NCBI RefSeq assembly: GCF_033472595.1
Contig: NZ_CP137642.1
Location: 1,612,001-1,676,000 of the forward strand
DNA length: 64,000 bases
DNA from: Methanoculleus receptaculi
Lineage (GTDB): Archaea > Halobacteriota > Methanomicrobia > Methanomicrobiales > Methanoculleaceae
Reading direction: 5' to 3'
Below, piece after piece: positions 1 through 64,000 of the stretch. The notes under the pieces are model-generated. The model searched no databases and was not told the DNA's origin. It saw nothing but the letters and a program-made list of their open reading frames with translations. Numbering within the stretch: position 1 is the first letter of the stretch; each line of letters starts with the position of its first letter. The translations under genes and the position numbers were made by a program.

Positions 1-628
1 GGCCGATCACCCCCTCTGCCAGCGGCTGATCAGCGAAGAACTCGGCTGCGCAGCGATGGGCGGGAACAGGGGCACCATCTTCCTCGACCCCGTTGACGGC
101 ACATACAACGCCGTGGTCGGGATCCCGTTCTATGCCATCTCCATTGCGTATGCCGCTGATGGGATGGTTACCGCGGGGTACGTCCAGAACCTCGCCACCG
201 GCGAGACGTTCCACGCCATCCGCGGGGAGGGCGCCTTCCGGAACGGCCGCCCGATCCATGTATCGAACGTATCGAGACTTGAGGAAAGCGCCATGAGCGT
301 TTACGGCGGCAGGAAGTCCGACCCCGCCCCCATCCAGCGGATCGACCGGACGATCAGGCGCTGCCGTCTCCTTGGTGCATCGGCGCTTGAACTATGCTAC
401 GTCGGTTGCGGGCGCATCGAGGGTTTTGTCGACCTCCGCGGAACGCTCCGGGTCACGGACGCCGCGGCCGGGATGCTGATCTGCAAGGAGGCCGGCGGCA
501 TGGTCTCCGACCCCGGAGGCGGCGAGGTCGTCTTCCCCGACGACGTCTCCGCCGGCCGGCGCCTCGTAGCCACGAACGGCATCCTGCACAGCAGGCTCAT
601 CGAATATCTGAAGGGTAACCGCACATGA
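1..628 (+). CDS. Inositol-1-monophosphatase / fructose-1,6-bisphosphatase family protein (5' truncated)
   Basis: Partial: the reading frame is open from base 2 and the N-terminus lies outside the window. The retained part has the metal-binding motif DPVDGTYN near the start and the C-terminal family motif WDxAA-like segment, here seen as VTDAAAGMLICKEAGG, both typical of the IMPase superfamily. Archaeal members commonly dephosphorylate both inositol-1-phosphate and fructose-1,6-bisphosphate, so the exact substrate is open. The stop codon overlaps the start of the NAD kinase gene in an ATGA (625-628), so the two are co-translated. Fused or adjacent phosphatase and NAD kinase genes are known in archaea, which fits NADP phosphatase activity as an alternative role. 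Confidence 0.85.
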   Translation, partial: ADHPLCQRLISEELGCAAMGGNRGTIFLDPVDGTYNAVVGIPFYAISIAYAADGMVTAGYVQNLATGETFHAIRGEGAFRNGRPIHVSNVSRLEESAMSVYGGRKSDPAPIQRIDRTIRRCRLLGASALELCYVGCGRIEGFVDLRGTLRVTDAAAGMLICKEAGGMVSDPGGGEVVFPDDVSAGRRLVATNGILHSRLIEYLKGNRT

Positions 629-1437
629 GGGTAACACTGGTATCGCGTCTCGATGACGCGGAGGCGCTCCGCTACACCGCCTCGCTTGGCCGGGAACTCA
701 AAGACCTCGGGCACGACGTGGTCCTGGAGGAGGGCACGGCACGCCATCTCAGGAGGAATGGGGGCACCCCGTTTGAGGAGATCGACGCTGACCTGGTTGT
801 GGTCGTCGGCGGCGACGGTTCGGTGCTCCTAACCGTCCAGCGTATGAGAAAACAGGTCCCCATACTCGGGATCAACTGGGGGGAGGTGGGGTTCCTCACT
901 GACCTGGAGCCTGGAGAGGCGATTGATTTCTTTGCCAGCCTGGACGCGTTTGAGGTCGAGCAGCGGATGCGGGTCCGCCTCTCCGCCGGGGGGAGGGTGC
1001 TCGGCGATGCCCTCAACGAGGTGCTCATCGTCACCGACCGCCCGGCAAAGATGCTCCGGTTCGGCGTCTACGTCGACGGAACGCTCTCAGAACGGTTCCG
1101 GGCTGATGGGCTGCTGGTATCGACCCCGACCGGATCGACCGCATACGCCATGAGTGCGGGCGGGCCGATCGTCGACCCGCAGATCGAGGGGATCCTGCTC
1201 GTCCCGCTCGCGCCGTACATGCTCTCGTCCCGGCCACACATCATCAGCACCGGGAGGCGCCTTGAGATAACCCTGGAGACCGATAAACCGGCACACCTCG
1301 TTATCGACGGTCAGACCACGCTTGAACTCCCGAAAGAAGCAACCCTCATGGTCAAAAAGTCGGATCAACCCGCTTTATTCGTCAACACCGACAAACAGTT
1401 CTTTGAGAAGGTGAACCGTAAACTGCGTAACCTCTGA
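625..1437 (+). CDS. nadK: NAD kinase
   Basis: ATP- or polyphosphate-dependent NAD(H) kinase making NADP(H), 270 aa, the usual length for an archaeal enzyme. The GGDG catalytic loop is at residues 62-65, the NE of the NAD-binding region at 131-132, and the conserved TPTGSTAY at 167-174, followed by AGGPI. The start ATG overlaps the stop of the upstream phosphatase gene, which may oppose its activity on the NADP pool. No terminator is obvious; the next gene has its own Shine-Dalgarno site. Confidence 0.95.
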   Translation: MRVTLVSRLDDAEALRYTASLGRELKDLGHDVVLEEGTARHLRRNGGTPFEEIDADLVVVVGGDGSVLLTVQRMRKQVPILGINWGEVGFLTDLEPGEAIDFFASLDAFEVEQRMRVRLSAGGRVLGDALNEVLIVTDRPAKMLRFGVYVDGTLSERFRADGLLVSTPTGSTAYAMSAGGPIVDPQIEGILLVPLAPYMLSSRPHIISTGRRLEITLETDKPAHLVIDGQTTLELPKEATLMVKKSDQPALFVNTDKQFFEKVNRKLRNL

Positions 1438-1512
1438 CCCGGCCGGTGCCTCAATGAGAGATTTTATCGGGGGCCATGAGGATTATCCTCAAAAACAGGA
1501 GTGAGCACGATT

Positions 1513-2229
1513 ATGGAAGACCAGATGCGCACGAAGATCCCGTATGCGGAGATCGCAGAGATGCTGAAGAGGAGCCTCAACCTCCGGGGCTCCCCCGTCG
1601 CGGTGAAACTCGCCAGGAAACCTGAAGATATCCCCGATGGGGTGGGGCCAATCGAGGAGACCGTCCGCCACTGCCAGATGGTCAGCAGGGCACGGTTGAA
1701 GGGCGAGATCTTCTACGCGACCACCGAAAGGCATGCCTGCATGGGGGGCGCCTGGGCGCTCGGGCTCCGCGAGATCACAGAGAGTCTCAGCACAGGGGAG
1801 TTCTACTACAAACTCGGGAAGTTCGAGACCTGGGCCGCCTGCATGCGAACCATACAGCAGGTCCCCCACCTCCCGGAGCCCACGACCTACGCGACCGTCT
1901 ACGCACCGCTTGAGAAGACACCTTTTGACCCCCATGTCGTCGTCATCATCGCAGAACCGCGGGTGATGCTGAAACTTGCGCAGGCGGGACTCTACCTCCT
2001 CGGCGGACGGATCGAGTCCTCCATGGCCGGGATCCAGTCCGTCTGCGCCGATACGACAGCGCTGCCATACCTCTCCGGAAAGGTCAACTACTCCCTCGGC
2101 TGCGACGGTTCGCGCCGGTTCTCCGGGATCGAGGACAACGAGGCTGTTATGGGGATCCCCGCCGAACTCCTGCCAGAGTTCGCCCGGGCGCTTCCAATAG
2201 TCACCGGTGCGCCGGGCTCGGTGAAGTGA
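1513..2229 (+). CDS. DUF169 family protein
   Basis: Uncharacterised cytoplasmic protein of 238 aa in the DUF169 family, which is common in methanogens and anaerobes. Cysteines are spread through the chain in HCQM, ACMGG, ACMRT, SVCAD and LGCDGSR contexts, consistent with metal or redox chemistry, but the function is unknown. A GTG at 1501 is in frame, but AGGAGTGA at 1497-1504 is placed 8 nt before the ATG at 1513, so the latter is preferred. It is followed by a copy of the dispersed intergenic repeat and no further gene on this strand before 3510. Confidence 0.85.
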   Translation: MEDQMRTKIPYAEIAEMLKRSLNLRGSPVAVKLARKPEDIPDGVGPIEETVRHCQMVSRARLKGEIFYATTERHACMGGAWALGLREITESLSTGEFYYKLGKFETWAACMRTIQQVPHLPEPTTYATVYAPLEKTPFDPHVVVIIAEPRVMLKLAQAGLYLLGGRIESSMAGIQSVCADTTALPYLSGKVNYSLGCDGSRRFSGIEDNEAVMGIPAELLPEFARALPIVTGAPGSVK

Positions 2230-2230
2230 C

Positions 2231-2430
2231 GGGGAGAAAGATCCTCCCACCCCCTTTTGCAACGGAGAACCGAGGGCGGAACGGTGACCTCTCCGGTGGC
2301 GGGCAGTGAGTAGCGATGGCCACACGGGGAAGCCGTGCCGGGGATGAAAACAGGATTTTCCAGGACGGTTTCACCGAGACGCCGGGGGTTGGTCCCCCGG
2401 CACTGTATAGGCATCTCTGATTTAGCGTTT
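2231..2430 (-). repeat. Dispersed intergenic repeat, copy 1 (minus orientation)
   Basis: Fills most of the 337-base gap between the DUF169 gene and tRNA-Thr. Read on the minus strand it contains the sequence of blocks seen in the other copies: a CGGTGAAACC block, an AATCCTGTTTTC block, a CCGGCACGG block and an ACTCACTGCCCGCC block. The same blocks in the same order occur at 15.3-15.45 kb and, more diverged, at 48.5-48.6 kb. No coding function is apparent. Confidence 0.65.
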
Positions 2431-2566
2431 TTCATAGAAACACCCCCACCCCGCAGTTGCTCTAACCAGGAGCCTCTCACCAAAAGGGTAACTATCAAGA
2501 CTGCCGGTGCCCTTGACACGATGCACAGAGTCACTGTCCCTTTACAAAACCTAACAAAAGCAAAAA

Positions 2567-2639
2567 AGCCTCAGGCGAGATTCGAACTCGCGACCTTGTC
2601 CTTACCAAGGACACGCTCTACCGGCTGAGCCACTGAGGC
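2567..2639 (-). tRNA. tRNA-Thr (anticodon GGT)
   Basis: Minus-strand cloverleaf of 73 nt. The acceptor stem pairs GCCTCAG with CTGAGGC, the anticodon loop is TTGGTAA with anticodon GGT, and the T-arm carries the GTTCGAATC loop. The discriminator is U, normal for archaeal tRNA-Thr. CCA is not encoded and no intron is seen. A TATA-like box lies about 32 nt upstream at 2671-2678. Confidence 0.95.
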
Positions 2640-2670
2640 GCAACGCACCACCTATGTTGGAGGTTTACCC

Positions 2671-2678
2671 TATAAAAG
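2671..2678 (-). promoter_or_regulatory. TATA box of tRNA-Thr
   Basis: The minus strand reads CTTTTATAGG here, centred about 33 nt before the mature 5' end of tRNA-Thr, the spacing expected for an archaeal tRNA promoter. Confidence 0.6.
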
Positions 2679-2719
2679 GTTACGGCAGGAGCGGTGCAGA
2701 TACAGCCGATGAGCGCGCT

Positions 2720-3445
2720 TCAACGCCTCCCGGCATCGATCGCCTCCAGCGCCGCGATGCTCGCGAGCACCCCCTCCAGCGTCTCCACCTCGACTATGGG
2801 TATGACGCCGCTCCTGTGCACCGCCTCCATCACCGCCGCAAAATCGATCGTCCCCGTCCCGACCGGCGAATGCGTGTCCCGCATACCGTCGTTGTCGTGC
2901 AGGTGGAAATGCGCAGCCGGCCGATCCAGGAAACAGTCCAGGCAGCCGTTCAGGTTCGCATGGCCAACGTCGAGCGCAAGCCCGATCCCATCGATGAGCG
3001 GCAGATCATCACAGGAACGAAGGAAGAAGTAGTCCGGACCGCCCATGTTCTCCACAAAGAACGTGACCGAGAGGTCATCAGCACCTGCACTCAGTTCAGA
3101 GAGCGACTTCTGGAACTGCCTCGTTGACTCCTCCCGCTCCTCGCGCCATGCATAGTAGCCCGGGTGAATCACCACGTCCGCCCCCACCTCAGCAGCGACA
3201 GCGAAGGCCTGCACCAGGACATCGACGCTTGCCTGCCGGATCGGTTCAAGGAGGCTCGCAATGTTCACGCCACGGTATGGCGCGTGAATGAAGTAGCGAA
3301 ACGAGTGGCTCTCGAGCGGTTCTGCGGTCTCCAGAGAATGCAGCCCCCCATCCATCACCTCCACACACCTGGTTATGGGGGCGAGTGTGTCAAGCGCCAC
3401 ATCGAGCGGCTGGTGCTGAAGGCAGTATGTCGAGATGCCAAACAT
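2720..3445 (-). CDS. Sugar phosphate isomerase/epimerase-like TIM-barrel protein
   Basis: Protein of 241 aa in the xylose isomerase-like TIM-barrel superfamily (AP endonuclease family 2 fold). Visible superfamily features are the strand ends VIHPGYY, FFVENMGG, LALDVGHAN and HFHLHDNDG, which supply the Glu/Asp/His metal ligands of this fold. The substrate cannot be assigned. The reading frame extends 22 codons further upstream, but an AT-rich TATTTATC about 25 nt before the ATG at 3445 fits a leaderless start there. It is divergent from the TPR-like gene at 3510. Confidence 0.8.
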   Translation of the reverse strand: MFGISTYCLQHQPLDVALDTLAPITRCVEVMDGGLHSLETAEPLESHSFRYFIHAPYRGVNIASLLEPIRQASVDVLVQAFAVAAEVGADVVIHPGYYAWREEREESTRQFQKSLSELSAGADDLSVTFFVENMGGPDYFFLRSCDDLPLIDGIGLALDVGHANLNGCLDCFLDRPAAHFHLHDNDGMRDTHSPVGTGTIDFAAVMEAVHRSGVIPIVEVETLEGVLASIAALEAIDAGRR

Positions 3446-3509
3446 ACAGAGTGTTTCGGCAGGATCGATAAATAGGTTAGGTACAAACCCGCAGGAGGAG
3501 AGCACTCCC

Positions 3510-4745
3510 ATGCAGACAACTCCAGGTACGCATGATTTATGCTACCCTTGCCGCATACACTTACGTATGGCTGACGGCTTTGTCCCGGAGGTTGTCGTCT
3601 CAAACCACCTTGAGAAGGTAAAAGCCGAGATCTTCTCATACATAAACTCCAACGCCAGAGCCATAGACGATAACTTTGCCGCTTTCTTCGGGAACATCGT
3701 CACTATCCTCGACAATGCCGGCATCTCCATACCTGACCAGGTTTACGACGAGTTCATAGACTCGATCGCCTACACGGTCTTTGACGTCAGCAACCGGGCC
3801 GGAGACCTGAAGTTCCTCACACGCGCCTGCGGGATCGCCTGCGGGATGAAACGGAAGAAGGAGCGCAAGGCCGGAGTCCACCTCGCAGCCGCGGTCAAAC
3901 TGATGAAGATCGGGATGCCGCTTGCAGCAACCACCTTTCTCCAGCCCTACCGCAAATTCGATGCCGCCGTCGGATGCTGGTGCGCCTACTGCTACTACAC
4001 ACTCTACAAAGAGGGGTCGTCCGAACCCGGCTACTCCGCGTCCGAACGCTGGAACTACCTCAAGACCGCACGCCAGCAGATGGAGGAACTCGGGCAAGCG
4101 CAGCCCGGACTGAACCGCCTGGTCAAAGGAGAACTTGCAGATGACCGCTGGCTCATCGAACCGTTCTGGGTGATGATCTTCCTTGCGACCGAGTGGATCC
4201 CCGAGAACCGGTGGTTCCTTGAGATCGGGATCACACGCGCAAAGCAGGAGAAGAACGAACCGGCGCTGGTGAAACTGCTCCAGATCGGGTTTCTCCGGTT
4301 TCCAAACGACATGCTCTTCTACCGCGAGGCCTATCACCTCAAGTTCGAGCAGGGTGACCTCGCAGATGCCCTGGGTCTCATCCGCGACCTTCTCCAGAGG
4401 TTTCCGGAAGACCCCGAACCTGTCTACTACGGTCTCCGTACGGGTCTCTACCTCCCCCAGAAGGAGGTCTTTGAAGAGTTCCGGAGACGTGCCGATGCGA
4501 TAAAGATGCCCGGGCACGTCCTCCACCTCATCGACTACCTGTATGCCTTCCTCAGGGGGAGGATGGATCAGGCGAACCTCTCTCTGGACGAGTTCCACAG
4601 GAAGTACCCCTCCCTTAACTACTACTCCGAGATCCTGCGGTTTGTCACCACCGAGATCCCTCCGACAGAGAAGAGCGTCAAGAGAGTCGTATTCCTCTCA
4701 GTCGACAACTTCTGCAAGAAGATGCTCAGGATCGGAGAGACCTGA
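3510..4745 (+). CDS. TPR-like repeat protein of unknown function
   Basis: Protein of about 411 aa that I do not recognise as a named family. It is largely helical, with repeated helix pairs around residues 130-340 (for example MKIGMPLAATTFLQPYRKF and QGDLADALGLIRDLLQRFP) that look like tetratricopeptide repeats, suggesting a protein-interaction scaffold. The ATG at 3510 has GGAGGAG at 3494-3500 with 9 nt spacing. A second ATG at 3567, which starts the well-ordered part, is the main alternative. No signal peptide or membrane segment is seen. Confidence 0.7.
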   Translation: MQTTPGTHDLCYPCRIHLRMADGFVPEVVVSNHLEKVKAEIFSYINSNARAIDDNFAAFFGNIVTILDNAGISIPDQVYDEFIDSIAYTVFDVSNRAGDLKFLTRACGIACGMKRKKERKAGVHLAAAVKLMKIGMPLAATTFLQPYRKFDAAVGCWCAYCYYTLYKEGSSEPGYSASERWNYLKTARQQMEELGQAQPGLNRLVKGELADDRWLIEPFWVMIFLATEWIPENRWFLEIGITRAKQEKNEPALVKLLQIGFLRFPNDMLFYREAYHLKFEQGDLADALGLIRDLLQRFPEDPEPVYYGLRTGLYLPQKEVFEEFRRRADAIKMPGHVLHLIDYLYAFLRGRMDQANLSLDEFHRKYPSLNYYSEILRFVTTEIPPTEKSVKRVVFLSVDNFCKKMLRIGET

Positions 4746-4804
4746 GGGTGCCGCAAAGAGCACCCTGATGGTTTCGCGCATCATAACCACTCTCGCTACC
4801 CTCC

Positions 4805-5737
4805 ATGGCATACCGCTACCTCTTTGGCCCGGTTCCCTCCCGACGCCTGGGCATCTCGCTCGGGATCGACCTGGTGCCGCACAAGACCTGCTCCTTCAAC
4901 TGTATCTACTGCGAGTGCGGGCAGACGACCGACCTCACCTGCGAGCGGCGCGAGTACGTCCCGACCGACCGGGTCATCGCAGAACTCGACGATTTCCTCG
5001 CGACGGCGCCGGATCTCGACTACGTCACCTTCGCCGGGTCAGGGGAGCCGACGCTTCACTCCGGGATTGGCGAGATCATCTCCTTCATCAAAGACCGCTA
5101 CCCCCGCTACCGGGTCGCGGTGCTGACCAACAGCGCGCTCTTCACAGACCCGGATGTCCGGGCCGCTCTCATGCGGGCCGACGTCGTGGTGCCGTCGCTT
5201 GATGCCGTCTCCGAAGAGGTCTTTGTGAAGATCAACCGCCCCTCTCCCGGCATCACCGCCGGGCAGGTGCTTGAGGGGCTGCTCGACTTCGCCAGGGAGT
5301 ATACCGGCGAGGTCTGGCTCGAGATCTTCATCGTCCCGGGTGTCAACGACACCGATAAAGAACTCCGGCTCCTGAAAGACGCCGTCATAGCAATCGAACC
5401 CGATCGCGTCCAGGTAAACACCCTTGATAGGCCCGGCGCCGAGGACTGGGTCCTGCCGGCATCGCCCGAGGCCATCGAGCGGATCGCGGCAATGCTCGGC
5501 GGAAACGCGGGGGCGATCGGGGTAGCGTACGCGGGCCGGACGTTGCCGCCGAAGACCAAAGATATCGGGGAGACCATCCTCGCAACAATCCGGCGCCGGC
5601 CCTGCACACCCCGCGATCTCGCCACGCTGCTTGGCATCCGTCCAACCGAGGTCGCAAAGCACCTCCGCGTCCTCGAAGCACAGGGCCTGATCGAAGCCGT
5701 GGAGGAGAAGAGAGGGGTATTTTACCGGCCAACCTGA
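4805..5737 (+). CDS. Radical SAM protein with C-terminal winged helix (COG0731-like)
   Basis: Protein of 310 aa. The radical SAM cluster motif is C29-x3-C33-x2-C36, followed by the SAM-binding GSGEPTLH near residue 80. The N-terminal GPVPSRRLG is typical of the COG0731 group, relatives of wyosine-forming enzymes. The last ~55 residues (PCTPRDLATLLGIRPTEVAK onward) form a winged-helix domain, suggesting nucleic-acid or regulatory binding. The reaction is unknown. The stop codon at 5735-5737 abuts the end of the convergent mscS pseudogene. Confidence 0.85.
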   Translation: MAYRYLFGPVPSRRLGISLGIDLVPHKTCSFNCIYCECGQTTDLTCERREYVPTDRVIAELDDFLATAPDLDYVTFAGSGEPTLHSGIGEIISFIKDRYPRYRVAVLTNSALFTDPDVRAALMRADVVVPSLDAVSEEVFVKINRPSPGITAGQVLEGLLDFAREYTGEVWLEIFIVPGVNDTDKELRLLKDAVIAIEPDRVQVNTLDRPGAEDWVLPASPEAIERIAAMLGGNAGAIGVAYAGRTLPPKTKDIGETILATIRRRPCTPRDLATLLGIRPTEVAKHLRVLEAQGLIEAVEEKRGVFYRPT

Positions 5738-6375
5738 TCAATCCCGCATGTGGACGTCCAATCTGCGGGAACGGGATCTCGATCCCCTCTTCTGCAAACC
5801 GCTCGTAGACGCGCGTGATGTCGCTGCCGTATGCGGCCGAGATCGGGATCCTGATCTCCAGCTTGACGTCCGGCAGGGCGTAGTTGACGATGACGCTGCT
5901 CGACACCTTTGAGTTTGGGATGGTGACCATGAGGATGGCGATGAACCGGATGACAGAGCGTGCCGAGACCTCGAGCACCCAGATGATCCCGTCGTCGAGG
6001 TCGGTCCCGGTCTGCGATGCCATCCACCTGCTGTAGAGGTTGACGAACGAAGCGACCACCGCCGCAGCGAAATATTCCTCCGAAACGAGCCGCGCGTACT
6101 CCCCGAGGATGATCGCGGGATCGATGATGAACGTTACCGAGATCCAGACGGAACCCGCGATTATTGCAATGGCCAGGGGTTTGTTGAGCGAGTAGAGAGC
6201 ACGATATCGTCGAGTTTCGATTCCGTGAGGTGGCCCGTTTTTGCAGCCACCAGAAGACCTGGTGAACGGCGAACGCTGCGATGATTCCGCAGAGGGCGAT
6301 CGCGCTTCCGTATCGGATGCTGTTTATTCCGGTACTAATATGTGCTGTCAGCGGAATATAAGTGTGATAATTCAT
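5738..6375 (-). pseudogene. MscS-type mechanosensitive channel, disrupted by three frameshifts
   Basis: The protein can be reassembled only by changing frame three times. The N-terminal transmembrane part (SAIALCGIIAAFAVHQVFWW) runs to about 6240, then TGHLTESKLDDIVL is in a second frame, then YSLNKPLAIAIIAG through the beta domain (MVTIPNSKVSSSVIVNYALP) is in a third, and the final IPFPQ LDVHMRD-stop needs another shift near 5760. One break is in a run of five A, which could be sequencing error, but the other two are not in long homopolymers. The 5' boundary is uncertain because the candidate start overlaps the divergent hypD start. An intact relative is at 52327-53175. Confidence 0.8.
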
Positions 6376-7405
6376 GGCGGTAGGTAAGGAAATCCTCGAT
6401 ACGCTTCACGCTCTCGTGGACCGGGATATCACGCTCATGCACATCTGCGGCACCCACGAGGCGGCGATCGCACGCGCCGGGATCCGCAGCATCCTCCCCC
6501 CAGGGCTCAAGATCGTGATGGGGCCGGGCTGCCCGGTCTGCATCACGCCACAGGGGGAGATCGATGCCGCTCTTGAACTGGTGAACCGCGGTTGCACCGT
6601 TGCCACGTACGGCGACCTGCTGCGTGTCCCGGGGTCGAGCGGATCGCTTGAGTCAAGCGGCGGGGATGTCCGGGTTGTGCAGGGAGTGCACAGGGCGGTG
6701 GAGATCGCCCGGCGGGAACCGGAGCGTGAGGTCGTCTTCATATCGGTAGGATTCGAGACCACAGCACCGACGGTCGCCGCCATGATCCTCTCCCACCCGC
6801 CGGAGAACTTCTCGATCCTCTCCTGCCACAGGCTTGTCCCTCCGGCGATGGCCTGGCTCCTTGACCAGGGCGAGGCGGCGCTTGATGGATTTATCCTCCC
6901 GGGTCACGTCTGCACCGTTATGGGCTACCAGGAGTATGAGCAGTTCCCAGTCCCGCAGGTCGTTGCCGGGTTCGAGCCCGAGGACATCCTCCTCGGGCTG
7001 CTGATGGCGGTCAGGCAGGTCCGCGAGGGGAGACATGAAGTGGAGAACGCCTACCCGCGTGCGGTCACGCGGGAGGGAAACGTCAAGGCAAAACGCCTGA
7101 TGTATGAGGTGTTCGAACCGGTCGATCTCGAGTGGCGCGGGTTCCCGGTGATCCCGGCATCAGGCCTCCGGTTGAGACCGGAGTTCGAGGGCTACGACGC
7201 GCAGAAAAAGTTCGATATCGAGATCAGGCATGTGGAGAAGCACTCCGCCTGCATCTGCGACCGTGTCCTGCGCGGAATCGCCAGGCCAGCCGACTGCAAA
7301 CTCTTCGGCAAGGCCTGCAACCCCCGCACCCCGGTCGGCCCCTGCATGGTCAGCCACGAAGGGGCGTGCAGGATATGGCATCTCTACGAATCGCGGAGAG
7401 GTTGA
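6374..7405 (+). CDS. hypD: Hydrogenase maturation factor HypD
   Basis: Scaffold iron-sulfur protein that, with HypC, assembles the Fe(CN)2CO moiety of [NiFe] hydrogenases. Of 343 aa, the usual family length. Motif HICGTHE is at 23-29 and GPGCPVC at 50-56; these hold the cysteines that bind iron. The C-terminal domain has the [4Fe-4S] cysteines in HSACICDRV, CKLFGKACNP and VGPCMVSHEGAC. The gene is not next to other hyp genes here but serves hydrogenases such as the one at 31.5-33.8 kb. An AT-rich GGAATATAAG lies about 20 nt before the start. Confidence 0.97.
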   Translation: MAVGKEILDTLHALVDRDITLMHICGTHEAAIARAGIRSILPPGLKIVMGPGCPVCITPQGEIDAALELVNRGCTVATYGDLLRVPGSSGSLESSGGDVRVVQGVHRAVEIARREPEREVVFISVGFETTAPTVAAMILSHPPENFSILSCHRLVPPAMAWLLDQGEAALDGFILPGHVCTVMGYQEYEQFPVPQVVAGFEPEDILLGLLMAVRQVREGRHEVENAYPRAVTREGNVKAKRLMYEVFEPVDLEWRGFPVIPASGLRLRPEFEGYDAQKKFDIEIRHVEKHSACICDRVLRGIARPADCKLFGKACNPRTPVGPCMVSHEGACRIWHLYESRRG

Positions 7406-7458
7406 AACTCCCACTCTCCGCTGGCCTTTTATACCATATCAAACAACCTAATATGGCA

Positions 7459-7530
7459 GTCCCGGTAGGGTAGTGGACATCCTGAAAGCCTCCGGAGCTT
7501 TCGACCCGGGTTCAAATCCCGGCCGGGGCG
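7459..7530 (+). tRNA. tRNA-Arg (anticodon CCG)
   Basis: Cloverleaf of 72 nt: acceptor GTCCCGG with CCGGGGC (one G-U pair), T-arm CCGGG-TTCAAAT-CCCGG, and anticodon loop CTCCGGA closed by AAAGC/GCTTT, giving anticodon CCG. The GTAGTGGAC D-loop matches archaeal Arg tRNAs. Discriminator G, CCA not encoded. A CTTTTATACC box about 30 nt upstream (7424-7433) is a plausible promoter. Confidence 0.85.
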
Positions 7531-7571
7531 TTTACCATTTTTCTTCAGATCAGGACGGTTCCACCTGCTGC

Positions 7572-8714
7572 TCAGGAGTCTTCATCCGTCTGGCTGGAGA
7601 GGCTGATCGGTCTTCTCTCGGGCAACTCCACACCCTCCCCGTGTTTCCGTAAAAACTGCCTGACGTTCGCCGACTCGACCCATCCCCGGTCGAGTTCGGT
7701 GATGATCTCGTCAATCCGGCGCGCCTGCTCCAGGATCTTCTCCGCAAGCGGATCGTCGATCATCTCCGCGCAGCCGACGATCACCTGGAGAGGGTTCCGG
7801 ATATGGTCTCCGATAACGGCAAACTGCTCGATATTCTTCCCAAGCTGCGCGTAAGACTCACGTTTCAGCCGGTCAAGTCTTATGCGCTCGGTGATATCCA
7901 TGACGACCAGCATGATGCAGATAGGATCCCCGGCCTCGTTCCGCACGACGCTGCCGGAGACCTCGATGTAAAACGGCGATGCGTCGCTTCGCAACCCCTC
8001 CGTCTCCAGTATGATCGGCTGGTTCTCCAGGAGATCGCGGACGATCTCTTCTGCAGCGGATGGGTCGACGAAGAACCTCTCCAGGTTCATCCCCCTGAGC
8101 GCCTCGGGGCCGCTGTAGCCGAACATCTCTGCAAAACTCGGGTTTGCGTAGGTGACCACTCCCTCGGGGTCGGCGATCAGGATCCCGTTTATGGATGACT
8201 CGAACGCGCACTCCTTGATCCTGAGGTCGCGCTCGACGCGGATGCGCTCGGTGATGTCCCGTGCTATTGCAACGATGTAGCGGTCATCGCCGAAGGTGAC
8301 CGAACGGAAAGCAACCTCCGTCGGGATCTCCCGGCCGTCACGCGAGACCAGCGAGACCCTGTAAGTCTCCTCTGACTCCGCCGGCGACCTGTGTTTTCGC
8401 CGGGTATAGGCGATGAAGTCTGACCGCTGCGCAGGGCTTACAAGGTCGTCAAACGATCTGGAGAGAAGTTCTCCCCTCGAGTAGCCCAGATACACCTCTG
8501 CGGTGGCGTTGACATCCACGATCCTCCCGCCCTTTGCCCGGAACAGGAAGACTGCATCGTAAGTCTGGTCTAGCAGCGCCCTGAACCGCTCAAGTTCAGC
8601 AAGCCTGGCCTGGAGCTCCTGGTAGTAACTCTTATGAAGAGATGCCTCGCCTAGGCCAATGATCTTCTCACGGAGGTTATCCCGCTCCGTCCGGTGGTCA
8701 GAGTGCTCGCTCAT
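7572..8714 (-). CDS. PAS-domain sensor with degenerate HisKA-like C-terminus
   Basis: Cytoplasmic sensor of about 380 aa. A short coiled-coil N-terminus is followed by PAS 1 (about residues 45-160, ending DITERIRVE) and PAS 2 (about 165-285, ending MDITERIRLD). The C-terminal ~95 residues hold a helical segment with DHIRNPLQV that resembles the dimerisation/phosphoacceptor helix of histidine kinases, but no ATP-binding HATPase domain follows; the protein ends in a polar tail. It therefore probably cannot autophosphorylate. The chosen ATG at 8714 overlaps the end of the upstream iron alcohol dehydrogenase gene by 17 nt. Ligand unknown. Confidence 0.85.
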   Translation of the reverse strand: MSEHSDHRTERDNLREKIIGLGEASLHKSYYQELQARLAELERFRALLDQTYDAVFLFRAKGGRIVDVNATAEVYLGYSRGELLSRSFDDLVSPAQRSDFIAYTRRKHRSPAESEETYRVSLVSRDGREIPTEVAFRSVTFGDDRYIVAIARDITERIRVERDLRIKECAFESSINGILIADPEGVVTYANPSFAEMFGYSGPEALRGMNLERFFVDPSAAEEIVRDLLENQPIILETEGLRSDASPFYIEVSGSVVRNEAGDPICIMLVVMDITERIRLDRLKRESYAQLGKNIEQFAVIGDHIRNPLQVIVGCAEMIDDPLAEKILEQARRIDEIITELDRGWVESANVRQFLRKHGEGVELPERRPISLSSQTDEDS

Positions 8715-9846
8715 AGATCTCCTCAATCTCCTCGCGTGAGAGATCGCTCGGGTTTGTTGCCAGGCAGGGGTCAACGTATGCGCGTTCTGCAAGTGCAGGG
8801 ATCATATCCCCGGTGACGCCGAGGCTGGAAAGCGTCCCGGCGACGCCAAGCGACCTGATGAATGACGCCACCACCTCCGCCGGTGCCATCCATTCATCCT
8901 GCTCCCGCCCGATGATCGCACCAATCCGGTCGTATCGGGTGGATGCCGCCTCATAATTGGCCTCGATCACGTCTTCCAGGAGAAGAGCGTTGCACCGGCC
9001 GTGTGCAAGGTCATAGACCCCGCCAAGAGCGTGCGACATCGCGTGAGCCGCACCGAGACTCGCATTGGAGAAGGCAAGACCGGCGTGAAGGCTGGCAAGG
9101 AGGGTCGAGAACCGGAGGTTAAGGTCATCGGGGCTCCTGATAACCGCAGGCAGAGCGGTGCTGGTAAGGCGTATCGCCTCCAGGGCGTGCAGGTCGGTGA
9201 TCGGGGAACTGGCGTTTGAGACGTATGCTTCGATCGCGTGACTGAGGGCGTCTATACCGGTATCCACGGTGAGTTCCCGCGGCATGGTCGTCAGGGGTTC
9301 GGGGTCGAGCAGCGATATGTCGGGTACAAGCGCCTTGGAGATGATGGCCACTTTACGTCTCCCCATCTCGTCCCTGATGATTGCAAACGGGGAGAGATCG
9401 GCGGATGAGCCTGCGGTCGTCGGGACGCATACGAGCGGCGGCGGAAGCTCAGAGACCCGGTCAACACCCTCGAACGCGAGGATATCCCGCCCGCTCACGC
9501 TCACCACCCCGATGCCCTTGGCGCAGTCCATCGGGCTCCCTCCACCGACAGCGACGATCCCGTTGCAGTCTTCAGAACGATAAACCTCCGCCCCTGCCAT
9601 CACCTCACTGGAGCGGGGGTTCGGGGTGACAGAATCAAAGATGGTAAACGAAACCTCGGCTCTGGCCAGGCTCTCCCCGACGGCATCAGCCCACCCCGCC
9701 GCCCTGACCCCGGCGTCGGTGACAAGAAGGACACGCCGCATCCCGAGGTTATGGGCATATCGGCCGGCGAGGCGCAGCGCCCCCTGACCACAGACAAATT
9801 CGGGGGCCACGAACTTTCTAAGTTCAAGTCGGTTTCTCTGATTCAT
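8698..9846 (-). CDS. Iron-containing alcohol dehydrogenase
   Basis: Group III (iron-dependent) alcohol dehydrogenase of 382 aa, NAD(P)-dependent by family. The dinucleotide-binding GGGSPMDCAKG lies near residue 100, and the four metal ligands are present: Asp and His of DALSHAIEAY, His of SHALGG and His of AHGRCNA. The physiological alcohol is unknown; in methanogens such enzymes may use secondary alcohols or make aldehydes. It overlaps the PAS sensor gene downstream, an unusual pairing implying joint expression. Confidence 0.9.
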   Translation of the reverse strand: MNQRNRLELRKFVAPEFVCGQGALRLAGRYAHNLGMRRVLLVTDAGVRAAGWADAVGESLARAEVSFTIFDSVTPNPRSSEVMAGAEVYRSEDCNGIVAVGGGSPMDCAKGIGVVSVSGRDILAFEGVDRVSELPPPLVCVPTTAGSSADLSPFAIIRDEMGRRKVAIISKALVPDISLLDPEPLTTMPRELTVDTGIDALSHAIEAYVSNASSPITDLHALEAIRLTSTALPAVIRSPDDLNLRFSTLLASLHAGLAFSNASLGAAHAMSHALGGVYDLAHGRCNALLLEDVIEANYEAASTRYDRIGAIIGREQDEWMAPAEVVASFIRSLGVAGTLSSLGVTGDMIPALAERAYVDPCLATNPSDLSREEIEEIYERAL

Positions 9847-10187
9847 CCATCACTCACGACCGGGATTCTAATCGTCATCTGGAAACATTCCAGGATTGCA
9901 GGTGGAACTGTTATCCAGTAGTGGTGGGTTGTGTTCATATATATTTTGGCGAAATCCTGTCAGGCGGCAATATACGTTACGATATTTGTTCGGCGGCAAT
10001 CCAGAACCATTTCAGGATTTTTCTGCTGGATCCCGGCTTCAAACATTTGAGACGCTTGAGACACGGCGATCTCGCGCATCCTTGAGAGTTAATCAGACGC
10101 ACGTGGAGGGTGTGCGCAAAAATGCCCCCCTGCCGCCACGCCTCCCTCGTGCCGGGGTGTGGGTTTGCGCATACGATTTATCCCTGA
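9847..10187. other. Intergenic region, AT-rich segment without gene
   Basis: I see no convincing gene. A TATA-like TCATATATATTTTGG is at about 9935-9949, and the phrase CGGCGGCAAT occurs twice in near-identical form (around 9962 and 9988). A GATTTATCCC near 10175 could be the promoter of the PEGA pseudogene. Confidence 0.4.
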
Positions 10188-10570
10188 ACCGAAGAGAGCG
10201 CGGGGTTCACGGCTGTAGAAGAACCGCAGCCGATCTGCACAATCTTTCCTCCCGCCGGGGTGGCGGCAGGATACCACAGTCCTGCCCTCGAGGCGCCCAA
10301 CCGCCCACACGGCGGAGACAACGGATGGTATGCGGTGAACTGCAACGTGAATGGAGCAGATGTCTACTTCGACAACGAGTATAAGGGAACGATCGAGGCC
10401 GGTGTGCTCTTACGTCCCTGTCTACACCACAGGAACGCCCTACCAGACCTTCCGCGTGGAGAAAGACGGCTACACAACATACTATGGGGAGGTCACCTCT
10501 GTTCCGGGCAAAGGAGAGGTATTTGGCCTCTACGCGGGCACCAAACTCGAACCTTTTCCCCAGAGCCGTT
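10188..10570 (+). pseudogene. PEGA-domain surface protein, frameshifted
   Basis: A PEGA-like beta domain is readable across two frames: GGDNGWYAVNCNVNGADVYF and the following KGTIEAG in one, then YVPVYTTGTPYQTFRVEKDG and YTTYYGEVTSVPGKGEVFGL in another. The break is an extra T near 10408. No start codon or signal peptide is found in the first frame, which is closed upstream at 10185. PEGA proteins are cell-surface proteins, abundant in Methanomicrobiales. After about 10570 the frame no longer resembles the family. Confidence 0.7.
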
Positions 10571-10863
10571 CGTACTGCCGGCAACCGCACAGGAGCGCAA
10601 AAGGCGACTCGACGCCTCATCGCTGCGACTCTCGCCGTTCCAGAACAGGCTCTTCCCCCATACCGTTCCGTGGCATCGCCGATCGCTCTCCACCAGCACG
10701 ATGAGACCCGTTTCGGGCCCGCCAGGGCGATTGGGAAAGAGATATACAGTCGCGCGACCATCTCCCTCTATAACGCTGCCCCGCGGGCGAGAAAGATCGC
10801 GACTGCGGAACATACCGGGAACAGAAAAACCGGTGCCGCCAGGTGAGAGAAGGGCTGATCCAG

Positions 10864-11760
10864 ATGCGATGTCCAAACTGTGGCTATGAGGATGAGGGGA
10901 GATACTGCAGCAACTGCGGCAGCCCCCTCCTGCACCAACCTGCCGAGTCTGCCCCGGATAAGGGAGAATGGTATGACCGATGCCCTGCATGCAGAGCCGG
11001 TCGCCTCTCAAAGGCCGTCAGCAGGGGATTCCTGGGTTTGACGAGCACAGAGTCGTATTCGTGCCCGAACTGCGGAGCGGTCTTCACACGGGAAGGCAGC
11101 AACAGATTCAAACTCTCGAGCATCTCCGATACCTCAAGACCTGCATGGCGCGACTACGCCAACCATACGCTGAGCGATCTGGAGTGGAAGCGTATCGCCG
11201 GTGGCGGGGTCTCCGATGCCAGACAACGGGAACTCGACCTCGACCACGCCATCACATCAATCGTTGAGGGGCGCACTCAGGCATTGAACGCTGCTGCTAC
11301 CGGTTCGATCGTTCCAAAGAGAGGCGAAAGGCTTCTGGTGACCGTCCCCGGGGTCACCCTGAGCGAGCCGCGCTCCGTGCGGACGACGCATGGAGGCGGT
11401 GGGGGACCGAGTTTTCGCGTCGCAAAAGGTGTCTACATAAGAACCGGGGCGTTTGCTTCCAGGAGCGAGTCACACGAGGAGATACGATCGATCGATTCAG
11501 GCACGCTCAGCCTGACTAACAAACGCCTGGTGTTTGCGGGGCAGAAACGGACGAAGAGCATCAACCTGGGAAAGATCGTCTCGATAAAGCCCTTCAAGGA
11601 CGGGATCTCCATCAACCGCGAGGGGAAACAGAAGACAGAGTATTACTCGGGCCTGGATAACGCCGTCCTGCGGTTCAGCATCGAGGGTAGGGACTACGAA
11701 GAACCGCTCTCGGGCGCGATCCTTGCCCGCCTGATCGAGGGGCTGCTCAAAACCGAGTGA
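10864..11760 (+). CDS. Double zinc-ribbon protein with PH-like C-terminal domain
   Basis: Protein of 298 aa, not assigned to a named family. It begins directly with a zinc ribbon (MRCPNCGYEDEGRYCSNCG), and a second four-cysteine ribbon (CPACRAG ... CPNCGAVF) follows at about residues 40-80. The C-terminal half has the strand-rich pattern TLSLTNKRLVFAG ... GKIVSIKPF ... GISINREG typical of bacterial PH/GRAM-like domains. Role unknown, perhaps binding RNA, protein or lipid. A GTG at 10843 would add 7 residues; the ATG is preferred because the ribbon starts there. Confidence 0.75.
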   Translation: MRCPNCGYEDEGRYCSNCGSPLLHQPAESAPDKGEWYDRCPACRAGRLSKAVSRGFLGLTSTESYSCPNCGAVFTREGSNRFKLSSISDTSRPAWRDYANHTLSDLEWKRIAGGGVSDARQRELDLDHAITSIVEGRTQALNAAATGSIVPKRGERLLVTVPGVTLSEPRSVRTTHGGGGGPSFRVAKGVYIRTGAFASRSESHEEIRSIDSGTLSLTNKRLVFAGQKRTKSINLGKIVSIKPFKDGISINREGKQKTEYYSGLDNAVLRFSIEGRDYEEPLSGAILARLIEGLLKTE

Positions 11761-11768
11761 GAGCAGGG

Positions 11769-12068
11769 TCAACCGCGGGACTCGTCCATCCTGGCCCTCA
11801 TCTCCTTTGCCCTGGCGATGAGGTACTCCAGTTCGGAGAGTTCGCCGGTACTTCCACAGGCGCCCATGCTGCACGCCTTATCGTGCAGCGTCCAGCATTC
11901 CTGCTCGATCTGTTTGAGTTCGTCCATCGTGTAGCGATGATACCTGGCAAGGATGTCCCCATATTTGCGGACGAACGCGGCGATCTCCTCAAGGAGAGCC
12001 TTCCGATCAGTCCGCGGCCCCGGCGCCCCAGCAGAACACCGGTCAGCCCCGGAATTGCTGCGTTCCAT
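11769..12068 (-). CDS. Small helical protein of unknown function
   Basis: A 99-aa protein with a poorly ordered first 20 residues and then amphipathic helices (ALLEEIAAFVRKYGDILARY, ELSELEYLIARAKEMRARM). Two cysteines sit in KACSMGACG. The ATG has AGAGGT 6 nt upstream, supporting translation. I do not recognise a family. It is convergent with the zinc-ribbon gene, 8 nt apart. Confidence 0.6.
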   Translation of the reverse strand: MERSNSGADRCSAGAPGPRTDRKALLEEIAAFVRKYGDILARYHRYTMDELKQIEQECWTLHDKACSMGACGSTGELSELEYLIARAKEMRARMDESRG

Positions 12069-12277
12069 GATGATACCTCTTTGCCAGAGGAGGAGTTAGC
12101 CTTTCCGGAAGTGGGGTGATGGTGCTCTCTCCGGCAGAAGGCGGGACGCGTTCCAGGACAAAAAACCCGCGGGTGCAGTCGATCGCTCCTGATTGAAGAG
12201 GGGTGCGGAGCGCCACGGGGAGCAGAAGGTTTGAATGACATCCTCACGGCCGCATACCGGGGCAGAATATGGGGGTA

Positions 12278-12645
12278 TCAAAAGTATGTCCCGCCCCGCT
12301 CGAACGCCTCCCTGCGGTCGCGGGCCATCTGCAGCAGCGTCTCTTCGATCTCCGGTCTGCCGAGGATATGCCCCTGCCAGAGTTCGGTGTAGGGGTGTTC
12401 AGGCACGACGATGATCCCCTTATGCTCCGCGACCCGGTCCAGGATAAGCGTCGTCGGGAATCCTCAGTTCGCCGTGCGCCTGGCCATCGATACCCTTATT
12501 GAAGATAGGAGTCGCTATGTTCGCCGGGCAGATCGTCGAGAAGTAGAGACCCCTATCCGCATACTCGTACCTCAGGCATTCGGTCAGCCCCGTGACGCCG
12601 TAGTTTGTGAGGGAGTAGAGCGCCTGGAACGGAGGCAGAGCGATC
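12278..12645 (-). pseudogene. Short-chain dehydrogenase, C-terminal fragment
   Basis: Remains of an NAD(P)-dependent SDR. The catalytic region is recognisable as YSLTNYGVTGLTECLRYEYA, where the usual YxxxK has Asn in place of Lys, followed by STICPANIATPIF. After GELRIPDD the frame changes to ILDRVAEHKGIIVVPEHPYT and runs to a stop at 12278. The N-terminal Rossmann half is missing: at about 12640 the sequence passes into another truncated gene on the opposite strand. Loss of the catalytic Lys, a frameshift and the truncation all indicate a dead gene. Confidence 0.8.
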
Positions 12646-13119
12646 CTGTTCTCCCCGGACGGGCAGCTCGGGCTGCTGCTCGTCATCATGGCCATCCAGA
12701 TGCTTGCACTGGGAGAGACGCCAATCGGCCACTACAGGTGCTCGCACCTGCTTCTCGCCATCGGGATCGCGTTCGCCTCGAGGGAGATCTCCTCGTGCAT
12801 CGTTCCCGGCATCCTGACCGACGTGATCCGGGTGCTCCTTGCGATCCTGAACATCGCCGGGGGAGCAATTCTCCTTGCAAAACGGTTCCTCCCGATCTCG
12901 CAGGGTGCCGGCAACGCTGCGGCCGCCGTTCCGGCCTCTCTCATGCCGACCTTCAAGAGACTTGTCGCCACCCAGACGGTGTTGAACGTTGTATCGATAT
13001 CGTTTGGCATCAGCATGCTGCTGCCGGGCCTCATCCCGGGCATGGTCATTGCGGGGATCGTCGTGATCAACGGCCTGCTCCTCTTTGCGCTGGCGGCCAT
13101 CCTTATGAAAGTGGTTTGA
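12640..13119 (+). pseudogene. Membrane protein, 5'-truncated
   Basis: The frame is open from the deletion junction (ILFSPDGQLGLLLVIMAIQM) and continues for about 158 residues. Hydrophobic segments are around LLLAIGIAFAS, VIRVLLAILNIAGGAILLAK, TVLNVVSISFGISML and IPGMVIAGIVVINGLLLFAL. The upstream hydrophobic start is missing, so I treat it as a truncated gene; an internal ATG at 12688 could still give a 143-aa product. Family not recognised. Confidence 0.55.
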
Positions 13120-13182
13120 CCGCCGCAGGCGGCATCAATACAACCATGCTCCGCTGCCGGAAGAAGCGCTTGAGAAGACGTA

Positions 13183-13267
13183 TGCGAGGGGTGAGATTTG
13201 AACTCACGAACTCCTGCGAGACTGGACCCTGAATCCAGCGCCTTTGACCTGGCTTGGCAACCCTCGC
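13183..13267 (-). tRNA. tRNA-Leu (anticodon CAG)
   Basis: Class II tRNA of 85 nt on the minus strand with a long variable arm. Acceptor GCGAGGG pairs with CCCTCGC, the anticodon loop is TTCAGGG between CTGGA and TCCAG, giving CAG, and the T-loop is TTCAAAT. Discriminator A as expected for Leu. No intron, no encoded CCA. Confidence 0.95.
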
Positions 13268-13345
13268 GCCAACAAACCCTGCCGCCGACCACTCACGACA
13301 GTCTTTGCGCCTGATATTGTGGGAGGTCAAAGAAAATAAATGTAA

Positions 13346-15043
13346 TCACTCCTCTCTGGCAGAGGAGTTCCGGGAGTTGTTCTCCATGAACCGCTTCATC
13401 TCGAGTTCACGCAGTTCGTGCCGCCTGATCTTGCCGGAGATCGTCTTCGGGAGCGACTCCACAAACTCGACCCTGCGGGGATACTTGTAGGGCGCCGTCA
13501 CCCGTTTGACGTAGCGCTGGATGTCCTTCACCAGCGCCTCCGAGGGCTTGTAGCCGGGTTTCAAGACGATGAAGGCCTTCACGACCATCCCCCGGATCAC
13601 GTCGGGCGACCCGACAACCGCCGCCTCCTGGACCGCGGGGTGCTCCATAAGGGCGCTCTCAACCTCAAACGGCCCGATCCGGTATCCTGACGACTTGATG
13701 ACGTCATCATCACGCCCGATGAACCAGAAGTAGCCGTCCTCGTCCATCCGTGCTTTGTCGCCGGTGTAGTAGAACCCGTTCTGGAACGCCCTGCGGTTCT
13801 CCTCCTCGCTGGCGTCCAGGTAACCGCGGAAGAGCCCCACGGGCCGGGGGTTGAGCCTGATCGCTATCCGCCCCTCCTCCATGGGACCGACCGGTCTGCC
13901 CTCGTCGTCGTGGAGTTCGATATGCCATCCGGGCATGGGCCTCCCCATCGAACCGGGTTTGACCTTCATGCCGGGAAGCGTCCCTATACAGAGCACAGTC
14001 TCGGTCTGGCCGTAGCCTTCGTAGATCGTCTTGCCCGTTCCTTCCTCCCAGGCCCTGATAACCTCGGGATTGAGCGCCTCGCCAGCGCTGCAGCAGTGGC
14101 GCAACTCGGCGAGATCGAACTTGTCGAGGTCGGCCAGGATCAGCATCCTGTAGATGGTCGGGGGGCAGCAGAACGTCGTCACGCCATACTTCTCCAGGAG
14201 CGGCAGGATCTCGGTGGGGTTGAACTTCCCGCGGATATCATATACAAATATGCAGGCACCAACGATCCACTGGCCGAAGAGTTTTCCCCAGGCGCTCTTC
14301 CCCCAGCCGGTATCGGAGAGTGTCAGGTGGAGGTCGTTCGGGTGCAGGTCGTGCCACAACTGCGCCGTGACGATGTGCCCGAGGGGGTAGGAGTGGTCAT
14401 GGAGCACCATCTTCGGTTCGCCGGTGGTGCCGGAGGTGAAGAAGATCAGGAGAGGGTCGGTCGATTTCGTCCGGTGCATTCCGGGCAGGTTCACCAGTTT
14501 GTAGGAGCATGGGGCGGGGTAGTCGAGCTCGACAGGGTAGCTGACCCAGCCATCCCGTTTGCCGTCGATCATTAGCATCGCCTCGAGCGAGGGGCACTCG
14601 TCACGGATCTCCTCGACCTTCTCTGCGTGCTCGGCCATGGTTATGACCATCTTGATCCCGGCAGCCTGTATACGGTATTTCAGGTCCTTTGGGGTCAGCA
14701 TCGTCGTTGCGGGGCAGTAGACCGCTCCGAGTTTTATGAGGGCTATGACAAATATCCACCATTCTGGGACCCGGGGGAGCATCAGCATCACACGATCGCC
14801 TTTCTTGATCCCGTATTTCAGGCAGATGTTGACGGCCTGGTTCGAGAGGCGCATCATGTCAAAAAAAGTGTATTTCTTCTCGTTTCCTTTCTGGTCAACC
14901 CAGATCATTGCCAGTTTGTTCCGGTCATTCTTTGCCCAGGCGTCGACCACATCAAACCCAAAGTTATAGTATTCAGGGACATCTATCCTGAAATTGGCAC
15001 AGAGTTCTTCGTAGGAGGGTCGGTTTTGCTCTACATCAGCCAT
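13346..15043 (-). CDS. AMP-forming acyl-CoA synthetase (medium-chain ACSM/acetyl-CoA synthetase type)
   Basis: ATP-dependent acid:CoA ligase of 565 aa. The P-loop-like motif TSGTTGEPK is near residue 215, the A5 motif YEGYGQTE near 355, YTGDKARMDEDGYFWFIGR near 435 and the C-terminal catalytic lysine in PKTISGKIRRHELR. Overall resemblance is to medium-chain acyl-CoA synthetases rather than classical acetyl-CoA synthetase, so the acid is uncertain. A GTG at 15067 is in frame, but a TTTAAACC box near 15075 and AGGGAT before the ATG favour 15043. Confidence 0.9.
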   Translation of the reverse strand: MADVEQNRPSYEELCANFRIDVPEYYNFGFDVVDAWAKNDRNKLAMIWVDQKGNEKKYTFFDMMRLSNQAVNICLKYGIKKGDRVMLMLPRVPEWWIFVIALIKLGAVYCPATTMLTPKDLKYRIQAAGIKMVITMAEHAEKVEEIRDECPSLEAMLMIDGKRDGWVSYPVELDYPAPCSYKLVNLPGMHRTKSTDPLLIFFTSGTTGEPKMVLHDHSYPLGHIVTAQLWHDLHPNDLHLTLSDTGWGKSAWGKLFGQWIVGACIFVYDIRGKFNPTEILPLLEKYGVTTFCCPPTIYRMLILADLDKFDLAELRHCCSAGEALNPEVIRAWEEGTGKTIYEGYGQTETVLCIGTLPGMKVKPGSMGRPMPGWHIELHDDEGRPVGPMEEGRIAIRLNPRPVGLFRGYLDASEEENRRAFQNGFYYTGDKARMDEDGYFWFIGRDDDVIKSSGYRIGPFEVESALMEHPAVQEAAVVGSPDVIRGMVVKAFIVLKPGYKPSEALVKDIQRYVKRVTAPYKYPRRVEFVESLPKTISGKIRRHELRELEMKRFMENNSRNSSAREE

Positions 15044-15120
15044 AACGCGATCCCTTAGAGGTTGCACGTTTATGGTTTAAAGGATTCACTAAATGAAAAC
15101 ACCGAGGCCATCAAACCAAT

Positions 15121-15600
15121 ACTTCCAGGCTGGGATGGATTCCGGGGGTGGTTGCATTGCCACGCACCAACTCCTATCCGGAGCCGGGGTGGTGGCCTGG
15201 GTTTTTATGAGACTGCTCGCGCCGTTTTCATGTGGCCTCCGGGAGCATGTCAGGAGAGGGGAGGGAGCGTCCCATCCCCCATCCCACGGCGAGCCCCCAC
15301 CCGGGGTGGCGATTCCCTATCGATATGGTGTTCGGGGAGAGCATCCCCTCAGCCGGTTCCCGGTGAGAGACTTCCCCGAAATCCTGTTTCCCGTCCCCTG
15401 ACACGGCCATCGGGTCAATAGCCATGCACTGCCCGCCCCCACGCAGGGGGCGGGGGTGTTTCCAGAGGTAAAAACGGTGTCGCGGTGAAACGCATGAGAC
15501 AGGGGAAAGGGGCGCTGGCGGTGGTCGGCCGCAAAAGATGTTTAACGCGGTGGTGGTTCGAGGGCACCAAGCCATGAACGAAGTGGTTTGCTGAGTCCCG
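15121..15600 (+). repeat. Dispersed intergenic repeat, copy 2 (longest)
   Basis: Occupies most of the 921-base gap between the acyl-CoA synthetase and tbp. It contains all blocks of the family in order: GGATTCCGGGGGTGG, GGGTTTTTATGAGAC, GGCGATTCCC (15308), GGTGAGAGACTTCC, CATGCACTGCCCGCC (15423), and GCAAAAGATGTTTAACGCGG followed by TGGTGG (15531). A GGCGGG-rich hairpin lies at 15432-15453. No conserved reading frame is seen. From 15600 to about 15935 I see nothing recognisable. Confidence 0.7.
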
Positions 15601-15938
15601 CAATTGCCATAAAGACCTGCTATGAAAAGATGCAGAGGGCCGCGCCGCTTCAGAGTATGGACAGCAACCATCAAGCAAGTGAACTTTTGACACACCCGAA
15701 TACACCCCGTGAACTCTTTCGTCGACCAGCCGCGCTCTTTCGATGGATAGGCAGTAGTGTGTGGCGATTCCAATGAATGCGGCGTTCGGGACGCAGATGA
15801 AACTTCTGCGGATCTAACGGGAAACCAACGAAGAACACCCCTCTCCGGAATGGCGTCTTGCAAAAAGAACCAGGGCACAACCTGAAGGTATACCGGTCTG
15901 ATGCCCTCCCGTTTGGGAGCAGCCACACATTACTATTA

Positions 15939-15948
15939 TGGTATAAAA
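15939..15948 (+). promoter_or_regulatory. TATA box of tbp
   Basis: GTATAAAAAA lies about 22 nt before the ATG at 15965, so the tbp transcript is probably leaderless or nearly so. Confidence 0.6.
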
Positions 15949-15964
15949 AATGATACTAATATCG

Positions 15965-16519
15965 ATGGATGAGAAGGGATACGAGTCACTAAAAATTGAG
16001 AACATTGTCGCCTCCGGTGTGATCGCAGATGCTATCGACCTTGAAAGCGTATCCGGGAAGATAAAAAACTGCGAGCTGAACACCAAGCGGTTCCCAGGAG
16101 CTGTCTACCGCATCGAGAAGCCAAAGATCGCATCCCTGATCTTCTCCTCTGGTAAAGTGGTTCTCACAGGAATCAGGAGACCGGAAGACCTTCAGGACGG
16201 CCTTGAAATCATCATGCGTTCGCTCCGTGATGCTGGTGTCGACACCTACAGCGAACCTCAGGTCGCCGTCACGAACATAGTCTGCTCTTACGATATGGGC
16301 AAGTACATCAACTTAAACAAGGTGGTCATCACACTGAACCTTGAGAACATCGAGTATGAACCCGAACAGTTCCCTGGACTTGTATACCGCATCGATGACC
16401 CGAAGATCGTTGCCCTTCTCTTCAGTTCCGGGAAGATCATCCTGACCGGCGGAAAGAGGATCGAGGATGTCAAGAGAGGGCTCGATTTCCTCGAGCAGCG
16501 GCTCGAGACTATCCTCTGA
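15965..16519 (+). CDS. tbp: TATA-box-binding protein
   Basis: General transcription factor TBP, 184 aa, with two pseudo-symmetrical repeats: repeat 1 has FPGAVYRIEKPKIASLIFSS and repeat 2 FPGLVYRIDDPKIVALLFSS, each followed by GK(V/I)(V/I)LTG. It bends the promoter TATA box and recruits TFB and RNA polymerase. An upstream in-frame ATA-rich extension is possible, but the ATG at 15965 with the TATA box ~22 nt upstream is preferred. The gene stands alone. Confidence 0.97.
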   Translation: MDEKGYESLKIENIVASGVIADAIDLESVSGKIKNCELNTKRFPGAVYRIEKPKIASLIFSSGKVVLTGIRRPEDLQDGLEIIMRSLRDAGVDTYSEPQVAVTNIVCSYDMGKYINLNKVVITLNLENIEYEPEQFPGLVYRIDDPKIVALLFSSGKIILTGGKRIEDVKRGLDFLEQRLETIL

Positions 16520-16546
16520 GAGGGTTTTGACTCACCGATCAAACAT

Positions 16547-16582
16547 GCAGGAAGCTCACCCCTTTAGGGGTGGGTAGTTGAC
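16547..16582 (+). mobile_element. Solo IS605-type right-end (omega-RNA end-like) remnant
   Basis: GCAGGAAGC, a stem CACCCC-TTTA-GGGGTG, then GTAGTTGAC. The same architecture (GCAGGAAGC, GC-rich hairpin, GTAGTTCAC) marks the right end of the tnpB element at 39937-39973. No transposase gene is nearby, so this is an isolated end or a minimal element. Confidence 0.6.
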
Positions 16583-16619
16583 CATCCACAACCCCCCGCG
16601 ACCCACCGCCTGCCATATC

Positions 16620-16641
16620 AAGAACCGCCGCCCGCGGTTCT
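16620..16641. other. Short inverted repeat
   Basis: AGAACCG and CGGTTCT flank a GC spacer between the tbp gene and the convergent proX gene; it may act as a shared termination signal, though no T-run follows directly. Confidence 0.3.
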
Positions 16642-16787
16642 TCCAGGTGATCACGGTCTTGAGGGTTCAGATCAGATATTCTGTGAGTGCTCTCGAACCG
16701 CTGGAAAAACTACATGATGCCCACAAGGCCACATGCATACCAGATGAAAATATCTAGAGAGCCATTTTCATACAAAAATAGAGGGAA

Positions 16788-17657
16788 TTATGCTTTCCCG
16801 AGCCAGAGATCGACCGTATCGCGGTTGTTCTCGACCCATTTCTTTGCGGCCTCCTCTTCAGGCATGCCGTCCGCGATATCGGTCATGACCGAGGCGATAT
16901 CCTCGCTGGTCCAGCGGAACCGCTGGAGGATGGCATAAGCCTCAGGGTCGTCGGTCTTCAGATCCTTGCGCGCCAGGGTCACAATATCCTCGGCACTGCC
17001 ATAGACACCTTTCGGGTCGTCAAGGAACTTGAGGTCCCAGCGACCGAACTTCCAGTGCGGCGACCACCCGGTCACCACCACCCACTCCTCACTGTTGATG
17101 GCGGAACCCAGCGCCGCGGCCATGCTGGCACTGCTGCTTGCGACCAGTTCGTAGTTGAGGTCATACTCCTCGAGGGCCTGCTCGGTCCGGGTCATGATGC
17201 CCGCACCGGGCTCGATGCCGACTATCCTACCGTCGAACTTATCGGCGACGTCGTTCATCTCCTCGATCGAGTCGATGGTCACGTAAGTCGGGACGACAAG
17301 TCCAATACGTGCCGCACCGGGGATGTTTTCATTGACGTAATCGATCTGGTCGCCGTACTGCTCCCAGTAGTGCTCGTGGGTGTGAGGGAGCCATCCGGTC
17401 GTCGTGAAATCTATTTTACCGCTGGCAAGCCCCTGGTAGAGCGGGCCCGCGTCGACAGCGATCATCTCAACATCGTAGCCAGCCTCCTCAAAGACCTGTT
17501 TCATCACGTTGCTGCTCGCGATGGCACAGTCCCAGGTGACGTAACCGATGCGAATAGTCTTTTTAGGCTCCTCCGTTCCGGTGCAGCCGGCAGATACAAG
17601 GCAGAGCACCAGAATAACGCCCACCAGTGCAAGCAGGCTTCCAATCTTTCGAACCAT
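16788..17657 (-). CDS. Glycine betaine/proline-type ABC transporter substrate-binding lipoprotein
   Basis: Binding protein of about 289 aa of the OpuAC/ProX family, importing a compatible solute for osmoprotection. An N-terminal hydrophobic segment (SLLALVGVILVLCLVSAG) ends in a lipobox-like SAGC, so it is probably anchored outside the membrane through that Cys. The mature protein has IRIGYVTWDCAIASSNV and the aromatic pairs WLPHTH and WSPHWKFGRWDLKF typical of quaternary-amine cages. GGAGGGTGA precedes the ATG by 5 nt. It is last in the operon, separated from the permease gene by 332 nt with a strong hairpin. Confidence 0.9.
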   Translation of the reverse strand: MVRKIGSLLALVGVILVLCLVSAGCTGTEEPKKTIRIGYVTWDCAIASSNVMKQVFEEAGYDVEMIAVDAGPLYQGLASGKIDFTTTGWLPHTHEHYWEQYGDQIDYVNENIPGAARIGLVVPTYVTIDSIEEMNDVADKFDGRIVGIEPGAGIMTRTEQALEEYDLNYELVASSSASMAAALGSAINSEEWVVVTGWSPHWKFGRWDLKFLDDPKGVYGSAEDIVTLARKDLKTDDPEAYAILQRFRWTSEDIASVMTDIADGMPEEEAAKKWVENNRDTVDLWLGKA

Positions 17658-27272: not shown

Positions 27273-27841
27273 GGTACCTCCTTAACTCCGATGTAATACC
27301 CTATAATGTTCACCACACGGTGGAGGAGCGGTGTCAGTATGATTATCCAGACCAGGATCGGCAGCGTGATATTCTCCACCAGCCACTCCGGGTATACCAG
27401 GAGGACGAGGAGCAGCGACCCTATAACAAGGTCGTACTGGTCGGCAATAATCCAGGATTCACCCCGCTCTTTTCCAAGCCTACGCTTGAAGAAACTCTTG
27501 ATGAGATCCCCGAGGAGTGCGCCGGTCGCAAGCAGGATGACCGAGAGGATCGTATGTCGGGGGAGCATATCGAGGCCGAACGCGGAGGCTGCCAGGATCT
27601 CGACCAGACCCACCAGCACACCCGAGAGGACGCCGCCGAAGAACCCGCGGTAGGTCTTCCCGTCGCCAAAGATCCTTCTCCCGTCAGAGAACATCCTGCC
27701 GAGGTCGATTGGCGTCCCGCCGCCGAAGACCGCGGCCGCCGAGTTGGGCAGGTATGCCGGCAGCATGATCCAGAGCGCCGCAACCGCAGAGAATATCCAG
27801 TAGCCGATATCAGGGGCGATGGATGTCAATGTGCTGTACAA
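27266..27841 (-). CDS. carS: CDP-archaeol synthase
   Basis: CTP:2,3-di-O-geranylgeranylglycerol-1-phosphate cytidylyltransferase, an integral membrane enzyme activating archaeal lipids for polar headgroup addition. 191 aa with about five membrane segments; the family signatures GGGTPIDLGR and DGRRIFGDGKTYRGFFGG are near residues 40-68. The start is probably TTG at 27841 (another TTG lies four codons later) since no ATG is suitable; CTTTATATTT is 8-17 nt upstream of it. First gene of carS-pyrE-purD-argF, divergent from the Tes-like gene. Confidence 0.93.
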   Translation of the reverse strand: MYSTLTSIAPDIGYWIFSAVAALWIMLPAYLPNSAAAVFGGGTPIDLGRMFSDGRRIFGDGKTYRGFFGGVLSGVLVGLVEILAASAFGLDMLPRHTILSVILLATGALLGDLIKSFFKRRLGKERGESWIIADQYDLVIGSLLLVLLVYPEWLVENITLPILVWIIILTPLLHRVVNIIGYYIGVKEVPW

Positions 27842-27848
27842 TCAGTAA

Positions 27849-27858
27849 ATATAAAGAT
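27849..27858 (-). promoter_or_regulatory. TATA box of carS operon
   Basis: CTTTATATTT on the minus strand within the 69-bp divergent region between carS and the Tes-like gene. Its closeness to the first TTG suggests that the TTG at about 27829 may be the true start. Confidence 0.5.
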
Positions 27859-27910
27859 TAAAGTGTCGAAGTATGAGATACGAATAAAAAACTGTGGGCA
27901 CGGTGAGAGA

Positions 27911-29383
27911 ATGCTTGTGAAGAAGACAAAAAGCCTCTGCCCGACATGCGGCCGTGTGCTTGACGCCGATGTCGTCGAAGAGGAGGGGCAGATCTGGCTG
28001 GTCCGCACCTGCCCTGAACACGGTTTATACAGGGGTCTCTACTGGTCGGACGCGGAGATGTACCGGCGGTTCGATGCTTACGAACGTATCGGGAACGGCG
28101 TCTCAAACCCGCAGAAGACTCCCTCCGCAGCAGGGTGCCCGAATGATTGCGGGATCTGTGCAAACCACCGGTCAACAACCCTGCTTGCAAACATCGATCT
28201 GACGAACCGGTGCAACCTGAACTGCGATTTCTGCTTTGCAAACGCCAGAGCGTGTGGATTCGTCTACGAACCGACCTTCGAGCAGGTCGTAGGGATGCTG
28301 CGGCTGCTGCGTGAGGAAAAACCCGTTCCGGCGCCTGCCGTCCAGTTTTCCGGCGGGGAACCGACGCTGCGGGACGACCTGCCAGAGATCATCCGCGTTG
28401 CAAAAGATCTCGGGATCTCCCAGGTGCAGGTCGCCACAAACGGGATTCGACTGGCAGGGGACGCTGATTACATCCAGGAGCTGAAAGATGCGGGGCTCTC
28501 AACGGTCTACCTCCATTTCGACGGCGTAACCCGCGAGACGAACTCCAAACTTGGGAGCGATCTGCGTGCGATCGAGAACTGTGAGAAGATCGGGATGGGT
28601 GTTGTGCTGGTGCCGACAGTCATAAAAGGCAGGAACGATCACGAGGTTGGCGCCATAATCAAATACGCCGCAGAACATTTCGAGACCATCCGCGGCGTCA
28701 ACTTCCAGCCTGTGGCGTTCACCGGCGCCGCAAGCGAGGATGATGTCAGGAAGGAGCGGATCACCATCCCGGAACTTGCGGAGCGGATCGAGGAGCAGAC
28801 AGACGGTATCATCAAGAAAGACTACTTCTACCCCGTGCCCTGCGTCGTTCCAATCTCCGATCTCGTCGAGGCGTACACCGGCAAACCCCAGATCAGGTTC
28901 ACCACCCACCAGCACTGCGGCGCGGCGACATACGTCTTTGTCACCGATGAAGGTATGATCCCGATCAACAGGATGGTGGATGTTGACGCTTTCTTTGAGT
29001 CGGTCGAGAAGATGGCGACAAGGCTTGCGAAGGGCGGGTCGCTCAACAGGTACGTGACCCTTGTTGAGGGGGTCAAAGACATCTACACATCCACCAGGAA
29101 GGCGGAACACAAGAACACCGGGGAGTTGATGAAACTTATAACGAAGGCGCTTGTGCTGCAGAACTTCGAGGCGCTGCGTGACTTCCACTGGAACGCCCTC
29201 TTCATCGGCATGATGCACTTCATGGACAGATACAACTACGACCTCTCCAGGGTGGAGCGGTGCTGCATCCACTACGCTACCCCTGACGGCCGCCTGATCC
29301 CATTCTGCACATACAACAGCGGCCCGGTCCACCGCGAGCAGATCTGGAAGAAGTTTGCGCAGCAGCCCCATGAAGATGAGTGA
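27911..29383 (+). CDS. Radical SAM protein of the tetraether lipid synthase (Tes / MJ0619) type
   Basis: Protein of 490 aa. The N-terminal CPTCGRVLDADVVEEEG and CPEHG form a zinc- or cluster-binding head, a second cysteine group is CPNDCGIC near residue 78, the radical SAM motif CNLNCDFC follows near residue 101, and FSGGEPTLRDDLPEI binds SAM. The C-terminal part has further cysteines (QHCGAAT, RCCIHY, PFCTYN). This layout fits the MJ0619 family, whose members include the enzyme that joins two archaeol chains into tetraether lipid. GGTGA is 4-5 nt before the ATG. Its position divergent to carS supports a lipid role, but paralogues with other substrates exist. Confidence 0.75.
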   Translation: MLVKKTKSLCPTCGRVLDADVVEEEGQIWLVRTCPEHGLYRGLYWSDAEMYRRFDAYERIGNGVSNPQKTPSAAGCPNDCGICANHRSTTLLANIDLTNRCNLNCDFCFANARACGFVYEPTFEQVVGMLRLLREEKPVPAPAVQFSGGEPTLRDDLPEIIRVAKDLGISQVQVATNGIRLAGDADYIQELKDAGLSTVYLHFDGVTRETNSKLGSDLRAIENCEKIGMGVVLVPTVIKGRNDHEVGAIIKYAAEHFETIRGVNFQPVAFTGAASEDDVRKERITIPELAERIEEQTDGIIKKDYFYPVPCVVPISDLVEAYTGKPQIRFTTHQHCGAATYVFVTDEGMIPINRMVDVDAFFESVEKMATRLAKGGSLNRYVTLVEGVKDIYTSTRKAEHKNTGELMKLITKALVLQNFEALRDFHWNALFIGMMHFMDRYNYDLSRVERCCIHYATPDGRLIPFCTYNSGPVHREQIWKKFAQQPHEDE

Positions 29384-29416
29384 GGGAAGCCCACCCCCGC
29401 AGGAAGGACTCAAGGA

Positions 29417-30358
29417 TCAGGGGAACGGCAGTTCGCAGCCTTCCCCATCCTCCAGGACAAGCGATGCGATGGCGAGATCCTGTATGGCAAGCCCGGTTGA
29501 GTCAAAGACGGTGATCGCGTCCGGGGACGACCTCCCCTTCTTTCCGATGACCACCTCGCCCAGGGTTCCCGCGATCATGGCCGGGTCGTAGAACCCGGTT
29601 CTGACCGGGACGTTGACCTCCCCGGAGTGGATCGCCTGTTCCCGGTCGTCGACAAAGACCTCGGCCCGGAGGAGGATCGCGGGGTCAAGTTCCTGTTTCC
29701 CCGGGGCATCTGCACCGATAGCGTTGATGTGCGTCCCTTCGTGGACCCACCCGGCCATAACCAGAGGTTCTCTGGAGGGCGTTGTCGCGGCGAGGACGTC
29801 AGAGTCGCAGGCGCGTTCGATCGAGACCGGGCGGGCGTTGTAGTCGGCATATCGCGCCGCAAGCGCCGCTGCAGTCTTCTCGTTCCGGCTCCAGACCCTC
29901 ACCTCGTCGAGCGTGAAGGCGGCGGCCATCGCCTCAACCTGCGCCGCCGCCTGCCGTCCGGCACCTATGAGCCCCAGGCTGATGGAGGACCGCCGGGGGG
30001 AGAGGTGTCTTGCAGCCACAGCACCTGCCGCCCCGGTTCGAAGCGCGGTCAGGTCGGTGGCGTTTATGAGAGCTGTCGGGAGCCCGGTATCCACGTCGAT
30101 GATCACCGTCAGCGCCATGACCGTTGGAAGCCCGTGCGCCCTGTTGTTGGGGTGGACGTTGACTATCTTCACCCCGGCTATCCCGGCCGCGGGTAGGTAG
30201 GCCGGCATAGTCCTGAAGTCCCCGGTCTTCCCGAACGTCACGTAGACCTTCGGGGGCATCTGGACGTTGCCCCTGCCGTGCTCGGCAAAGGCCGACTCGA
30301 TCACACGGTTCACCCTGGCATACGACGGGTAGCCGGAATGAACAGGGTAATACTTCAC
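29417..30358 (-). CDS. Ornithine cyclodeaminase / alanine dehydrogenase family protein
   Basis: NAD(H)-binding enzyme of 313 aa in the OCD/mu-crystallin family, which includes an archaeal alanine dehydrogenase. The Rossmann motif LGLIGAGRQAAAQ is near residue 128, and KIVNVHPNN and ATDLTALRTGAAGAVAA are family signatures, with the catalytic Asp in GADAPGKQELD. Substrate (alanine, ornithine or other) cannot be decided. The start is GTG at 30358, lying inside a 20-bp perfect palindrome that also contains the presumed Shine-Dalgarno site. Confidence 0.88.
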   Translation of the reverse strand: MKYYPVHSGYPSYARVNRVIESAFAEHGRGNVQMPPKVYVTFGKTGDFRTMPAYLPAAGIAGVKIVNVHPNNRAHGLPTVMALTVIIDVDTGLPTALINATDLTALRTGAAGAVAARHLSPRRSSISLGLIGAGRQAAAQVEAMAAAFTLDEVRVWSRNEKTAAALAARYADYNARPVSIERACDSDVLAATTPSREPLVMAGWVHEGTHINAIGADAPGKQELDPAILLRAEVFVDDREQAIHSGEVNVPVRTGFYDPAMIAGTLGEVVIGKKGRSSPDAITVFDSTGLAIQDLAIASLVLEDGEGCELPFP

Positions 30359-30375
30359 GGGGTGATCACCCCGTG
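30356..30375. promoter_or_regulatory. Perfect 20-bp palindrome over a start codon
   Basis: CACGGGGTGATCACCCCGTG reads the same on both strands. The downstream gene's GTG start is the last three bases on its strand and its GGTGAT Shine-Dalgarno is in the middle, so either a dimeric protein or an RNA hairpin here would block initiation. Confidence 0.55.
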
Positions 30376-30475
30376 CTGCCGACCGGATATAATAGAGGCG
30401 GGGGATACACCCCCGGTTCCGATCTGGAGATCCATATACCTGCTCCGTTGGAGGGGTATATCAACAATCCGGTTT

Positions 30476-31138
30476 TTACCCGCGGTTCTCCTGCATCCCG
30501 CGTATCGAGAGCCGGATCAGGCCGAGGTTTGCATCCGGTTCTGCAAGTATGCAGAGGTAGAGGTCGTTGTAGGGCGCGATGATGAACTTCCCCCGGGGTG
30601 TCTCGAGGATTACCTGGGAGAGACCGCCCATCTCCATCTCGGCGGTGATCTGGCTTCCGGCACGGAGAAGGTCCTCGGCGACCGCGGCTACCTTCTCAAA
30701 GTCCGCAGAGCCGACCGACTGGAGGGCAAACCCTTCATGAAAGACCGAGACCGCAACGACACCAGGCTGCCGCGCGATCTGCTGGAGGGCAGCCTTCTCG
30801 GGGGAGGGGGGCGCTCTGCCAACCCCGGTGACAAGGCAACCGCTCGCACTCGAGGCTTCCCTGGCCGCCCGCGTCTCTTCGGCGGTATACGCGATAAGTT
30901 CGTAGACCAGCGATGGCCGCTCGAGGAGGTGCCTGTAGGCGTCATCTCCGCCGAGGAGGAGACCCCTGCTTTTATCCTCAAAGGCGGCGGCGTAAGGGCT
31001 CCCGGCCTCGAACAGGACAAAGCCGGTTCCACCACCCTTCTCCGTGATCCGCACCGCCCCGGTGAAATGAGGGCTGATCGATGCAAGGGTTGAGAGCGGC
31101 CCCTGCAGTCTGCCAAGTGAGATGCCGTCGGGGAGCAT
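30476..31138 (-). CDS. Roadblock/LC7-type protein with N-terminal extension
   Basis: Protein of 220 aa. The C-terminal half (about residues 115-215: IARQPGVVAVSVFHEGFALQ through TPRGKFIIAPYNDLYLCIL) has the alternating strand/helix pattern of Roadblock/LC7 domains, which regulate small GTPases or build signalling scaffolds. The N-terminal half has an effector-like strand pattern (FTGAVRITEKGGGTGFVLFE) like domains that sit beside GTPase regulators. It starts 4 nt after the upstream LC7 gene, in the hydrogenase operon. Confidence 0.75.
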   Translation of the reverse strand: MLPDGISLGRLQGPLSTLASISPHFTGAVRITEKGGGTGFVLFEAGSPYAAAFEDKSRGLLLGGDDAYRHLLERPSLVYELIAYTAEETRAAREASSASGCLVTGVGRAPPSPEKAALQQIARQPGVVAVSVFHEGFALQSVGSADFEKVAAVAEDLLRAGSQITAEMEMGGLSQVILETPRGKFIIAPYNDLYLCILAEPDANLGLIRLSIRGMQENRG

Positions 31139-31142
31139 CGTC

Positions 31143-31499
31143 TCACAGAGCGGCTATTATCCGGTCTTTGTTCTTCTTCAGTTCGTAGCGGATTCTCCCG
31201 ACGTTTACGTTCGCGTTCGCCACTATGGCGATCAACTCATCCTCTGAGAGCGGTGAGAGGAGAATCGGGCCGTTCTCAAGCTCGACAAGCATCTGGTGCA
31301 TCTCTCCCTTCCCGAGTTCATTGCTCATCGCCTCGGACGTACCCATGCCTGTCGATGCCATGGCGCCCAGGGCCTCGACATCCACGTCGCCGGCAACAAC
31401 GCTCTCGATCACAAAACCGTCCCGTCCCGCCACAACCGCGGCGGTAACCCCATCAAGTTTAAGGAACTCTCCCAGGATCTGTTTTAACATGCTTTCCAT
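31143..31499 (-). CDS. Roadblock/LC7 domain protein
   Basis: Single-domain Roadblock/LC7 protein of 118 aa: LDGVTAAVVAGRDGFVIES opens the domain, and the strand GPILLSPLSEDELIAIVANA closes it. Such proteins form dimers and act in GTPase-linked signalling, as with MglB. GAGGTGATG is 6 nt before the ATG. It lies 13 nt after the hydrogenase large-subunit stop, so it is co-transcribed with it. Confidence 0.85.
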   Translation of the reverse strand: MESMLKQILGEFLKLDGVTAAVVAGRDGFVIESVVAGDVDVEALGAMASTGMGTSEAMSNELGKGEMHQMLVELENGPILLSPLSEDELIAIVANANVNVGRIRYELKKNKDRIIAAL

Positions 31500-31512
31500 A
31501 CTTTACATCACC

Positions 31513-32880
31513 TCACGCCTTTCTGACTAACTCGATCTTCATGGGCATCCTCCCGATCGCGTGCGTGGCACATGAGATACAGGGGTCGTAGGCCCTTATG
31601 ACCATCTCGATCTGGTTGGCTGCACCATCGCTCAGCGCACCGTTCTTCACAACCCGGCGGGCGACATCCTCCACCCCGCGGTCTATGGCGTAGTTGTTCT
31701 GGCAGGTCGCCACGATCAGGTTGCACCGTTCAATTATTCCGGCATCATTGACGGTGTAGTCGTGGATGAGCGTTCCCCGCGGAGCCTCGATTATACCAAC
31801 ACCGCGCCGGTTCACAACCTCTACTGCGGGTGTCCTGACATCCGTGCCGGTGATGCCGCTATCGGAGAGGAGTTTCACCGCCAGTTCGCACGAGGCGATG
31901 AACTCGACGTAGCGCGCCAGGTTGTAGGCGAGCGCTGCCTGTGAGACTGTTCCGAACCGTTCGCGATACTCCGCAAGCGCAGCGTCTGCATGCTCCGTGC
32001 CCATCTTCTCCACGACGTTCAGCCTGGCAAGCGGCCCGACACGGTAGTTCTCACCGCCCTTGAGGCGGACGAACTTCAGGTATGACCAGTCCTCTGAATA
32101 CTCCTCGATAAATTTTGTGTAATCCGTTCCGGTGAACGACCCGATCCTTCCACCCTCCCCGTTGAGCACCGCAACAGGCCCGTCGTAAGTCGAGTAGACA
32201 CCGTGATTGGTCATCCCCATGAACCCGGTCCTGACGGCGCCGAACTCCGTGTCGACACCATCGAGGAGTGTGTGCGCAATATCCCAGCCTTCAAGGGCGA
32301 TCCTGAGCGCCTCATCCGCCATGGTGGCCAGTTCGGCCCTCTTTGCCGCGGTTAATGGTGCCGACATCCCACCGGGGAGGGCGTTTGAGGGGTGGATGGG
32401 TTTACCGCCGATCGCCTCCGTCAACCGCTGGCCAAACTTCCTGACCGCGATCGCCTTCTTTGCAAGATCGGGTGAGTGGCGGGCGAGGCCGATGACGTTG
32501 CGCGTCTCCGGGGGGCAGTCGTGGCCCAGGAGGAAGTCCGGGGCCGCGAGCATGAAGAAGTGGAGGGAGTGCGAGTGGATGTACTGCCCGATGTTGAGGA
32601 GTTCGCGGAGTTTCTTTCCTGTGGCGGGGGGTTCGACCCCGAAGATCTGGTCGGTGGCCTTTGCCGCCGCAAGGTGGTGCGAGGTTGGGCAGATCCCGCA
32701 AATCCGGGGCGTTATCCTGGGTGCTTCCTCGATTGCAGCCCCGCTGAGGAACTTCTCAAACCCTCTCAGCTCTACGACCTGAAAATGGGCGGAGTCAACG
32801 TCACCGCGGTCGTTGAGGTATATCCTGACGCCTGCATGACCCTCGATCCGGGTCACCGGGTTGATCGCGATCTCTTTCAT
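31513..32880 (-). CDS. [NiFe] hydrogenase large subunit (group 3-like, F420-nonreducing type)
   Basis: Catalytic subunit of 455 aa. Both nickel motifs are complete: RICGICPTSHH (C61, C64) and DPCISCATH (C434, C437, H440). The 15-residue C-terminal tail after H440 is the kind removed by a maturation protease, so the enzyme is expected to be matured normally. Overall it resembles Mvh/Vhu large subunits more than membrane hydrogenases. It overlaps the small-subunit gene by 4 nt. No mvhD, hdr or frhB gene is in the cluster. Confidence 0.92.
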   Translation of the reverse strand: MKEIAINPVTRIEGHAGVRIYLNDRGDVDSAHFQVVELRGFEKFLSGAAIEEAPRITPRICGICPTSHHLAAAKATDQIFGVEPPATGKKLRELLNIGQYIHSHSLHFFMLAAPDFLLGHDCPPETRNVIGLARHSPDLAKKAIAVRKFGQRLTEAIGGKPIHPSNALPGGMSAPLTAAKRAELATMADEALRIALEGWDIAHTLLDGVDTEFGAVRTGFMGMTNHGVYSTYDGPVAVLNGEGGRIGSFTGTDYTKFIEEYSEDWSYLKFVRLKGGENYRVGPLARLNVVEKMGTEHADAALAEYRERFGTVSQAALAYNLARYVEFIASCELAVKLLSDSGITGTDVRTPAVEVVNRRGVGIIEAPRGTLIHDYTVNDAGIIERCNLIVATCQNNYAIDRGVEDVARRVVKNGALSDGAANQIEMVIRAYDPCISCATHAIGRMPMKIELVRKA

Positions 32881-33794
32881 CTGCTCCTCTCCTTTACTAG
32901 GTCACGGATCTTTGAGACCTCTTTGTCCTCCATGATCAGGCTGCCTATGGTGAAGGGGTACATCGTGTGCGCGATGTCGTAGAGTTCTTTCTCCACCTCT
33001 TTCTCGGGCTTATCGGTGAGATCGGAGATCCTCCGCACCATCATGCCATAGATGTCGCGGCAGGGTTCGCGGAGGATGTCCAGAGACGGGCCGTTGCAGC
33101 CGTGGCAGGGGACGTTGTTCTTGGGGCAGGCGGCGCCGCATCTTCCGAAGGTGACGCTCCCGAGACAGAGGTAACCCTGCCCGAGCAGGCAGTGTTCGCG
33201 GTCGGGGACACCCTCATAACGGCGTTTGAGTGTCCAGTTCTCGACCGCGCCCATCTTTCTGTCGCAATCGGCACAGACGGATTTGCGCGAGAGACTGAGT
33301 TTGTCCCCGGAGACCAGCGCGGGGATGATCTGTTTGAGGTAGGTCTCTTTTGGCGGGCAGCCTGTGATGTAGTAGTCGATCTTTGTCAGGTCGCCAACCG
33401 CAAACGCCCGGTAGAGGAAGGGGGGCACATCCGTCGGGATGACCCCGTCGGGTTTCACGGTCTCCACCTCCCGATAGACGTATGAGAAGATCTCATCGTT
33501 TGAGTGCAGCATCGAGAGACCCGATACGCCGCCGTAGCATGCGCAGGTGCCGAGCGCGACCAGGGTCTTTGCCCGTCTCCGGATCTTCTCAAGGCGTTCC
33601 TGGTTTTCAGCGTTGCGGACGGCTCCTGTCACAAACGCGATATCGATGCCCTCCGGGGGTTCCTTGACGTCCATGATCACCGGCGAGTAGACTATATCAG
33701 CCTTATCAACAACGTCGAGCAGCATCTCGTGGAGGTCAAGCACCGCGATCGTGCAGCCTGAACATCCTGCCAGTTCCTCGATAGCAATCTTCAT
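32877..33794 (-). CDS. [NiFe] hydrogenase small subunit (MvhG-like)
   Basis: Electron-transfer subunit of about 305 aa. The proximal-cluster motif is CSGCTIAVLDLHE at about 11-23, with later ligands in TCACYGG and TGCPP, and medial/distal cluster cysteines in VCADCDRK, HCLLGQGYLCLG, RCGAACPKNNVPCHGC. This three-cluster pattern matches MvhG. Of two ATGs, 33794 has GAGG 8 nt upstream. About 45 residues after the last cysteine block are an extra helical tail. Confidence 0.92.
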   Translation of the reverse strand: MKIAIEELAGCSGCTIAVLDLHEMLLDVVDKADIVYSPVIMDVKEPPEGIDIAFVTGAVRNAENQERLEKIRRRAKTLVALGTCACYGGVSGLSMLHSNDEIFSYVYREVETVKPDGVIPTDVPPFLYRAFAVGDLTKIDYYITGCPPKETYLKQIIPALVSGDKLSLSRKSVCADCDRKMGAVENWTLKRRYEGVPDREHCLLGQGYLCLGSVTFGRCGAACPKNNVPCHGCNGPSLDILREPCRDIYGMMVRRISDLTDKPEKEVEKELYDIAHTMYPFTIGSLIMEDKEVSKIRDLVKERSR

Positions 33795-33804
33795 GCTCAT
33801 CGCC

Positions 33805-34368
33805 TCACTTAAGGACCAGTTTCTTCAGGCAGGCGTTCGGGCCGGTGTGGACGATCTCCAGTTTGGCCTTTCTGCCCGTGATCTCCTCGATCGCGCCGAC
33901 AACGTAGCCAAAGAGGGTCTGGCAGAGCGGGCCACCCTGGTCAAGACCGTTGCGCCGGAGCGTCTGGCGGACGATGCAGTCGTGGAAGACGAGGTAGATG
34001 AACGTCTCGCCGTTCTCTTCGATGATGTAGGAGTCTTTATCCTCGGGTTTCCAGACCTCGAAGGAGTACTGCCCCCGGAGCAGGTCGGAGAGCTCGTGGA
34101 GCGCTCCCTCGACGTCATCCCGTTTCTGGAAGTACTGGGCGACCTCGTGGCCGAACTTCTTTCCGGCGCGGTATGTGACGGCGTTTGCCCCCCTGCCCGC
34201 GATCTCTTCGAGTGACCTGATCACGAGCCCGTTGAGTTTCATCAGACCGTGGAGCGTCTGCTCAAGGTCTTTTGGCTTCGGTGAGCATTCCAGAGGGACG
34301 TCCTCGGAACGGTAGACCAGATCCGTCTGGAAGGCCTCGTGCATCTCGTCGACATAGCCTGCGGTCAT
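33805..34368 (-). CDS. V4R-like domain protein in the hydrogenase operon
   Basis: Cytoplasmic protein of 187 aa. The pattern GKKFGHEVAQYF near residue 70, then ETFIYLVFHDCIVRQTL and GPLCQTLFGYVVGAIEEITG with the closing strand AKLEIVHTGPNACLKKLV fits the V4R / 4-vinyl-reductase fold, a small-molecule-binding sensor domain. Cysteines in HDCIV, LCQTL and NACLK could bind a ligand or cluster. It overlaps the ferredoxin gene in TGATG. Confidence 0.7.
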   Translation of the reverse strand: MTAGYVDEMHEAFQTDLVYRSEDVPLECSPKPKDLEQTLHGLMKLNGLVIRSLEEIAGRGANAVTYRAGKKFGHEVAQYFQKRDDVEGALHELSDLLRGQYSFEVWKPEDKDSYIIEENGETFIYLVFHDCIVRQTLRRNGLDQGGPLCQTLFGYVVGAIEEITGRKAKLEIVHTGPNACLKKLVLK

Positions 34369-34610
34369 CAGATCACCTTTTTAAGCATCTCGCATACGTG
34401 GATGTCGATGTAGTGCCGCCTTGCAGCGTAGATCCCGCGGTGCTCAAGCGCCTGAGCCGGGCAGATCTCATGGCAGGAGAGGCACCCCATACAGTTGTTC
34501 GGCCTGACCGCGACACTTACGTTGTCCTGGAGTTCGTACACATGCATGGGGCAGTCTTTTACGCAGAGGCCGCACCCAACGCACGCGTCTTTATCCACAT
34601 ATATCTCCAT
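34368..34610 (-). CDS. 2[4Fe-4S] ferredoxin
   Basis: Two cluster motifs: CVGCGLCVKDCP and CMGCLSCHEICP, in an 80-aa protein starting MEIYVDKDAC. It is the first gene of the hydrogenase operon and could carry electrons from the small subunit. An ATG at 34655, about 22 nt after an AAATTTATC box, would add 15 residues and is a leaderless alternative; GAGG 6 nt before 34610 supports the shorter form. Confidence 0.88.
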   Translation of the reverse strand: MEIYVDKDACVGCGLCVKDCPMHVYELQDNVSVAVRPNNCMGCLSCHEICPAQALEHRGIYAARRHYIDIHVCEMLKKVI

Positions 34611-34670
34611 TGCAAGCCTCAGAAGGTGTTTAACATCTCCTGGTATTAAAAACATACAGTTCGCTCGAGG

Positions 34671-34682
34671 GATAAATTTTTG
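34671..34682 (-). promoter_or_regulatory. TATA box of the hydrogenase operon
   Basis: AAAAATTTATCC on the minus strand, 60-70 nt before the ferredoxin start at 34610; the only AT-rich box upstream of the first gene. Confidence 0.45.
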
Positions 34683-34852
34683 ATCTGGTGTGATATTACG
34701 GAGATTTCAGGCCCGAATGGGGATAAATGTGGCTTTTTAGCCAGGGCGGCCAATAACCTCAGGTGGTGGCGGCCGGCCCGGCCGAAGAATCGGGGGCGGG
34801 GTTCTGGAGAGCCCCGCTCTCTCAAAATTGTGAGATATTATTCTCTGGCTTT

Positions 34853-35113
34853 TCAGTAGCGCCGGAAGTCGCTTCGCGGCCTCTGTGGCCGTGCTTCATC
34901 GATCTTCAGGGTGCGGCCTTCGAATACGGTATTGTTCAGGGCTTCTTTTGCTTCTTCAGCCTCTTTGGGGCTGGACATCTCGACGAATCCGAAGCCTTTA
35001 CGCTCGATGACTCTGACGTCGTTAACCGTCCCATACTGACCGAATAACTCTTCTAACTGCTCTTTGTTTACCGAGTAGGTGAGGTTGCCGACGTACAGCT
35101 TGTTGCTTTCCAT
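34853..35113 (-). CDS. RRM-type RNA-binding protein
   Basis: Single RNA-recognition motif of 86 aa with RNP2 KLYVGNLT at 5-12 and RNP1 KGFGFVEM at 39-46, then a short basic tail. Such stand-alone RRM proteins are rare in archaea but recur in Methanomicrobia and are thought to act as RNA chaperones. GTAAATAA lies about 25 nt upstream, and GAGGA precedes the ATG by about 8 nt. Confidence 0.92.
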   Translation of the reverse strand: MESNKLYVGNLTYSVNKEQLEELFGQYGTVNDVRVIERKGFGFVEMSSPKEAEEAKEALNNTVFEGRTLKIDEARPQRPRSDFRRY

Positions 35114-35337
35114 TCAAAGATCCTCGTCAGTTATTTACGCTCAATCCTTAACTAACCTTCGGAGGGAAATATGGGGGCTGCCTGCGGCGTCCACCCCCAC
35201 TTGCACTCCAGGGCTGGTGGTGTCCAGACCACGCAGGGAATACTTTAATGCTTGTGGGGGCCATTATGTAAAAGTCGGAATGAAGATCCGATAAAGTCTG
35301 GCGGGGCTCTGCCTCTGCCTGTTATGGAGTTGATTAA

Positions 35338-35655
35338 CTGACAAATACACCAAGAGGAAGCGGAAAGAACGATAGTGAAGAGATCATACGCGTAAGGCTG
35401 CCAAAGAGAAAGAACCAGGAGATCTTTGGCCGGGCGGAACTGATGCTCGGGGCAAACCATATCCGCGTCCGCTGTGAGGACGGCGTCACGCGCACAGGGA
35501 GGATCAAGGGCAAGATCAAGAAGAGGCTCTGGATCCGCGAGGGGGATCTCCTGATTGTTGTTCCATGGAGTTTCCAGGACGAGAAGTGCGATATTGTCTA
35601 CCGCTACATCAGGCCCCAGGTAGACTGGCTCCAGAAGCACAATTATATCAGGTGA
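35338..35655 (+). CDS. Translation initiation factor aIF1A (CTG start inferred)
   Basis: Ribosome-binding OB-fold factor of 105 aa. The core is ELMLGANHIRVRCEDGVTRT followed by GRIKGKIKKRLWIREGD and the tail RPQVDWLQKHNYIR. The conserved N-terminal segment IIRVRLPKRKNQEIFGRAE precedes the first in-frame ATG (35443), so that ATG cannot be the start. The frame is closed at 35335-35337, leaving CTG at 35338, which has GGAG 8 nt upstream and overlaps the TGA of a tiny frame (MELIN) as CTGA. No ATG, GTG or TTG is available. Confidence 0.88.
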   Translation: MTNTPRGSGKNDSEEIIRVRLPKRKNQEIFGRAELMLGANHIRVRCEDGVTRTGRIKGKIKKRLWIREGDLLIVVPWSFQDEKCDIVYRYIRPQVDWLQKHNYIR

Positions 35656-35814
35656 ATTCTCAGGGGCAGCGGGGCCTGAAAAAGAGCGGTCTCGCCATTC
35701 CCGGCGGGGCCATAGGCACCCCGGTCAAGATGGCGGGCGGCGATCGCCCGGAGAGGATTTTTCCCCGCGATCGGTTGGACGGTTGGGGGATCTTTTCTAG
35801 AGTGTTGCAGGTAT

Positions 35815-36225
35815 TCACTGCAATAACTCCGATAGGCTCCGAATGCACTCTTCCAGCGAGTCCCGATAACCTATTGATAAGACGGTATACCCCCTCAGGT
35901 CAGGCCGGCCCCTCTTTTGCATGTCATCGCGTTCGATGGTCTCCCGTTCGTGATCCGGTCCATCGACAAAGATGGCTATCGAGTGACCGCCCCGCCGGTA
36001 GATGAAGTCTGGACGGGCGATCTTCTCGTCTCCCTCTGCTATGACCTCCTCTCCGCCATCCGGTAGAGGGAAGCCCGCCTGATAGATCGCCTCAAGGAAA
36101 TTCCTCTCAAGGGCGGATTCACAGGTTGAGAGGAGTTCCTCAAACAGGTCCTCCGCTGAAGGAGAATGATCGGGTATCAGGCTGACTCCTGCCGTCAGGA
36201 GGGTGCGGAGGAGGGCCACATCCAT
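35815..36225 (-). CDS. Putative PD-(D/E)XK nuclease-like protein
   Basis: Protein of 136 aa. The segment LERNFLEAIYQAGF, then ARPDFIYRRGGHSIAIFVDG and HERETIERDDMQKR resembles DUF559/very-short-patch-repair type nuclease folds and the nuclease-like tails of some helicases. The usual ExK after the Asp is IAIFVDG, so the active site may be altered. It may be a stand-alone remnant of a larger gene. TTTTATAAATACC upstream (about 36268-36280) gives it a promoter. Confidence 0.6.
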   Translation of the reverse strand: MDVALLRTLLTAGVSLIPDHSPSAEDLFEELLSTCESALERNFLEAIYQAGFPLPDGGEEVIAEGDEKIARPDFIYRRGGHSIAIFVDGPDHERETIERDDMQKRGRPDLRGYTVLSIGYRDSLEECIRSLSELLQ

Positions 36226-36277
36226 CGTACCGACGGCGGTTCATCGGGCGCCCTGAAGAGTTTCGAAGGGTATTTAT

Positions 36278-36309
36278 AAAAGAACTGTATCTAAAAAGAA
36301 CTGTATCTA
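36278..36309. repeat. Short tandem repeat
   Basis: AAAAGAACTGTATCT occurs twice in a row (second copy with one more A) directly upstream of the Shine-Dalgarno of the membrane protein gene at 36334. Confidence 0.85.
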
Positions 36310-36333
36310 AAAAAATGTAGCGGAGGTGAAAAT

Positions 36334-36675
36334 GTGGCAATAACCGCAATAATGAACATAATTGGTGGACTGGTGCTCTGTGCGGGGATTATAGGGGCTC
36401 TGCCCGTTCTCGGCGGCTTCCTTGAGAAGGCAGGCAAATTCCTGGGCGCGTTCCAGGTCATCATAGGGATCATCATGATAATCCTTGGATTGCTGGATCT
36501 CTTCTCGCTGCAGGGCATAGTTGCCTTCCTGGTCGGGGTTATCCTCCTGACCGGTGTGTTCCATGTGATTCCAGCCCTCGGTGTGTACCTCGAGAAGTTT
36601 GGCAAGTGGCTGGGCGGCTTCCAGACGATCATGGGTGTCATCGCGATCATCGTCGGTATCGTGGGGCTTCTCTGA
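36334..36675 (+). CDS. Small membrane protein with internal duplication
   Basis: A 113-aa protein of four membrane segments made from two similar halves. Each half has a hydrophobic helix, the loop LGGFLEKAGKFLGAFQ or LGVYLEKFGKWLGGFQ, and a second helix rich in Ile/Gly. Function unknown. The start is GTG at 36334 with a near-perfect GGAGGTGA 4 nt upstream; an ATG 2 nt earlier is in another frame and closes at once. Confidence 0.75.
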   Translation: MAITAIMNIIGGLVLCAGIIGALPVLGGFLEKAGKFLGAFQVIIGIIMIILGLLDLFSLQGIVAFLVGVILLTGVFHVIPALGVYLEKFGKWLGGFQTIMGVIAIIVGIVGLL

Positions 36676-37178
36676 AGAGATTCGCTCCAGGGGATGAAAG
36701 GTGGCAGAGCGGGAATTCCCGGACTTTCAGCCCGGGATGACCGCAAACCCATCCTTTTTCTTTTTCAGGATCGGGGCGGTCTTCAACGCATTTTCACAAC
36801 GATCGATGAGGATTTCCGGGGTTCAATGGGCTGGAGACAAGACAGCCTCGTAAGTGTTCACGGGGTGGGCTCACCTCGCTAATCCGGTATATCTCCGGGT
36901 TGGGCGGGGGAATCCACCCATCTTCAATCTTTTCAAACGGCAGGTAGAGGCGACGCTGCTCCGCGGTGTCGTTCTCGATACAGGTTGCAGATAGGATCTT
37001 TTCCATCAACCGAATCGACCCGCCAAAGGCGGCTTCACAAAGATACAATATCCCCAGAACGATAGACCATACGCTCACCGGGTTGGACTGCCTTCAACGG
37101 CTATCGGGATCAGGGGATTGTCTTTTCCCCGAACACCCTAAGCACTTCTTTTTTATTCCCGCGGGAGAAGTCTCTCTT
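36676..37178. other. Gap with a possible gene remnant
   Basis: Nothing certain. On the minus strand an open frame of 94 codons (36794-37078) contains RRLYLPFEKIEDGWIPPPNP, which looks protein-like but matches no family I know and has no clear start. A TTTTTTATTCCC at about 37148-37159 is a promoter for the EVE gene. Confidence 0.3.
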
Positions 37179-37611
37179 ATGGAACACTGGCTTGCAATAT
37201 CCAACCGGGACAATTCAAAGGTTGTAATAAAAAACACGTATGGGGTGTCCCAAAGAGGCACACATCAATACGATTGCCAGGACAGAACCCGGCGATACCC
37301 TGCTCATCTACGTCGGGCAGCAGGTGGTCGATAAGGAGACCACTCTCCCGCCTGCGATCACCGGATGCTTTGAGATCACATCAACGGTCTATGAGGATTC
37401 ATCAAGGATCTTCACCGCTCCCCCGAACCTTGGCAACGAGATCTTCCCCGGGGTCAAACTCCAACCGGTCATGATATTTGACCCGCCGATCGAGTTCAAA
37501 CCGCTCATCCCGAACCTCGCGTTCATAACGAACAAGAAACAGTGGTCAGGGCACATACGGGGTCAAACCATACCGGAAGAGAACTACCGGTTGATAATGA
37601 GCCAGGGATAG
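37179..37611 (+). pseudogene. EVE-domain (PUA-like) protein, frameshifted
   Basis: The EVE-domain start MEHWLAISNRDNSKVVIKN is in one frame, WGVPK in a second, and the rest, HINTIARTEPGDTLLIYVGQ through NKKQWSGHIRG, in a third. The two shifts are at the A-run near 37230 and at about 37255. EVE domains bind modified bases in RNA or DNA. Since one break is in an A homopolymer, sequencing error is possible there and the gene might be intact in life. A downstream DUF365 gene follows by 14 nt. Confidence 0.7.
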
Positions 37612-37625
37612 AGGAGGATTACGGT

Positions 37626-38054
37626 ATGGCCAGCATCACCGGCGTCACGTTCCCGGTCCCAAAGCACCTGATGCCCCGGTTCTTCTCGGGGGGAAAGACC
37701 GTCTTCATCAAGCCCGTCACCGTATACAGAGAACTCAGGAGCGGGATGAAGGTTGTCTTCTACCAGTCCCGCGAAGATACCGGCTACGTCGGCGAGGCCA
37801 CGATCAGGCGGATCATCCTGAACGACGACCCGTTCGCGTTCTTTGAGACCTTTGGGGACGCGGTCTTCCTGACGCCTGAAGAGACCCCGGCCTACGTTGA
37901 GAGCCAGGAACGGTGGCAGGGTGTCCGCGTCCGGAAGGGCGAGACCAGGAAGAGACCCTTGATGGCTCTTGAACTCGAGGGTATCACGAAATACAATACG
38001 GCAAAGAAGCCGGAACGGTTCGTCCCGGTCGGCGGGAGATCCCTGCGAGGGTGA
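37626..38054 (+). CDS. DUF365 family protein (PUA-like)
   Basis: Archaeal protein of 142 aa. MASITGVTFPVPKHLMPRF and GGKTVFIKPVTVYRELRSGM are typical of DUF365, a PUA/ASCH-like beta-barrel family likely to bind RNA. The ATG at 37626 has GGAGGA about 9 nt upstream; a longer frame starts inside the EVE gene and is less likely. It forms a pair with the upstream EVE-domain gene, both of the PUA-like superfamily. Confidence 0.8.
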   Translation: MASITGVTFPVPKHLMPRFFSGGKTVFIKPVTVYRELRSGMKVVFYQSREDTGYVGEATIRRIILNDDPFAFFETFGDAVFLTPEETPAYVESQERWQGVRVRKGETRKRPLMALELEGITKYNTAKKPERFVPVGGRSLRG

Positions 38055-38089
38055 GACCTGGCGTCCGGGCTACAAGACGTGGATGAGAT

Positions 38090-38396
38090 GCACCGCGCGT
38101 GATGCGTAGGTAATACGCCACGGACTACTTCATCGGACACGCTCACATATCAGTGAATCAGACGATTCCTGAAGGCGATGATCGGGTTGGCATCGGAGAT
38201 CCTCTTCTTGATACCTGGCTCTTGCCGGAGGAGATTGTTCAGCGCTTCTCCGATGATCTCAAACTGCCGCTCGACGGCGGAACAAAGCATGGGATCGAGA
38301 CGATACTCATCATAGGCTCTTCCCGCAGTGAACTCTACGATGTGGTTCACAGATTCTGCAATATCGTATATACTTCCGTGCCTCACGCGACAGCAT
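38090..38396 (-). pseudogene. HepT-like toxin (DUF86), nonsense and frameshift
   Basis: The N-terminus MLSREARKYI is in one frame and DIAESVNHIVEFTAGRAYDE to AFRNRLIH in another, one base apart. RxxxxH of the HEPN-type nuclease (RNRLIH) is present, but the next codon is TGA where HepT proteins have Gly; after it YVSVSDEVVRGVL still reads as the family C-terminus. Two lesions make this a dead toxin. The ATG overlaps the end of an MntA antitoxin fragment. Confidence 0.75.
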
Positions 38397-38517
38397 AAAT
38401 ATCCCTGCAGATCTCCTCCACAACCTCGCGAGAGATCGGGTTTCGCACCGCGGAGAGGGCAACAAGATCGATCCGGCGGCAAAACAGCCGGGCCAGGTGG
38501 TCCTGCCGGCCCTCCGT
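38383..38517 (-). pseudogene. MntA-like nucleotidyltransferase antitoxin, C-terminal fragment
   Basis: The frame reads HLARLFCRRIDLVALSAVRN and PISREVVEEICRDIYAVA before a stop that overlaps the HepT start, exactly as in MntA/HepT operons. The catalytic N-terminal half (GSFARGxxxxxSDxD) is absent; upstream the frame is closed at 38518. Confidence 0.6.
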
Positions 38518-38651
38518 TCATCTCTCCAGTATAACTCATAACGGTATTGCATCGTGATACCACCGGAGGACAGGGGGCATGCATCATCCCGGGACCGGTG
38601 ATCCACGCCGGGTCACATTCATATGGACAAATTGCAAATACAATTTACAAT

Positions 38652-39851
38652 ATGTCCAACCTGGTGCAGGGGATGATCCAACGGGAGGCAGAAGAGAAGA
38701 TCCGGTCGCTCGCCCTCGGGTTTCCGGCAGTATCAGTTATCGGCCCCCGCCAATCGGGAAAGACGACCCTTGTCCGGTCGGTATTCCCGCAGTTGCCCTA
38801 TGTCTCACTGGAAGATCCCGACACCCGGGCCTTTGCCGTAGAGGATGCCCGCAGTTTCCTTGCACAATATGAAAAGACGGGGGCGGTTCTTGATGAGGTG
38901 CAGAGAGTCCCTGACCTCTTTTCATACCTCCAGGGCGTCCTCGACAGGCACCAGAGGCCGGGACAGTTCATCCTTACCGGATCCCAGAACTTCCTGATGA
39001 TGGAACGTATATCCCAGTCGCTCGCCGGCCGGGTGGGGATCGTCAAACTGCTCCCCCTCTCAATGAGAGAACTTGCCCGGCACGGGATCGAGACGGGGCG
39101 GTATGAGGACCTCCTCTATGCCGGTCTCTTCCCCCGCCCTTACAGCAGCTGTATCCACCCGCGAGACTTCTATTCGTCATACATCCAGACCTACCTCGAG
39201 CGCGATCTTCGTCTTCTCAAACAGGTGCAGAACCTCTCGGCATTCCAGACGTTCATGAAGATGTGCGCCTACCGATCTGGCCAGGTGGTGAACTACTCAG
39301 CGCTCGCGAATGACTGCGGGATCACCCATAACACAGCAAAAGAGTGGTTATCTCTTCTTGAGACATCGATGCTGGTCATCCTGATCAGGCCCCACCAGAA
39401 AAACTTCAATAAAAGACTTGTGAAGATGCCTAAACTCTACTTCACGGACCCCGGCCTGGCCGCCCACCTGGCCGGGGTGCAGAGTGCCGACGATCTCTGT
39501 TACCATCCCCTGAAAGGAGGACTCTTTGAATCGCTCATCATAACGGAGTTCCTGAAGTTCCGGCTTAACCGGGGCAAAGAGTCCAACCTCTACTTCTGGC
39601 GGGACAAACTCGGGCACGAGATCGACTGCATCATCGAATACGGGGGGTGGGATCCTGTCCCGGTTGAGATCAAGTCAGGCCGAACGGCAAGTTCTGACTT
39701 CTTCAAAGAGATTGCCTACTGGAACAGTCTCTCCGGGAACAATCCGGATCGATCGTTTGTGGTCTATGGAGGCGATCAGTCCCAACGCCGGGTAGCAGGG
39801 CAACTGATCGGGTACCGGGATCTGGAGCCGATCCTGCCGTACCTGGAGTGA
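38652..39851 (+). CDS. AAA+ ATPase with DUF4143 domain
   Basis: Protein of about 399 aa of the archaeal/bacterial ATPase family COG1373. Walker A GPRQSGKTT is near residue 33, Walker B AVLDEVQRVPDLF near 80, sensor TGSQNF near 115. A winged helix (VVNYSALANDCGITHNTAKE) is followed by the DUF4143 C-domain with a nuclease-like EIDCIIEYGG ... PVEIKSG. These genes are mobile and often found in defence or plastic regions; the function is unknown. The ATG at 38652 follows an AT-rich stretch; 38673 is an alternative. Confidence 0.85.
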   Translation: MSNLVQGMIQREAEEKIRSLALGFPAVSVIGPRQSGKTTLVRSVFPQLPYVSLEDPDTRAFAVEDARSFLAQYEKTGAVLDEVQRVPDLFSYLQGVLDRHQRPGQFILTGSQNFLMMERISQSLAGRVGIVKLLPLSMRELARHGIETGRYEDLLYAGLFPRPYSSCIHPRDFYSSYIQTYLERDLRLLKQVQNLSAFQTFMKMCAYRSGQVVNYSALANDCGITHNTAKEWLSLLETSMLVILIRPHQKNFNKRLVKMPKLYFTDPGLAAHLAGVQSADDLCYHPLKGGLFESLIITEFLKFRLNRGKESNLYFWRDKLGHEIDCIIEYGGWDPVPVEIKSGRTASSDFFKEIAYWNSLSGNNPDRSFVVYGGDQSQRRVAGQLIGYRDLEPILPYLE

Positions 39852-39915
39852 GCGGATCCTTCTTCACCTCATGCGTGTGACGCCAAGAAGTTAATGCTGG
39901 ACTGATGAGAATACC

Positions 39916-41163
39916 TCACTTTCCATTAGGATGTAGGTGAACTACCACGCGCCTCTCGGGCGTGGCTTCCTGCTTCATCCTCCTCCCCACCGGGAGCGAG
40001 TCCACAGGCTCAACGGTGCGTCCCGCACCTGATACCCCGACAAGATTCTGTTCTTGCAGGGCGAACTTCTTGATATTGATCGCCGCATTGATATCGCGGT
40101 CGTGATGAGTATCACAGACCGGGCAGACCCATTCCCTCTCAGAGAGGGCAAGATCCCGCTCGAGATATCCACAATTATTACATATCTTTGAGGATGGATC
40201 GAACCGCCCGATCTTCAGGAGCGTCTTCCCATACTTTCGACATTTGTAATCCAGCATCGTAAAGAACGTGCTCCACGATACATCTCCAATCCCCTGTGCC
40301 AGACAATGGTTCTTCATCATCCCGCCAACATTCAACGACTCCACTGCAATAGCTTGGTTCTCGCTCACAACTCGAAAAGAGATTTTGTGCAGGAAATCGT
40401 TTCTTTGGTTGGCGACTTTTTCATGGCACCGGGCAAGTTTCCGGATCGCCTTCTCTTGGTTCTTTGACCCCTTCTTCTTCCGTGACACTCGCCTTTGCAA
40501 CACTTTCAACCGCTGGAGGGAGGTCTTCAGGTATCGGGGGTTCTCAATCTTCTCTCCAGTGGAGAAGGTTGCGAAGTCGGTTAAGCCAACATCAATCCCG
40601 ACCGTCGTGTCAGATGTGAACGGTACAGGTTTAGGCTCAGGTTCCTCGTCGTCGACAAGGATGCTGACAAACCATTTTCCCGTCGATGTTACAGACACCG
40701 TGGCATACTTCATCTTCCCAGTGAAGATTCGGTGGAAGACGGTCTTAACCTCACCGATCTTAGGGAATTTGATCGTCCTCTGGTCAAAATTCACATGGTA
40801 ATGTTGTGGTACCTGAAAAGACCGTACAGGGTTCTTCTTTGACTTGAACCGGGGGAATTCCTTCTTCTCCCTGAAGAACCGGGTGAAAGCGTTGTCGAGG
40901 TTCTTGTTTGCACTCTGGAGCGACTGCGAGTTGACTTCCTTGAGCCACGGATATTCTTCCTTGAGGGCAGGAAGACGATTGTTCAAGTCGAAGCAAGAGA
41001 GTTTTTGGCCATCTTGCTCGTATGCTTTGATCTTCTGTTCCAGAGAATGGTTGTACACAAACCGACAGGCATGGATGTGCTTCATGAGGAGCGTGACTTG
41101 CTCTCTTGAAGGATACATCCGATACTTGTAGGCTTGGAGCACAGAAGCAATATTAAGCGTCAT
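39916..41163 (-). CDS. tnpB: RNA-guided endonuclease TnpB
   Basis: IS605-type TnpB of 415 aa, ancestor class of Cas12 nucleases. The RuvC residues are intact: D191 (GIDVG), E275 (VESLN) and D357 (DRDIN). The zinc finger has C328, C331, C347 and C350. The N-terminal YKYRMYPSREQ and bridge region RKKKGSKNQEKA are typical. The C-terminus reads through the right-end hairpin of the element, so the guide RNA region overlaps the coding sequence. Codon usage and GC are lower than the neighbours, consistent with transfer. Confidence 0.93.
   Translation of the reverse strand: MTLNIASVLQAYKYRMYPSREQVTLLMKHIHACRFVYNHSLEQKIKAYEQDGQKLSCFDLNNRLPALKEEYPWLKEVNSQSLQSANKNLDNAFTRFFREKKEFPRFKSKKNPVRSFQVPQHYHVNFDQRTIKFPKIGEVKTVFHRIFTGKMKYATVSVTSTGKWFVSILVDDEEPEPKPVPFTSDTTVGIDVGLTDFATFSTGEKIENPRYLKTSLQRLKVLQRRVSRKKKGSKNQEKAIRKLARCHEKVANQRNDFLHKISFRVVSENQAIAVESLNVGGMMKNHCLAQGIGDVSWSTFFTMLDYKCRKYGKTLLKIGRFDPSSKICNNCGYLERDLALSEREWVCPVCDTHHDRDINAAINIKKFALQEQNLVGVSGAGRTVEPVDSLPVGRRMKQEATPERRVVVHLHPNGK
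39937..40080 (-). ncRNA. Predicted omega-RNA (TnpB guide RNA) region
   Basis: By analogy with other TnpB elements, the omega-RNA covers the 3' end of tnpB and ends at the right end: here GCAGGAAGC, hairpin CCACGCCCGAGAGGCGCGTGG, then TAGTTCAC ending at 39937. The guide would be the bases just beyond, CTACATCCTAATGG on the minus strand. The 5' limit is a guess. Confidence 0.5.
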
Positions 41164-41200
41164 AATAAGATAGAGTTTTCTGTAATCTCCGGATCTATAT
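39937..41200 (-). mobile_element. IS605-family element carrying tnpB
   Basis: The tnpB gene plus the right-end hairpin at 39937-39973. No Y1 transposase (tnpA) gene is present, so the element is non-autonomous unless a TnpA acts in trans. The left end is not sharply visible; it must lie between the tnpB start (41163) and the neighbouring remnant at 41221. Confidence 0.65.
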
Positions 41201-41220
41201 CAGAAGGGCGGCTCCGCTTT

Positions 41221-41253
41221 CATCCCCGCGCCTCTCGACCGGGGTCTTCCTGC
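41221..41253 (-). mobile_element. Second IS605-type right-end remnant
   Basis: On the minus strand GCAGGAAGACCCCGG, CGAGAGG and CGCGGGGATG repeat the layout of the right end at 39937-39973 with point changes. It abuts the upstream side of the tnpB element, indicating an earlier insertion at the same place. Confidence 0.5.
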
Positions 41254-41271
41254 TCCGCCCCCTTCACCCCC

Positions 41272-41538
41272 CTGCAAGATAAACTATACCTCCGCGATGC
41301 AACGGCGGTCTTTGGCCACGTCTTTGTGGGGTTCCTGTGTCTCTACCTCTACTGCAGGATCCTGAATAGGATCAAGAAAGTGGGAATGACCGCTCATCTC
41401 TCACCGCATGGTCTCCTCCTGAAACTTTCAAAGGTGTATGCAGTGAGGAGCGGGGAGGAGAGAGCGATCACCGAGGTGCCAAAGCAGGTACGGAAGATCG
41501 CAGAGAGGCTTGAACTGAATATATTCCCTAATATATGA
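41272..41538 (+). pseudogene. IS1634-type transposase, C-terminal fragment
   Basis: An 88-residue tail of an IS4-superfamily (IS1634-like) transposase: YLRDATAVFGHVFVGFLCLY, then GLLLKLSKVYAVRSG and ITEVPKQVRKIAERL near the stop. The N-terminal catalytic part is missing; upstream is an IS605 right-end remnant, so insertion or deletion removed it. Confidence 0.75.
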
Positions 41539-41896
41539 GGAGATTGGGCTCCAGATCAGAGAGGAACTGCTCAAAACCGCCGTTAGAGTTGTAGTAATGA
41601 ACAATTGGGCTCATACTTTTGCGTAGAACCAGTTGTCGTTTGGTGTTCGGGAACGCGGATTCAGCATACATCTGAGGGATAAATGAAGGGTAAGCAAAGA
41701 GGGGATAGTAATAGGTAAGAACCCGGCGCTGCAACTGCGAGAATGGATAGATAGAAAACTCATTCAGGTGGATCTTGTCATTGGCAGAATCTCTGGCGAT
41801 CTCAATGATCGCACGTAGAAGAGCAAGTTTGTATGTGGATTGGAGCAGATCATTCTGAATGATCGCCTTTATCTCATGGAAGTATTTAGACTCCAT
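41528..41896 (-). CDS. Low-GC gene fragment, HNH-restriction-like N-terminus
   Basis: A 122-aa protein much lower in GC than its surroundings, rich in Tyr, Ile and Asn. The opening MESKYFHEIKAIIQNDLLQS followed by TYKLALLRAIIEIARDS resembles N-terminal domains of HNH endonuclease-like proteins of mobile DNA, but no nuclease motif remains; the 3' end runs into the transposase fragment, so it is probably truncated. CCATTTATATG about 32 nt upstream gives a promoter. Confidence 0.5.
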   Translation of the reverse strand: MESKYFHEIKAIIQNDLLQSTYKLALLRAIIEIARDSANDKIHLNEFSIYPFSQLQRRVLTYYYPLFAYPSFIPQMYAESAFPNTKRQLVLRKSMSPIVHYYNSNGGFEQFLSDLEPNLLIY

Positions 41897-42117
41897 GCCC
41901 CTGAAGGGGAGTTTACTCTACACACATATAAATGGATTTGGTTGCCATCGTATGTTGTATTAAGAGGAGATTGGTTCTTCAAGCAGCACTACCTTCCCGA
42001 AGCTCCTGAATCCTGAGAGGAAAGGAGTGCCGCCAACCCGAACCCTCCTCATGATCACAATTCCTGTCCGTTCTGACAGGCGCACGCTGTTCACCCCCAC
42101 CCCCGCACATGCCCCCC
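41897..42117. other. Junction between low-GC island and high-GC genes
   Basis: Contains the minus-strand TATA box of the 41528-41896 gene. A short minus-strand frame ending FGKVVLLEEPISS is seen around 41970-42050 but is unrecognised. GC rises abruptly after about 42060. Confidence 0.35.
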
Positions 42118-42699
42118 ATGCACCCCCACCTCCGCACCGAACGCCTGGACCTGATCCCGGCAACCCTTGAGACCCTCAGGAGCGACCGCAAGACCCTTGC
42201 CAGGCTCCTGGATGCCGCCGTTCCAGGATCCTGGCCGCCGCCGCTCCTCGACGACGAGGCGCTCGCCGGGTTCATCAGGATGATGACAAAGAAGACCGAC
42301 CCCCGCTTTGCCGTCTACTACTGGGTGCAAAACGACCCCGCCGCCGGAGAACGTCTCCTCATCGGCCTCGGCGGGATCGCCTCTGCACCCGCCCCCGGCA
42401 CGGTCTTCATCGGCTACACCGTGGTCAGGGAGTGCCAGCGCCGGGGGTATGCAACCGAGGCCGTCCGCCAGATCGTCAGTGCCGCCTTCTCCCTCCCCGG
42501 CATCCGCTGGATCATGGCAACAACACACGCCGACCACGCTGCGTCAATCCGGGTGCTCGAGAAGAACGGGTTTCGCCGCGCAGGAAGAGGGTTTGAGAAG
42601 GGAACGATTGCCTTCCTCCTGGAGAAGAAGGAGCACCCGCCGGGTCTGACCCGCCCGGGAACCCCCTCGGATTCCACAAGTGATAATAACCTCCCGTAG
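42118..42699 (+). CDS. GNAT family N-acetyltransferase (tandem copy 1)
   Basis: Acetyl-CoA-dependent acetyltransferase of about 193 aa of the RimJ/RimL type: RTERLDLIPATLETL at the start, the acetyl-CoA loop RECQRRGYATEAVRQI near residue 105 and ASIRVLEKNGFRRAG near 142. The acceptor is unknown. An upstream ATG at 42109 would add three residues. The first 125 bases of the conserved part are almost identical to the next gene. Confidence 0.88.
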   Translation: MHPHLRTERLDLIPATLETLRSDRKTLARLLDAAVPGSWPPPLLDDEALAGFIRMMTKKTDPRFAVYYWVQNDPAAGERLLIGLGGIASAPAPGTVFIGYTVVRECQRRGYATEAVRQIVSAAFSLPGIRWIMATTHADHAASIRVLEKNGFRRAGRGFEKGTIAFLLEKKEHPPGLTRPGTPSDSTSDNNLP

Positions 42700-42725
42700 A
42701 TAACCCTACTCTGGTTGTGAAACGA

Positions 42726-43259
42726 ATGAAACCCACCCGCATACGCACCGAACGCCTGGACATGATCCCGGCAACCCTCGAGACCCTCAGGAGCGACCGC
42801 CAGACCCTTGCCAGGCTCCTGGATGCCGCCGTTCCAGGATCCTGGCCGCCGCCGCTCCTCGACGACGATACCCGCGACGCTTTCACCCTCATGATCGCCG
42901 AGAAAGGCGACCCCTTCTTCGCCACCTGGTACTGGGTGCGGGACGACCCCGCAGAGGGCGGCAGAGTCCTCATAGGCTGCGCCGCGATCGCCACCCCGCC
43001 AACGGCCGATGACGGTGGAGACACCGTCCTCATAGGCTGCTCCGTGCTCGACGAGTTCCAGCGCAGGGGGTATGCAACCGAGGCCGTCCGCCACCTCATC
43101 CCCGTGATCTTCTCCGTCCCCAGCATCAGGCGGATAACCGCAACAACCTATCCCGAACTCAGCGCAGCCATCCGGGTGCTCGAGAAGAACGGGTTTTCCC
43201 CTGCCGGAGAAGGGTTTGAAGAGGGAACGATCGCATACGTTCTGGAAAAGGACGACTGA
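42726..43259 (+). CDS. GNAT family N-acetyltransferase (tandem copy 2)
   Basis: Paralogue of the preceding gene, 178 aa, with the acetyl-CoA loop DEFQRRGYATEAVRHL and AIRVLEKNGFSPAG. The middle region is diverged and has an insertion (TPPTADDGGDT). The ATG at 42726 is used; a GTG at 42717 is also in frame. The tandem pair may have split substrates after duplication, while the 5' parts were homogenised. Confidence 0.88.
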   Translation: MKPTRIRTERLDMIPATLETLRSDRQTLARLLDAAVPGSWPPPLLDDDTRDAFTLMIAEKGDPFFATWYWVRDDPAEGGRVLIGCAAIATPPTADDGGDTVLIGCSVLDEFQRRGYATEAVRHLIPVIFSVPSIRRITATTYPELSAAIRVLEKNGFSPAGEGFEEGTIAYVLEKDD

Positions 43260-43334
43260 GCCCTGCTCCTTTTTCCCACATACAGGATCGCAAAAGTTCC
43301 TTCCCACCGGAAAGAGGCCATCAGATCACCGGTT

Positions 43335-43575
43335 CTGTGGTATAACCCCTCCACCCTCCCCGTAGCATGTGCGGAACCCATCAAACCGGTTCACTCATGG
43401 TTTGATAGAATCGCCCGTCTCTCCAATCTCCCGGGAGTGGTATCTCACAAAAACCCCGGCCACCCCAGATCCGGATGGGCCGGCAGTGCGCGGCGATGCC
43501 GCCACCCCCCCGGAATCCGTCTATGGAGAGGTTCACCAAAACGTGGCGGGTATCGGTTTGATGCCCACCGGATCA
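43335..43575 (-). repeat. Dispersed intergenic repeat, copy 4
   Basis: In the 372-base gap between the GNAT pair and the helicase. On the minus strand it has GGATTCCGGGGGGGTGG, CGCGCACTGCC, GGGTTTTTGTGAGATACCA, CCCGGGAGATTGGAGAG and GGGCGATTC, matching the 5' half of copy 2 and of copy 5, and ends with ATCAAACC as in copy 3. Confidence 0.65.
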
Positions 43576-43598
43576 GATGAAATGTGTGGCGATGCGAC

Positions 43599-43606
43599 AT
43601 ATAAAG
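43599..43606 (+). promoter_or_regulatory. TATA box of the DEAD-box helicase gene
   Basis: ATATAAAG lies 26-33 nt before the ATG at 43632, the spacing for a leaderless transcript. Confidence 0.6.
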
Positions 43607-43631
43607 AGATCAGAAGACGAATATCTAGTGA

Positions 43632-45209
43632 ATGGATAAGAATACCAGATTCCAGGACTTCAATATCTCGCCAGAAACCCTCCACGCCATCGAAGAGATG
43701 GGGTTTGAGGAGCCGACCCCTATACAGGTCAGCGCCATCCCGGCATTGCTCGAAGGCCGCGACGTCACCGGCCAGGCCCAGACAGGCACCGGCAAGACAG
43801 CGGCGTTTGGCATCCCCGCGATCGAGCGCATCGACCCCCGGAGCCGAAAGACCCAGGTTCTGGTCCTCTCCCCCACCCGCGAACTCGCCATCCAGATCGC
43901 AGAAGAGTTCGCCCGGCTGGCAGCCTGCCACGAGGGGATCAACATCCTCCCGATCTACGGCGGCCAGCCAATCGAACGGCAGTTCCGGGCGCTGGAACGC
44001 GGCGCCCAGATCGTTGTCGGAACGCCGGGCCGGATCCTCGATCACCTCGACCGCGGCACACTCTCCTTTGACTCCGTAAGGCTCGTCGTCCTGGACGAAG
44101 CCGACCAGATGCTCGATATGGGTTTCAGAGACGATATCGAGGCCATCCTGAACGAGACCCCGGCAGACCGCCAGACCGTCCTCTTCTCGGCCACCCTCCC
44201 AAAACCAATACTTGAGATCTCAAAACGGTTCCAGAAAGACCCCGCGTTCATATCGGTCGCACGCCGGGAGGTGACCGTCCCCCAGATCGAGCAGCTCTAC
44301 CTTGAGGTGCGAAGCCGCGACAGGCTCGAGATCCTCACACGCGTCCTCGACTTATACGACCCCGACCTCACCCTGATCTTCGCAAACACCAAAAAAGGCG
44401 TCGACGAACTCACCTCCCACCTCCAGGCCCGGGGCTACTTTGCCGAAGGGCTCCACGGCGACATGAAACAGGTGCTGCGTGACCGCGTCATGGCAAAGTT
44501 CCGTTCCCGGACGATCGATATCCTTGTCGCGACGGACGTCGCCGCCAGAGGGATAGACGTCGACAACGTCGACCTGGTCATCAACTACGACGTCCCCCAG
44601 GACATCGACTACTACATCCACCGCATCGGCAGGACGGCACGGGCAGGGAAGACCGGCCGTGCCATCACCTTCGTCGGCCCGAAAGACTACTTCAAACTCC
44701 GGATGATCCAGGACTACACCAGGATCAAGATCGCACGCATCCCGCTCCCCACCCCCGGCGACGTCGAAGAGAGCCGGACACGCAAACTCATCGAGAGGGT
44801 GAAACACACCATAAACGAAGGCAGTCTCGATCGCTACATCAATATCGTCGAGCGGATCGTCGCCGAGGACTACACCTCCCTCGAGGTCGCCGCCGCCCTC
44901 CTTAAACAGGAGATCGCCGGGGCAGCCCAGGGTCAGCCACAGGACCTCCGGCCGGGAACCGCCCTCCTCCGGATACCCACGGGAAGACTGCACCAGATCC
45001 GGCCAAAAGACATCGTCGGGGCGCTCGCCGGCGAGACCGGGATCCCCGGGAACGCCATAGGGGCTATCAACATCTACGAGACCCACTCAACCGTCGAGGT
45101 ACCCGAGAGGCTCGTCGGCCAAGTCATAGAGGGGATGAAGGGAAAGAGCATCGGCAGGGTCAGGCTGGACCAGCCCATCGAGATCGCGGGAACTTCGGGC
45201 GGGCAGTGA
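43632..45209 (+). CDS. DEAD-box ATP-dependent RNA helicase
   Basis: RNA helicase of 525 aa. Q motif EEPTPIQVSAIP, motif I AQTGTGKT, Ia PTRELAIQ, II DEAD (VVLDEADQML), III SAT and VI HRIGRTARAG are all present. The C-terminal domain from about residue 440 (TALLRIPTGRLHQIRPKDIV and RLVGQVIEGMKGKSIGRVRL) is an RRM-like DbpA/CsdA RNA-binding domain, so it probably acts in ribosome assembly or cold response. Confidence 0.95.
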   Translation: MDKNTRFQDFNISPETLHAIEEMGFEEPTPIQVSAIPALLEGRDVTGQAQTGTGKTAAFGIPAIERIDPRSRKTQVLVLSPTRELAIQIAEEFARLAACHEGINILPIYGGQPIERQFRALERGAQIVVGTPGRILDHLDRGTLSFDSVRLVVLDEADQMLDMGFRDDIEAILNETPADRQTVLFSATLPKPILEISKRFQKDPAFISVARREVTVPQIEQLYLEVRSRDRLEILTRVLDLYDPDLTLIFANTKKGVDELTSHLQARGYFAEGLHGDMKQVLRDRVMAKFRSRTIDILVATDVAARGIDVDNVDLVINYDVPQDIDYYIHRIGRTARAGKTGRAITFVGPKDYFKLRMIQDYTRIKIARIPLPTPGDVEESRTRKLIERVKHTINEGSLDRYINIVERIVAEDYTSLEVAAALLKQEIAGAAQGQPQDLRPGTALLRIPTGRLHQIRPKDIVGALAGETGIPGNAIGAINIYETHSTVEVPERLVGQVIEGMKGKSIGRVRLDQPIEIAGTSGGQ

Positions 45210-45268
45210 TCAACCCTCCCCCACCCGACCGGCACCTGGAAAACCCAAACCCTAAATGAACCGTTGCG

Positions 45269-45910
45269 ATGCACCGAAAAGACCCCCCGCTCCTCACCAC
45301 AGACGATGGTCTGACGTTCAGGAGGATGCCACCAGAGGCCGACGCCATCTACCTCGTCGGAGAGTACCGTTTTGACGACATCCAGAAAGATGATCTCGTC
45401 ATTGACATCGGGGCAAACGTCGGCGGGTTCTGCATCCGGGCCGCCAGGCGCTCAGACCACGTCCTGGCCGTCGAACCCGTCCTTGCAGAAGCCCTTCGCG
45501 AGAACATCGCCATAAACCGTCTCAACGTCACGGTGGTGGAAGGAGCGCTCGGCACCGGCGAGTGCACCCGGATCACCTGGGGCGGGCGGACGGTCTGTCT
45601 GACCACCAGACCCCTATCCGACTACATCAGCATGGCCGGCGGCTGCGACTTCCTCAAGTGCGACTGCGAGGGTGCGGAGTGGACCATCCAGCCGTCCGAC
45701 CTTGATGGTGTCCGCCGGATCGAGATGGAACTCCACGCGCCCCCCATCGGGGGGCCTGTGAACCGGGCGCTGCTGGACTACATCGGGAGACACTACGAGT
45801 TTGAGATCGATCGGACTCCCATCAGCGGCACACAGGGTGTGATGGGGATCCTGCACGCTACCCGAAAAACCGGGAGGCGACGCCTTACCCCCGGTCACCG
45901 GCACGCATAA
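45269..45910 (+). CDS. FkbM-family SAM-dependent methyltransferase
   Basis: Methyltransferase of 213 aa. Motif I is VIDIGANVGGFCIRAA near residue 45, motif II HVLAVEPV, and later the FkbM signature LKCDCEGAEWTI (DCEG). Acceptor unknown; FkbM members O-methylate sugars and natural products. The C-terminal tail is basic. It is followed after 40 nt by FKBP. Confidence 0.82.
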   Translation: MHRKDPPLLTTDDGLTFRRMPPEADAIYLVGEYRFDDIQKDDLVIDIGANVGGFCIRAARRSDHVLAVEPVLAEALRENIAINRLNVTVVEGALGTGECTRITWGGRTVCLTTRPLSDYISMAGGCDFLKCDCEGAEWTIQPSDLDGVRRIEMELHAPPIGGPVNRALLDYIGRHYEFEIDRTPISGTQGVMGILHATRKTGRRRLTPGHRHA

Positions 45911-45950
45911 ATAGAGATCGGCGACAACGCTCCCGGTGGTGATAGAAAGT

Positions 45951-46388
45951 ATGGCACAGGCCAGAGAAGGCGACACCGTCAGGGTGCATTACACCGGGAG
46001 ACTGGAAGATGGGACGGTCTTTGACTCCTCCGAGAACCGCGACCCCCTCGAGTTTACCATCGGCAACGGCGAGGTCATCCCCGGGTTTGAGCGTGCCGTC
46101 GCCGGCATGGAACCTGGAGAGGTAAAGACCACCACAATCCAGCCAGAAGACGCATACGGCCCCCGCCTCGACGATATGACCATAACCATCGACCAGGACA
46201 AGTTCCCTGCTGATATCGAGCCCGAACCGGGGCAGCAGTTCAGGATCCAGCAGCCCGACGGCTGGGCGGCCATCGTGACCGTCACCCAGGTCACGGAATC
46301 GGGTGTGACGCTCGACGCCAACCACCCCCTGGCAGGGCAGCCCCTGACGTTTGAGATCCGGCTCATTGAGATAGTCGAGACGGGGTGA
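45951..46388 (+). CDS. FKBP-type peptidyl-prolyl cis-trans isomerase
   Basis: Short archaeal SlyD-like FKBP of 145 aa: VRVHYTGRLEDGTVFDSSE opens the FKBP domain, NGEVIPGFERAVAGMEPGE follows, then an inserted IF-type chaperone flap around residues 85-130 and the closing ANHPLAGQPLTFEIRL. Proline isomerase and chaperone. The ATG at 45951 has GGTGAT about 7 nt upstream and ATAAAT at about 45908-45913 as a TATA candidate. Confidence 0.95.
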   Translation: MAQAREGDTVRVHYTGRLEDGTVFDSSENRDPLEFTIGNGEVIPGFERAVAGMEPGEVKTTTIQPEDAYGPRLDDMTITIDQDKFPADIEPEPGQQFRIQQPDGWAAIVTVTQVTESGVTLDANHPLAGQPLTFEIRLIEIVETG

Positions 46389-46510
46389 ACCGCCCCACCT
46401 TTGCGCGAGGGGGCGTTCCCGCTCTGCCTCTTCAAGATCCGGAGAGGTATGCAGATACCCTCATTTCTCAGTTTTCTTACCGGCGCTGCACCGAAAAGTC
46501 CCGCGAGGTC

Positions 46511-48235
46511 TCACCGCCGTAGGACGTTTCTCAACTCAGATAGCGGCCGGGTGTTGGCGATATCATCCGCCGAGAGCCATCCCCGCCGGGCCGTTGCAAC
46601 CCCGAACTCCATGAACCGCAGGTTCTCCCGGCTGTGAGCATCTGAGCCTAGCGATAGCCGGACACCCGCCTCGCGGGCCGCACGGGCGTTGACGTCGGAG
46701 AGATCCAGTCTGGAAGGGTAGGCGTTTATCTCCAGCATAACCCCGAGGTTTGCCGCCGCCTCAAAGACCGCGGCGAGATCGATCCGTGAGGGCTCGCGCT
46801 CAAGCAGGATCCGGCCCGTCGGGTGACCTATGATATCGACATTATCGTTATGCATCGCCGTGATCAGCCGTTTTGTCATCTCCTCCTCCGGCTGCTTCAG
46901 CCCCGAGTGGACGCTTGCCACCACCACATCGAGATCTGCGAGGACGCTGTCGGGGAGGTCAAGGCCGCCGTCGAGGCCTATGTTGCACTCGATACCCGCG
47001 AGAACGTTGAACCCGCTCTCGCTCTCCCTGTTGATCCGCTCGATCTCACGCACCTGTTCGGCAATACGTTCCGGTGAGAGACCGCGGGCTATACGGAGCG
47101 CCTCCGCGTGGTCGCAGATCGCGATGTATTCATACCCGAGCGCCCGGGCAGCCTCCGCCATCTCCTCGATGGAGTGAGCGCCCTCGCTCCAGGTGGTGTG
47201 AACATGGAGGTCGCCCCTGATCTCGTCGTAGCCGACCAGGTCGGGCAGTTTCCCGGCCCTGGCAGCCTCGATCTCGCCCCGGTTCTCCCTCAGTTCCGGC
47301 TCGATCCAGGGGAGACCGAGGGCCTGGTAGACACCCTCCTCGTCCTCGCCGGCGATCTGACGGCCGGTTGAGAGATCCACAAGCCCGTACTCGTTCAACC
47401 GCCAGTTCCTGGCGATGGCAAGCCTCCGGAGCGCTATGTTGTGCTCCTTTGAGCCGGTGAAGTACTGCAGCGCCGCACCAAACTGCGTATCCTCAACCAC
47501 GCGGAGATCAACCTGGATGCCGGCCGAGAGCACCACCGAGGTCTTTGTCAACCCGCGGGCGAGGACGCGTTCAACCCCGGGCAGGCTGGCAAAGACTTCC
47601 ATAACCTCCGCGGGACTCGTCGAGGCCGCCAGGATATCGACGTCCCCGACAGTCTCTTTTCGCCGGCGGATCGACCCGGCAAGGCTCACCCTGCGAACCG
47701 AAGGATGCGCCGTCAGCCGACGCTCGATATCACGTGCGAGAGGCAGGATCTGCCCGAGGAGCCGCCGCTCCCTGGCCTGCCGGCTCATCTGAATGCTCTC
47801 AAGGATGTTTCGTTCGGTCTTCTCGCCGAACCCGGGGAGGTCGCGGATCCGGCCGGCCTTCGCCGCCGCCTCAAGATCATCGACCGTCCGGACACCGAGC
47901 GCCTGAGAGAGGGCGATCGCCTTCTTCGGCCCGATCCCGCTGATCCCGATCAGGTGAAGCACCCCCTCCGGGAGTTCCTGGCGGAGGCTCTCAAGGTAGC
48001 CGAGTTTGCCGGTCTCAACGATCTCCTGGATCTTTTTTGCAATCGCCTTTCCCACGCCCGGGATCTCTTCAAGTTTCCCTGCCGCCGCCACCTCGGCGAT
48101 ATCCTCCGGCATGGTCTCGACCGCCAGCGCCGCCTTCTGGTAGGCCTGGGGTTTGAACCGGACACCCTTGATCTCGAGCAGATCGGCAACCTCGCGAAGG
48201 ATCGCTGCGACCTCGAGGTTGGTAACACCCGCCAG
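46511..48235 (-). CDS. polX: DNA polymerase/3'-5' exonuclease PolX (CTG start inferred)
   Basis: Family X polymerase fused to a PHP phosphoesterase, for base-excision repair. About 574 aa. The 8-kDa domain and HhH repeats (IPGVGKAIAKKI, ISGIGPKKAI, LPGFGEKTE) are followed by the nucleotidyltransferase palm (GSIRRRKETVGDVDIL, with the catalytic DVD), and the PHP domain (GDLHVHTTWSEG, CDHAE, GIECNI, GHPTGR). The first in-frame ATG (48112) lies 41 codons into the conserved N-terminal domain, which reads VTNLEVAAILREVADLLEIK. Between it and the stop at 48239 the only start-like codon is CTG at 48235, preceded by GGGGGTG. Confidence 0.9.
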   Translation of the reverse strand: MAGVTNLEVAAILREVADLLEIKGVRFKPQAYQKAALAVETMPEDIAEVAAAGKLEEIPGVGKAIAKKIQEIVETGKLGYLESLRQELPEGVLHLIGISGIGPKKAIALSQALGVRTVDDLEAAAKAGRIRDLPGFGEKTERNILESIQMSRQARERRLLGQILPLARDIERRLTAHPSVRRVSLAGSIRRRKETVGDVDILAASTSPAEVMEVFASLPGVERVLARGLTKTSVVLSAGIQVDLRVVEDTQFGAALQYFTGSKEHNIALRRLAIARNWRLNEYGLVDLSTGRQIAGEDEEGVYQALGLPWIEPELRENRGEIEAARAGKLPDLVGYDEIRGDLHVHTTWSEGAHSIEEMAEAARALGYEYIAICDHAEALRIARGLSPERIAEQVREIERINRESESGFNVLAGIECNIGLDGGLDLPDSVLADLDVVVASVHSGLKQPEEEMTKRLITAMHNDNVDIIGHPTGRILLEREPSRIDLAAVFEAAANLGVMLEINAYPSRLDLSDVNARAAREAGVRLSLGSDAHSRENLRFMEFGVATARRGWLSADDIANTRPLSELRNVLRR

Positions 48236-48354
48236 GGGTCACACCCCCGGCAGATATGCCCTCACTGCGATGGCGGAGCGGCCGGTGGACGTGAGCGGTA
48301 TGAGAGTTGCTGGTTTCACGGTTAATGGAGTCTTCAGCCCGCGAATTACTTGAA

Positions 48355-48705
48355 CGTTATGGTGTTCCTGGGGGTGGCCGCGGGGTTTTGCGATACGCCA
48401 TTCCCGAGAGATTGGAGAGGCGGCGGAGGGGGAAAGTTCCTTTTCCCACCCGCCGCGGCTGGCGATTCCCGATCCATACAGTGCCGAAGGACAAATCTGT
48501 GGCGCCTCAGTGAAATCATCCTGAAAGATCCGTCTCCGCCCCGGGCACGACTCCTCCCTCTGACTATCGCCACGCACTGCCAGCCCCGCGAAGCGGCCGG
48601 GAGGAGAGGGTGTTTTGCCATCAATGGAAGAAGAGTGTCCGGGCGGTCACCCGCAAAAGGCGTTCACCGCGGTGGTGATTGGAGAATATCAAACCAAAAA
48701 CAAGC
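48355..48705 (+). repeat. Dispersed intergenic repeat, copy 5
   Basis: In the 547-base gap between polX and the HTH-FHA gene. It has GGGGTTTTGCGATACGCCA, CCCGAGAGATTGGAGAGG, GGCGATTCCC (48461), CAGTGAAATCATCC, CCACGCACTGCC (48570) and GCAAAAGGCGTTCACCGCGG followed by TGGTG (48653), ending in ATCAAACC. The order equals that in copy 2. Confidence 0.7.
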
Positions 48706-48782
48706 TAACTTGATGGGCTCGCGCAACCTTCATCACCAACCGCGCAAAAAGATACATCGACTGAACTCCCGCACGGTGGCCC

Positions 48783-49577
48783 ATGACCTACGATGACGCA
48801 AGGACGCTTGTCCTGGATATGGAGCCCGACGACCTGGAGGAACTCTCCGAATACCTGGACGTTCTCAGCAGCAGCACCAGGCTGAAGATCCTGAAAACCA
48901 TCGAGCGGAGTCCAAAAGACATACGCCAGATCTCGGCGGCGATCGAGACAAGTTACGAGAACACAAAGAAGCACCTGGACAGACTGATGAAGATCGGGGT
49001 CGTCCGAAAAGAGGCCGGTCTATCACGCCCCACCGCCAGGGGTGTCCGGCCGGTCTGGAAGTATTCGCTCGTGCCCGGCGGGCTTGAGGCCATCACAAGG
49101 AGTCTCGGGCTCTTTGCAAACCTGCGGCTGACTCTCACAGACGAGGTTCTGGCAGAGAGGCTGGCCAGTGTCCGCGAGACCGTCTCCGGAGAGTTTGGCA
49201 GACTCTCCTCCCCGGCCGTCATCCTCCTCGGCGGCCCGGAGGACGGCAAGGTCTTCCCCCTCGACCACGACCGTATCGCCATTGGCCGGCTCGACCCGGC
49301 CGCAGGCGCACCACGGGGCCAGGCGATTGTCCTCAGCGAGGGGTATGCAGCGGTCACCCGCGTCTCACGGCCGCACGCCCGGATCACCCGGCATCGCAAC
49401 GACGGCTGGTTCATCGAGGACTGCGGCAGCACCGGCGGCACCTTCGTGAACGGCAGACTGCTTGAGGAGGGCAGGCGACACGAACTCCACGATGGCGACA
49501 TGATCGATCTTGCAAAGGGTGCTTCGGGGGCGACCCTTGTCTTTGTCGCCCCGGTGGAGGGTTATGGTGCCGGATGA
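48783..49577 (+). CDS. ArsR-like HTH protein with C-terminal FHA domain
   Basis: Protein of 264 aa. The N-terminal winged helix (DVLSSSTRLKILKTIERSPK and ISAAIETSYENTKKHLDRLM) is a DNA-binding domain. The C-terminal FHA domain (IAIGRLDPAAG ... VSRPHARITR ... DCGSTGGTFVNG) binds phosphothreonine. The gene overlaps the Ser/Thr kinase in ATGA, so kinase and phospho-reader/regulator are one unit: phosphorylation may alter transcription. SD GGTGG is close to the ATG. Confidence 0.9.
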   Translation: MTYDDARTLVLDMEPDDLEELSEYLDVLSSSTRLKILKTIERSPKDIRQISAAIETSYENTKKHLDRLMKIGVVRKEAGLSRPTARGVRPVWKYSLVPGGLEAITRSLGLFANLRLTLTDEVLAERLASVRETVSGEFGRLSSPAVILLGGPEDGKVFPLDHDRIAIGRLDPAAGAPRGQAIVLSEGYAAVTRVSRPHARITRHRNDGWFIEDCGSTGGTFVNGRLLEEGRRHELHDGDMIDLAKGASGATLVFVAPVEGYGAG

Positions 49578-50698
49578 GACCTGAAGCGGCCACCCTGCTC
49601 CTGGTCTCTGCCATGCTCCTTGCCCTTATCATCCCTCCCGCCGACGCAGCAGGGCCGCCTGAACACGCGAACGCCTCATCCCGGGCGGTCGAGGCGGTCA
49701 AAGAGGTGCTGAACAGGGGTCCGGCCGATGCGCCCGGACAGAACAAAGACCCGGATGCAGAGGAAGAGAGAACGGAGAACGCGGCACCGCTGCCGGGTAT
49801 CTGGGCAGCCGTTCTGGTTCTCGTTCTTCTCGCCGGCGGATCTGCCATACTCCTCCGCCGCCTGAAGAAGAGAGAGCCCGATACCTGCCGGACGGTGGTC
49901 TCCCGGCCAACGGGGTTCCCGCCAGAACTTGCTGACCGCTACGACCGGGCCACCTTTATAGGGAGAGGCGGACTTGGAGAGGTCTTCTCGGCACGAAGGC
50001 GAGACGACGGCCAGGTGGTGGCCGTGAAGGTCCCGCTCGCCCGCGACGAGGTTACCGGGAGAGCGTTCATGAACGAGATGCGGTTCCTGGAGGACCTCAA
50101 CCACCCCAACATCCTGGCCGTCCACTCGGTCAACATACTCCCGGTGCCCTTCGTCGAGATGGAGTACCTCCCCCGGACGTTGAACGACCTTGATAAACCC
50201 CTCCCGCCGGAGACCGCCGCACGGATAGCCGCCGGGATAGCCGCGGGACTCGCCTTTGCCCATGAGAGAGGGGTTGTCCACCTCGATATAAAGCCGGGGA
50301 ACATCCTTCTTGCCGACGACCTCACCCCTAAGATCGCCGACTGGGGGATGGGCAGAATGGTTGAGACCGGCAGTGATACCGGGGTTACCGGTTACACCCT
50401 GGCCTACGCCGCCCCCGAACAGATCGCCCCCGGCCGTTACGGCCGACCCGATACCAGGACCGACATCTACCAGACAGGCGCCGTCTTCTACGAACTGGTA
50501 ACCGGCAGACCGCCGTTTGCAGACGGTAACCTCACCGGTCTTGCAGAGGCCATCCTGAATGATCAGCCCCTGCCACCGCCGGCGTTCGACCGGATCATCC
50601 TCCGATGCCTGGAGAAGGACCCCGCGAACCGCTACCTGTCCGCCACCGAACTCCTGGACGCAATTTTGGCCGCGATGAAGGGTGCAGGCGAACCCTGA
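49574..50698 (+). CDS. Membrane-anchored Hanks-type Ser/Thr protein kinase
   Basis: Kinase of 374 aa with a signal-like N-terminus (residues 5-25), a short low-complexity outer segment, one membrane helix (about 75-95) and a cytoplasmic kinase domain from about 120. Glycine loop IGRGGLGEVFSARR, VAVK lysine, catalytic HLDIKPGN and APE-like YAAPEQIAPG are present. The DFG triplet is DWG (KIADWGMGR), a tolerated variant. The upstream partner has an FHA domain. The external segment is only ~50 residues, so the signal is unclear. Confidence 0.9.
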   Translation: MRPEAATLLLVSAMLLALIIPPADAAGPPEHANASSRAVEAVKEVLNRGPADAPGQNKDPDAEEERTENAAPLPGIWAAVLVLVLLAGGSAILLRRLKKREPDTCRTVVSRPTGFPPELADRYDRATFIGRGGLGEVFSARRRDDGQVVAVKVPLARDEVTGRAFMNEMRFLEDLNHPNILAVHSVNILPVPFVEMEYLPRTLNDLDKPLPPETAARIAAGIAAGLAFAHERGVVHLDIKPGNILLADDLTPKIADWGMGRMVETGSDTGVTGYTLAYAAPEQIAPGRYGRPDTRTDIYQTGAVFYELVTGRPPFADGNLTGLAEAILNDQPLPPPAFDRIILRCLEKDPANRYLSATELLDAILAAMKGAGEP

Positions 50699-50722
50699 AA
50701 GACGCCCCGTGCCCCGAGACCG

Positions 50723-50767
50723 TAAAATCCAGAAATGCACGTCCGATTGTGTAATTCTGGGATTTTA
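50723..50767. other. Inverted repeat between kinase and SIMPL genes
   Basis: TAAAATCCAGAA and TTCTGGGATTTTA pair over 12 positions with one bulge and a 20-nt spacer. It may end the kinase transcript or act as an operator for the next gene, whose promoter starts about 30 nt later. Confidence 0.4.
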
Positions 50768-50834
50768 AACTACGAAAATTCTCGAAGTCAAGGCAAGTTA
50801 TTTAATTTTACCGGATAAAGAACTGAACGATACC

Positions 50835-51575
50835 ATGCGAGGAAAGACAGCACTTCTGGGGATCGCCCTGATGCTGGTAGTCTGCGCGGCGGTTGTCGGG
50901 AACGTCACCGCACAGGCGCAGGGAGACTCCAGTGAGAGGGTGATCCAGGTCTCCGGCACGGGGAAGGTGACGACGACCCCTGACCAGGCGATCATCGTCT
51001 TCGCGGTCGAGACCGAGAACATCGATGTTAAGACTGCCCGGCAGCAGAACGCGCAGCGGATGGACGCTGTGATAAACGCGCTGAAGGCGGCCGGCATCCC
51101 GGCAAAGGATATCAAGACCGCAGGTTACAACATCATCCCGGTTACCGATACCGATGACAGCGGCCTGATAACATCAAAGGTCAGGTACTACCGGGTGGTC
51201 AACACCCTCCAGGTTACGTTGAACGACGTCGGCCGCGCGGGTGAGGTTGTCGACCTGGCGGTCGAGAACGGAGCAAACAGGGTTAACTCCCTGGCCTTCA
51301 CACTGAGCGACGAGAAACAGCAGGAGTACCGCTCCCAGGCGCTGACCGCCGCCGTGGCGCAGGCGCGGGGCGATGCTGACGCGGTCGCCGCTGCGCTTGG
51401 AAAGAGTATCGTTGATGTCAAGGAGGTCAACGTCGGGGGAACCTACGTGCCCATGGCCTACGACAACCGCTACGTTATGGAGCAGGCATCGGGTGCCGGC
51501 GTAAAGACCACCCCGCTTGAGGTCGGCGAGATCGAACTGACCGCAAGCGTCTACATCACATACACCCTCTCTTAG
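50835..51575 (+). CDS. SIMPL (DUF541) domain secreted protein
   Basis: Exported protein of 246 aa. A signal peptide (MRGKTALLGIALMLVVCAAV to about residue 28, cut near TAQAQG) precedes a SIMPL domain: ISVSG-like VIQVSGTGKVTTTPDQAIIV, ALKAAGIPAKDIKTAGYNI, VSGGT-like DVKEVNVGGTYVPM. Members are linked to oxidative stress and signalling; function unresolved. TTATTTAATTTTACC ends about 25 nt before the ATG, fitting a leaderless message. Confidence 0.9.
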   Translation: MRGKTALLGIALMLVVCAAVVGNVTAQAQGDSSERVIQVSGTGKVTTTPDQAIIVFAVETENIDVKTARQQNAQRMDAVINALKAAGIPAKDIKTAGYNIIPVTDTDDSGLITSKVRYYRVVNTLQVTLNDVGRAGEVVDLAVENGANRVNSLAFTLSDEKQQEYRSQALTAAVAQARGDADAVAAALGKSIVDVKEVNVGGTYVPMAYDNRYVMEQASGAGVKTTPLEVGEIELTASVYITYTLS

Positions 51576-51642
51576 ACAAACCCCTTTTTTCTCCACTGCC
51601 CCATCAGGAAGGATAATCCCGCCGTGGAGGTGAACCTGATTC

Positions 51643-52305
51643 ATGTTCACCATAACCGAGGTCTACAACAACATCCCCTACTGTGAGGGGCTCACAACCG
51701 ACTGGGGGTTCTCCTGCCTGGTGGAGGAGGCCGGGCTGCTCTTTGATACCGGGGCGAAAGGGGATATCCTCATCACGAACATGCAGGCGCTCGAGATCGA
51801 TCCTGCGAAGATACGCTCTGTTGTGCTCTCGCACGACCACCACGACCACGTTGGCGGGCTTGCGTCAATCCTCGATGCAAACCCGCGGCTGGAGGTCTTC
51901 GTCCACAGCGGCTTCTCCAGAGAGACCCTTGAGCGGATCAGCGACCTGACAATCCCGCAGGTCGTCCGTGGCTGGGTGGAGATCGCAGAGGGCGTTGCCG
52001 TGACCGGCCCGCTCGGGGCGACAATCCAGGAGCAGTCGCTTGCACTCGAAACGCCTGCCGGCTTCCTGATAATAACCGGCTGCGCCCATCCTCACATCGC
52101 CCGGATCATCGAGAGGGTCTCGCAGGAGGGGAGGGTGTGTGGTGTCATCGGCGGGCTTCACAGCCTCTCAGACCGGGATCTCCAGGAACTTGCCAGCCTG
52201 GCCTACATCTCGGCATCGCACTGCACCGAAAATATTGCGCACCTGCAGGAACGCTACCCGGCCTCGTTCCGGCTAGGGGGTCTCGGCAGGGTGCACCGGG
52301 TATAA
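51643..52305 (+). CDS. Metallo-beta-lactamase fold hydrolase (COG1237-like)
   Basis: Protein of 220 aa. The metal-binding SHDHHDHVGG is near residue 66, and the later ligands are in ITGCAHPH and IGGLHS, with SASHC near the end. This matches the MBL subgroup that includes an archaeal dihydropterin-ribofuranosylaminobenzene phosphate synthase, so a role near methanopterin synthesis is possible but not shown. GGAGGTGA is 9 nt before the ATG. The C-terminus is convergent with the mscS gene, 22 nt apart. Confidence 0.85.
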   Translation: MFTITEVYNNIPYCEGLTTDWGFSCLVEEAGLLFDTGAKGDILITNMQALEIDPAKIRSVVLSHDHHDHVGGLASILDANPRLEVFVHSGFSRETLERISDLTIPQVVRGWVEIAEGVAVTGPLGATIQEQSLALETPAGFLIITGCAHPHIARIIERVSQEGRVCGVIGGLHSLSDRDLQELASLAYISASHCTENIAHLQERYPASFRLGGLGRVHRV

Positions 52306-52326
52306 AAACCCGGGTCAAAAAAATGA

Positions 52327-53175
52327 TTATTTTTCTTCCACGGCGGGGCGCTGCTCCACCTCAAGCCGCTCCGGGAACCATACCGTGCGCTGGGGGAAGG
52401 GTATCTCGATGCCGTTCTCCTCGAGCGCCTTCTTGATCTTCCATAGAAGATCCGTCCTGACCTCCCACCAGTTCCGCGCAGGCGCCCAGATATACACCGT
52501 CAGGTTGACACCATCGTCCCCCAGGTTGTCTACAAAGACCGAGGGCGAAGGGTTCCTGAGCGCAAACGGGTGGGTCTCGATGACCTCCTTTGCAATCCGG
52601 ATCGCCAGATCAGCATCGTCCTGGTATCGGATGCTGATCAGATACGCAAACCGCCGGGCAACGTTATGGACGTAGTTTGTTATATTTGAGGTGAAGACCT
52701 TCTCGTTCGGGATCCGGATGTATATCCCATCAAAGGTCTTTATGACCGTCGAGAGTACCCTGATATCCTCCACAGACCCTGTGACATCCGAGACGTTTAT
52801 GTTATCGCCGATCCGGATCGGGCGCTCAAACATCAGGAAGAGCCCGGAGATCAGGTTCGATATGACGCTCTGGCTTGCAAACCCGATAACTATACCGGCG
52901 ATACCACCGGCCACCAGGAGACCGGAGAGGTCAACGCTGAGCTGGGGAAGAGCGGCCAGAAACGCCAAGATGACGATGCCGTAGTAGACCAGTTTCGTGA
53001 ACAATTCGCGTTCGTTCGCAGGCAAACGTTCCGAGAGGGCCCTCCTGACGTTTATCGAGACGATCCTCGCGATAAGCACGCCGATAACCAGGATCAGGGT
53101 GAAGAAGAGGAGGCTCCCGATGGTGATACCGGCCACGCCGAGAGGCGTCTCCATGACCGCGGTCAGGTTGAACAT
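52327..53175 (-). CDS. MscS-type mechanosensitive channel
   Basis: Small-conductance channel of about 282 aa, releasing solutes on hypo-osmotic shock. Three membrane helices; the pore helix is LLVAGGIAGIVIGFASQSVI followed by SNLISGLFLMFERPIRIGD. The beta domain (GSVEDIRVLSTVIKTFDG ... IPNEKVFTSNITNY) and the C-terminal GIEIPFPQRTVWF are standard. The ATG at 53175 overlaps the DUF432 stop in TAATG. The related gene at 5.7-6.4 kb is dead, so this may be the working copy. Confidence 0.93.
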   Translation of the reverse strand: MFNLTAVMETPLGVAGITIGSLLFFTLILVIGVLIARIVSINVRRALSERLPANERELFTKLVYYGIVILAFLAALPQLSVDLSGLLVAGGIAGIVIGFASQSVISNLISGLFLMFERPIRIGDNINVSDVTGSVEDIRVLSTVIKTFDGIYIRIPNEKVFTSNITNYVHNVARRFAYLISIRYQDDADLAIRIAKEVIETHPFALRNPSPSVFVDNLGDDGVNLTVYIWAPARNWWEVRTDLLWKIKKALEENGIEIPFPQRTVWFPERLEVEQRPAVEEK

Positions 53176-53879
53176 TACGAGAGCCCCCACTCCATCAGGT
53201 AGCCCCGGCTGAGCGCTGAGATCTTTCGAGCGGTGTAAAGTTCAATCGACTTCACCATACCTGGCCGCGGCGGCGCGTCTATAAAATCGGTCTCCGCAAT
53301 GTTCGGTCCAACAACCCGCATCGTCGCGGTCGAGGCCACAAAGTCGCCGTAGTAGATCTTCATATCCACGCTCCTAAAGACGGCCCTGGAGACCTCCACC
53401 CACTCGCGGTAGGTGTTGGTGATCGTAAACTCCATCACCCCCTCGCGGTAGAGATCGACCTCTGGAATCTCGGCGTAGACCTCGCTTCCATACCAGCGTG
53501 CGATGAGCCCCCGGTTCGGCGTGCCGTAGAGGGTGTACTTCTGGGTGGTGGGGGCAAAGATATCCACCACCTCGATATCCCGTGCAGACTCCACAAAGAC
53601 GCCAAACTCAACTGGAAACTTCAGGTATACCGTCCGGGAGGCACCGGGCTCGATCATCACCGGGGGGAACTCTATCATCAGGAAGTTTGTAATATCTTTT
53701 GGCAGGTTGACAGGCTCCACCGGGTTTATGATAACCTCGGCCATCGTAGCTACAAGGATCCGCTCGAATTTATCCCCTCCGCACCTGCGCCTGTAGGTCA
53801 GGAGACCGTCATCCTCCTCAACCTCAACCAGAATCTCCCCGGATTCACGTCTGAACGTGCCCTTGTAGCGCCCGAACAT
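53175..53879 (-). CDS. DUF432 family protein
   Basis: Protein of about 234 aa of the archaeal DUF432 family, function unknown, mainly beta-strand with no membrane segment. It overlaps the downstream mscS gene, a pairing that suggests a channel-associated role. The ATG at 53879 is preferred: TTTAATATT lies about 30 nt upstream, whereas the TTG at 53903 would be almost within that box. Confidence 0.8.
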   Translation of the reverse strand: MFGRYKGTFRRESGEILVEVEEDDGLLTYRRRCGGDKFERILVATMAEVIINPVEPVNLPKDITNFLMIEFPPVMIEPGASRTVYLKFPVEFGVFVESARDIEVVDIFAPTTQKYTLYGTPNRGLIARWYGSEVYAEIPEVDLYREGVMEFTITNTYREWVEVSRAVFRSVDMKIYYGDFVASTATMRVVGPNIAETDFIDAPPRPGMVKSIELYTARKISALSRGYLMEWGLS

Positions 53880-54098
53880 CAGCAGTGATCTGCGATTACT
53901 CAAATATTAAACTACGGAAAAGCTGAAAGGCCCTGGCGGACACCCCCTCTTCCGGCACGAAATACGAAGTAAAACCGTCCTATATGCTGGAGGCGCTTCC
54001 TTGCAGGAGATCCAGCATGCGTGCCTGACCGGCCACTCAGGTATATAACCCCCAAGTGACTATACCTTACCGCATCAATCCCATTGAGGACAACTTCA

Positions 54099-54539
54099 AT
54101 GATACGAACCATATCCTTTAAAGAACGACGATACATCGAAGAGTTGAGAATACTCACCCGGGCGACCGCGCTGGACTGCATAATCGACGAGCGCTTCGAC
54201 CGCATCATATACCTCATAAAAGAAGGGGACATGGGTCTTGCCATAGGCAGGAAGGGAAACAACATCCGCAAGATGCAGCGGGTTCTTGGAAAACGTGTTG
54301 AGATGGTCGAATACTCACCTGAGATCGAGCGATTCACAAAGAACGTCTTCAAACCGGCCGAGGTCACCGGTGTCGAACGGAGAGATGACGGCAAGATCAC
54401 GGTCTACATCAGCAAGGGCGACCTCGGCATCGCCATAGGCAAGGGCGGGTGCACCATCGAGAAGGCACGAAACCTCCTCTCCCGCTACTTCGATGCCGAA
54501 CTCGGCGAGGTTCTTGCAGGAGAGGCAAGTGATGCGTGA
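54099..54539 (+). CDS. NusA-like transcription factor (two KH domains)
   Basis: Archaeal NusA, 146 aa, RNA-binding with two KH domains: EGDMGLAIGRKGNNIRKMQR and KGDLGIAIGKGGCTIEKARN carry the GxxG loops. It lacks the bacterial S1 and N-terminal domains, as usual in archaea. The ATG at 54099 has GAGGA 8 nt upstream; GTATATAAC at 54041-54049 is a possible TATA box. It overlaps hisE by 8 nt rather than lying in the rpo/rps cluster where archaeal nusA is usually found. Confidence 0.88.
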   Translation: MIRTISFKERRYIEELRILTRATALDCIIDERFDRIIYLIKEGDMGLAIGRKGNNIRKMQRVLGKRVEMVEYSPEIERFTKNVFKPAEVTGVERRDDGKITVYISKGDLGIAIGKGGCTIEKARNLLSRYFDAELGEVLAGEASDA

Positions 54540-54825
54540 CTGGGAGATCCTCGAAGAACTCTGGGAGGTCATCCAGGACCGGGCTGACCACCCCTCGACC
54601 GGCAGTTACGTCCGTTCCATCCTGACCCACCGCAAAGGGGTCGACAAATCCCTGGAGAAGGTCGGCGAAGAGGCGGTCGAGTTCATACTGGCCGCAAAGA
54701 ACCAGGTACCTGAGAGAACGGTATCCGAAGCCGCCGATCTCCTCTTCCACCTGCTTGTAGCGTTCCAGGCGTTGGGCATCGATCCCGCTGACGTGCTCGA
54801 CGAACTCGCCGCACGCCGGAAGTGA
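54532..54825 (+). CDS. hisE: Phosphoribosyl-ATP pyrophosphohydrolase
   Basis: Second step of histidine synthesis, hydrolysing PR-ATP to PR-AMP. 97 aa, MazG-like fold. The metal-binding helix KVGEEAVEFILAAKN and EAADLLFHLLVAF are family signatures. The start at 54532 overlaps the nusA stop; a longer frame begins inside nusA and is rejected. No other his genes are nearby. Confidence 0.94.
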   Translation: MRDWEILEELWEVIQDRADHPSTGSYVRSILTHRKGVDKSLEKVGEEAVEFILAAKNQVPERTVSEAADLLFHLLVAFQALGIDPADVLDELAARRK

Positions 54826-54836
54826 GACCGGGGCGG

Positions 54837-55283
54837 TCAGAGGTAGTCCTTCAGGTCGACCATCCCGGGCAGGCCGTCCTTCTTTACGGCCGCCATCTCT
54901 ACGACCGTATCCTCGATCATGATCGGCGCCGGGTAGCGGAGAGCGATGGCTATCCCGTCGCTTGGCCGGCAGTCCATCACCTCGGTGCGTGAACCCTGCC
55001 GCAGGAGGAGTTTGGCATAGAAGACGCCGTCCTCCAAGGCATCGATCTGGAGCGCGTCGAGGGTTATCTCGAAGTTCCGGAAGACCTCTATGATGAGGTC
55101 GTGGGTGATCGGCCGCGGGAGCACCTCGCTGTTGAGCGCGTTGCTGATCGAGATGGCCTCCCAGAGCCCGATGTAGATGGGAACCATGCTCTCACCGCCG
55201 GTATCAAGGAGAACGGTCGGCGCCGCTCCCATCTCGCTCACCGCCATGAAGACACCCTGCACCCTGCATTCTTGAGCTGTCAT
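54837..55283 (-). CDS. Bifunctional nuclease family protein (DUF151)
   Basis: Protein of 148 aa of the DUF151 family; plant and bacterial members have DNase/RNase activity. GGESMVPIYIGLWEAISISN and RPITHDLIIEVFR, then DCRPSDGIAIALRYPAPI, are family signatures. The ATG at 55283 is preferred over the frame start at 55373 because GATATAAACG lies about 25 nt upstream of it. Confidence 0.88.
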   Translation of the reverse strand: MTAQECRVQGVFMAVSEMGAAPTVLLDTGGESMVPIYIGLWEAISISNALNSEVLPRPITHDLIIEVFRNFEITLDALQIDALEDGVFYAKLLLRQGSRTEVMDCRPSDGIAIALRYPAPIMIEDTVVEMAAVKKDGLPGMVDLKDYL

Positions 55284-55329
55284 CTGCTTATCTGAGATCA
55301 CTCTCCTTACGTTTATATCTTGACGTCTA

Positions 55330-56370
55330 TCAACGGTGTTTTCTGGCCCGGGCGATGACCTCACGCCGGACAATCACGAAACCCGGGAGTAAGCCCAGGA
55401 TGATGTTGAGGTAGTAGAGGATCAGCCGCCAGAGGAGGACGAAGACGCCCACGATCGATGAGGGAACAAAGAGGCTGTAGAATGAGGTGGCGCTGAGCTC
55501 CGCAACACCCGAACTTCCCGGCGTGAGCGGGAGCATCATGATGATGGCAACGATGATCTGGACGACGAACGACTCGATGAGGTGCGGCGGCTGGCCAAGG
55601 CCCATGAGCAGGAACGATGCGATGACAAACTCCGAAAGCCAGAATAGCACGCTAAAGACCACTCCCCAGAAAAGACCGCTCTTACCGTGACCGACAAACC
55701 TGGCGAGTGCATTGTTGAAGTTGTCCACCTCCCGGTCGATCGCCTCCAGCAGATGTTCAAGCCGCTCAAGGCGCCAGCGGCGATCGACCCAGCGCGAACC
55801 CCGTTTGAGCGTCCGTTTGAGCCACTCGGGGTTCTTCACCGAGTAGGCAAAAAAGAACACGAACAGGGTGATGGCGATCCAGGCAACGCAGATCAGGACA
55901 CCCATACCGCTGACCCCCGAGGTCAGGCCGCGCCAGTAGTTCCCGAGGAAGAGAACCGAGAAGACACCAAGGGCCCCGAGGACGATCCCGTCGAGGACGC
56001 GTTCCATGATGACGACAGCGGTGGCGTCCCCCACCGGGACGCCCGCGCGGTAGAGTTCATGAATCCGGACAGGCTCCCCGCCAGCCTGCGATGGTGTTAC
56101 CGCAGCTACGAGCATGTTTGCAAGGACCAGGTTCATGCAGTGTGTAAACCGAACCCTAAACCCGAGCGACTCCGACATCTTCTGGATCCGCAACGACCAG
56201 AAGACAAGGGAAAGGAGGTGGAGGACGACCGCGGCGAGGAGGTAGAACGGGTTTATCCGACGGATGTAATCAACCGTGGTCTCATCAACTGTAAAGTAGA
56301 GGACAACGCCCAGAACGAGAACGCTGAAACCGATCGAGACAAGCAGCCACTTTACCTGAGACCCATTCAT
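55330..56370 (-). CDS. UPF0104 / lysylphosphatidylglycerol synthase-type membrane protein
   Basis: Integral membrane protein of about 346 aa with seven or eight helices. The family signatures RVRFTHCMNLVLANMLVAAV, then TPSQAGGEPVRIHELYRAG and the late PLTPGSSGVAELSATSF are clear. Members are related to AglD and MprF flippase domains, suggesting a lipid or lipid-linked sugar role. The ATG at 56370 is chosen; 56385 is an alternative. Confidence 0.88.
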   Translation of the reverse strand: MNGSQVKWLLVSIGFSVLVLGVVLYFTVDETTVDYIRRINPFYLLAAVVLHLLSLVFWSLRIQKMSESLGFRVRFTHCMNLVLANMLVAAVTPSQAGGEPVRIHELYRAGVPVGDATAVVIMERVLDGIVLGALGVFSVLFLGNYWRGLTSGVSGMGVLICVAWIAITLFVFFFAYSVKNPEWLKRTLKRGSRWVDRRWRLERLEHLLEAIDREVDNFNNALARFVGHGKSGLFWGVVFSVLFWLSEFVIASFLLMGLGQPPHLIESFVVQIIVAIIMMLPLTPGSSGVAELSATSFYSLFVPSSIVGVFVLLWRLILYYLNIILGLLPGFVIVRREVIARARKHR

Positions 56371-56712
56371 GCTCCATTGCTCCATGGGCGGGCTCTGGAG
56401 ACCTGGCACGGAACCCCAACGAGATCCAGAGATCAATCCTGTGGATTTTTGGATAATCCCGGGCCGAAACACCCGAAATTGAACCAATAGGGTATTATCT
56501 GGATACTATTTTAACTTGCGGTGGTGGTTTACCACTGGTGTATGGTGTAAATACCCGCCGGCGGTTGAAACTGTGGCGGGAGGTCAGTCTTAAGAGCGCC
56601 GGGGGCCGGCCGTTTGAAAGAGAGTATCCGGCTGATAAGGAGAGACAGAGGGGAAGATCCACCAACAACCCCCGGTAATGATTCCCTACCACCGGTCCAT
56701 TCAAAAGACCGT

Positions 56713-57282
56713 CTATACGGTGAATAGATCCCGGCGACCGGTCACCCGGAAGAGCCCCGCCCGGATGCCGGCATCGAGCCAGGCATACCCGTAACTCAGC
56801 CGGAGAAGGGCGCCGTTGAGATCACCTGCATCGAGACGCTCTCCACCCCCCTCATACCACCTCTGCGCCACCCGCAGAAACTCTCTCGCTGCAGCGTGGA
56901 GCGGGCTTGAGACGTCCGGTGCCTCTTTGGCCGCTGCAAGCGCGGAATCGAGCATACGGCGGTACCGCCGGGTCTTCTCGTCCAGGCGGGCGGTCTGCGA
57001 GGGAAGGATGCGTGCGTCCACTGCTTCCGGCGGGTGGGGATCATACGGTTCGATCAGCCCGAGGCTCGAACCGGCATCAAGCCAGCCAAGCCCGTAGGCA
57101 AAGGCGGCGAGCGCATTCACCCGGTCGCCGGCCTCAAGGAACGTAACCCCGTCGCTCAGGTAGGCCGCAGCCATCTCCATCACCTCCACCGCCACCCGAA
57201 AGAGCGGTCTTCCATCCGGGACGGCGACACGCGCCCGCAGGAGAGCGCCCTCAAAGAGGCCCCCATACTCCTCCAGGGTCAT
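56713..57282 (-). CDS. DUF357 family protein with duplicated domain
   Basis: Archaeal protein of 189 aa, all helical, function unknown. Two similar units are seen: [20 protein letters not shown] with [17 protein letters not shown], and [20 protein letters not shown] with [17 protein letters not shown]. The start overlaps the dphB stop (ATGA), ending the feo-dph operon. Confidence 0.82.
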
Positions 57283-58031
57283 AGGCCAGCAAAGGTCTCC
57301 AGGTACTCCCGCTCCACCGGGTGGAGGTCCGCCGGGACGGCCAGGACATGGAGCGGGGGGCCAAAATCGGTCTCCTTGAGCTTGCTGCCGCTGCCGGCAG
57401 CAACCACCGGGTGCTCTGAACCCGCCCGGGCGATCCCCACATACAGCGCGGGCGGTTCGACCCCGCGCCTCTCCGCCATATCCTCGATGATCTCAATCGC
57501 CTCCGGGATACGCATGCAGCGGTCGTCCTGGATATCCAGGTATACAAGCGTGTGGAGGTTCAGCCCGAGGTTCACCGTGATCGTATCGATAGGGGTCGTC
57601 GGGAACCACCCCCCCGCCGGGAAGGGGACAGAACAGGACTTCCCGAACCTGTAGTTCTGCAGCCCGGATAGACCGCAGACCGCGCTTGATATGGAGGCTG
57701 CGTGTATTATGGAGGTCTCTATACCGGCAGCGGCCGCCCTTATCCGGAGATCAGCGTGCGTCGTCGAGACCATCGGGTCGCCCCCGATCAGGAACGCCAC
57801 CCTGCCGGCAGCGGCGCGTTCCAGGATCTCGGCAGGATCCTGCTCGACATCCTCCCGTGAGAGAACCCGGATCTCCTTCCCGAAGAATACCTCCATCGCG
57901 GTGAGATCCGTCCCCATCAACCGCGATGTGTAGGCCTCAAGGAAGACGACATCAGCGGATTTAACGTACGTAAGACCTTTTAGCGTGATATCCCCCAGGT
58001 CGTAGAGGCCAAGGCCAACAAACGTCAGCAC
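57279..58031 (-). CDS. dphB: Diphthine synthase
   Basis: SAM-dependent methyltransferase that trimethylates the precursor of diphthamide on elongation factor aEF2. 250 aa. [19 protein letters not shown] at the N-terminus, [15 protein letters not shown] and [15 protein letters not shown] are family signatures. Tetrapyrrole-methylase fold. Located 37 nt after the RecA-like gene. Confidence 0.96.
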
Positions 58032-58068
58032 CGCGAATCCGCTCCATGTAGCAGAGGTTTGCCGACCA

Positions 58069-58788
58069 TCATTCCTCGATCGTCACCACGCCGTCGCTGT
58101 AGAAGTAGCGGATCCAGGGAGTCGTCCTGCCATGGATCCCGATTACCCGGAAATCGTGGTCCGCCGCTACTCTCCCCTCGTCCGTCCTCACCTCGATCAC
58201 CATGCTCATCAACTGCTTGATGGTGGACACCGTCCGCCTATCAAACGACTCGCTGTTAAGGATGTAGACACCTACCCCCTCCAGTTTCTTAACCCGGTTG
58301 GTGATGACATGGAGAAACCTGAAGGTCACCTCGAGTTGCGCATACATAAGGATCGTCGAGACCGAGTTGAGGCAGAACCGAACCGGCGGGGGCATTGGAC
58401 CCTCGGGATCGGTCATCGCCCCCTCCTTCCACATATCCTCCACCATCCGGGAAAACTTGATCCCCATGCTGGTCAGGTCAAGGGGACTCGTGACGAACTT
58501 CACCTTCGAGGTGTCCCGCACGGTCGGCACCGAACCCTTTGTGACCGCATCGATGACCCCGAGCCGGTTCCTGTCCGCTCCCAGTTTGCGGAACGCACCG
58601 ACAACATCGGCGGCGCGCTCGTCGGTCGAGAGTGCAACCGTCCATTCCCCGGATCTTGGGCTTGCGATCCGGTATGCCAGATGTTCTGCGTGGGATAGTG
58701 GAGGGGCAAGGAGGAGGACATTGGTCGCGGCATGCATACCCCCATAATCCCCATCGACCAGCGGGATCCCGGTCTCGTAGATGTACAT
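58069..58788 (-). CDS. RecA/KaiC-superfamily protein lacking a canonical Walker A
   Basis: Protein of 239 aa. The strand [20 protein letters not shown] stands where RecA/RAD55-type ATPases have GxxGxGKT, so nucleotide binding is probably lost or altered. The later strands [20 protein letters not shown] and [20 protein letters not shown] and the terminal [19 protein letters not shown] fit the fold of KaiC-like signalling proteins in Haloarchaea and methanogens. It begins 11 nt after feoB. Function unknown. Confidence 0.65.
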
Positions 58789-58799
58789 TTCTACACCAG

Positions 58800-60650
58800 T
58801 TATGAAAAGAGATGGTGGATAAACCCTCCGATCAGGAGGCCGAGCGTGACCGTGTATACAGTGACCGCGAGCGTGATCCGTGAACCGACCTCCCGCAGGA
58901 GAACCGTGATCGTTGCAAGGCAGGGGATGAAGAGGACGGTCACAACCGCAAAGACATAAAGCTGGAGCGACGATAGAACCGCCCCGAGGTCTGCGGTGCC
59001 CGCCAGGATTGCAAGGGTCTCAAACGCCATCTCTTTTCTGAGGACCCCGAATATGAGCGCCGTCGCCGAGTAGCCGGGAAGCCCTAGGAGCCCCATGGTA
59101 TACGGCTCCACGATCCCCTCAAAGGCCGTCATGACGCCGAAGAACTCGAGCAGCCCGAGGACGACGCTCCCGAGAAGCAGGAGGGGCATCGCGATGAAGA
59201 GGAACTCCGATAAGCGTGACCAGGCCTTCTTCATCACCAGTCGCGGCACAGGCCGGCGAAGCGGGGCCATCTCTATGATCATGCCAAACCGCTCACCGGG
59301 CACAACCCGCGAAAGAAGAAGCCCGGTGAGAATGATCAGGACAAAAACAATAGCATAGACGCTGAACGCCGCCGCAAGACCCACAAAACCTGCAACAATC
59401 CCGGCGATTATGACCGTCCTTGCAGAGCAGGGGACCATCGTTACCAGAAACGAGGCGATGATCCTCTCGCGCCGGGAGTGCAGGAGCCGGATGCTCATTA
59501 TTGCCGGAACGTTGCAGCCGAACGCCAGGGTGATGGGGATGACCGCCCCGCCGTGCATCCCGAGCCTGTGCATGGCGTTGTCGGCCAGGAACGCCGCCCG
59601 TGTCATGTAGCCGGAGTCTTCCAGTACTGATATGATGATGTAGAAGAGGAAGACGTAAGGCAGCGCTATACCGAGGCCTGCCTGCAGCGCAAGCAGGATA
59701 GAGGCGCCGATCCCTTCAAGAAGGGGGTGCAGCCCGAGCGCGAGGAACGGCTGAATCGCGTAGACCTCAAAGACCTCCACGATCGCCTCCTCCAGGAACG
59801 ACCCCACCACGAAGACGAAGAGCAGCATTCCTACCAGGATTGCAAGCAGGATCGGCATCCCGGGGATGAAACGGGTCAGAATGCTGTCAGGGTCGGTCCC
59901 GGGGGGCGGGTGCTTCTCCTTCACGGTAAGTTCGGCCAGACTGCGGGCGAAGTTGTGCCGATTTGCGGCTATGATCTGGGTAACCGTCATTCGGTGGCGC
60001 GACTCTATCTCGTCGGCGATCGTTCTTGCTGCCTCGAGCAGTTCGGGGCTGTCGCCGAACCCCTGGAGCGCCCGGAGACTCTCTTTTCGGTCAACCCCGA
60101 AGATCTTGCCGAGGCTCCGGATTGCCGCCTCGATGTGGTGGTCGTATGGGATCTCGACCTTTGCCGGCCGGGATGCAGTAAGGGCCGCCGGGATGATCCG
60201 GTCGATATTCAGCCCCTGTGATGCGGCCGTCAGGAGGACATCGACACCAAGGAGGTCGTGGAGCGGGCCGGGATCGATCTCGAGCCCCCGTTTTGCGGCT
60301 TCGTCGACCATGTTCAGGACGACGACCATGGGAAGGCCGTACTCCGCCACCTGGAGGAGGAGGTAGAGGTTTCGCTCCAGGCGGGTGGCGCTCGCGACCA
60401 CGACGACGGCGTCGACATCTCCCTGCTCCAGGAACCGGCGGGCAAGGACTTCCTCTTCCGAGTTCCCTTCCAGCGAGTAGACACCGGGGAGGTCCACGAT
60501 CTCGATTATCTCGCGCTGAAAACAGGTGTTCCCCCGCTGAAGTTCGACGGTGGTTCCCGGGTAGTTGCTCACCTCAACCCCGAGACCTGTGAGCTGGTTG
60601 AAGATCAGGGATTTACCCACATTGGGGTTGCCGATCAGAGCGATCTTCAT
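58800..60650 (-). CDS. feoB: Ferrous iron transport protein B
   Basis: Membrane Fe(II) transporter of 616 aa. GTPase domain: G1 GNPNVGKS at 7-14, G2/G3 YPGTTVELQ and DLPGVYSL, G4 NMVD. The membrane part has Gate motifs with GCNVPAIM and the VPCSARTVII region, followed by FGVLRKEMAFE. The start overlaps the DtxR-FeoA gene by 4 nt. Confidence 0.96.
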   Translation of the reverse strand: MKIALIGNPNVGKSLIFNQLTGLGVEVSNYPGTTVELQRGNTCFQREIIEIVDLPGVYSLEGNSEEEVLARRFLEQGDVDAVVVVASATRLERNLYLLLQVAEYGLPMVVVLNMVDEAAKRGLEIDPGPLHDLLGVDVLLTAASQGLNIDRIIPAALTASRPAKVEIPYDHHIEAAIRSLGKIFGVDRKESLRALQGFGDSPELLEAARTIADEIESRHRMTVTQIIAANRHNFARSLAELTVKEKHPPPGTDPDSILTRFIPGMPILLAILVGMLLFVFVVGSFLEEAIVEVFEVYAIQPFLALGLHPLLEGIGASILLALQAGLGIALPYVFLFYIIISVLEDSGYMTRAAFLADNAMHRLGMHGGAVIPITLAFGCNVPAIMSIRLLHSRRERIIASFLVTMVPCSARTVIIAGIVAGFVGLAAAFSVYAIVFVLIILTGLLLSRVVPGERFGMIIEMAPLRRPVPRLVMKKAWSRLSEFLFIAMPLLLLGSVVLGLLEFFGVMTAFEGIVEPYTMGLLGLPGYSATALIFGVLRKEMAFETLAILAGTADLGAVLSSLQLYVFAVVTVLFIPCLATITVLLREVGSRITLAVTVYTVTLGLLIGGFIHHLFS

Positions 60651-61276
60651 GGACAGGACTCCACAAATATCGATCGCGCTATCTCGGGGCTGATGGCGAT
60701 GTCACAGCCTTTCACCCTGACAACAACAGAATTATTCGGGAGTTTTCGGCGGATCTCCACAATCTCGCCGGGGAAGAGGCCGAGGTCAAGCAGTCTCCGG
60801 TGCCCGCCGGGGCCGCGCATAAGCGCAACCCTGGCGATATCGCCTTCGTTGCAGTCGAGCAGCGTGACGGTCTCCTGACCGCGCCGCCTCCTCATCCGTC
60901 CTGGCATGGTTGCGGTGCCGCTCATGTAGGAGGAGAGCCGCTCGATGGTATCATCGGATATACCGTGCTCAAGGGTGCAGGCTTCCCTGCTTGCGGAGTT
61001 TGTATCGATCCCGAGCATCTCTGTCAGGAAACACTGGAGGACGGTGTGTTTCCGGGCAACCTTCGAGGCCAGCGCCGCACCTCTCTCTGTCAGCCGGACG
61101 GCATCGCCCACCTGCTCCAGGTAGCCTTCCCTGGCCAGAGCGGCTATGGTCGATGAGGCGGTCTCCTTCCCGATCTTTAGGGCTGCCGCAATCTCTTCCA
61201 CCGTCGGCGGCCGCCCGCTCTTCTCCGCGATCTCCAGGATCGCTTCGAGGTAATCCTCTACCATGGAAGGGAGCAT
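60647..61276 (-). CDS. DtxR-family metal-dependent repressor with FeoA domain
   Basis: Protein of 209 aa. DtxR winged helix: MVEDYLEAILEIAEKSGRPP then EEIAAALKIGKETASSTIAA; dimerisation/metal domain around residues 75-125 with HTVLQCFLTEML and ACTLEHGISDDTIERL; and a C-terminal SH3-like FeoA domain (GGHRRLLDLGLFPGEIVEI, CDIAISPEIARSIFV). It probably represses its own feo operon when Fe(II) is enough. ATG close to a GTTAACATG boundary. Confidence 0.9.
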   Translation of the reverse strand: MLPSMVEDYLEAILEIAEKSGRPPTVEEIAAALKIGKETASSTIAALAREGYLEQVGDAVRLTERGAALASKVARKHTVLQCFLTEMLGIDTNSASREACTLEHGISDDTIERLSSYMSGTATMPGRMRRRRGQETVTLLDCNEGDIARVALMRGPGGHRRLLDLGLFPGEIVEIRRKLPNNSVVVRVKGCDIAISPEIARSIFVESCP

Positions 61277-61567
61277 GTTAACATCTCTTTCGTTTCAAGA
61301 AGTTTATGGATTTGGGTGGTGTCAACGGGCTCCTGGGTGTATTCTCGCCAGAACCTGTGATTGCATCCACTTTGACCGGCACACCACAGATCTCGAGGCT
61401 ATTTATATCTGGCGCGCGAAGAAGAAAGGAGTGAAACTGGCTGCAGAGACCGATGCTCATGGGAGCGAGGAGTTTTTTAAGGTGCGCTGCGGTGTTACAG
61501 GGGCGCGCGGCTGGTGGTGCGCCAGGGCTGACGTTTACAGCACACCCGCATCCTGGGGGTGGGCATC

Positions 61568-62158
61568 ATGATCTACCGGCTCTACGAGAAGATCCTCCTT
61601 CGCAACCTCAGCACCCTCCCTGAGCATATCTGTTTCATGATCAGCGAGAAGGATATGCTCGATGCCCCCGACAACCTCTACCGTACCGTTGAGTGGTGCC
61701 GGGAACTGGGGATCAGGAGCGTGACGTTCCATATCAGCACCACCGACCCGGCCAGGCTGGAACACTGCCTGCCGCAGATCCGCAGGGTCTCCTCGATCGC
61801 ACACCTGAGGCTGCACTACCGGGAGGGAACTGAGGTTGGGGGGGAGGGCATGGACGTGGCGGTGGCGATCGGGAAGAGCGGACGTGAGGAGATCGCGGCC
61901 TGTATCCGGCAGATGGCCAAAGAGGGGGTGGAGCCAGACTCTGTCGATGAAGAACTGCTTGAGTCCTATCTCACCTTCAGGTACGAGCCGGACCTGGTCA
62001 TCAAGACGGGGGGAGACCACCTGACCGATTTCCTGATCTGGCAGTCGGTCTACTCCGAACTCTTCTTCCTGGACGTCAACTGGGCGCTGCTCCGGAAGGT
62101 GGATTTCCTTCGCGCGCTCCGGGACTTTCAGTCCAGGGTGCGCCGTTTCGGCAGGTGA
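61568..62158 (+). CDS. Degenerate cis-prenyltransferase homologue (possible non-catalytic subunit)
   Basis: Protein of about 196 aa, homologous over its length to the catalytic enzyme at 62354-63130. The N-terminal helix IYRLYEKILLRNL and the C-terminal FLIWQSVYSELFFLDVNWAL with the FLRALRDFQSR helix are kept. The catalytic IQDGNRR is replaced by MISEKDM, so the pyrophosphate-binding Asp is gone, and the RTGxDYRTSNFL loop is KTGGDHLTDFL. This pattern resembles the NgBR/Nus1 partner of two-component enzymes. GGTG is about 5 nt before the ATG at 61568; GTG 61559 is an alternative. A CTATTTATATCT near 61400 is a promoter candidate. Confidence 0.75.
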   Translation: MIYRLYEKILLRNLSTLPEHICFMISEKDMLDAPDNLYRTVEWCRELGIRSVTFHISTTDPARLEHCLPQIRRVSSIAHLRLHYREGTEVGGEGMDVAVAIGKSGREEIAACIRQMAKEGVEPDSVDEELLESYLTFRYEPDLVIKTGGDHLTDFLIWQSVYSELFFLDVNWALLRKVDFLRALRDFQSRVRRFGR

Positions 62159-62353
62159 AGGTATCCATCAGTGGGACGGGGAAGTTTTTACCGCCAGCGA
62201 GGAAGAGATTCTCCACCCGTTTCGCGGCGGGAAAGATCGCTGAGATCCCCTTTCTGACCCTTAAACGGCCTTCTCCTTCCAACCGCCAGAGGCTGCCTGC
62301 CCGGCGGGGTCGACGATGGATGGCCGGCGCGGGGCTCTTCACCCCGGTTATGC

Positions 62354-63130
62354 TCACCCGGCCGTGCGCTCCTTGAGCCTCATACGCTGGTCAAAGACCC
62401 GCATCGCGCGCAAAAGGTCGATCTTTCTAAACGCCGGCCAGTATGGAGCGCAGAAGTAGACCGCCGACTCATGGCCGTTTGCAAGCCAGGGGAGGAAGTT
62501 GGACGTCCGGTAGTCGTTGCCGGTGCGGATGATCAGGTCAACGGGCGGTATGAGCGCACCGCGGTTGAGGTGGCGCTCGACGGTTGCGGGGTCAATGGTG
62601 TCCGGGTCGATGGCCCCCTGCCTGACCTTCTCCAGGATCGATCGGGCGGCGTGCACGATCTCGTTCCTGCCGCCGTAGGCTATGGCGACGTTGATGAAGT
62701 AGTTGCTGTATTGTCTGGTCGCCTCCTCCGCCGCATCGATGGCCTCAAGGAGGTCTGCGGGCAGGAGCGAGCGATCCCCGATCATCCGCACCCGGATGTG
62801 GTTCTTCTTAACCCGCTCGTCGTCCAGGATCGCCCTGAACTTCTCTTTAAAGAGTGTAAAGAGCGCCTCAAGCTCGCTCTCGTCCCGCCGGAAGTTCTCG
62901 GTGGAGAAGGTGTAGAGCGTTATCTGCTGCACGCCAAGTTCCTGCGCCCAGTTGAGCACCCGTTCCGTGGTGTCCGCTCCCATGCGGTGGCCGATCGACG
63001 TATTCACTCCCTGTTTCTGCGCGTACCGGCGGTTTCCGTCCTGGATCACCGCGATGTGGCGGGGGACGTGCCTCACCTGCCGCCTCAGGTAACGTTCATA
63101 GAGGGGTTCGATCCCCGATCGGAGTCTCAG
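62354..63130 (-). CDS. uppS: Cis-prenyltransferase (UppS family; CTG start inferred)
   Basis: Makes long-chain polyprenyl diphosphate for glycosyl carriers from isopentenyl diphosphate. About 258 aa. PRHIAVIQDGNRRYA holds the catalytic Asp, then YTFSTENFRR and DLIIRTGNDYRTSNFLPW near the C-terminus. The conserved N-terminal helix IEPLYERYLRRQVRH precedes every in-frame ATG. The only codon fitting is CTG at 63130, with GAGGTGA 7 nt upstream, and it overlaps the stop of the upstream radical SAM gene as CTGA. A GTG (RQVRH) further in would cut off the helix. Confidence 0.88.
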   Translation of the reverse strand: MRLRSGIEPLYERYLRRQVRHVPRHIAVIQDGNRRYAQKQGVNTSIGHRMGADTTERVLNWAQELGVQQITLYTFSTENFRRDESELEALFTLFKEKFRAILDDERVKKNHIRVRMIGDRSLLPADLLEAIDAAEEATRQYSNYFINVAIAYGGRNEIVHAARSILEKVRQGAIDPDTIDPATVERHLNRGALIPPVDLIIRTGNDYRTSNFLPWLANGHESAVYFCAPYWPAFRKIDLLRAMRVFDQRMRLKERTAG

Positions 63131-64000
63131 AGCGGCGTCACCTCGACGATCATCCCATTGTTTGGGTAGCGTTCGACAACATACTTCTTCCCGGGGAGGT
63201 CGGCGCCGTGCTCGATGAGCACCCACCAGGCCATCTCGATCCTCCCCCCGGAGACTGTATAATCATCCTCTTCGAGAGAGGCAAGAAACGCGTCGACGGT
63301 TCCATCGGGTTCAAGCACCCCGTATACGACCGTTCCGTCATCAGTCACCTCATCAAACGGACGCGCGGTGTTGGAAGCAATCCGTTTAAGCCGTTCCCGC
63401 AGCTGGACGGAGTCCTTGAAGACCGACGAACAGAAATGAACTTTCGGGTCGGCAGAGAGGTTCTCCGCCCAGGCCCGAGCACCCTTCACGGCGTTGTGCA
63501 CTCCGTCCTCGGGTTCGAAACCGCGTTTGCGCATGGCAGCGGCACAGGTCTCGCCCCACTCCAGTTCGTTGATGTTGAGGAAGTCGAGGAGCGGGAGGGC
63601 GGCGGCAAGGTCATCGATCCCGGGGAGCGACGGGACCTCGATCCCGACAAGGAACCCCATATTCCTGGCGATAACTGCTGAACAGGCGTAATCGGTCTCC
63701 AGGATGTAGGCCCAGACCTCCCGCGGGGGGTGCATCCGGATCTCGTCGACCAGCCCCTGCAACCGCCGGAGCACGGCCTCATCCGGTGCAAGACCGGTGT
63801 AGAGATGGATCTGATGTCCTGGCCCGAAATGCTCTTTGAGTGCCCGGCAGTAGTCCACAACCCGCTCGATCTCGAGCAGCGGCTCGCCGCCGGTGACACC
63901 GGTTCCAAGAGCGCTCATGCTCTCCGCGACCTCGATGGCACCGGCAGGGGAGGAGACCTGGTGTTCGTTTGCAAATATAACGTCCCGCCCTTTGCGCTCC
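63127..64000 (-). CDS. Radical SAM protein (pyruvate formate-lyase activase-like, COG2108-like), 5' cut by window
   Basis: The C-terminal 290 residues of a larger protein whose N-terminus with the CxxxCxxC motif is outside the window. GTGVTGGEPLLEIERVVDYC is the SAM-binding GGEP strand, HLYTGLAPDEAVLRRLQGLV continues the barrel, and IEVPSLPGIDD ... NINELEWGE follows. The last ~60 residues (DDGTVVYGVLEPDGTVDAFL) form a separate beta domain. Overlap with uppS by 4 nt suggests a shared transcript. Function unknown. Confidence 0.8.
   Translation of the reverse strand, partial: ERKGRDVIFANEHQVSSPAGAIEVAESMSALGTGVTGGEPLLEIERVVDYCRALKEHFGPGHQIHLYTGLAPDEAVLRRLQGLVDEIRMHPPREVWAYILETDYACSAVIARNMGFLVGIEVPSLPGIDDLAAALPLLDFLNINELEWGETCAAAMRKRGFEPEDGVHNAVKGARAWAENLSADPKVHFCSSVFKDSVQLRERLKRIASNTARPFDEVTDDGTVVYGVLEPDGTVDAFLASLEEDDYTVSGGRIEMAWWVLIEHGADLPGKKYVVERYPNNGMIVEVTPL

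Follow-up and report, generated by a model that had tools for sequence, protein, structure and literature searches.

Introduction

In the sections of the HydDB description drawn on here, H2 sensing is placed in [NiFe] group 2 and, as a putative function, in [FeFe] group C; within these, [NiFe] group 2b is linked to histidine kinases, group 2c is linked, putatively, to diguanylate cyclases, and [FeFe] group C2 is entered as 'chemotactic (putative)' (PMC5037454). The locus of Methanoculleus receptaculi described here resembles groups 2b and 2c in that a [NiFe]-hydrogenase is tied to signal output, but it differs from them in hydrogenase group and in output modules (PMC5037454). With [FeFe] C2 it would share an H2 input to a chemoreceptor, as proposed below for the counterpart clusters of Geobacter-type bacteria; C2, however, is an unrelated [FeFe] enzyme, whereas our cluster combines a [NiFe] enzyme with V4R-like adaptors.

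Two further systems invite comparison. MvhAG/VhuAG, the Hdr-linked hydrogenase of [NiFe] group 3c, matches the cluster enzyme in sequence class, VhuA score range, the 12 cysteines of the small subunit, Ni motifs and tail, but our cluster is without MvhD and HdrC; what lies beside it are genes for V4R-like, Roadblock, MinD, pilus or MCP proteins. The MglB/MglA polarity modules share with it the Roadblock fold, a link to type IV pili and, beside one bacterial counterpart (L183), an MglA-type GTPase; they differ in that no GTPase gene was seen in the archaeal clusters and that a hydrogenase is here the proposed input. In the mainly open-access literature searched we found no account of a hydrogenase that has Roadblock or V4R proteins as partners, nor is one given in the portions used of PMC3149612, PMC12350162, PMC12054007, PMC2825233, PMC2996986 and PMC3543383. 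For those Methanomicrobiales in which MvhAG is missing, the parts relevant here of PMC2686161, PMC5563889 and PMC3087415 discuss which hydrogenase serves heterodisulfide reduction.

Results

The window, that is, the whole 64 kb stretch of DNA that was analysed, holds six co-directional genes (Table 1). Their junctions, in the order of the table, are −1, +4, −4, +13 and +4 nt, so that all gaps are below 15 nt, as the first-pass annotation had read them. The order is kept in 30/30 uncut loci fetched from the Methanomicrobiales and in four Methanocella-type genomes, which rules out chance adjacency; the Roadblock/LC7 and V4R-like genes are thus conserved beside the hydrogenase, and the doubt that had been raised on this point falls away. 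The ferredoxin starts at the same position in its relatives and is 66–81% identical in 21 loci outside the family. R1 is the most conserved member there (median identity 80% in 21 loci), and both it and the V4R-like protein are more conserved than the large subunit.

Table 1. Genes of the hydrogenase cluster, with positions in the window.
Feature	Position	Strand	Description
Fd	34368..34610	-	80-aa two-[4Fe-4S] ferredoxin, cluster gene 1; Pfam PF00037/PF12838 (Fer4)
V4R-like protein	33805..34368	-	187 aa; named from the fold of the predicted model
[NiFe] small subunit (MvhG/VhuG-like)	32877..33800	-	PF01058 (Oxidored_q6); 12 conserved cysteines
[NiFe] large subunit	31513..32880	-	PF00374 (NiFeSe_Hases); both Ni motifs and C-terminal tail
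R1, single-domain Roadblock/LC7	31143..31499	-	PF03259 (Robl_LC7), 4.8e-17
R2, N-terminal beta-rich domain and C-terminal Roadblock	30476..31138	-	PF03259 (Robl_LC7), 3.3e-07

The large subunit contains both nickel motifs (RICGIC and DPCISCATH) and the tail, in agreement with the first reading. C61 and C64 are present in 27/27 aligned relatives and C434 and C437 in 26/27, the remaining row being truncated; the 12 small-subunit cysteines, which we take as probable Fe-S ligands, are kept in 27/27. The best NCBIfam matches are VhuA for the large subunit (382 bits, cut-off 800) and VhuG for the small one (239 bits, cut-off 450). We withdrew these sub-cut-off scores as an argument against Mvh membership, because the Hdr-linked MvhA of four other genomes (384–507 bits) and one MvhG (277 bits) fail the same cut-offs; the scores do not discriminate, and by sequence score alone the cluster hydrogenase and Mvh are not told apart. 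The frhA model is not passed (190 bits, cut-off 392.5), and the FrhA of this genome is another gene, which passes it with 642 bits. A tree of both subunits (S+L) parts 27 cluster rows, by a 100/99 branch, from five Mvh rows, but the L-only tree does not separate the two, and in it the Methanocella MvhA joins the methanogen cluster (80/85). Left out of both trees were L183, L185, L187, L189 and L231 (fragments or broken frames), L210 (a second FrhA) and the remote L057 and L059; L232 and L233 were also left out of the S+L tree, and the truncated L188 was kept.

The counterpart catalytic genes of Methanoculleus marisnigri, Memar_1007-1008, were named F420-non-reducing hydrogenase by phylogeny, in a passage that leaves the other four cluster genes unmentioned (PMC2686161). 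That name suits a metabolic explanation, in which the enzyme replaces MvhAG and feeds MvhD/HdrABC, and the genes around it either are there by chance or serve to regulate where it is placed. The same explanation is favoured by the VhuA/VhuG matches, with scores like those of the Hdr-linked MvhA of other archaea, by the conserved catalytic and cluster cysteines and by the L-only tree; moreover, the enzyme could still feed Hdr because no other Mvh-like enzyme was found in this genome. Yet among the 67 cluster loci searched MvhD and HdrC were found in none, HdrA in two, through ferredoxin-domain matches only, and an HdrB-like gene (36%) near three Methanocella loci, while queries with HdrA, HdrB, HdrC and MvhD gave no match in the window. 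Five Mvh loci searched as a control, three of which had supplied the queries, yielded HdrA in 5/5 and MvhD in 4/5. Methanocella, in addition, has the cluster hydrogenase on top of an Hdr-linked Mvh, the genomes sampled from two other families of the order, f5 and f6, showed no enzyme of the cluster type, and in two domains the neighbours are signalling genes. We therefore regard a metabolic replacement of MvhAG as unlikely. The absence of MvhD and HdrC near the 67 loci also led us to reject a bifurcating partner and leaves the 'bifurcating enzyme' of the first-pass annotation without support. Its statement that Mvh/Hdr and maturation partners are lacking held for Hdr and MvhD in the window, but calls for a correction on maturation, since a maturation protease is part of the cluster in 11/30 loci, although in this genome it lies elsewhere.

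The V4R assignment of the second protein fails by sequence and is recovered by fold. A profile search of 15 members gave no PF02830 match at E 0.05, the best Pfam match (PF14196) lies below its cut-off, and a V4R-like profile found no solved structure by sequence under E 0.05. Its predicted model (m368488425a8c), which is of moderate quality (pLDDT 73.6), matches in Foldseek and VIA the sensor domains of PoxR/MopR/DmpR, the V4R protein MJ1460, H-NOX and Bet3/TRAPP, with a Foldseek value of 3.8e-05 to DmpR and a VIA Z of 10.2 to PoxR, Bet3 and MJ1460; judged from this model, the protein would fall in a V4R / H-NOX / TRAPP-like superfamily. C131, R134, C149 and C180 occur in 15/15 rows, including bacteria and paralogues, and H174 in the 12 core rows but not in the three paralogue rows. 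We propose that C131, C149, C180 and H174 form a putative redox or metal switch.

R1 and R2 belong to the Roadblock/LC7 family by PF03259, and R2 also by fold, so both earlier calls stand with the correction that R2 carries an extra N-terminal domain. PF03259 was found in 30/30 R2 relatives; the N-terminal domain matched DUF4388 in 2/30 and DUF2226 in 2/30, which gives no firm assignment. The R2 model reaches a VIA Z of 17.2 to an Asgard Roadblock and about 15 to MglB, most VIA rows covering residues 107–220 only. A single co-occurring small GTPase, which the first reading had recommended seeking genome-wide, did not emerge: the Ras-like GTPase of this genome (L074) does not track the hydrogenase across 150 genomes. 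At E 1e-15 it has matches in 93/150, and many of these genomes, those of the sister family f5 included, lack the hydrogenase. Several hydrogenase-bearing genomes (e.g. G001, G007 and G013) gave no match, and the GTPase was rejected as a required partner.

Across the 30 loci of the order, a MinD-like ATPase lies near the cluster in 22 and a PilB-type pilus ATPase in 17, so that MinD is absent from eight and PilB from 13; one or both are present in 29/30, L037 being without either. In this genome the modules occupy three separate sites, with a protease-MinD module at 598–601 kb (the protease itself at 598 kb) and a pilus module at 73–81 kb, far from the hydrogenase genes. An 88%-identical copy of the operon MinD lies at 600 kb; the MinD-like gene at 388.6 kb, only 59% identical to the operon MinD, was discarded as a partner. 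The proteins that we call TMR, 203-aa protein, PATAN-like (that of this genome) and coiled-coil were named by eye and gave no Pfam match.

The Geobacter-type loci have the order V4R-S-L-Fd-V4Rb-HycI-MCP in 19/20 cases, with CheW upstream of the hydrogenase in 12/20. Their MCP consists of HAMP and MCPsignal domains without a strongly hydrophobic stretch (3/3 checked), as in a soluble chemoreceptor, and R1 has no match in 19 MCP-type bacterial loci. Locus L183 has MglB-like, MglA-type and DUF4388 genes upstream, its MglA-type GTPase matching Arf above the Pfam cut-off, and L186 has an MglA-type GTPase fragment at the contig edge beside the cluster; these signalling genes of L183 were not found in L184, L185 and L189, three Sabulitectum loci for which a long stretch of upstream sequence is available. 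L278 is flanked by RR-DUF4388, Roadblock and histidine kinase genes.

In the sister family f5 the pilus locus occurs without the hydrogenase. The 13 f5 loci contain R1, R2, PATAN-like, MinD and prepilin peptidase genes, R1 at 70–79% identity, and show no match to the small subunit or the V4R-like protein at E 0.05. A tandem-V4R protein (PF02830 at 3.9e-26 in the one tested) is present in 12/13 of these loci, and a search of hydrogenase-bearing loci found it in none; its profile comparison with the V4R-like protein is weak (probability 6.7%). In f5 the hydrogenase cassette is thus replaced by a V4R-only protein. This replacement weighs against an effector role, in which Roadblock, MinD and V4R proteins would place the hydrogenase at the cell pole or pilus base for electron or H2 exchange with a partner: the adjoining MinD and pilus assembly genes and the ferredoxin within the cluster agree with such a role, but it is quite improbable, since the pilus locus can persist after loss of the cassette and the genes next to the bacterial hydrogenases encode CheW/MCP or else kinase and receiver proteins. 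That R1, R2 and the V4R-like protein merely build or assemble an ordinary soluble hydrogenase, as subunits with no signalling role, is very improbable, since, for all the tight linkage and high conservation of R1 and the V4R-like protein, R1 and R2 persist beside the f5 pilus locus and no R1 match was found in the MCP-type bacterial loci.

Discussion

We propose, with a probability of roughly 0.6, that the hydrogenase of this cluster is a sensory [NiFe] enzyme of group-3 type that acts through Roadblock-MinD-pilus or CheW/MCP modules. The genetic link to signal outputs recurs as Roadblock/MinD/pilus genes in archaea, as CheW/MCP in Geobacter-type bacteria and as a response regulator with a histidine kinase at L278. 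Together with the cassette replacement in f5, these neighbours lend comparative support to the H2-linked sensor that the first-pass annotation had offered as one option, though neighbourhood does not prove signalling. Counting against it are the distance between hydrogenase and pilus genes in this genome, the loci without MinD or PilB, the presence of R1 where there is no hydrogenase, the L-only tree, the Sabulitectum loci and the HdrB-like gene near three Methanocella loci.

In the proposed mechanism, the proteins would form a physical complex in which the large subunit oxidises H2 and the small-subunit clusters conduct the electrons onwards, to the ferredoxin and to the V4R-like protein, whose redox or metal state would constitute the signal. 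R1 and R2 may read that state and relay it to the MinD-like ATPase and the PilB-type type IV pilus machine; the recipient in Geobacter-type bacteria would be the CheW/MCP complex. Attachment or movement would in this way be guided by H2 or redox state.

A wider proposal, which we put at slightly less than even odds, is that of a sensory [NiFe] class spanning both domains, with a removable Fd-V4R-hydrogenase cassette as input port. In methanogens the cassette would feed the Roadblock-MinD-type IV pilus controller, in Geobacter-type bacteria the MCP/CheW receptor, so that cells could sense H2 and approach or hold H2-producing partners, and V4R proteins would be interchangeable adaptors, with or without the hydrogenase.

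The cluster bears on the identity of the hydrogenase behind heterodisulfide reduction in those Methanomicrobiales without MvhAG, and the relatives that have the pilus locus but not the cassette offer natural controls. A hydrogenase repeatedly encoded with sensing and movement parts, and not with those of energy metabolism, in archaea and bacteria, suggests H2 reporting rather than feeding. If this is true, H2-exchanging partners such as methanogens and Geobacter-type bacteria may sense their shared currency via a dedicated enzyme.

Organization and class of the hydrogenase cluster

Six genes, all on the minus strand of the window, encode a two-cluster ferredoxin (Fd), a 187-aa V4R-like protein, the small (S) and large (L) subunits of a [NiFe]-hydrogenase and, by Pfam, two Roadblock/LC7 proteins (R1 and R2). 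Their junctions measure -1, +4, -4, +13 and +4 nt, in agreement with the first-pass annotation, which had described overlaps or gaps under 15 nt on one strand. The nickel-site cysteines of L, also reported as intact there, were found in 27/27 aligned rows (C61, C64) and in 26/27 (C434, C437; the remaining row is truncated), and 12 cysteines of S are conserved in 27/27. The large subunits of three Archaeoglobus-type loci end directly after DPCLSCxxH, without the cleavable tail present in the other large subunits, and the query for the maturation protease HycI found no match in these loci.

The top NCBIfam match of L was VhuA (382 bits against a cut-off of 800) and that of S was VhuG (239 against 450). 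By this score the predicted enzyme is Mvh-like, but the score cannot set it apart from Mvh, since the Hdr-linked MvhA of four genomes also fell under the VhuA cut-off (496 and 507 bits in two Methanocella-type genomes, 404 in an Altiarchaeote and 384 in an Archaeoglobaceae genome). FrhA of M. receptaculi is a separate gene that passes the frhA model (642 bits, cut-off 392.5).

In 67 cluster loci searched, MvhD and HdrC had no match, HdrA had two, restricted to the ferredoxin domain, and HdrB three, all Methanocella-type. None of the four queries matched within the window, in keeping with the earlier statement that mvhD/hdr genes are absent from the cluster. Five Mvh loci served as control (three were the source of the queries) and gave HdrA in 5/5 and MvhD in 4/5. 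In a tree of S plus L, a 100/99 branch divides the 27 rows from clusters and the 5 from Mvh; rooted on Frh, it has the Archaeoglobus rows diverging first (85/86), and therefore this tree does not establish a single origin of the cluster enzymes. The tree of L alone requires two changes and groups Methanocella MvhA with the methanogen cluster (80/85).

Conservation and neighbours in Methanomicrobiales

L was detected at 58% identity or more in 72/150 genomes of the order, all in families f1-f4, and in none of the sampled genomes of f5 (a sister family) and f6. We fetched 31 hydrogenase loci, one of which (L067) ends at a contig edge, and the order Fd-V4R-S-L-R1-R2 was present in 30/30 uncut loci; the LC7 and V4R-like genes are thus conserved beside the hydrogenase. 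R1 and R2 lie 1.2 to 1.7 kb apart in L052 and L060, and L068 has broken frames in the cluster. Across 21 loci outside its own family, median identity to the window was 80% for R1, 78% for S, 77% for V4R, 75% for Fd, 68% for L and 43% for R2. Two f2 genomes carry a second R1-R2 pair near the cluster, on the opposite strand.

A MinD-like ATPase was found in 22/30 loci, a PilB-type ATPase in 17/30 and at least one of both in 29/30; the exception, L037, belongs to the nearest relative of the M. receptaculi genome. HycI was found in 11/30. The usual MinD-type locus reads HycI, a PATAN-like gene, a membrane-anchored protein (TMR), MinD, a small membrane coiled-coil protein (where detected) and Fd. 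A divergent prepilin peptidase marks the pilus-type loci, in which R2 is followed by a ~200-aa protein, the PilB-type ATPase (T2SSE and PilB3_C over cut-offs in 2/2 tested) and T2SSF-like proteins.

The M. receptaculi genome is a single contig of 1.98 Mb in which these modules are split (Table). One copy of an IS fragment directly follows MinD and another lies 6.7 kb upstream of Fd (97-98% identity), so a rearrangement mediated by these copies is a plausible cause of the split. Two TnpB-like genes agree over about 100 residues compared by eye. Elsewhere, a possible parallel module groups a third Roadblock gene with a response regulator that is CheY-like by eye and with a second MinD-like ATPase, 59% identical to that of the operon. 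A small Ras-like GTPase (PF00071 over cut-off), widespread in the order, lies near a gene that is HEAT-repeat-like by eye.

Table. Positions of the cluster, its separated modules and additional features
Feature	Locus	Position in locus	Position in M. receptaculi genome
Hydrogenase and Roadblock genes	window	30476-34610, minus strand	
HycI, PATAN-like, TMR, MinD			598-601 kb
Pilus genes			73-81 kb
IS fragment	window	41278-41555	recurs at 601 and 607 kb
TnpB-like gene	window	39916-41163	
TnpB-like gene	L117	6057-7265	
Third Roadblock, CheY-like, second MinD-like	L116	8736-11366	386.7-389.4 kb
Ras-like GTPase	L074	1489-2163	647.6-648.2 kb
Second R1-R2 pair	L046	11099-12636	
Second R1-R2 pair	L051	10934-12087	
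Tailless L	L112	5548-6765	
Tailless L	L113	5809-6981	
Tailless L	L114	6122-7339	
Divergent gene set	L106	3041-8637	
Divergent gene set	L108	10240-15751	
Divergent gene set	L109	1877-7583	
Very large proteins	L266	995-7607 (tested, 4620-7607)	
Very large proteins	L265	8993-15570	

The V4R-like protein

The V4R call failed by Pfam, whose V4R model matched neither the protein nor 14 relatives and paralogues (0/15), but stood by fold: a structure model of moderate confidence (pLDDT 73.6) resembled, with Z about 10, members of one superfamily: DmpR, MopR and PoxR, which sense phenol, MJ1460, which is a V4R protein, H-NOX and Bet3/TRAPP. C131, R134, C149 and C180 are invariant in 15/15 rows, and H174 is present in the 12 core rows and absent from the three paralogues. 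The protein probably carries a Cys-rich metal or redox site.

Related loci in other archaea and bacteria

A V4R-like match was found in 45/392 genomes of the phylum, 10 of them outside the order. Four Methanocella-type genomes have all six genes, followed by two further genes and MinD. Diverged versions occur in f10, where two loci have Fd-V4R-S-L with a PilB-like ATPase and one has MinD, and in Archaeoglobus-type genomes, where three loci contain two V4R-like genes, S, Fd, L and a Roadblock gene and one contains MinD; L115 has a V4R-like match without hydrogenase in its 9 kb. Three Methanocella-type clusters are adjoined by a divergent gene set, perhaps for another redox complex, with an HdrB-like gene and membrane-complex genes that by eye resemble NuoH/NuoB. 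A wider scan gave 65 loci, including Geobacteraceae, Pelobacter, Sabulitectum, Eisenbacteria, Chitinispirillaceae and Altiarchaeota, where one cluster (L134) has two Cache-domain proteins upstream.

In the order of Pelobacter GS8, 25/117 genomes had a match, and we sampled 20 such Geobacter-type loci from 19 of the 25. V4R-S-L-Fd-V4Rb-HycI-MCP is consecutive in 19/20, with CheW directly upstream in 12/20. Three of three MCPs tested matched HAMP_2 and MCPsignal, and a strongly hydrophobic stretch was absent from the same three. The twentieth locus (L278) is adjoined by a receiver-DUF4388 protein, a Roadblock protein and a histidine kinase, in a genome that also carries an MCP-type cluster. In two genomes, two very large proteins adjoin the MCP-linked hydrogenase; the one tested combines Cache, PAS, kinase and receiver domains.

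Upstream of R1 and V4R, Sabulitectum L183 encodes an MglB-like Roadblock protein, an MglA-type GTPase (Arf scored over its Pfam cut-off, Ras under) and a protein with DUF4388. L184, L185 and L189 had no match to these genes in 8 to 9 kb upstream, and L187 is a short locus. In L186, R1 and a DUF4388 protein are accompanied by a weak Roadblock match and, where the contig ends, by an MglA-like fragment.

Replacement or loss of the hydrogenase genes

R1 also occurs in genomes of f5 that lack such a hydrogenase. From the 23 with R1 at 70% or more we fetched 13 loci, and all have R1, R2, PATAN-like, MinD, the 200-aa-type gene and prepilin peptidase, with TMR in 12/13 and PilB in 12/13 (one contig cut). 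At E 0.05, S and the V4R-like protein had no match in these 13 loci, which gave one weak L match (L294, 0.017, 42 residues) and two ferredoxin-type matches. A 370-380-aa protein lies within 12/13 (missing in L293, partial in L295), and V4R occurs twice in the one tested (PF02830, 3.9e-26). The hydrogenase-bearing loci that were searched with this tandem V4R protein gave no match at E 1e-3. Its profile comparison with the V4R-like family was weak (probability 6.7%, nominal E 0.0055), so their kinship would hold at the level of fold.

In L300 (f2), an in-frame deletion of about 2.9 kb, judged against its relative L066, removes Fd-V4R-S-L, fusing the Fd start to the L end, and R1, R2 and the pilus genes are kept. 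In the f3 contig L301, a gap of 0.25 kb with no hydrogenase in it separates R1 from the prepilin peptidase, and L299 (f2) has R1, R2, TMR and PATAN-like in a stretch that lacks hydrogenase, MinD, pilus ATPase and tandem V4R.

A putative sensory hydrogenase

A hydrogenase, a ferredoxin and a V4R-like protein recurrently adjoin signal-output genes: Roadblock-MinD-pilus in methanogens, CheW/MCP in Geobacter-type bacteria and, in other loci, a GTPase or kinases. A sensor is the simplest account of the cluster. The rival reading, a metabolic enzyme replacing MvhAG, as the name in PMC2686161 implies, may still hold for Methanoculleus, where no second Mvh-like enzyme was found; it leaves unexplained the signalling neighbours, why the enzyme is missing from the f5 and f6 genomes sampled and why Methanocella has Mvh as well. 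Methanocella-type, Altiarchaeota, Pelobacter and Archaeoglobaceae genomes have an Hdr-linked MvhAG-type enzyme at a separate location.

HydDB (PMC5037454) gives [NiFe] group 2b as sensory, 2c as putatively so, and [FeFe] groups C1-C3 likewise as putatively sensory, with one of these three chemotactic. In the literature searched, as far as its accessible text goes, we found no hydrogenase described as having Roadblock or V4R partners, and we propose the cluster as a putative sensory hydrogenase of this form. In the sensor reading, H2-derived electrons would set the state of the V4R-like protein, and we read Fd-V4R-S-L as a removable input cassette of a pilus controller.
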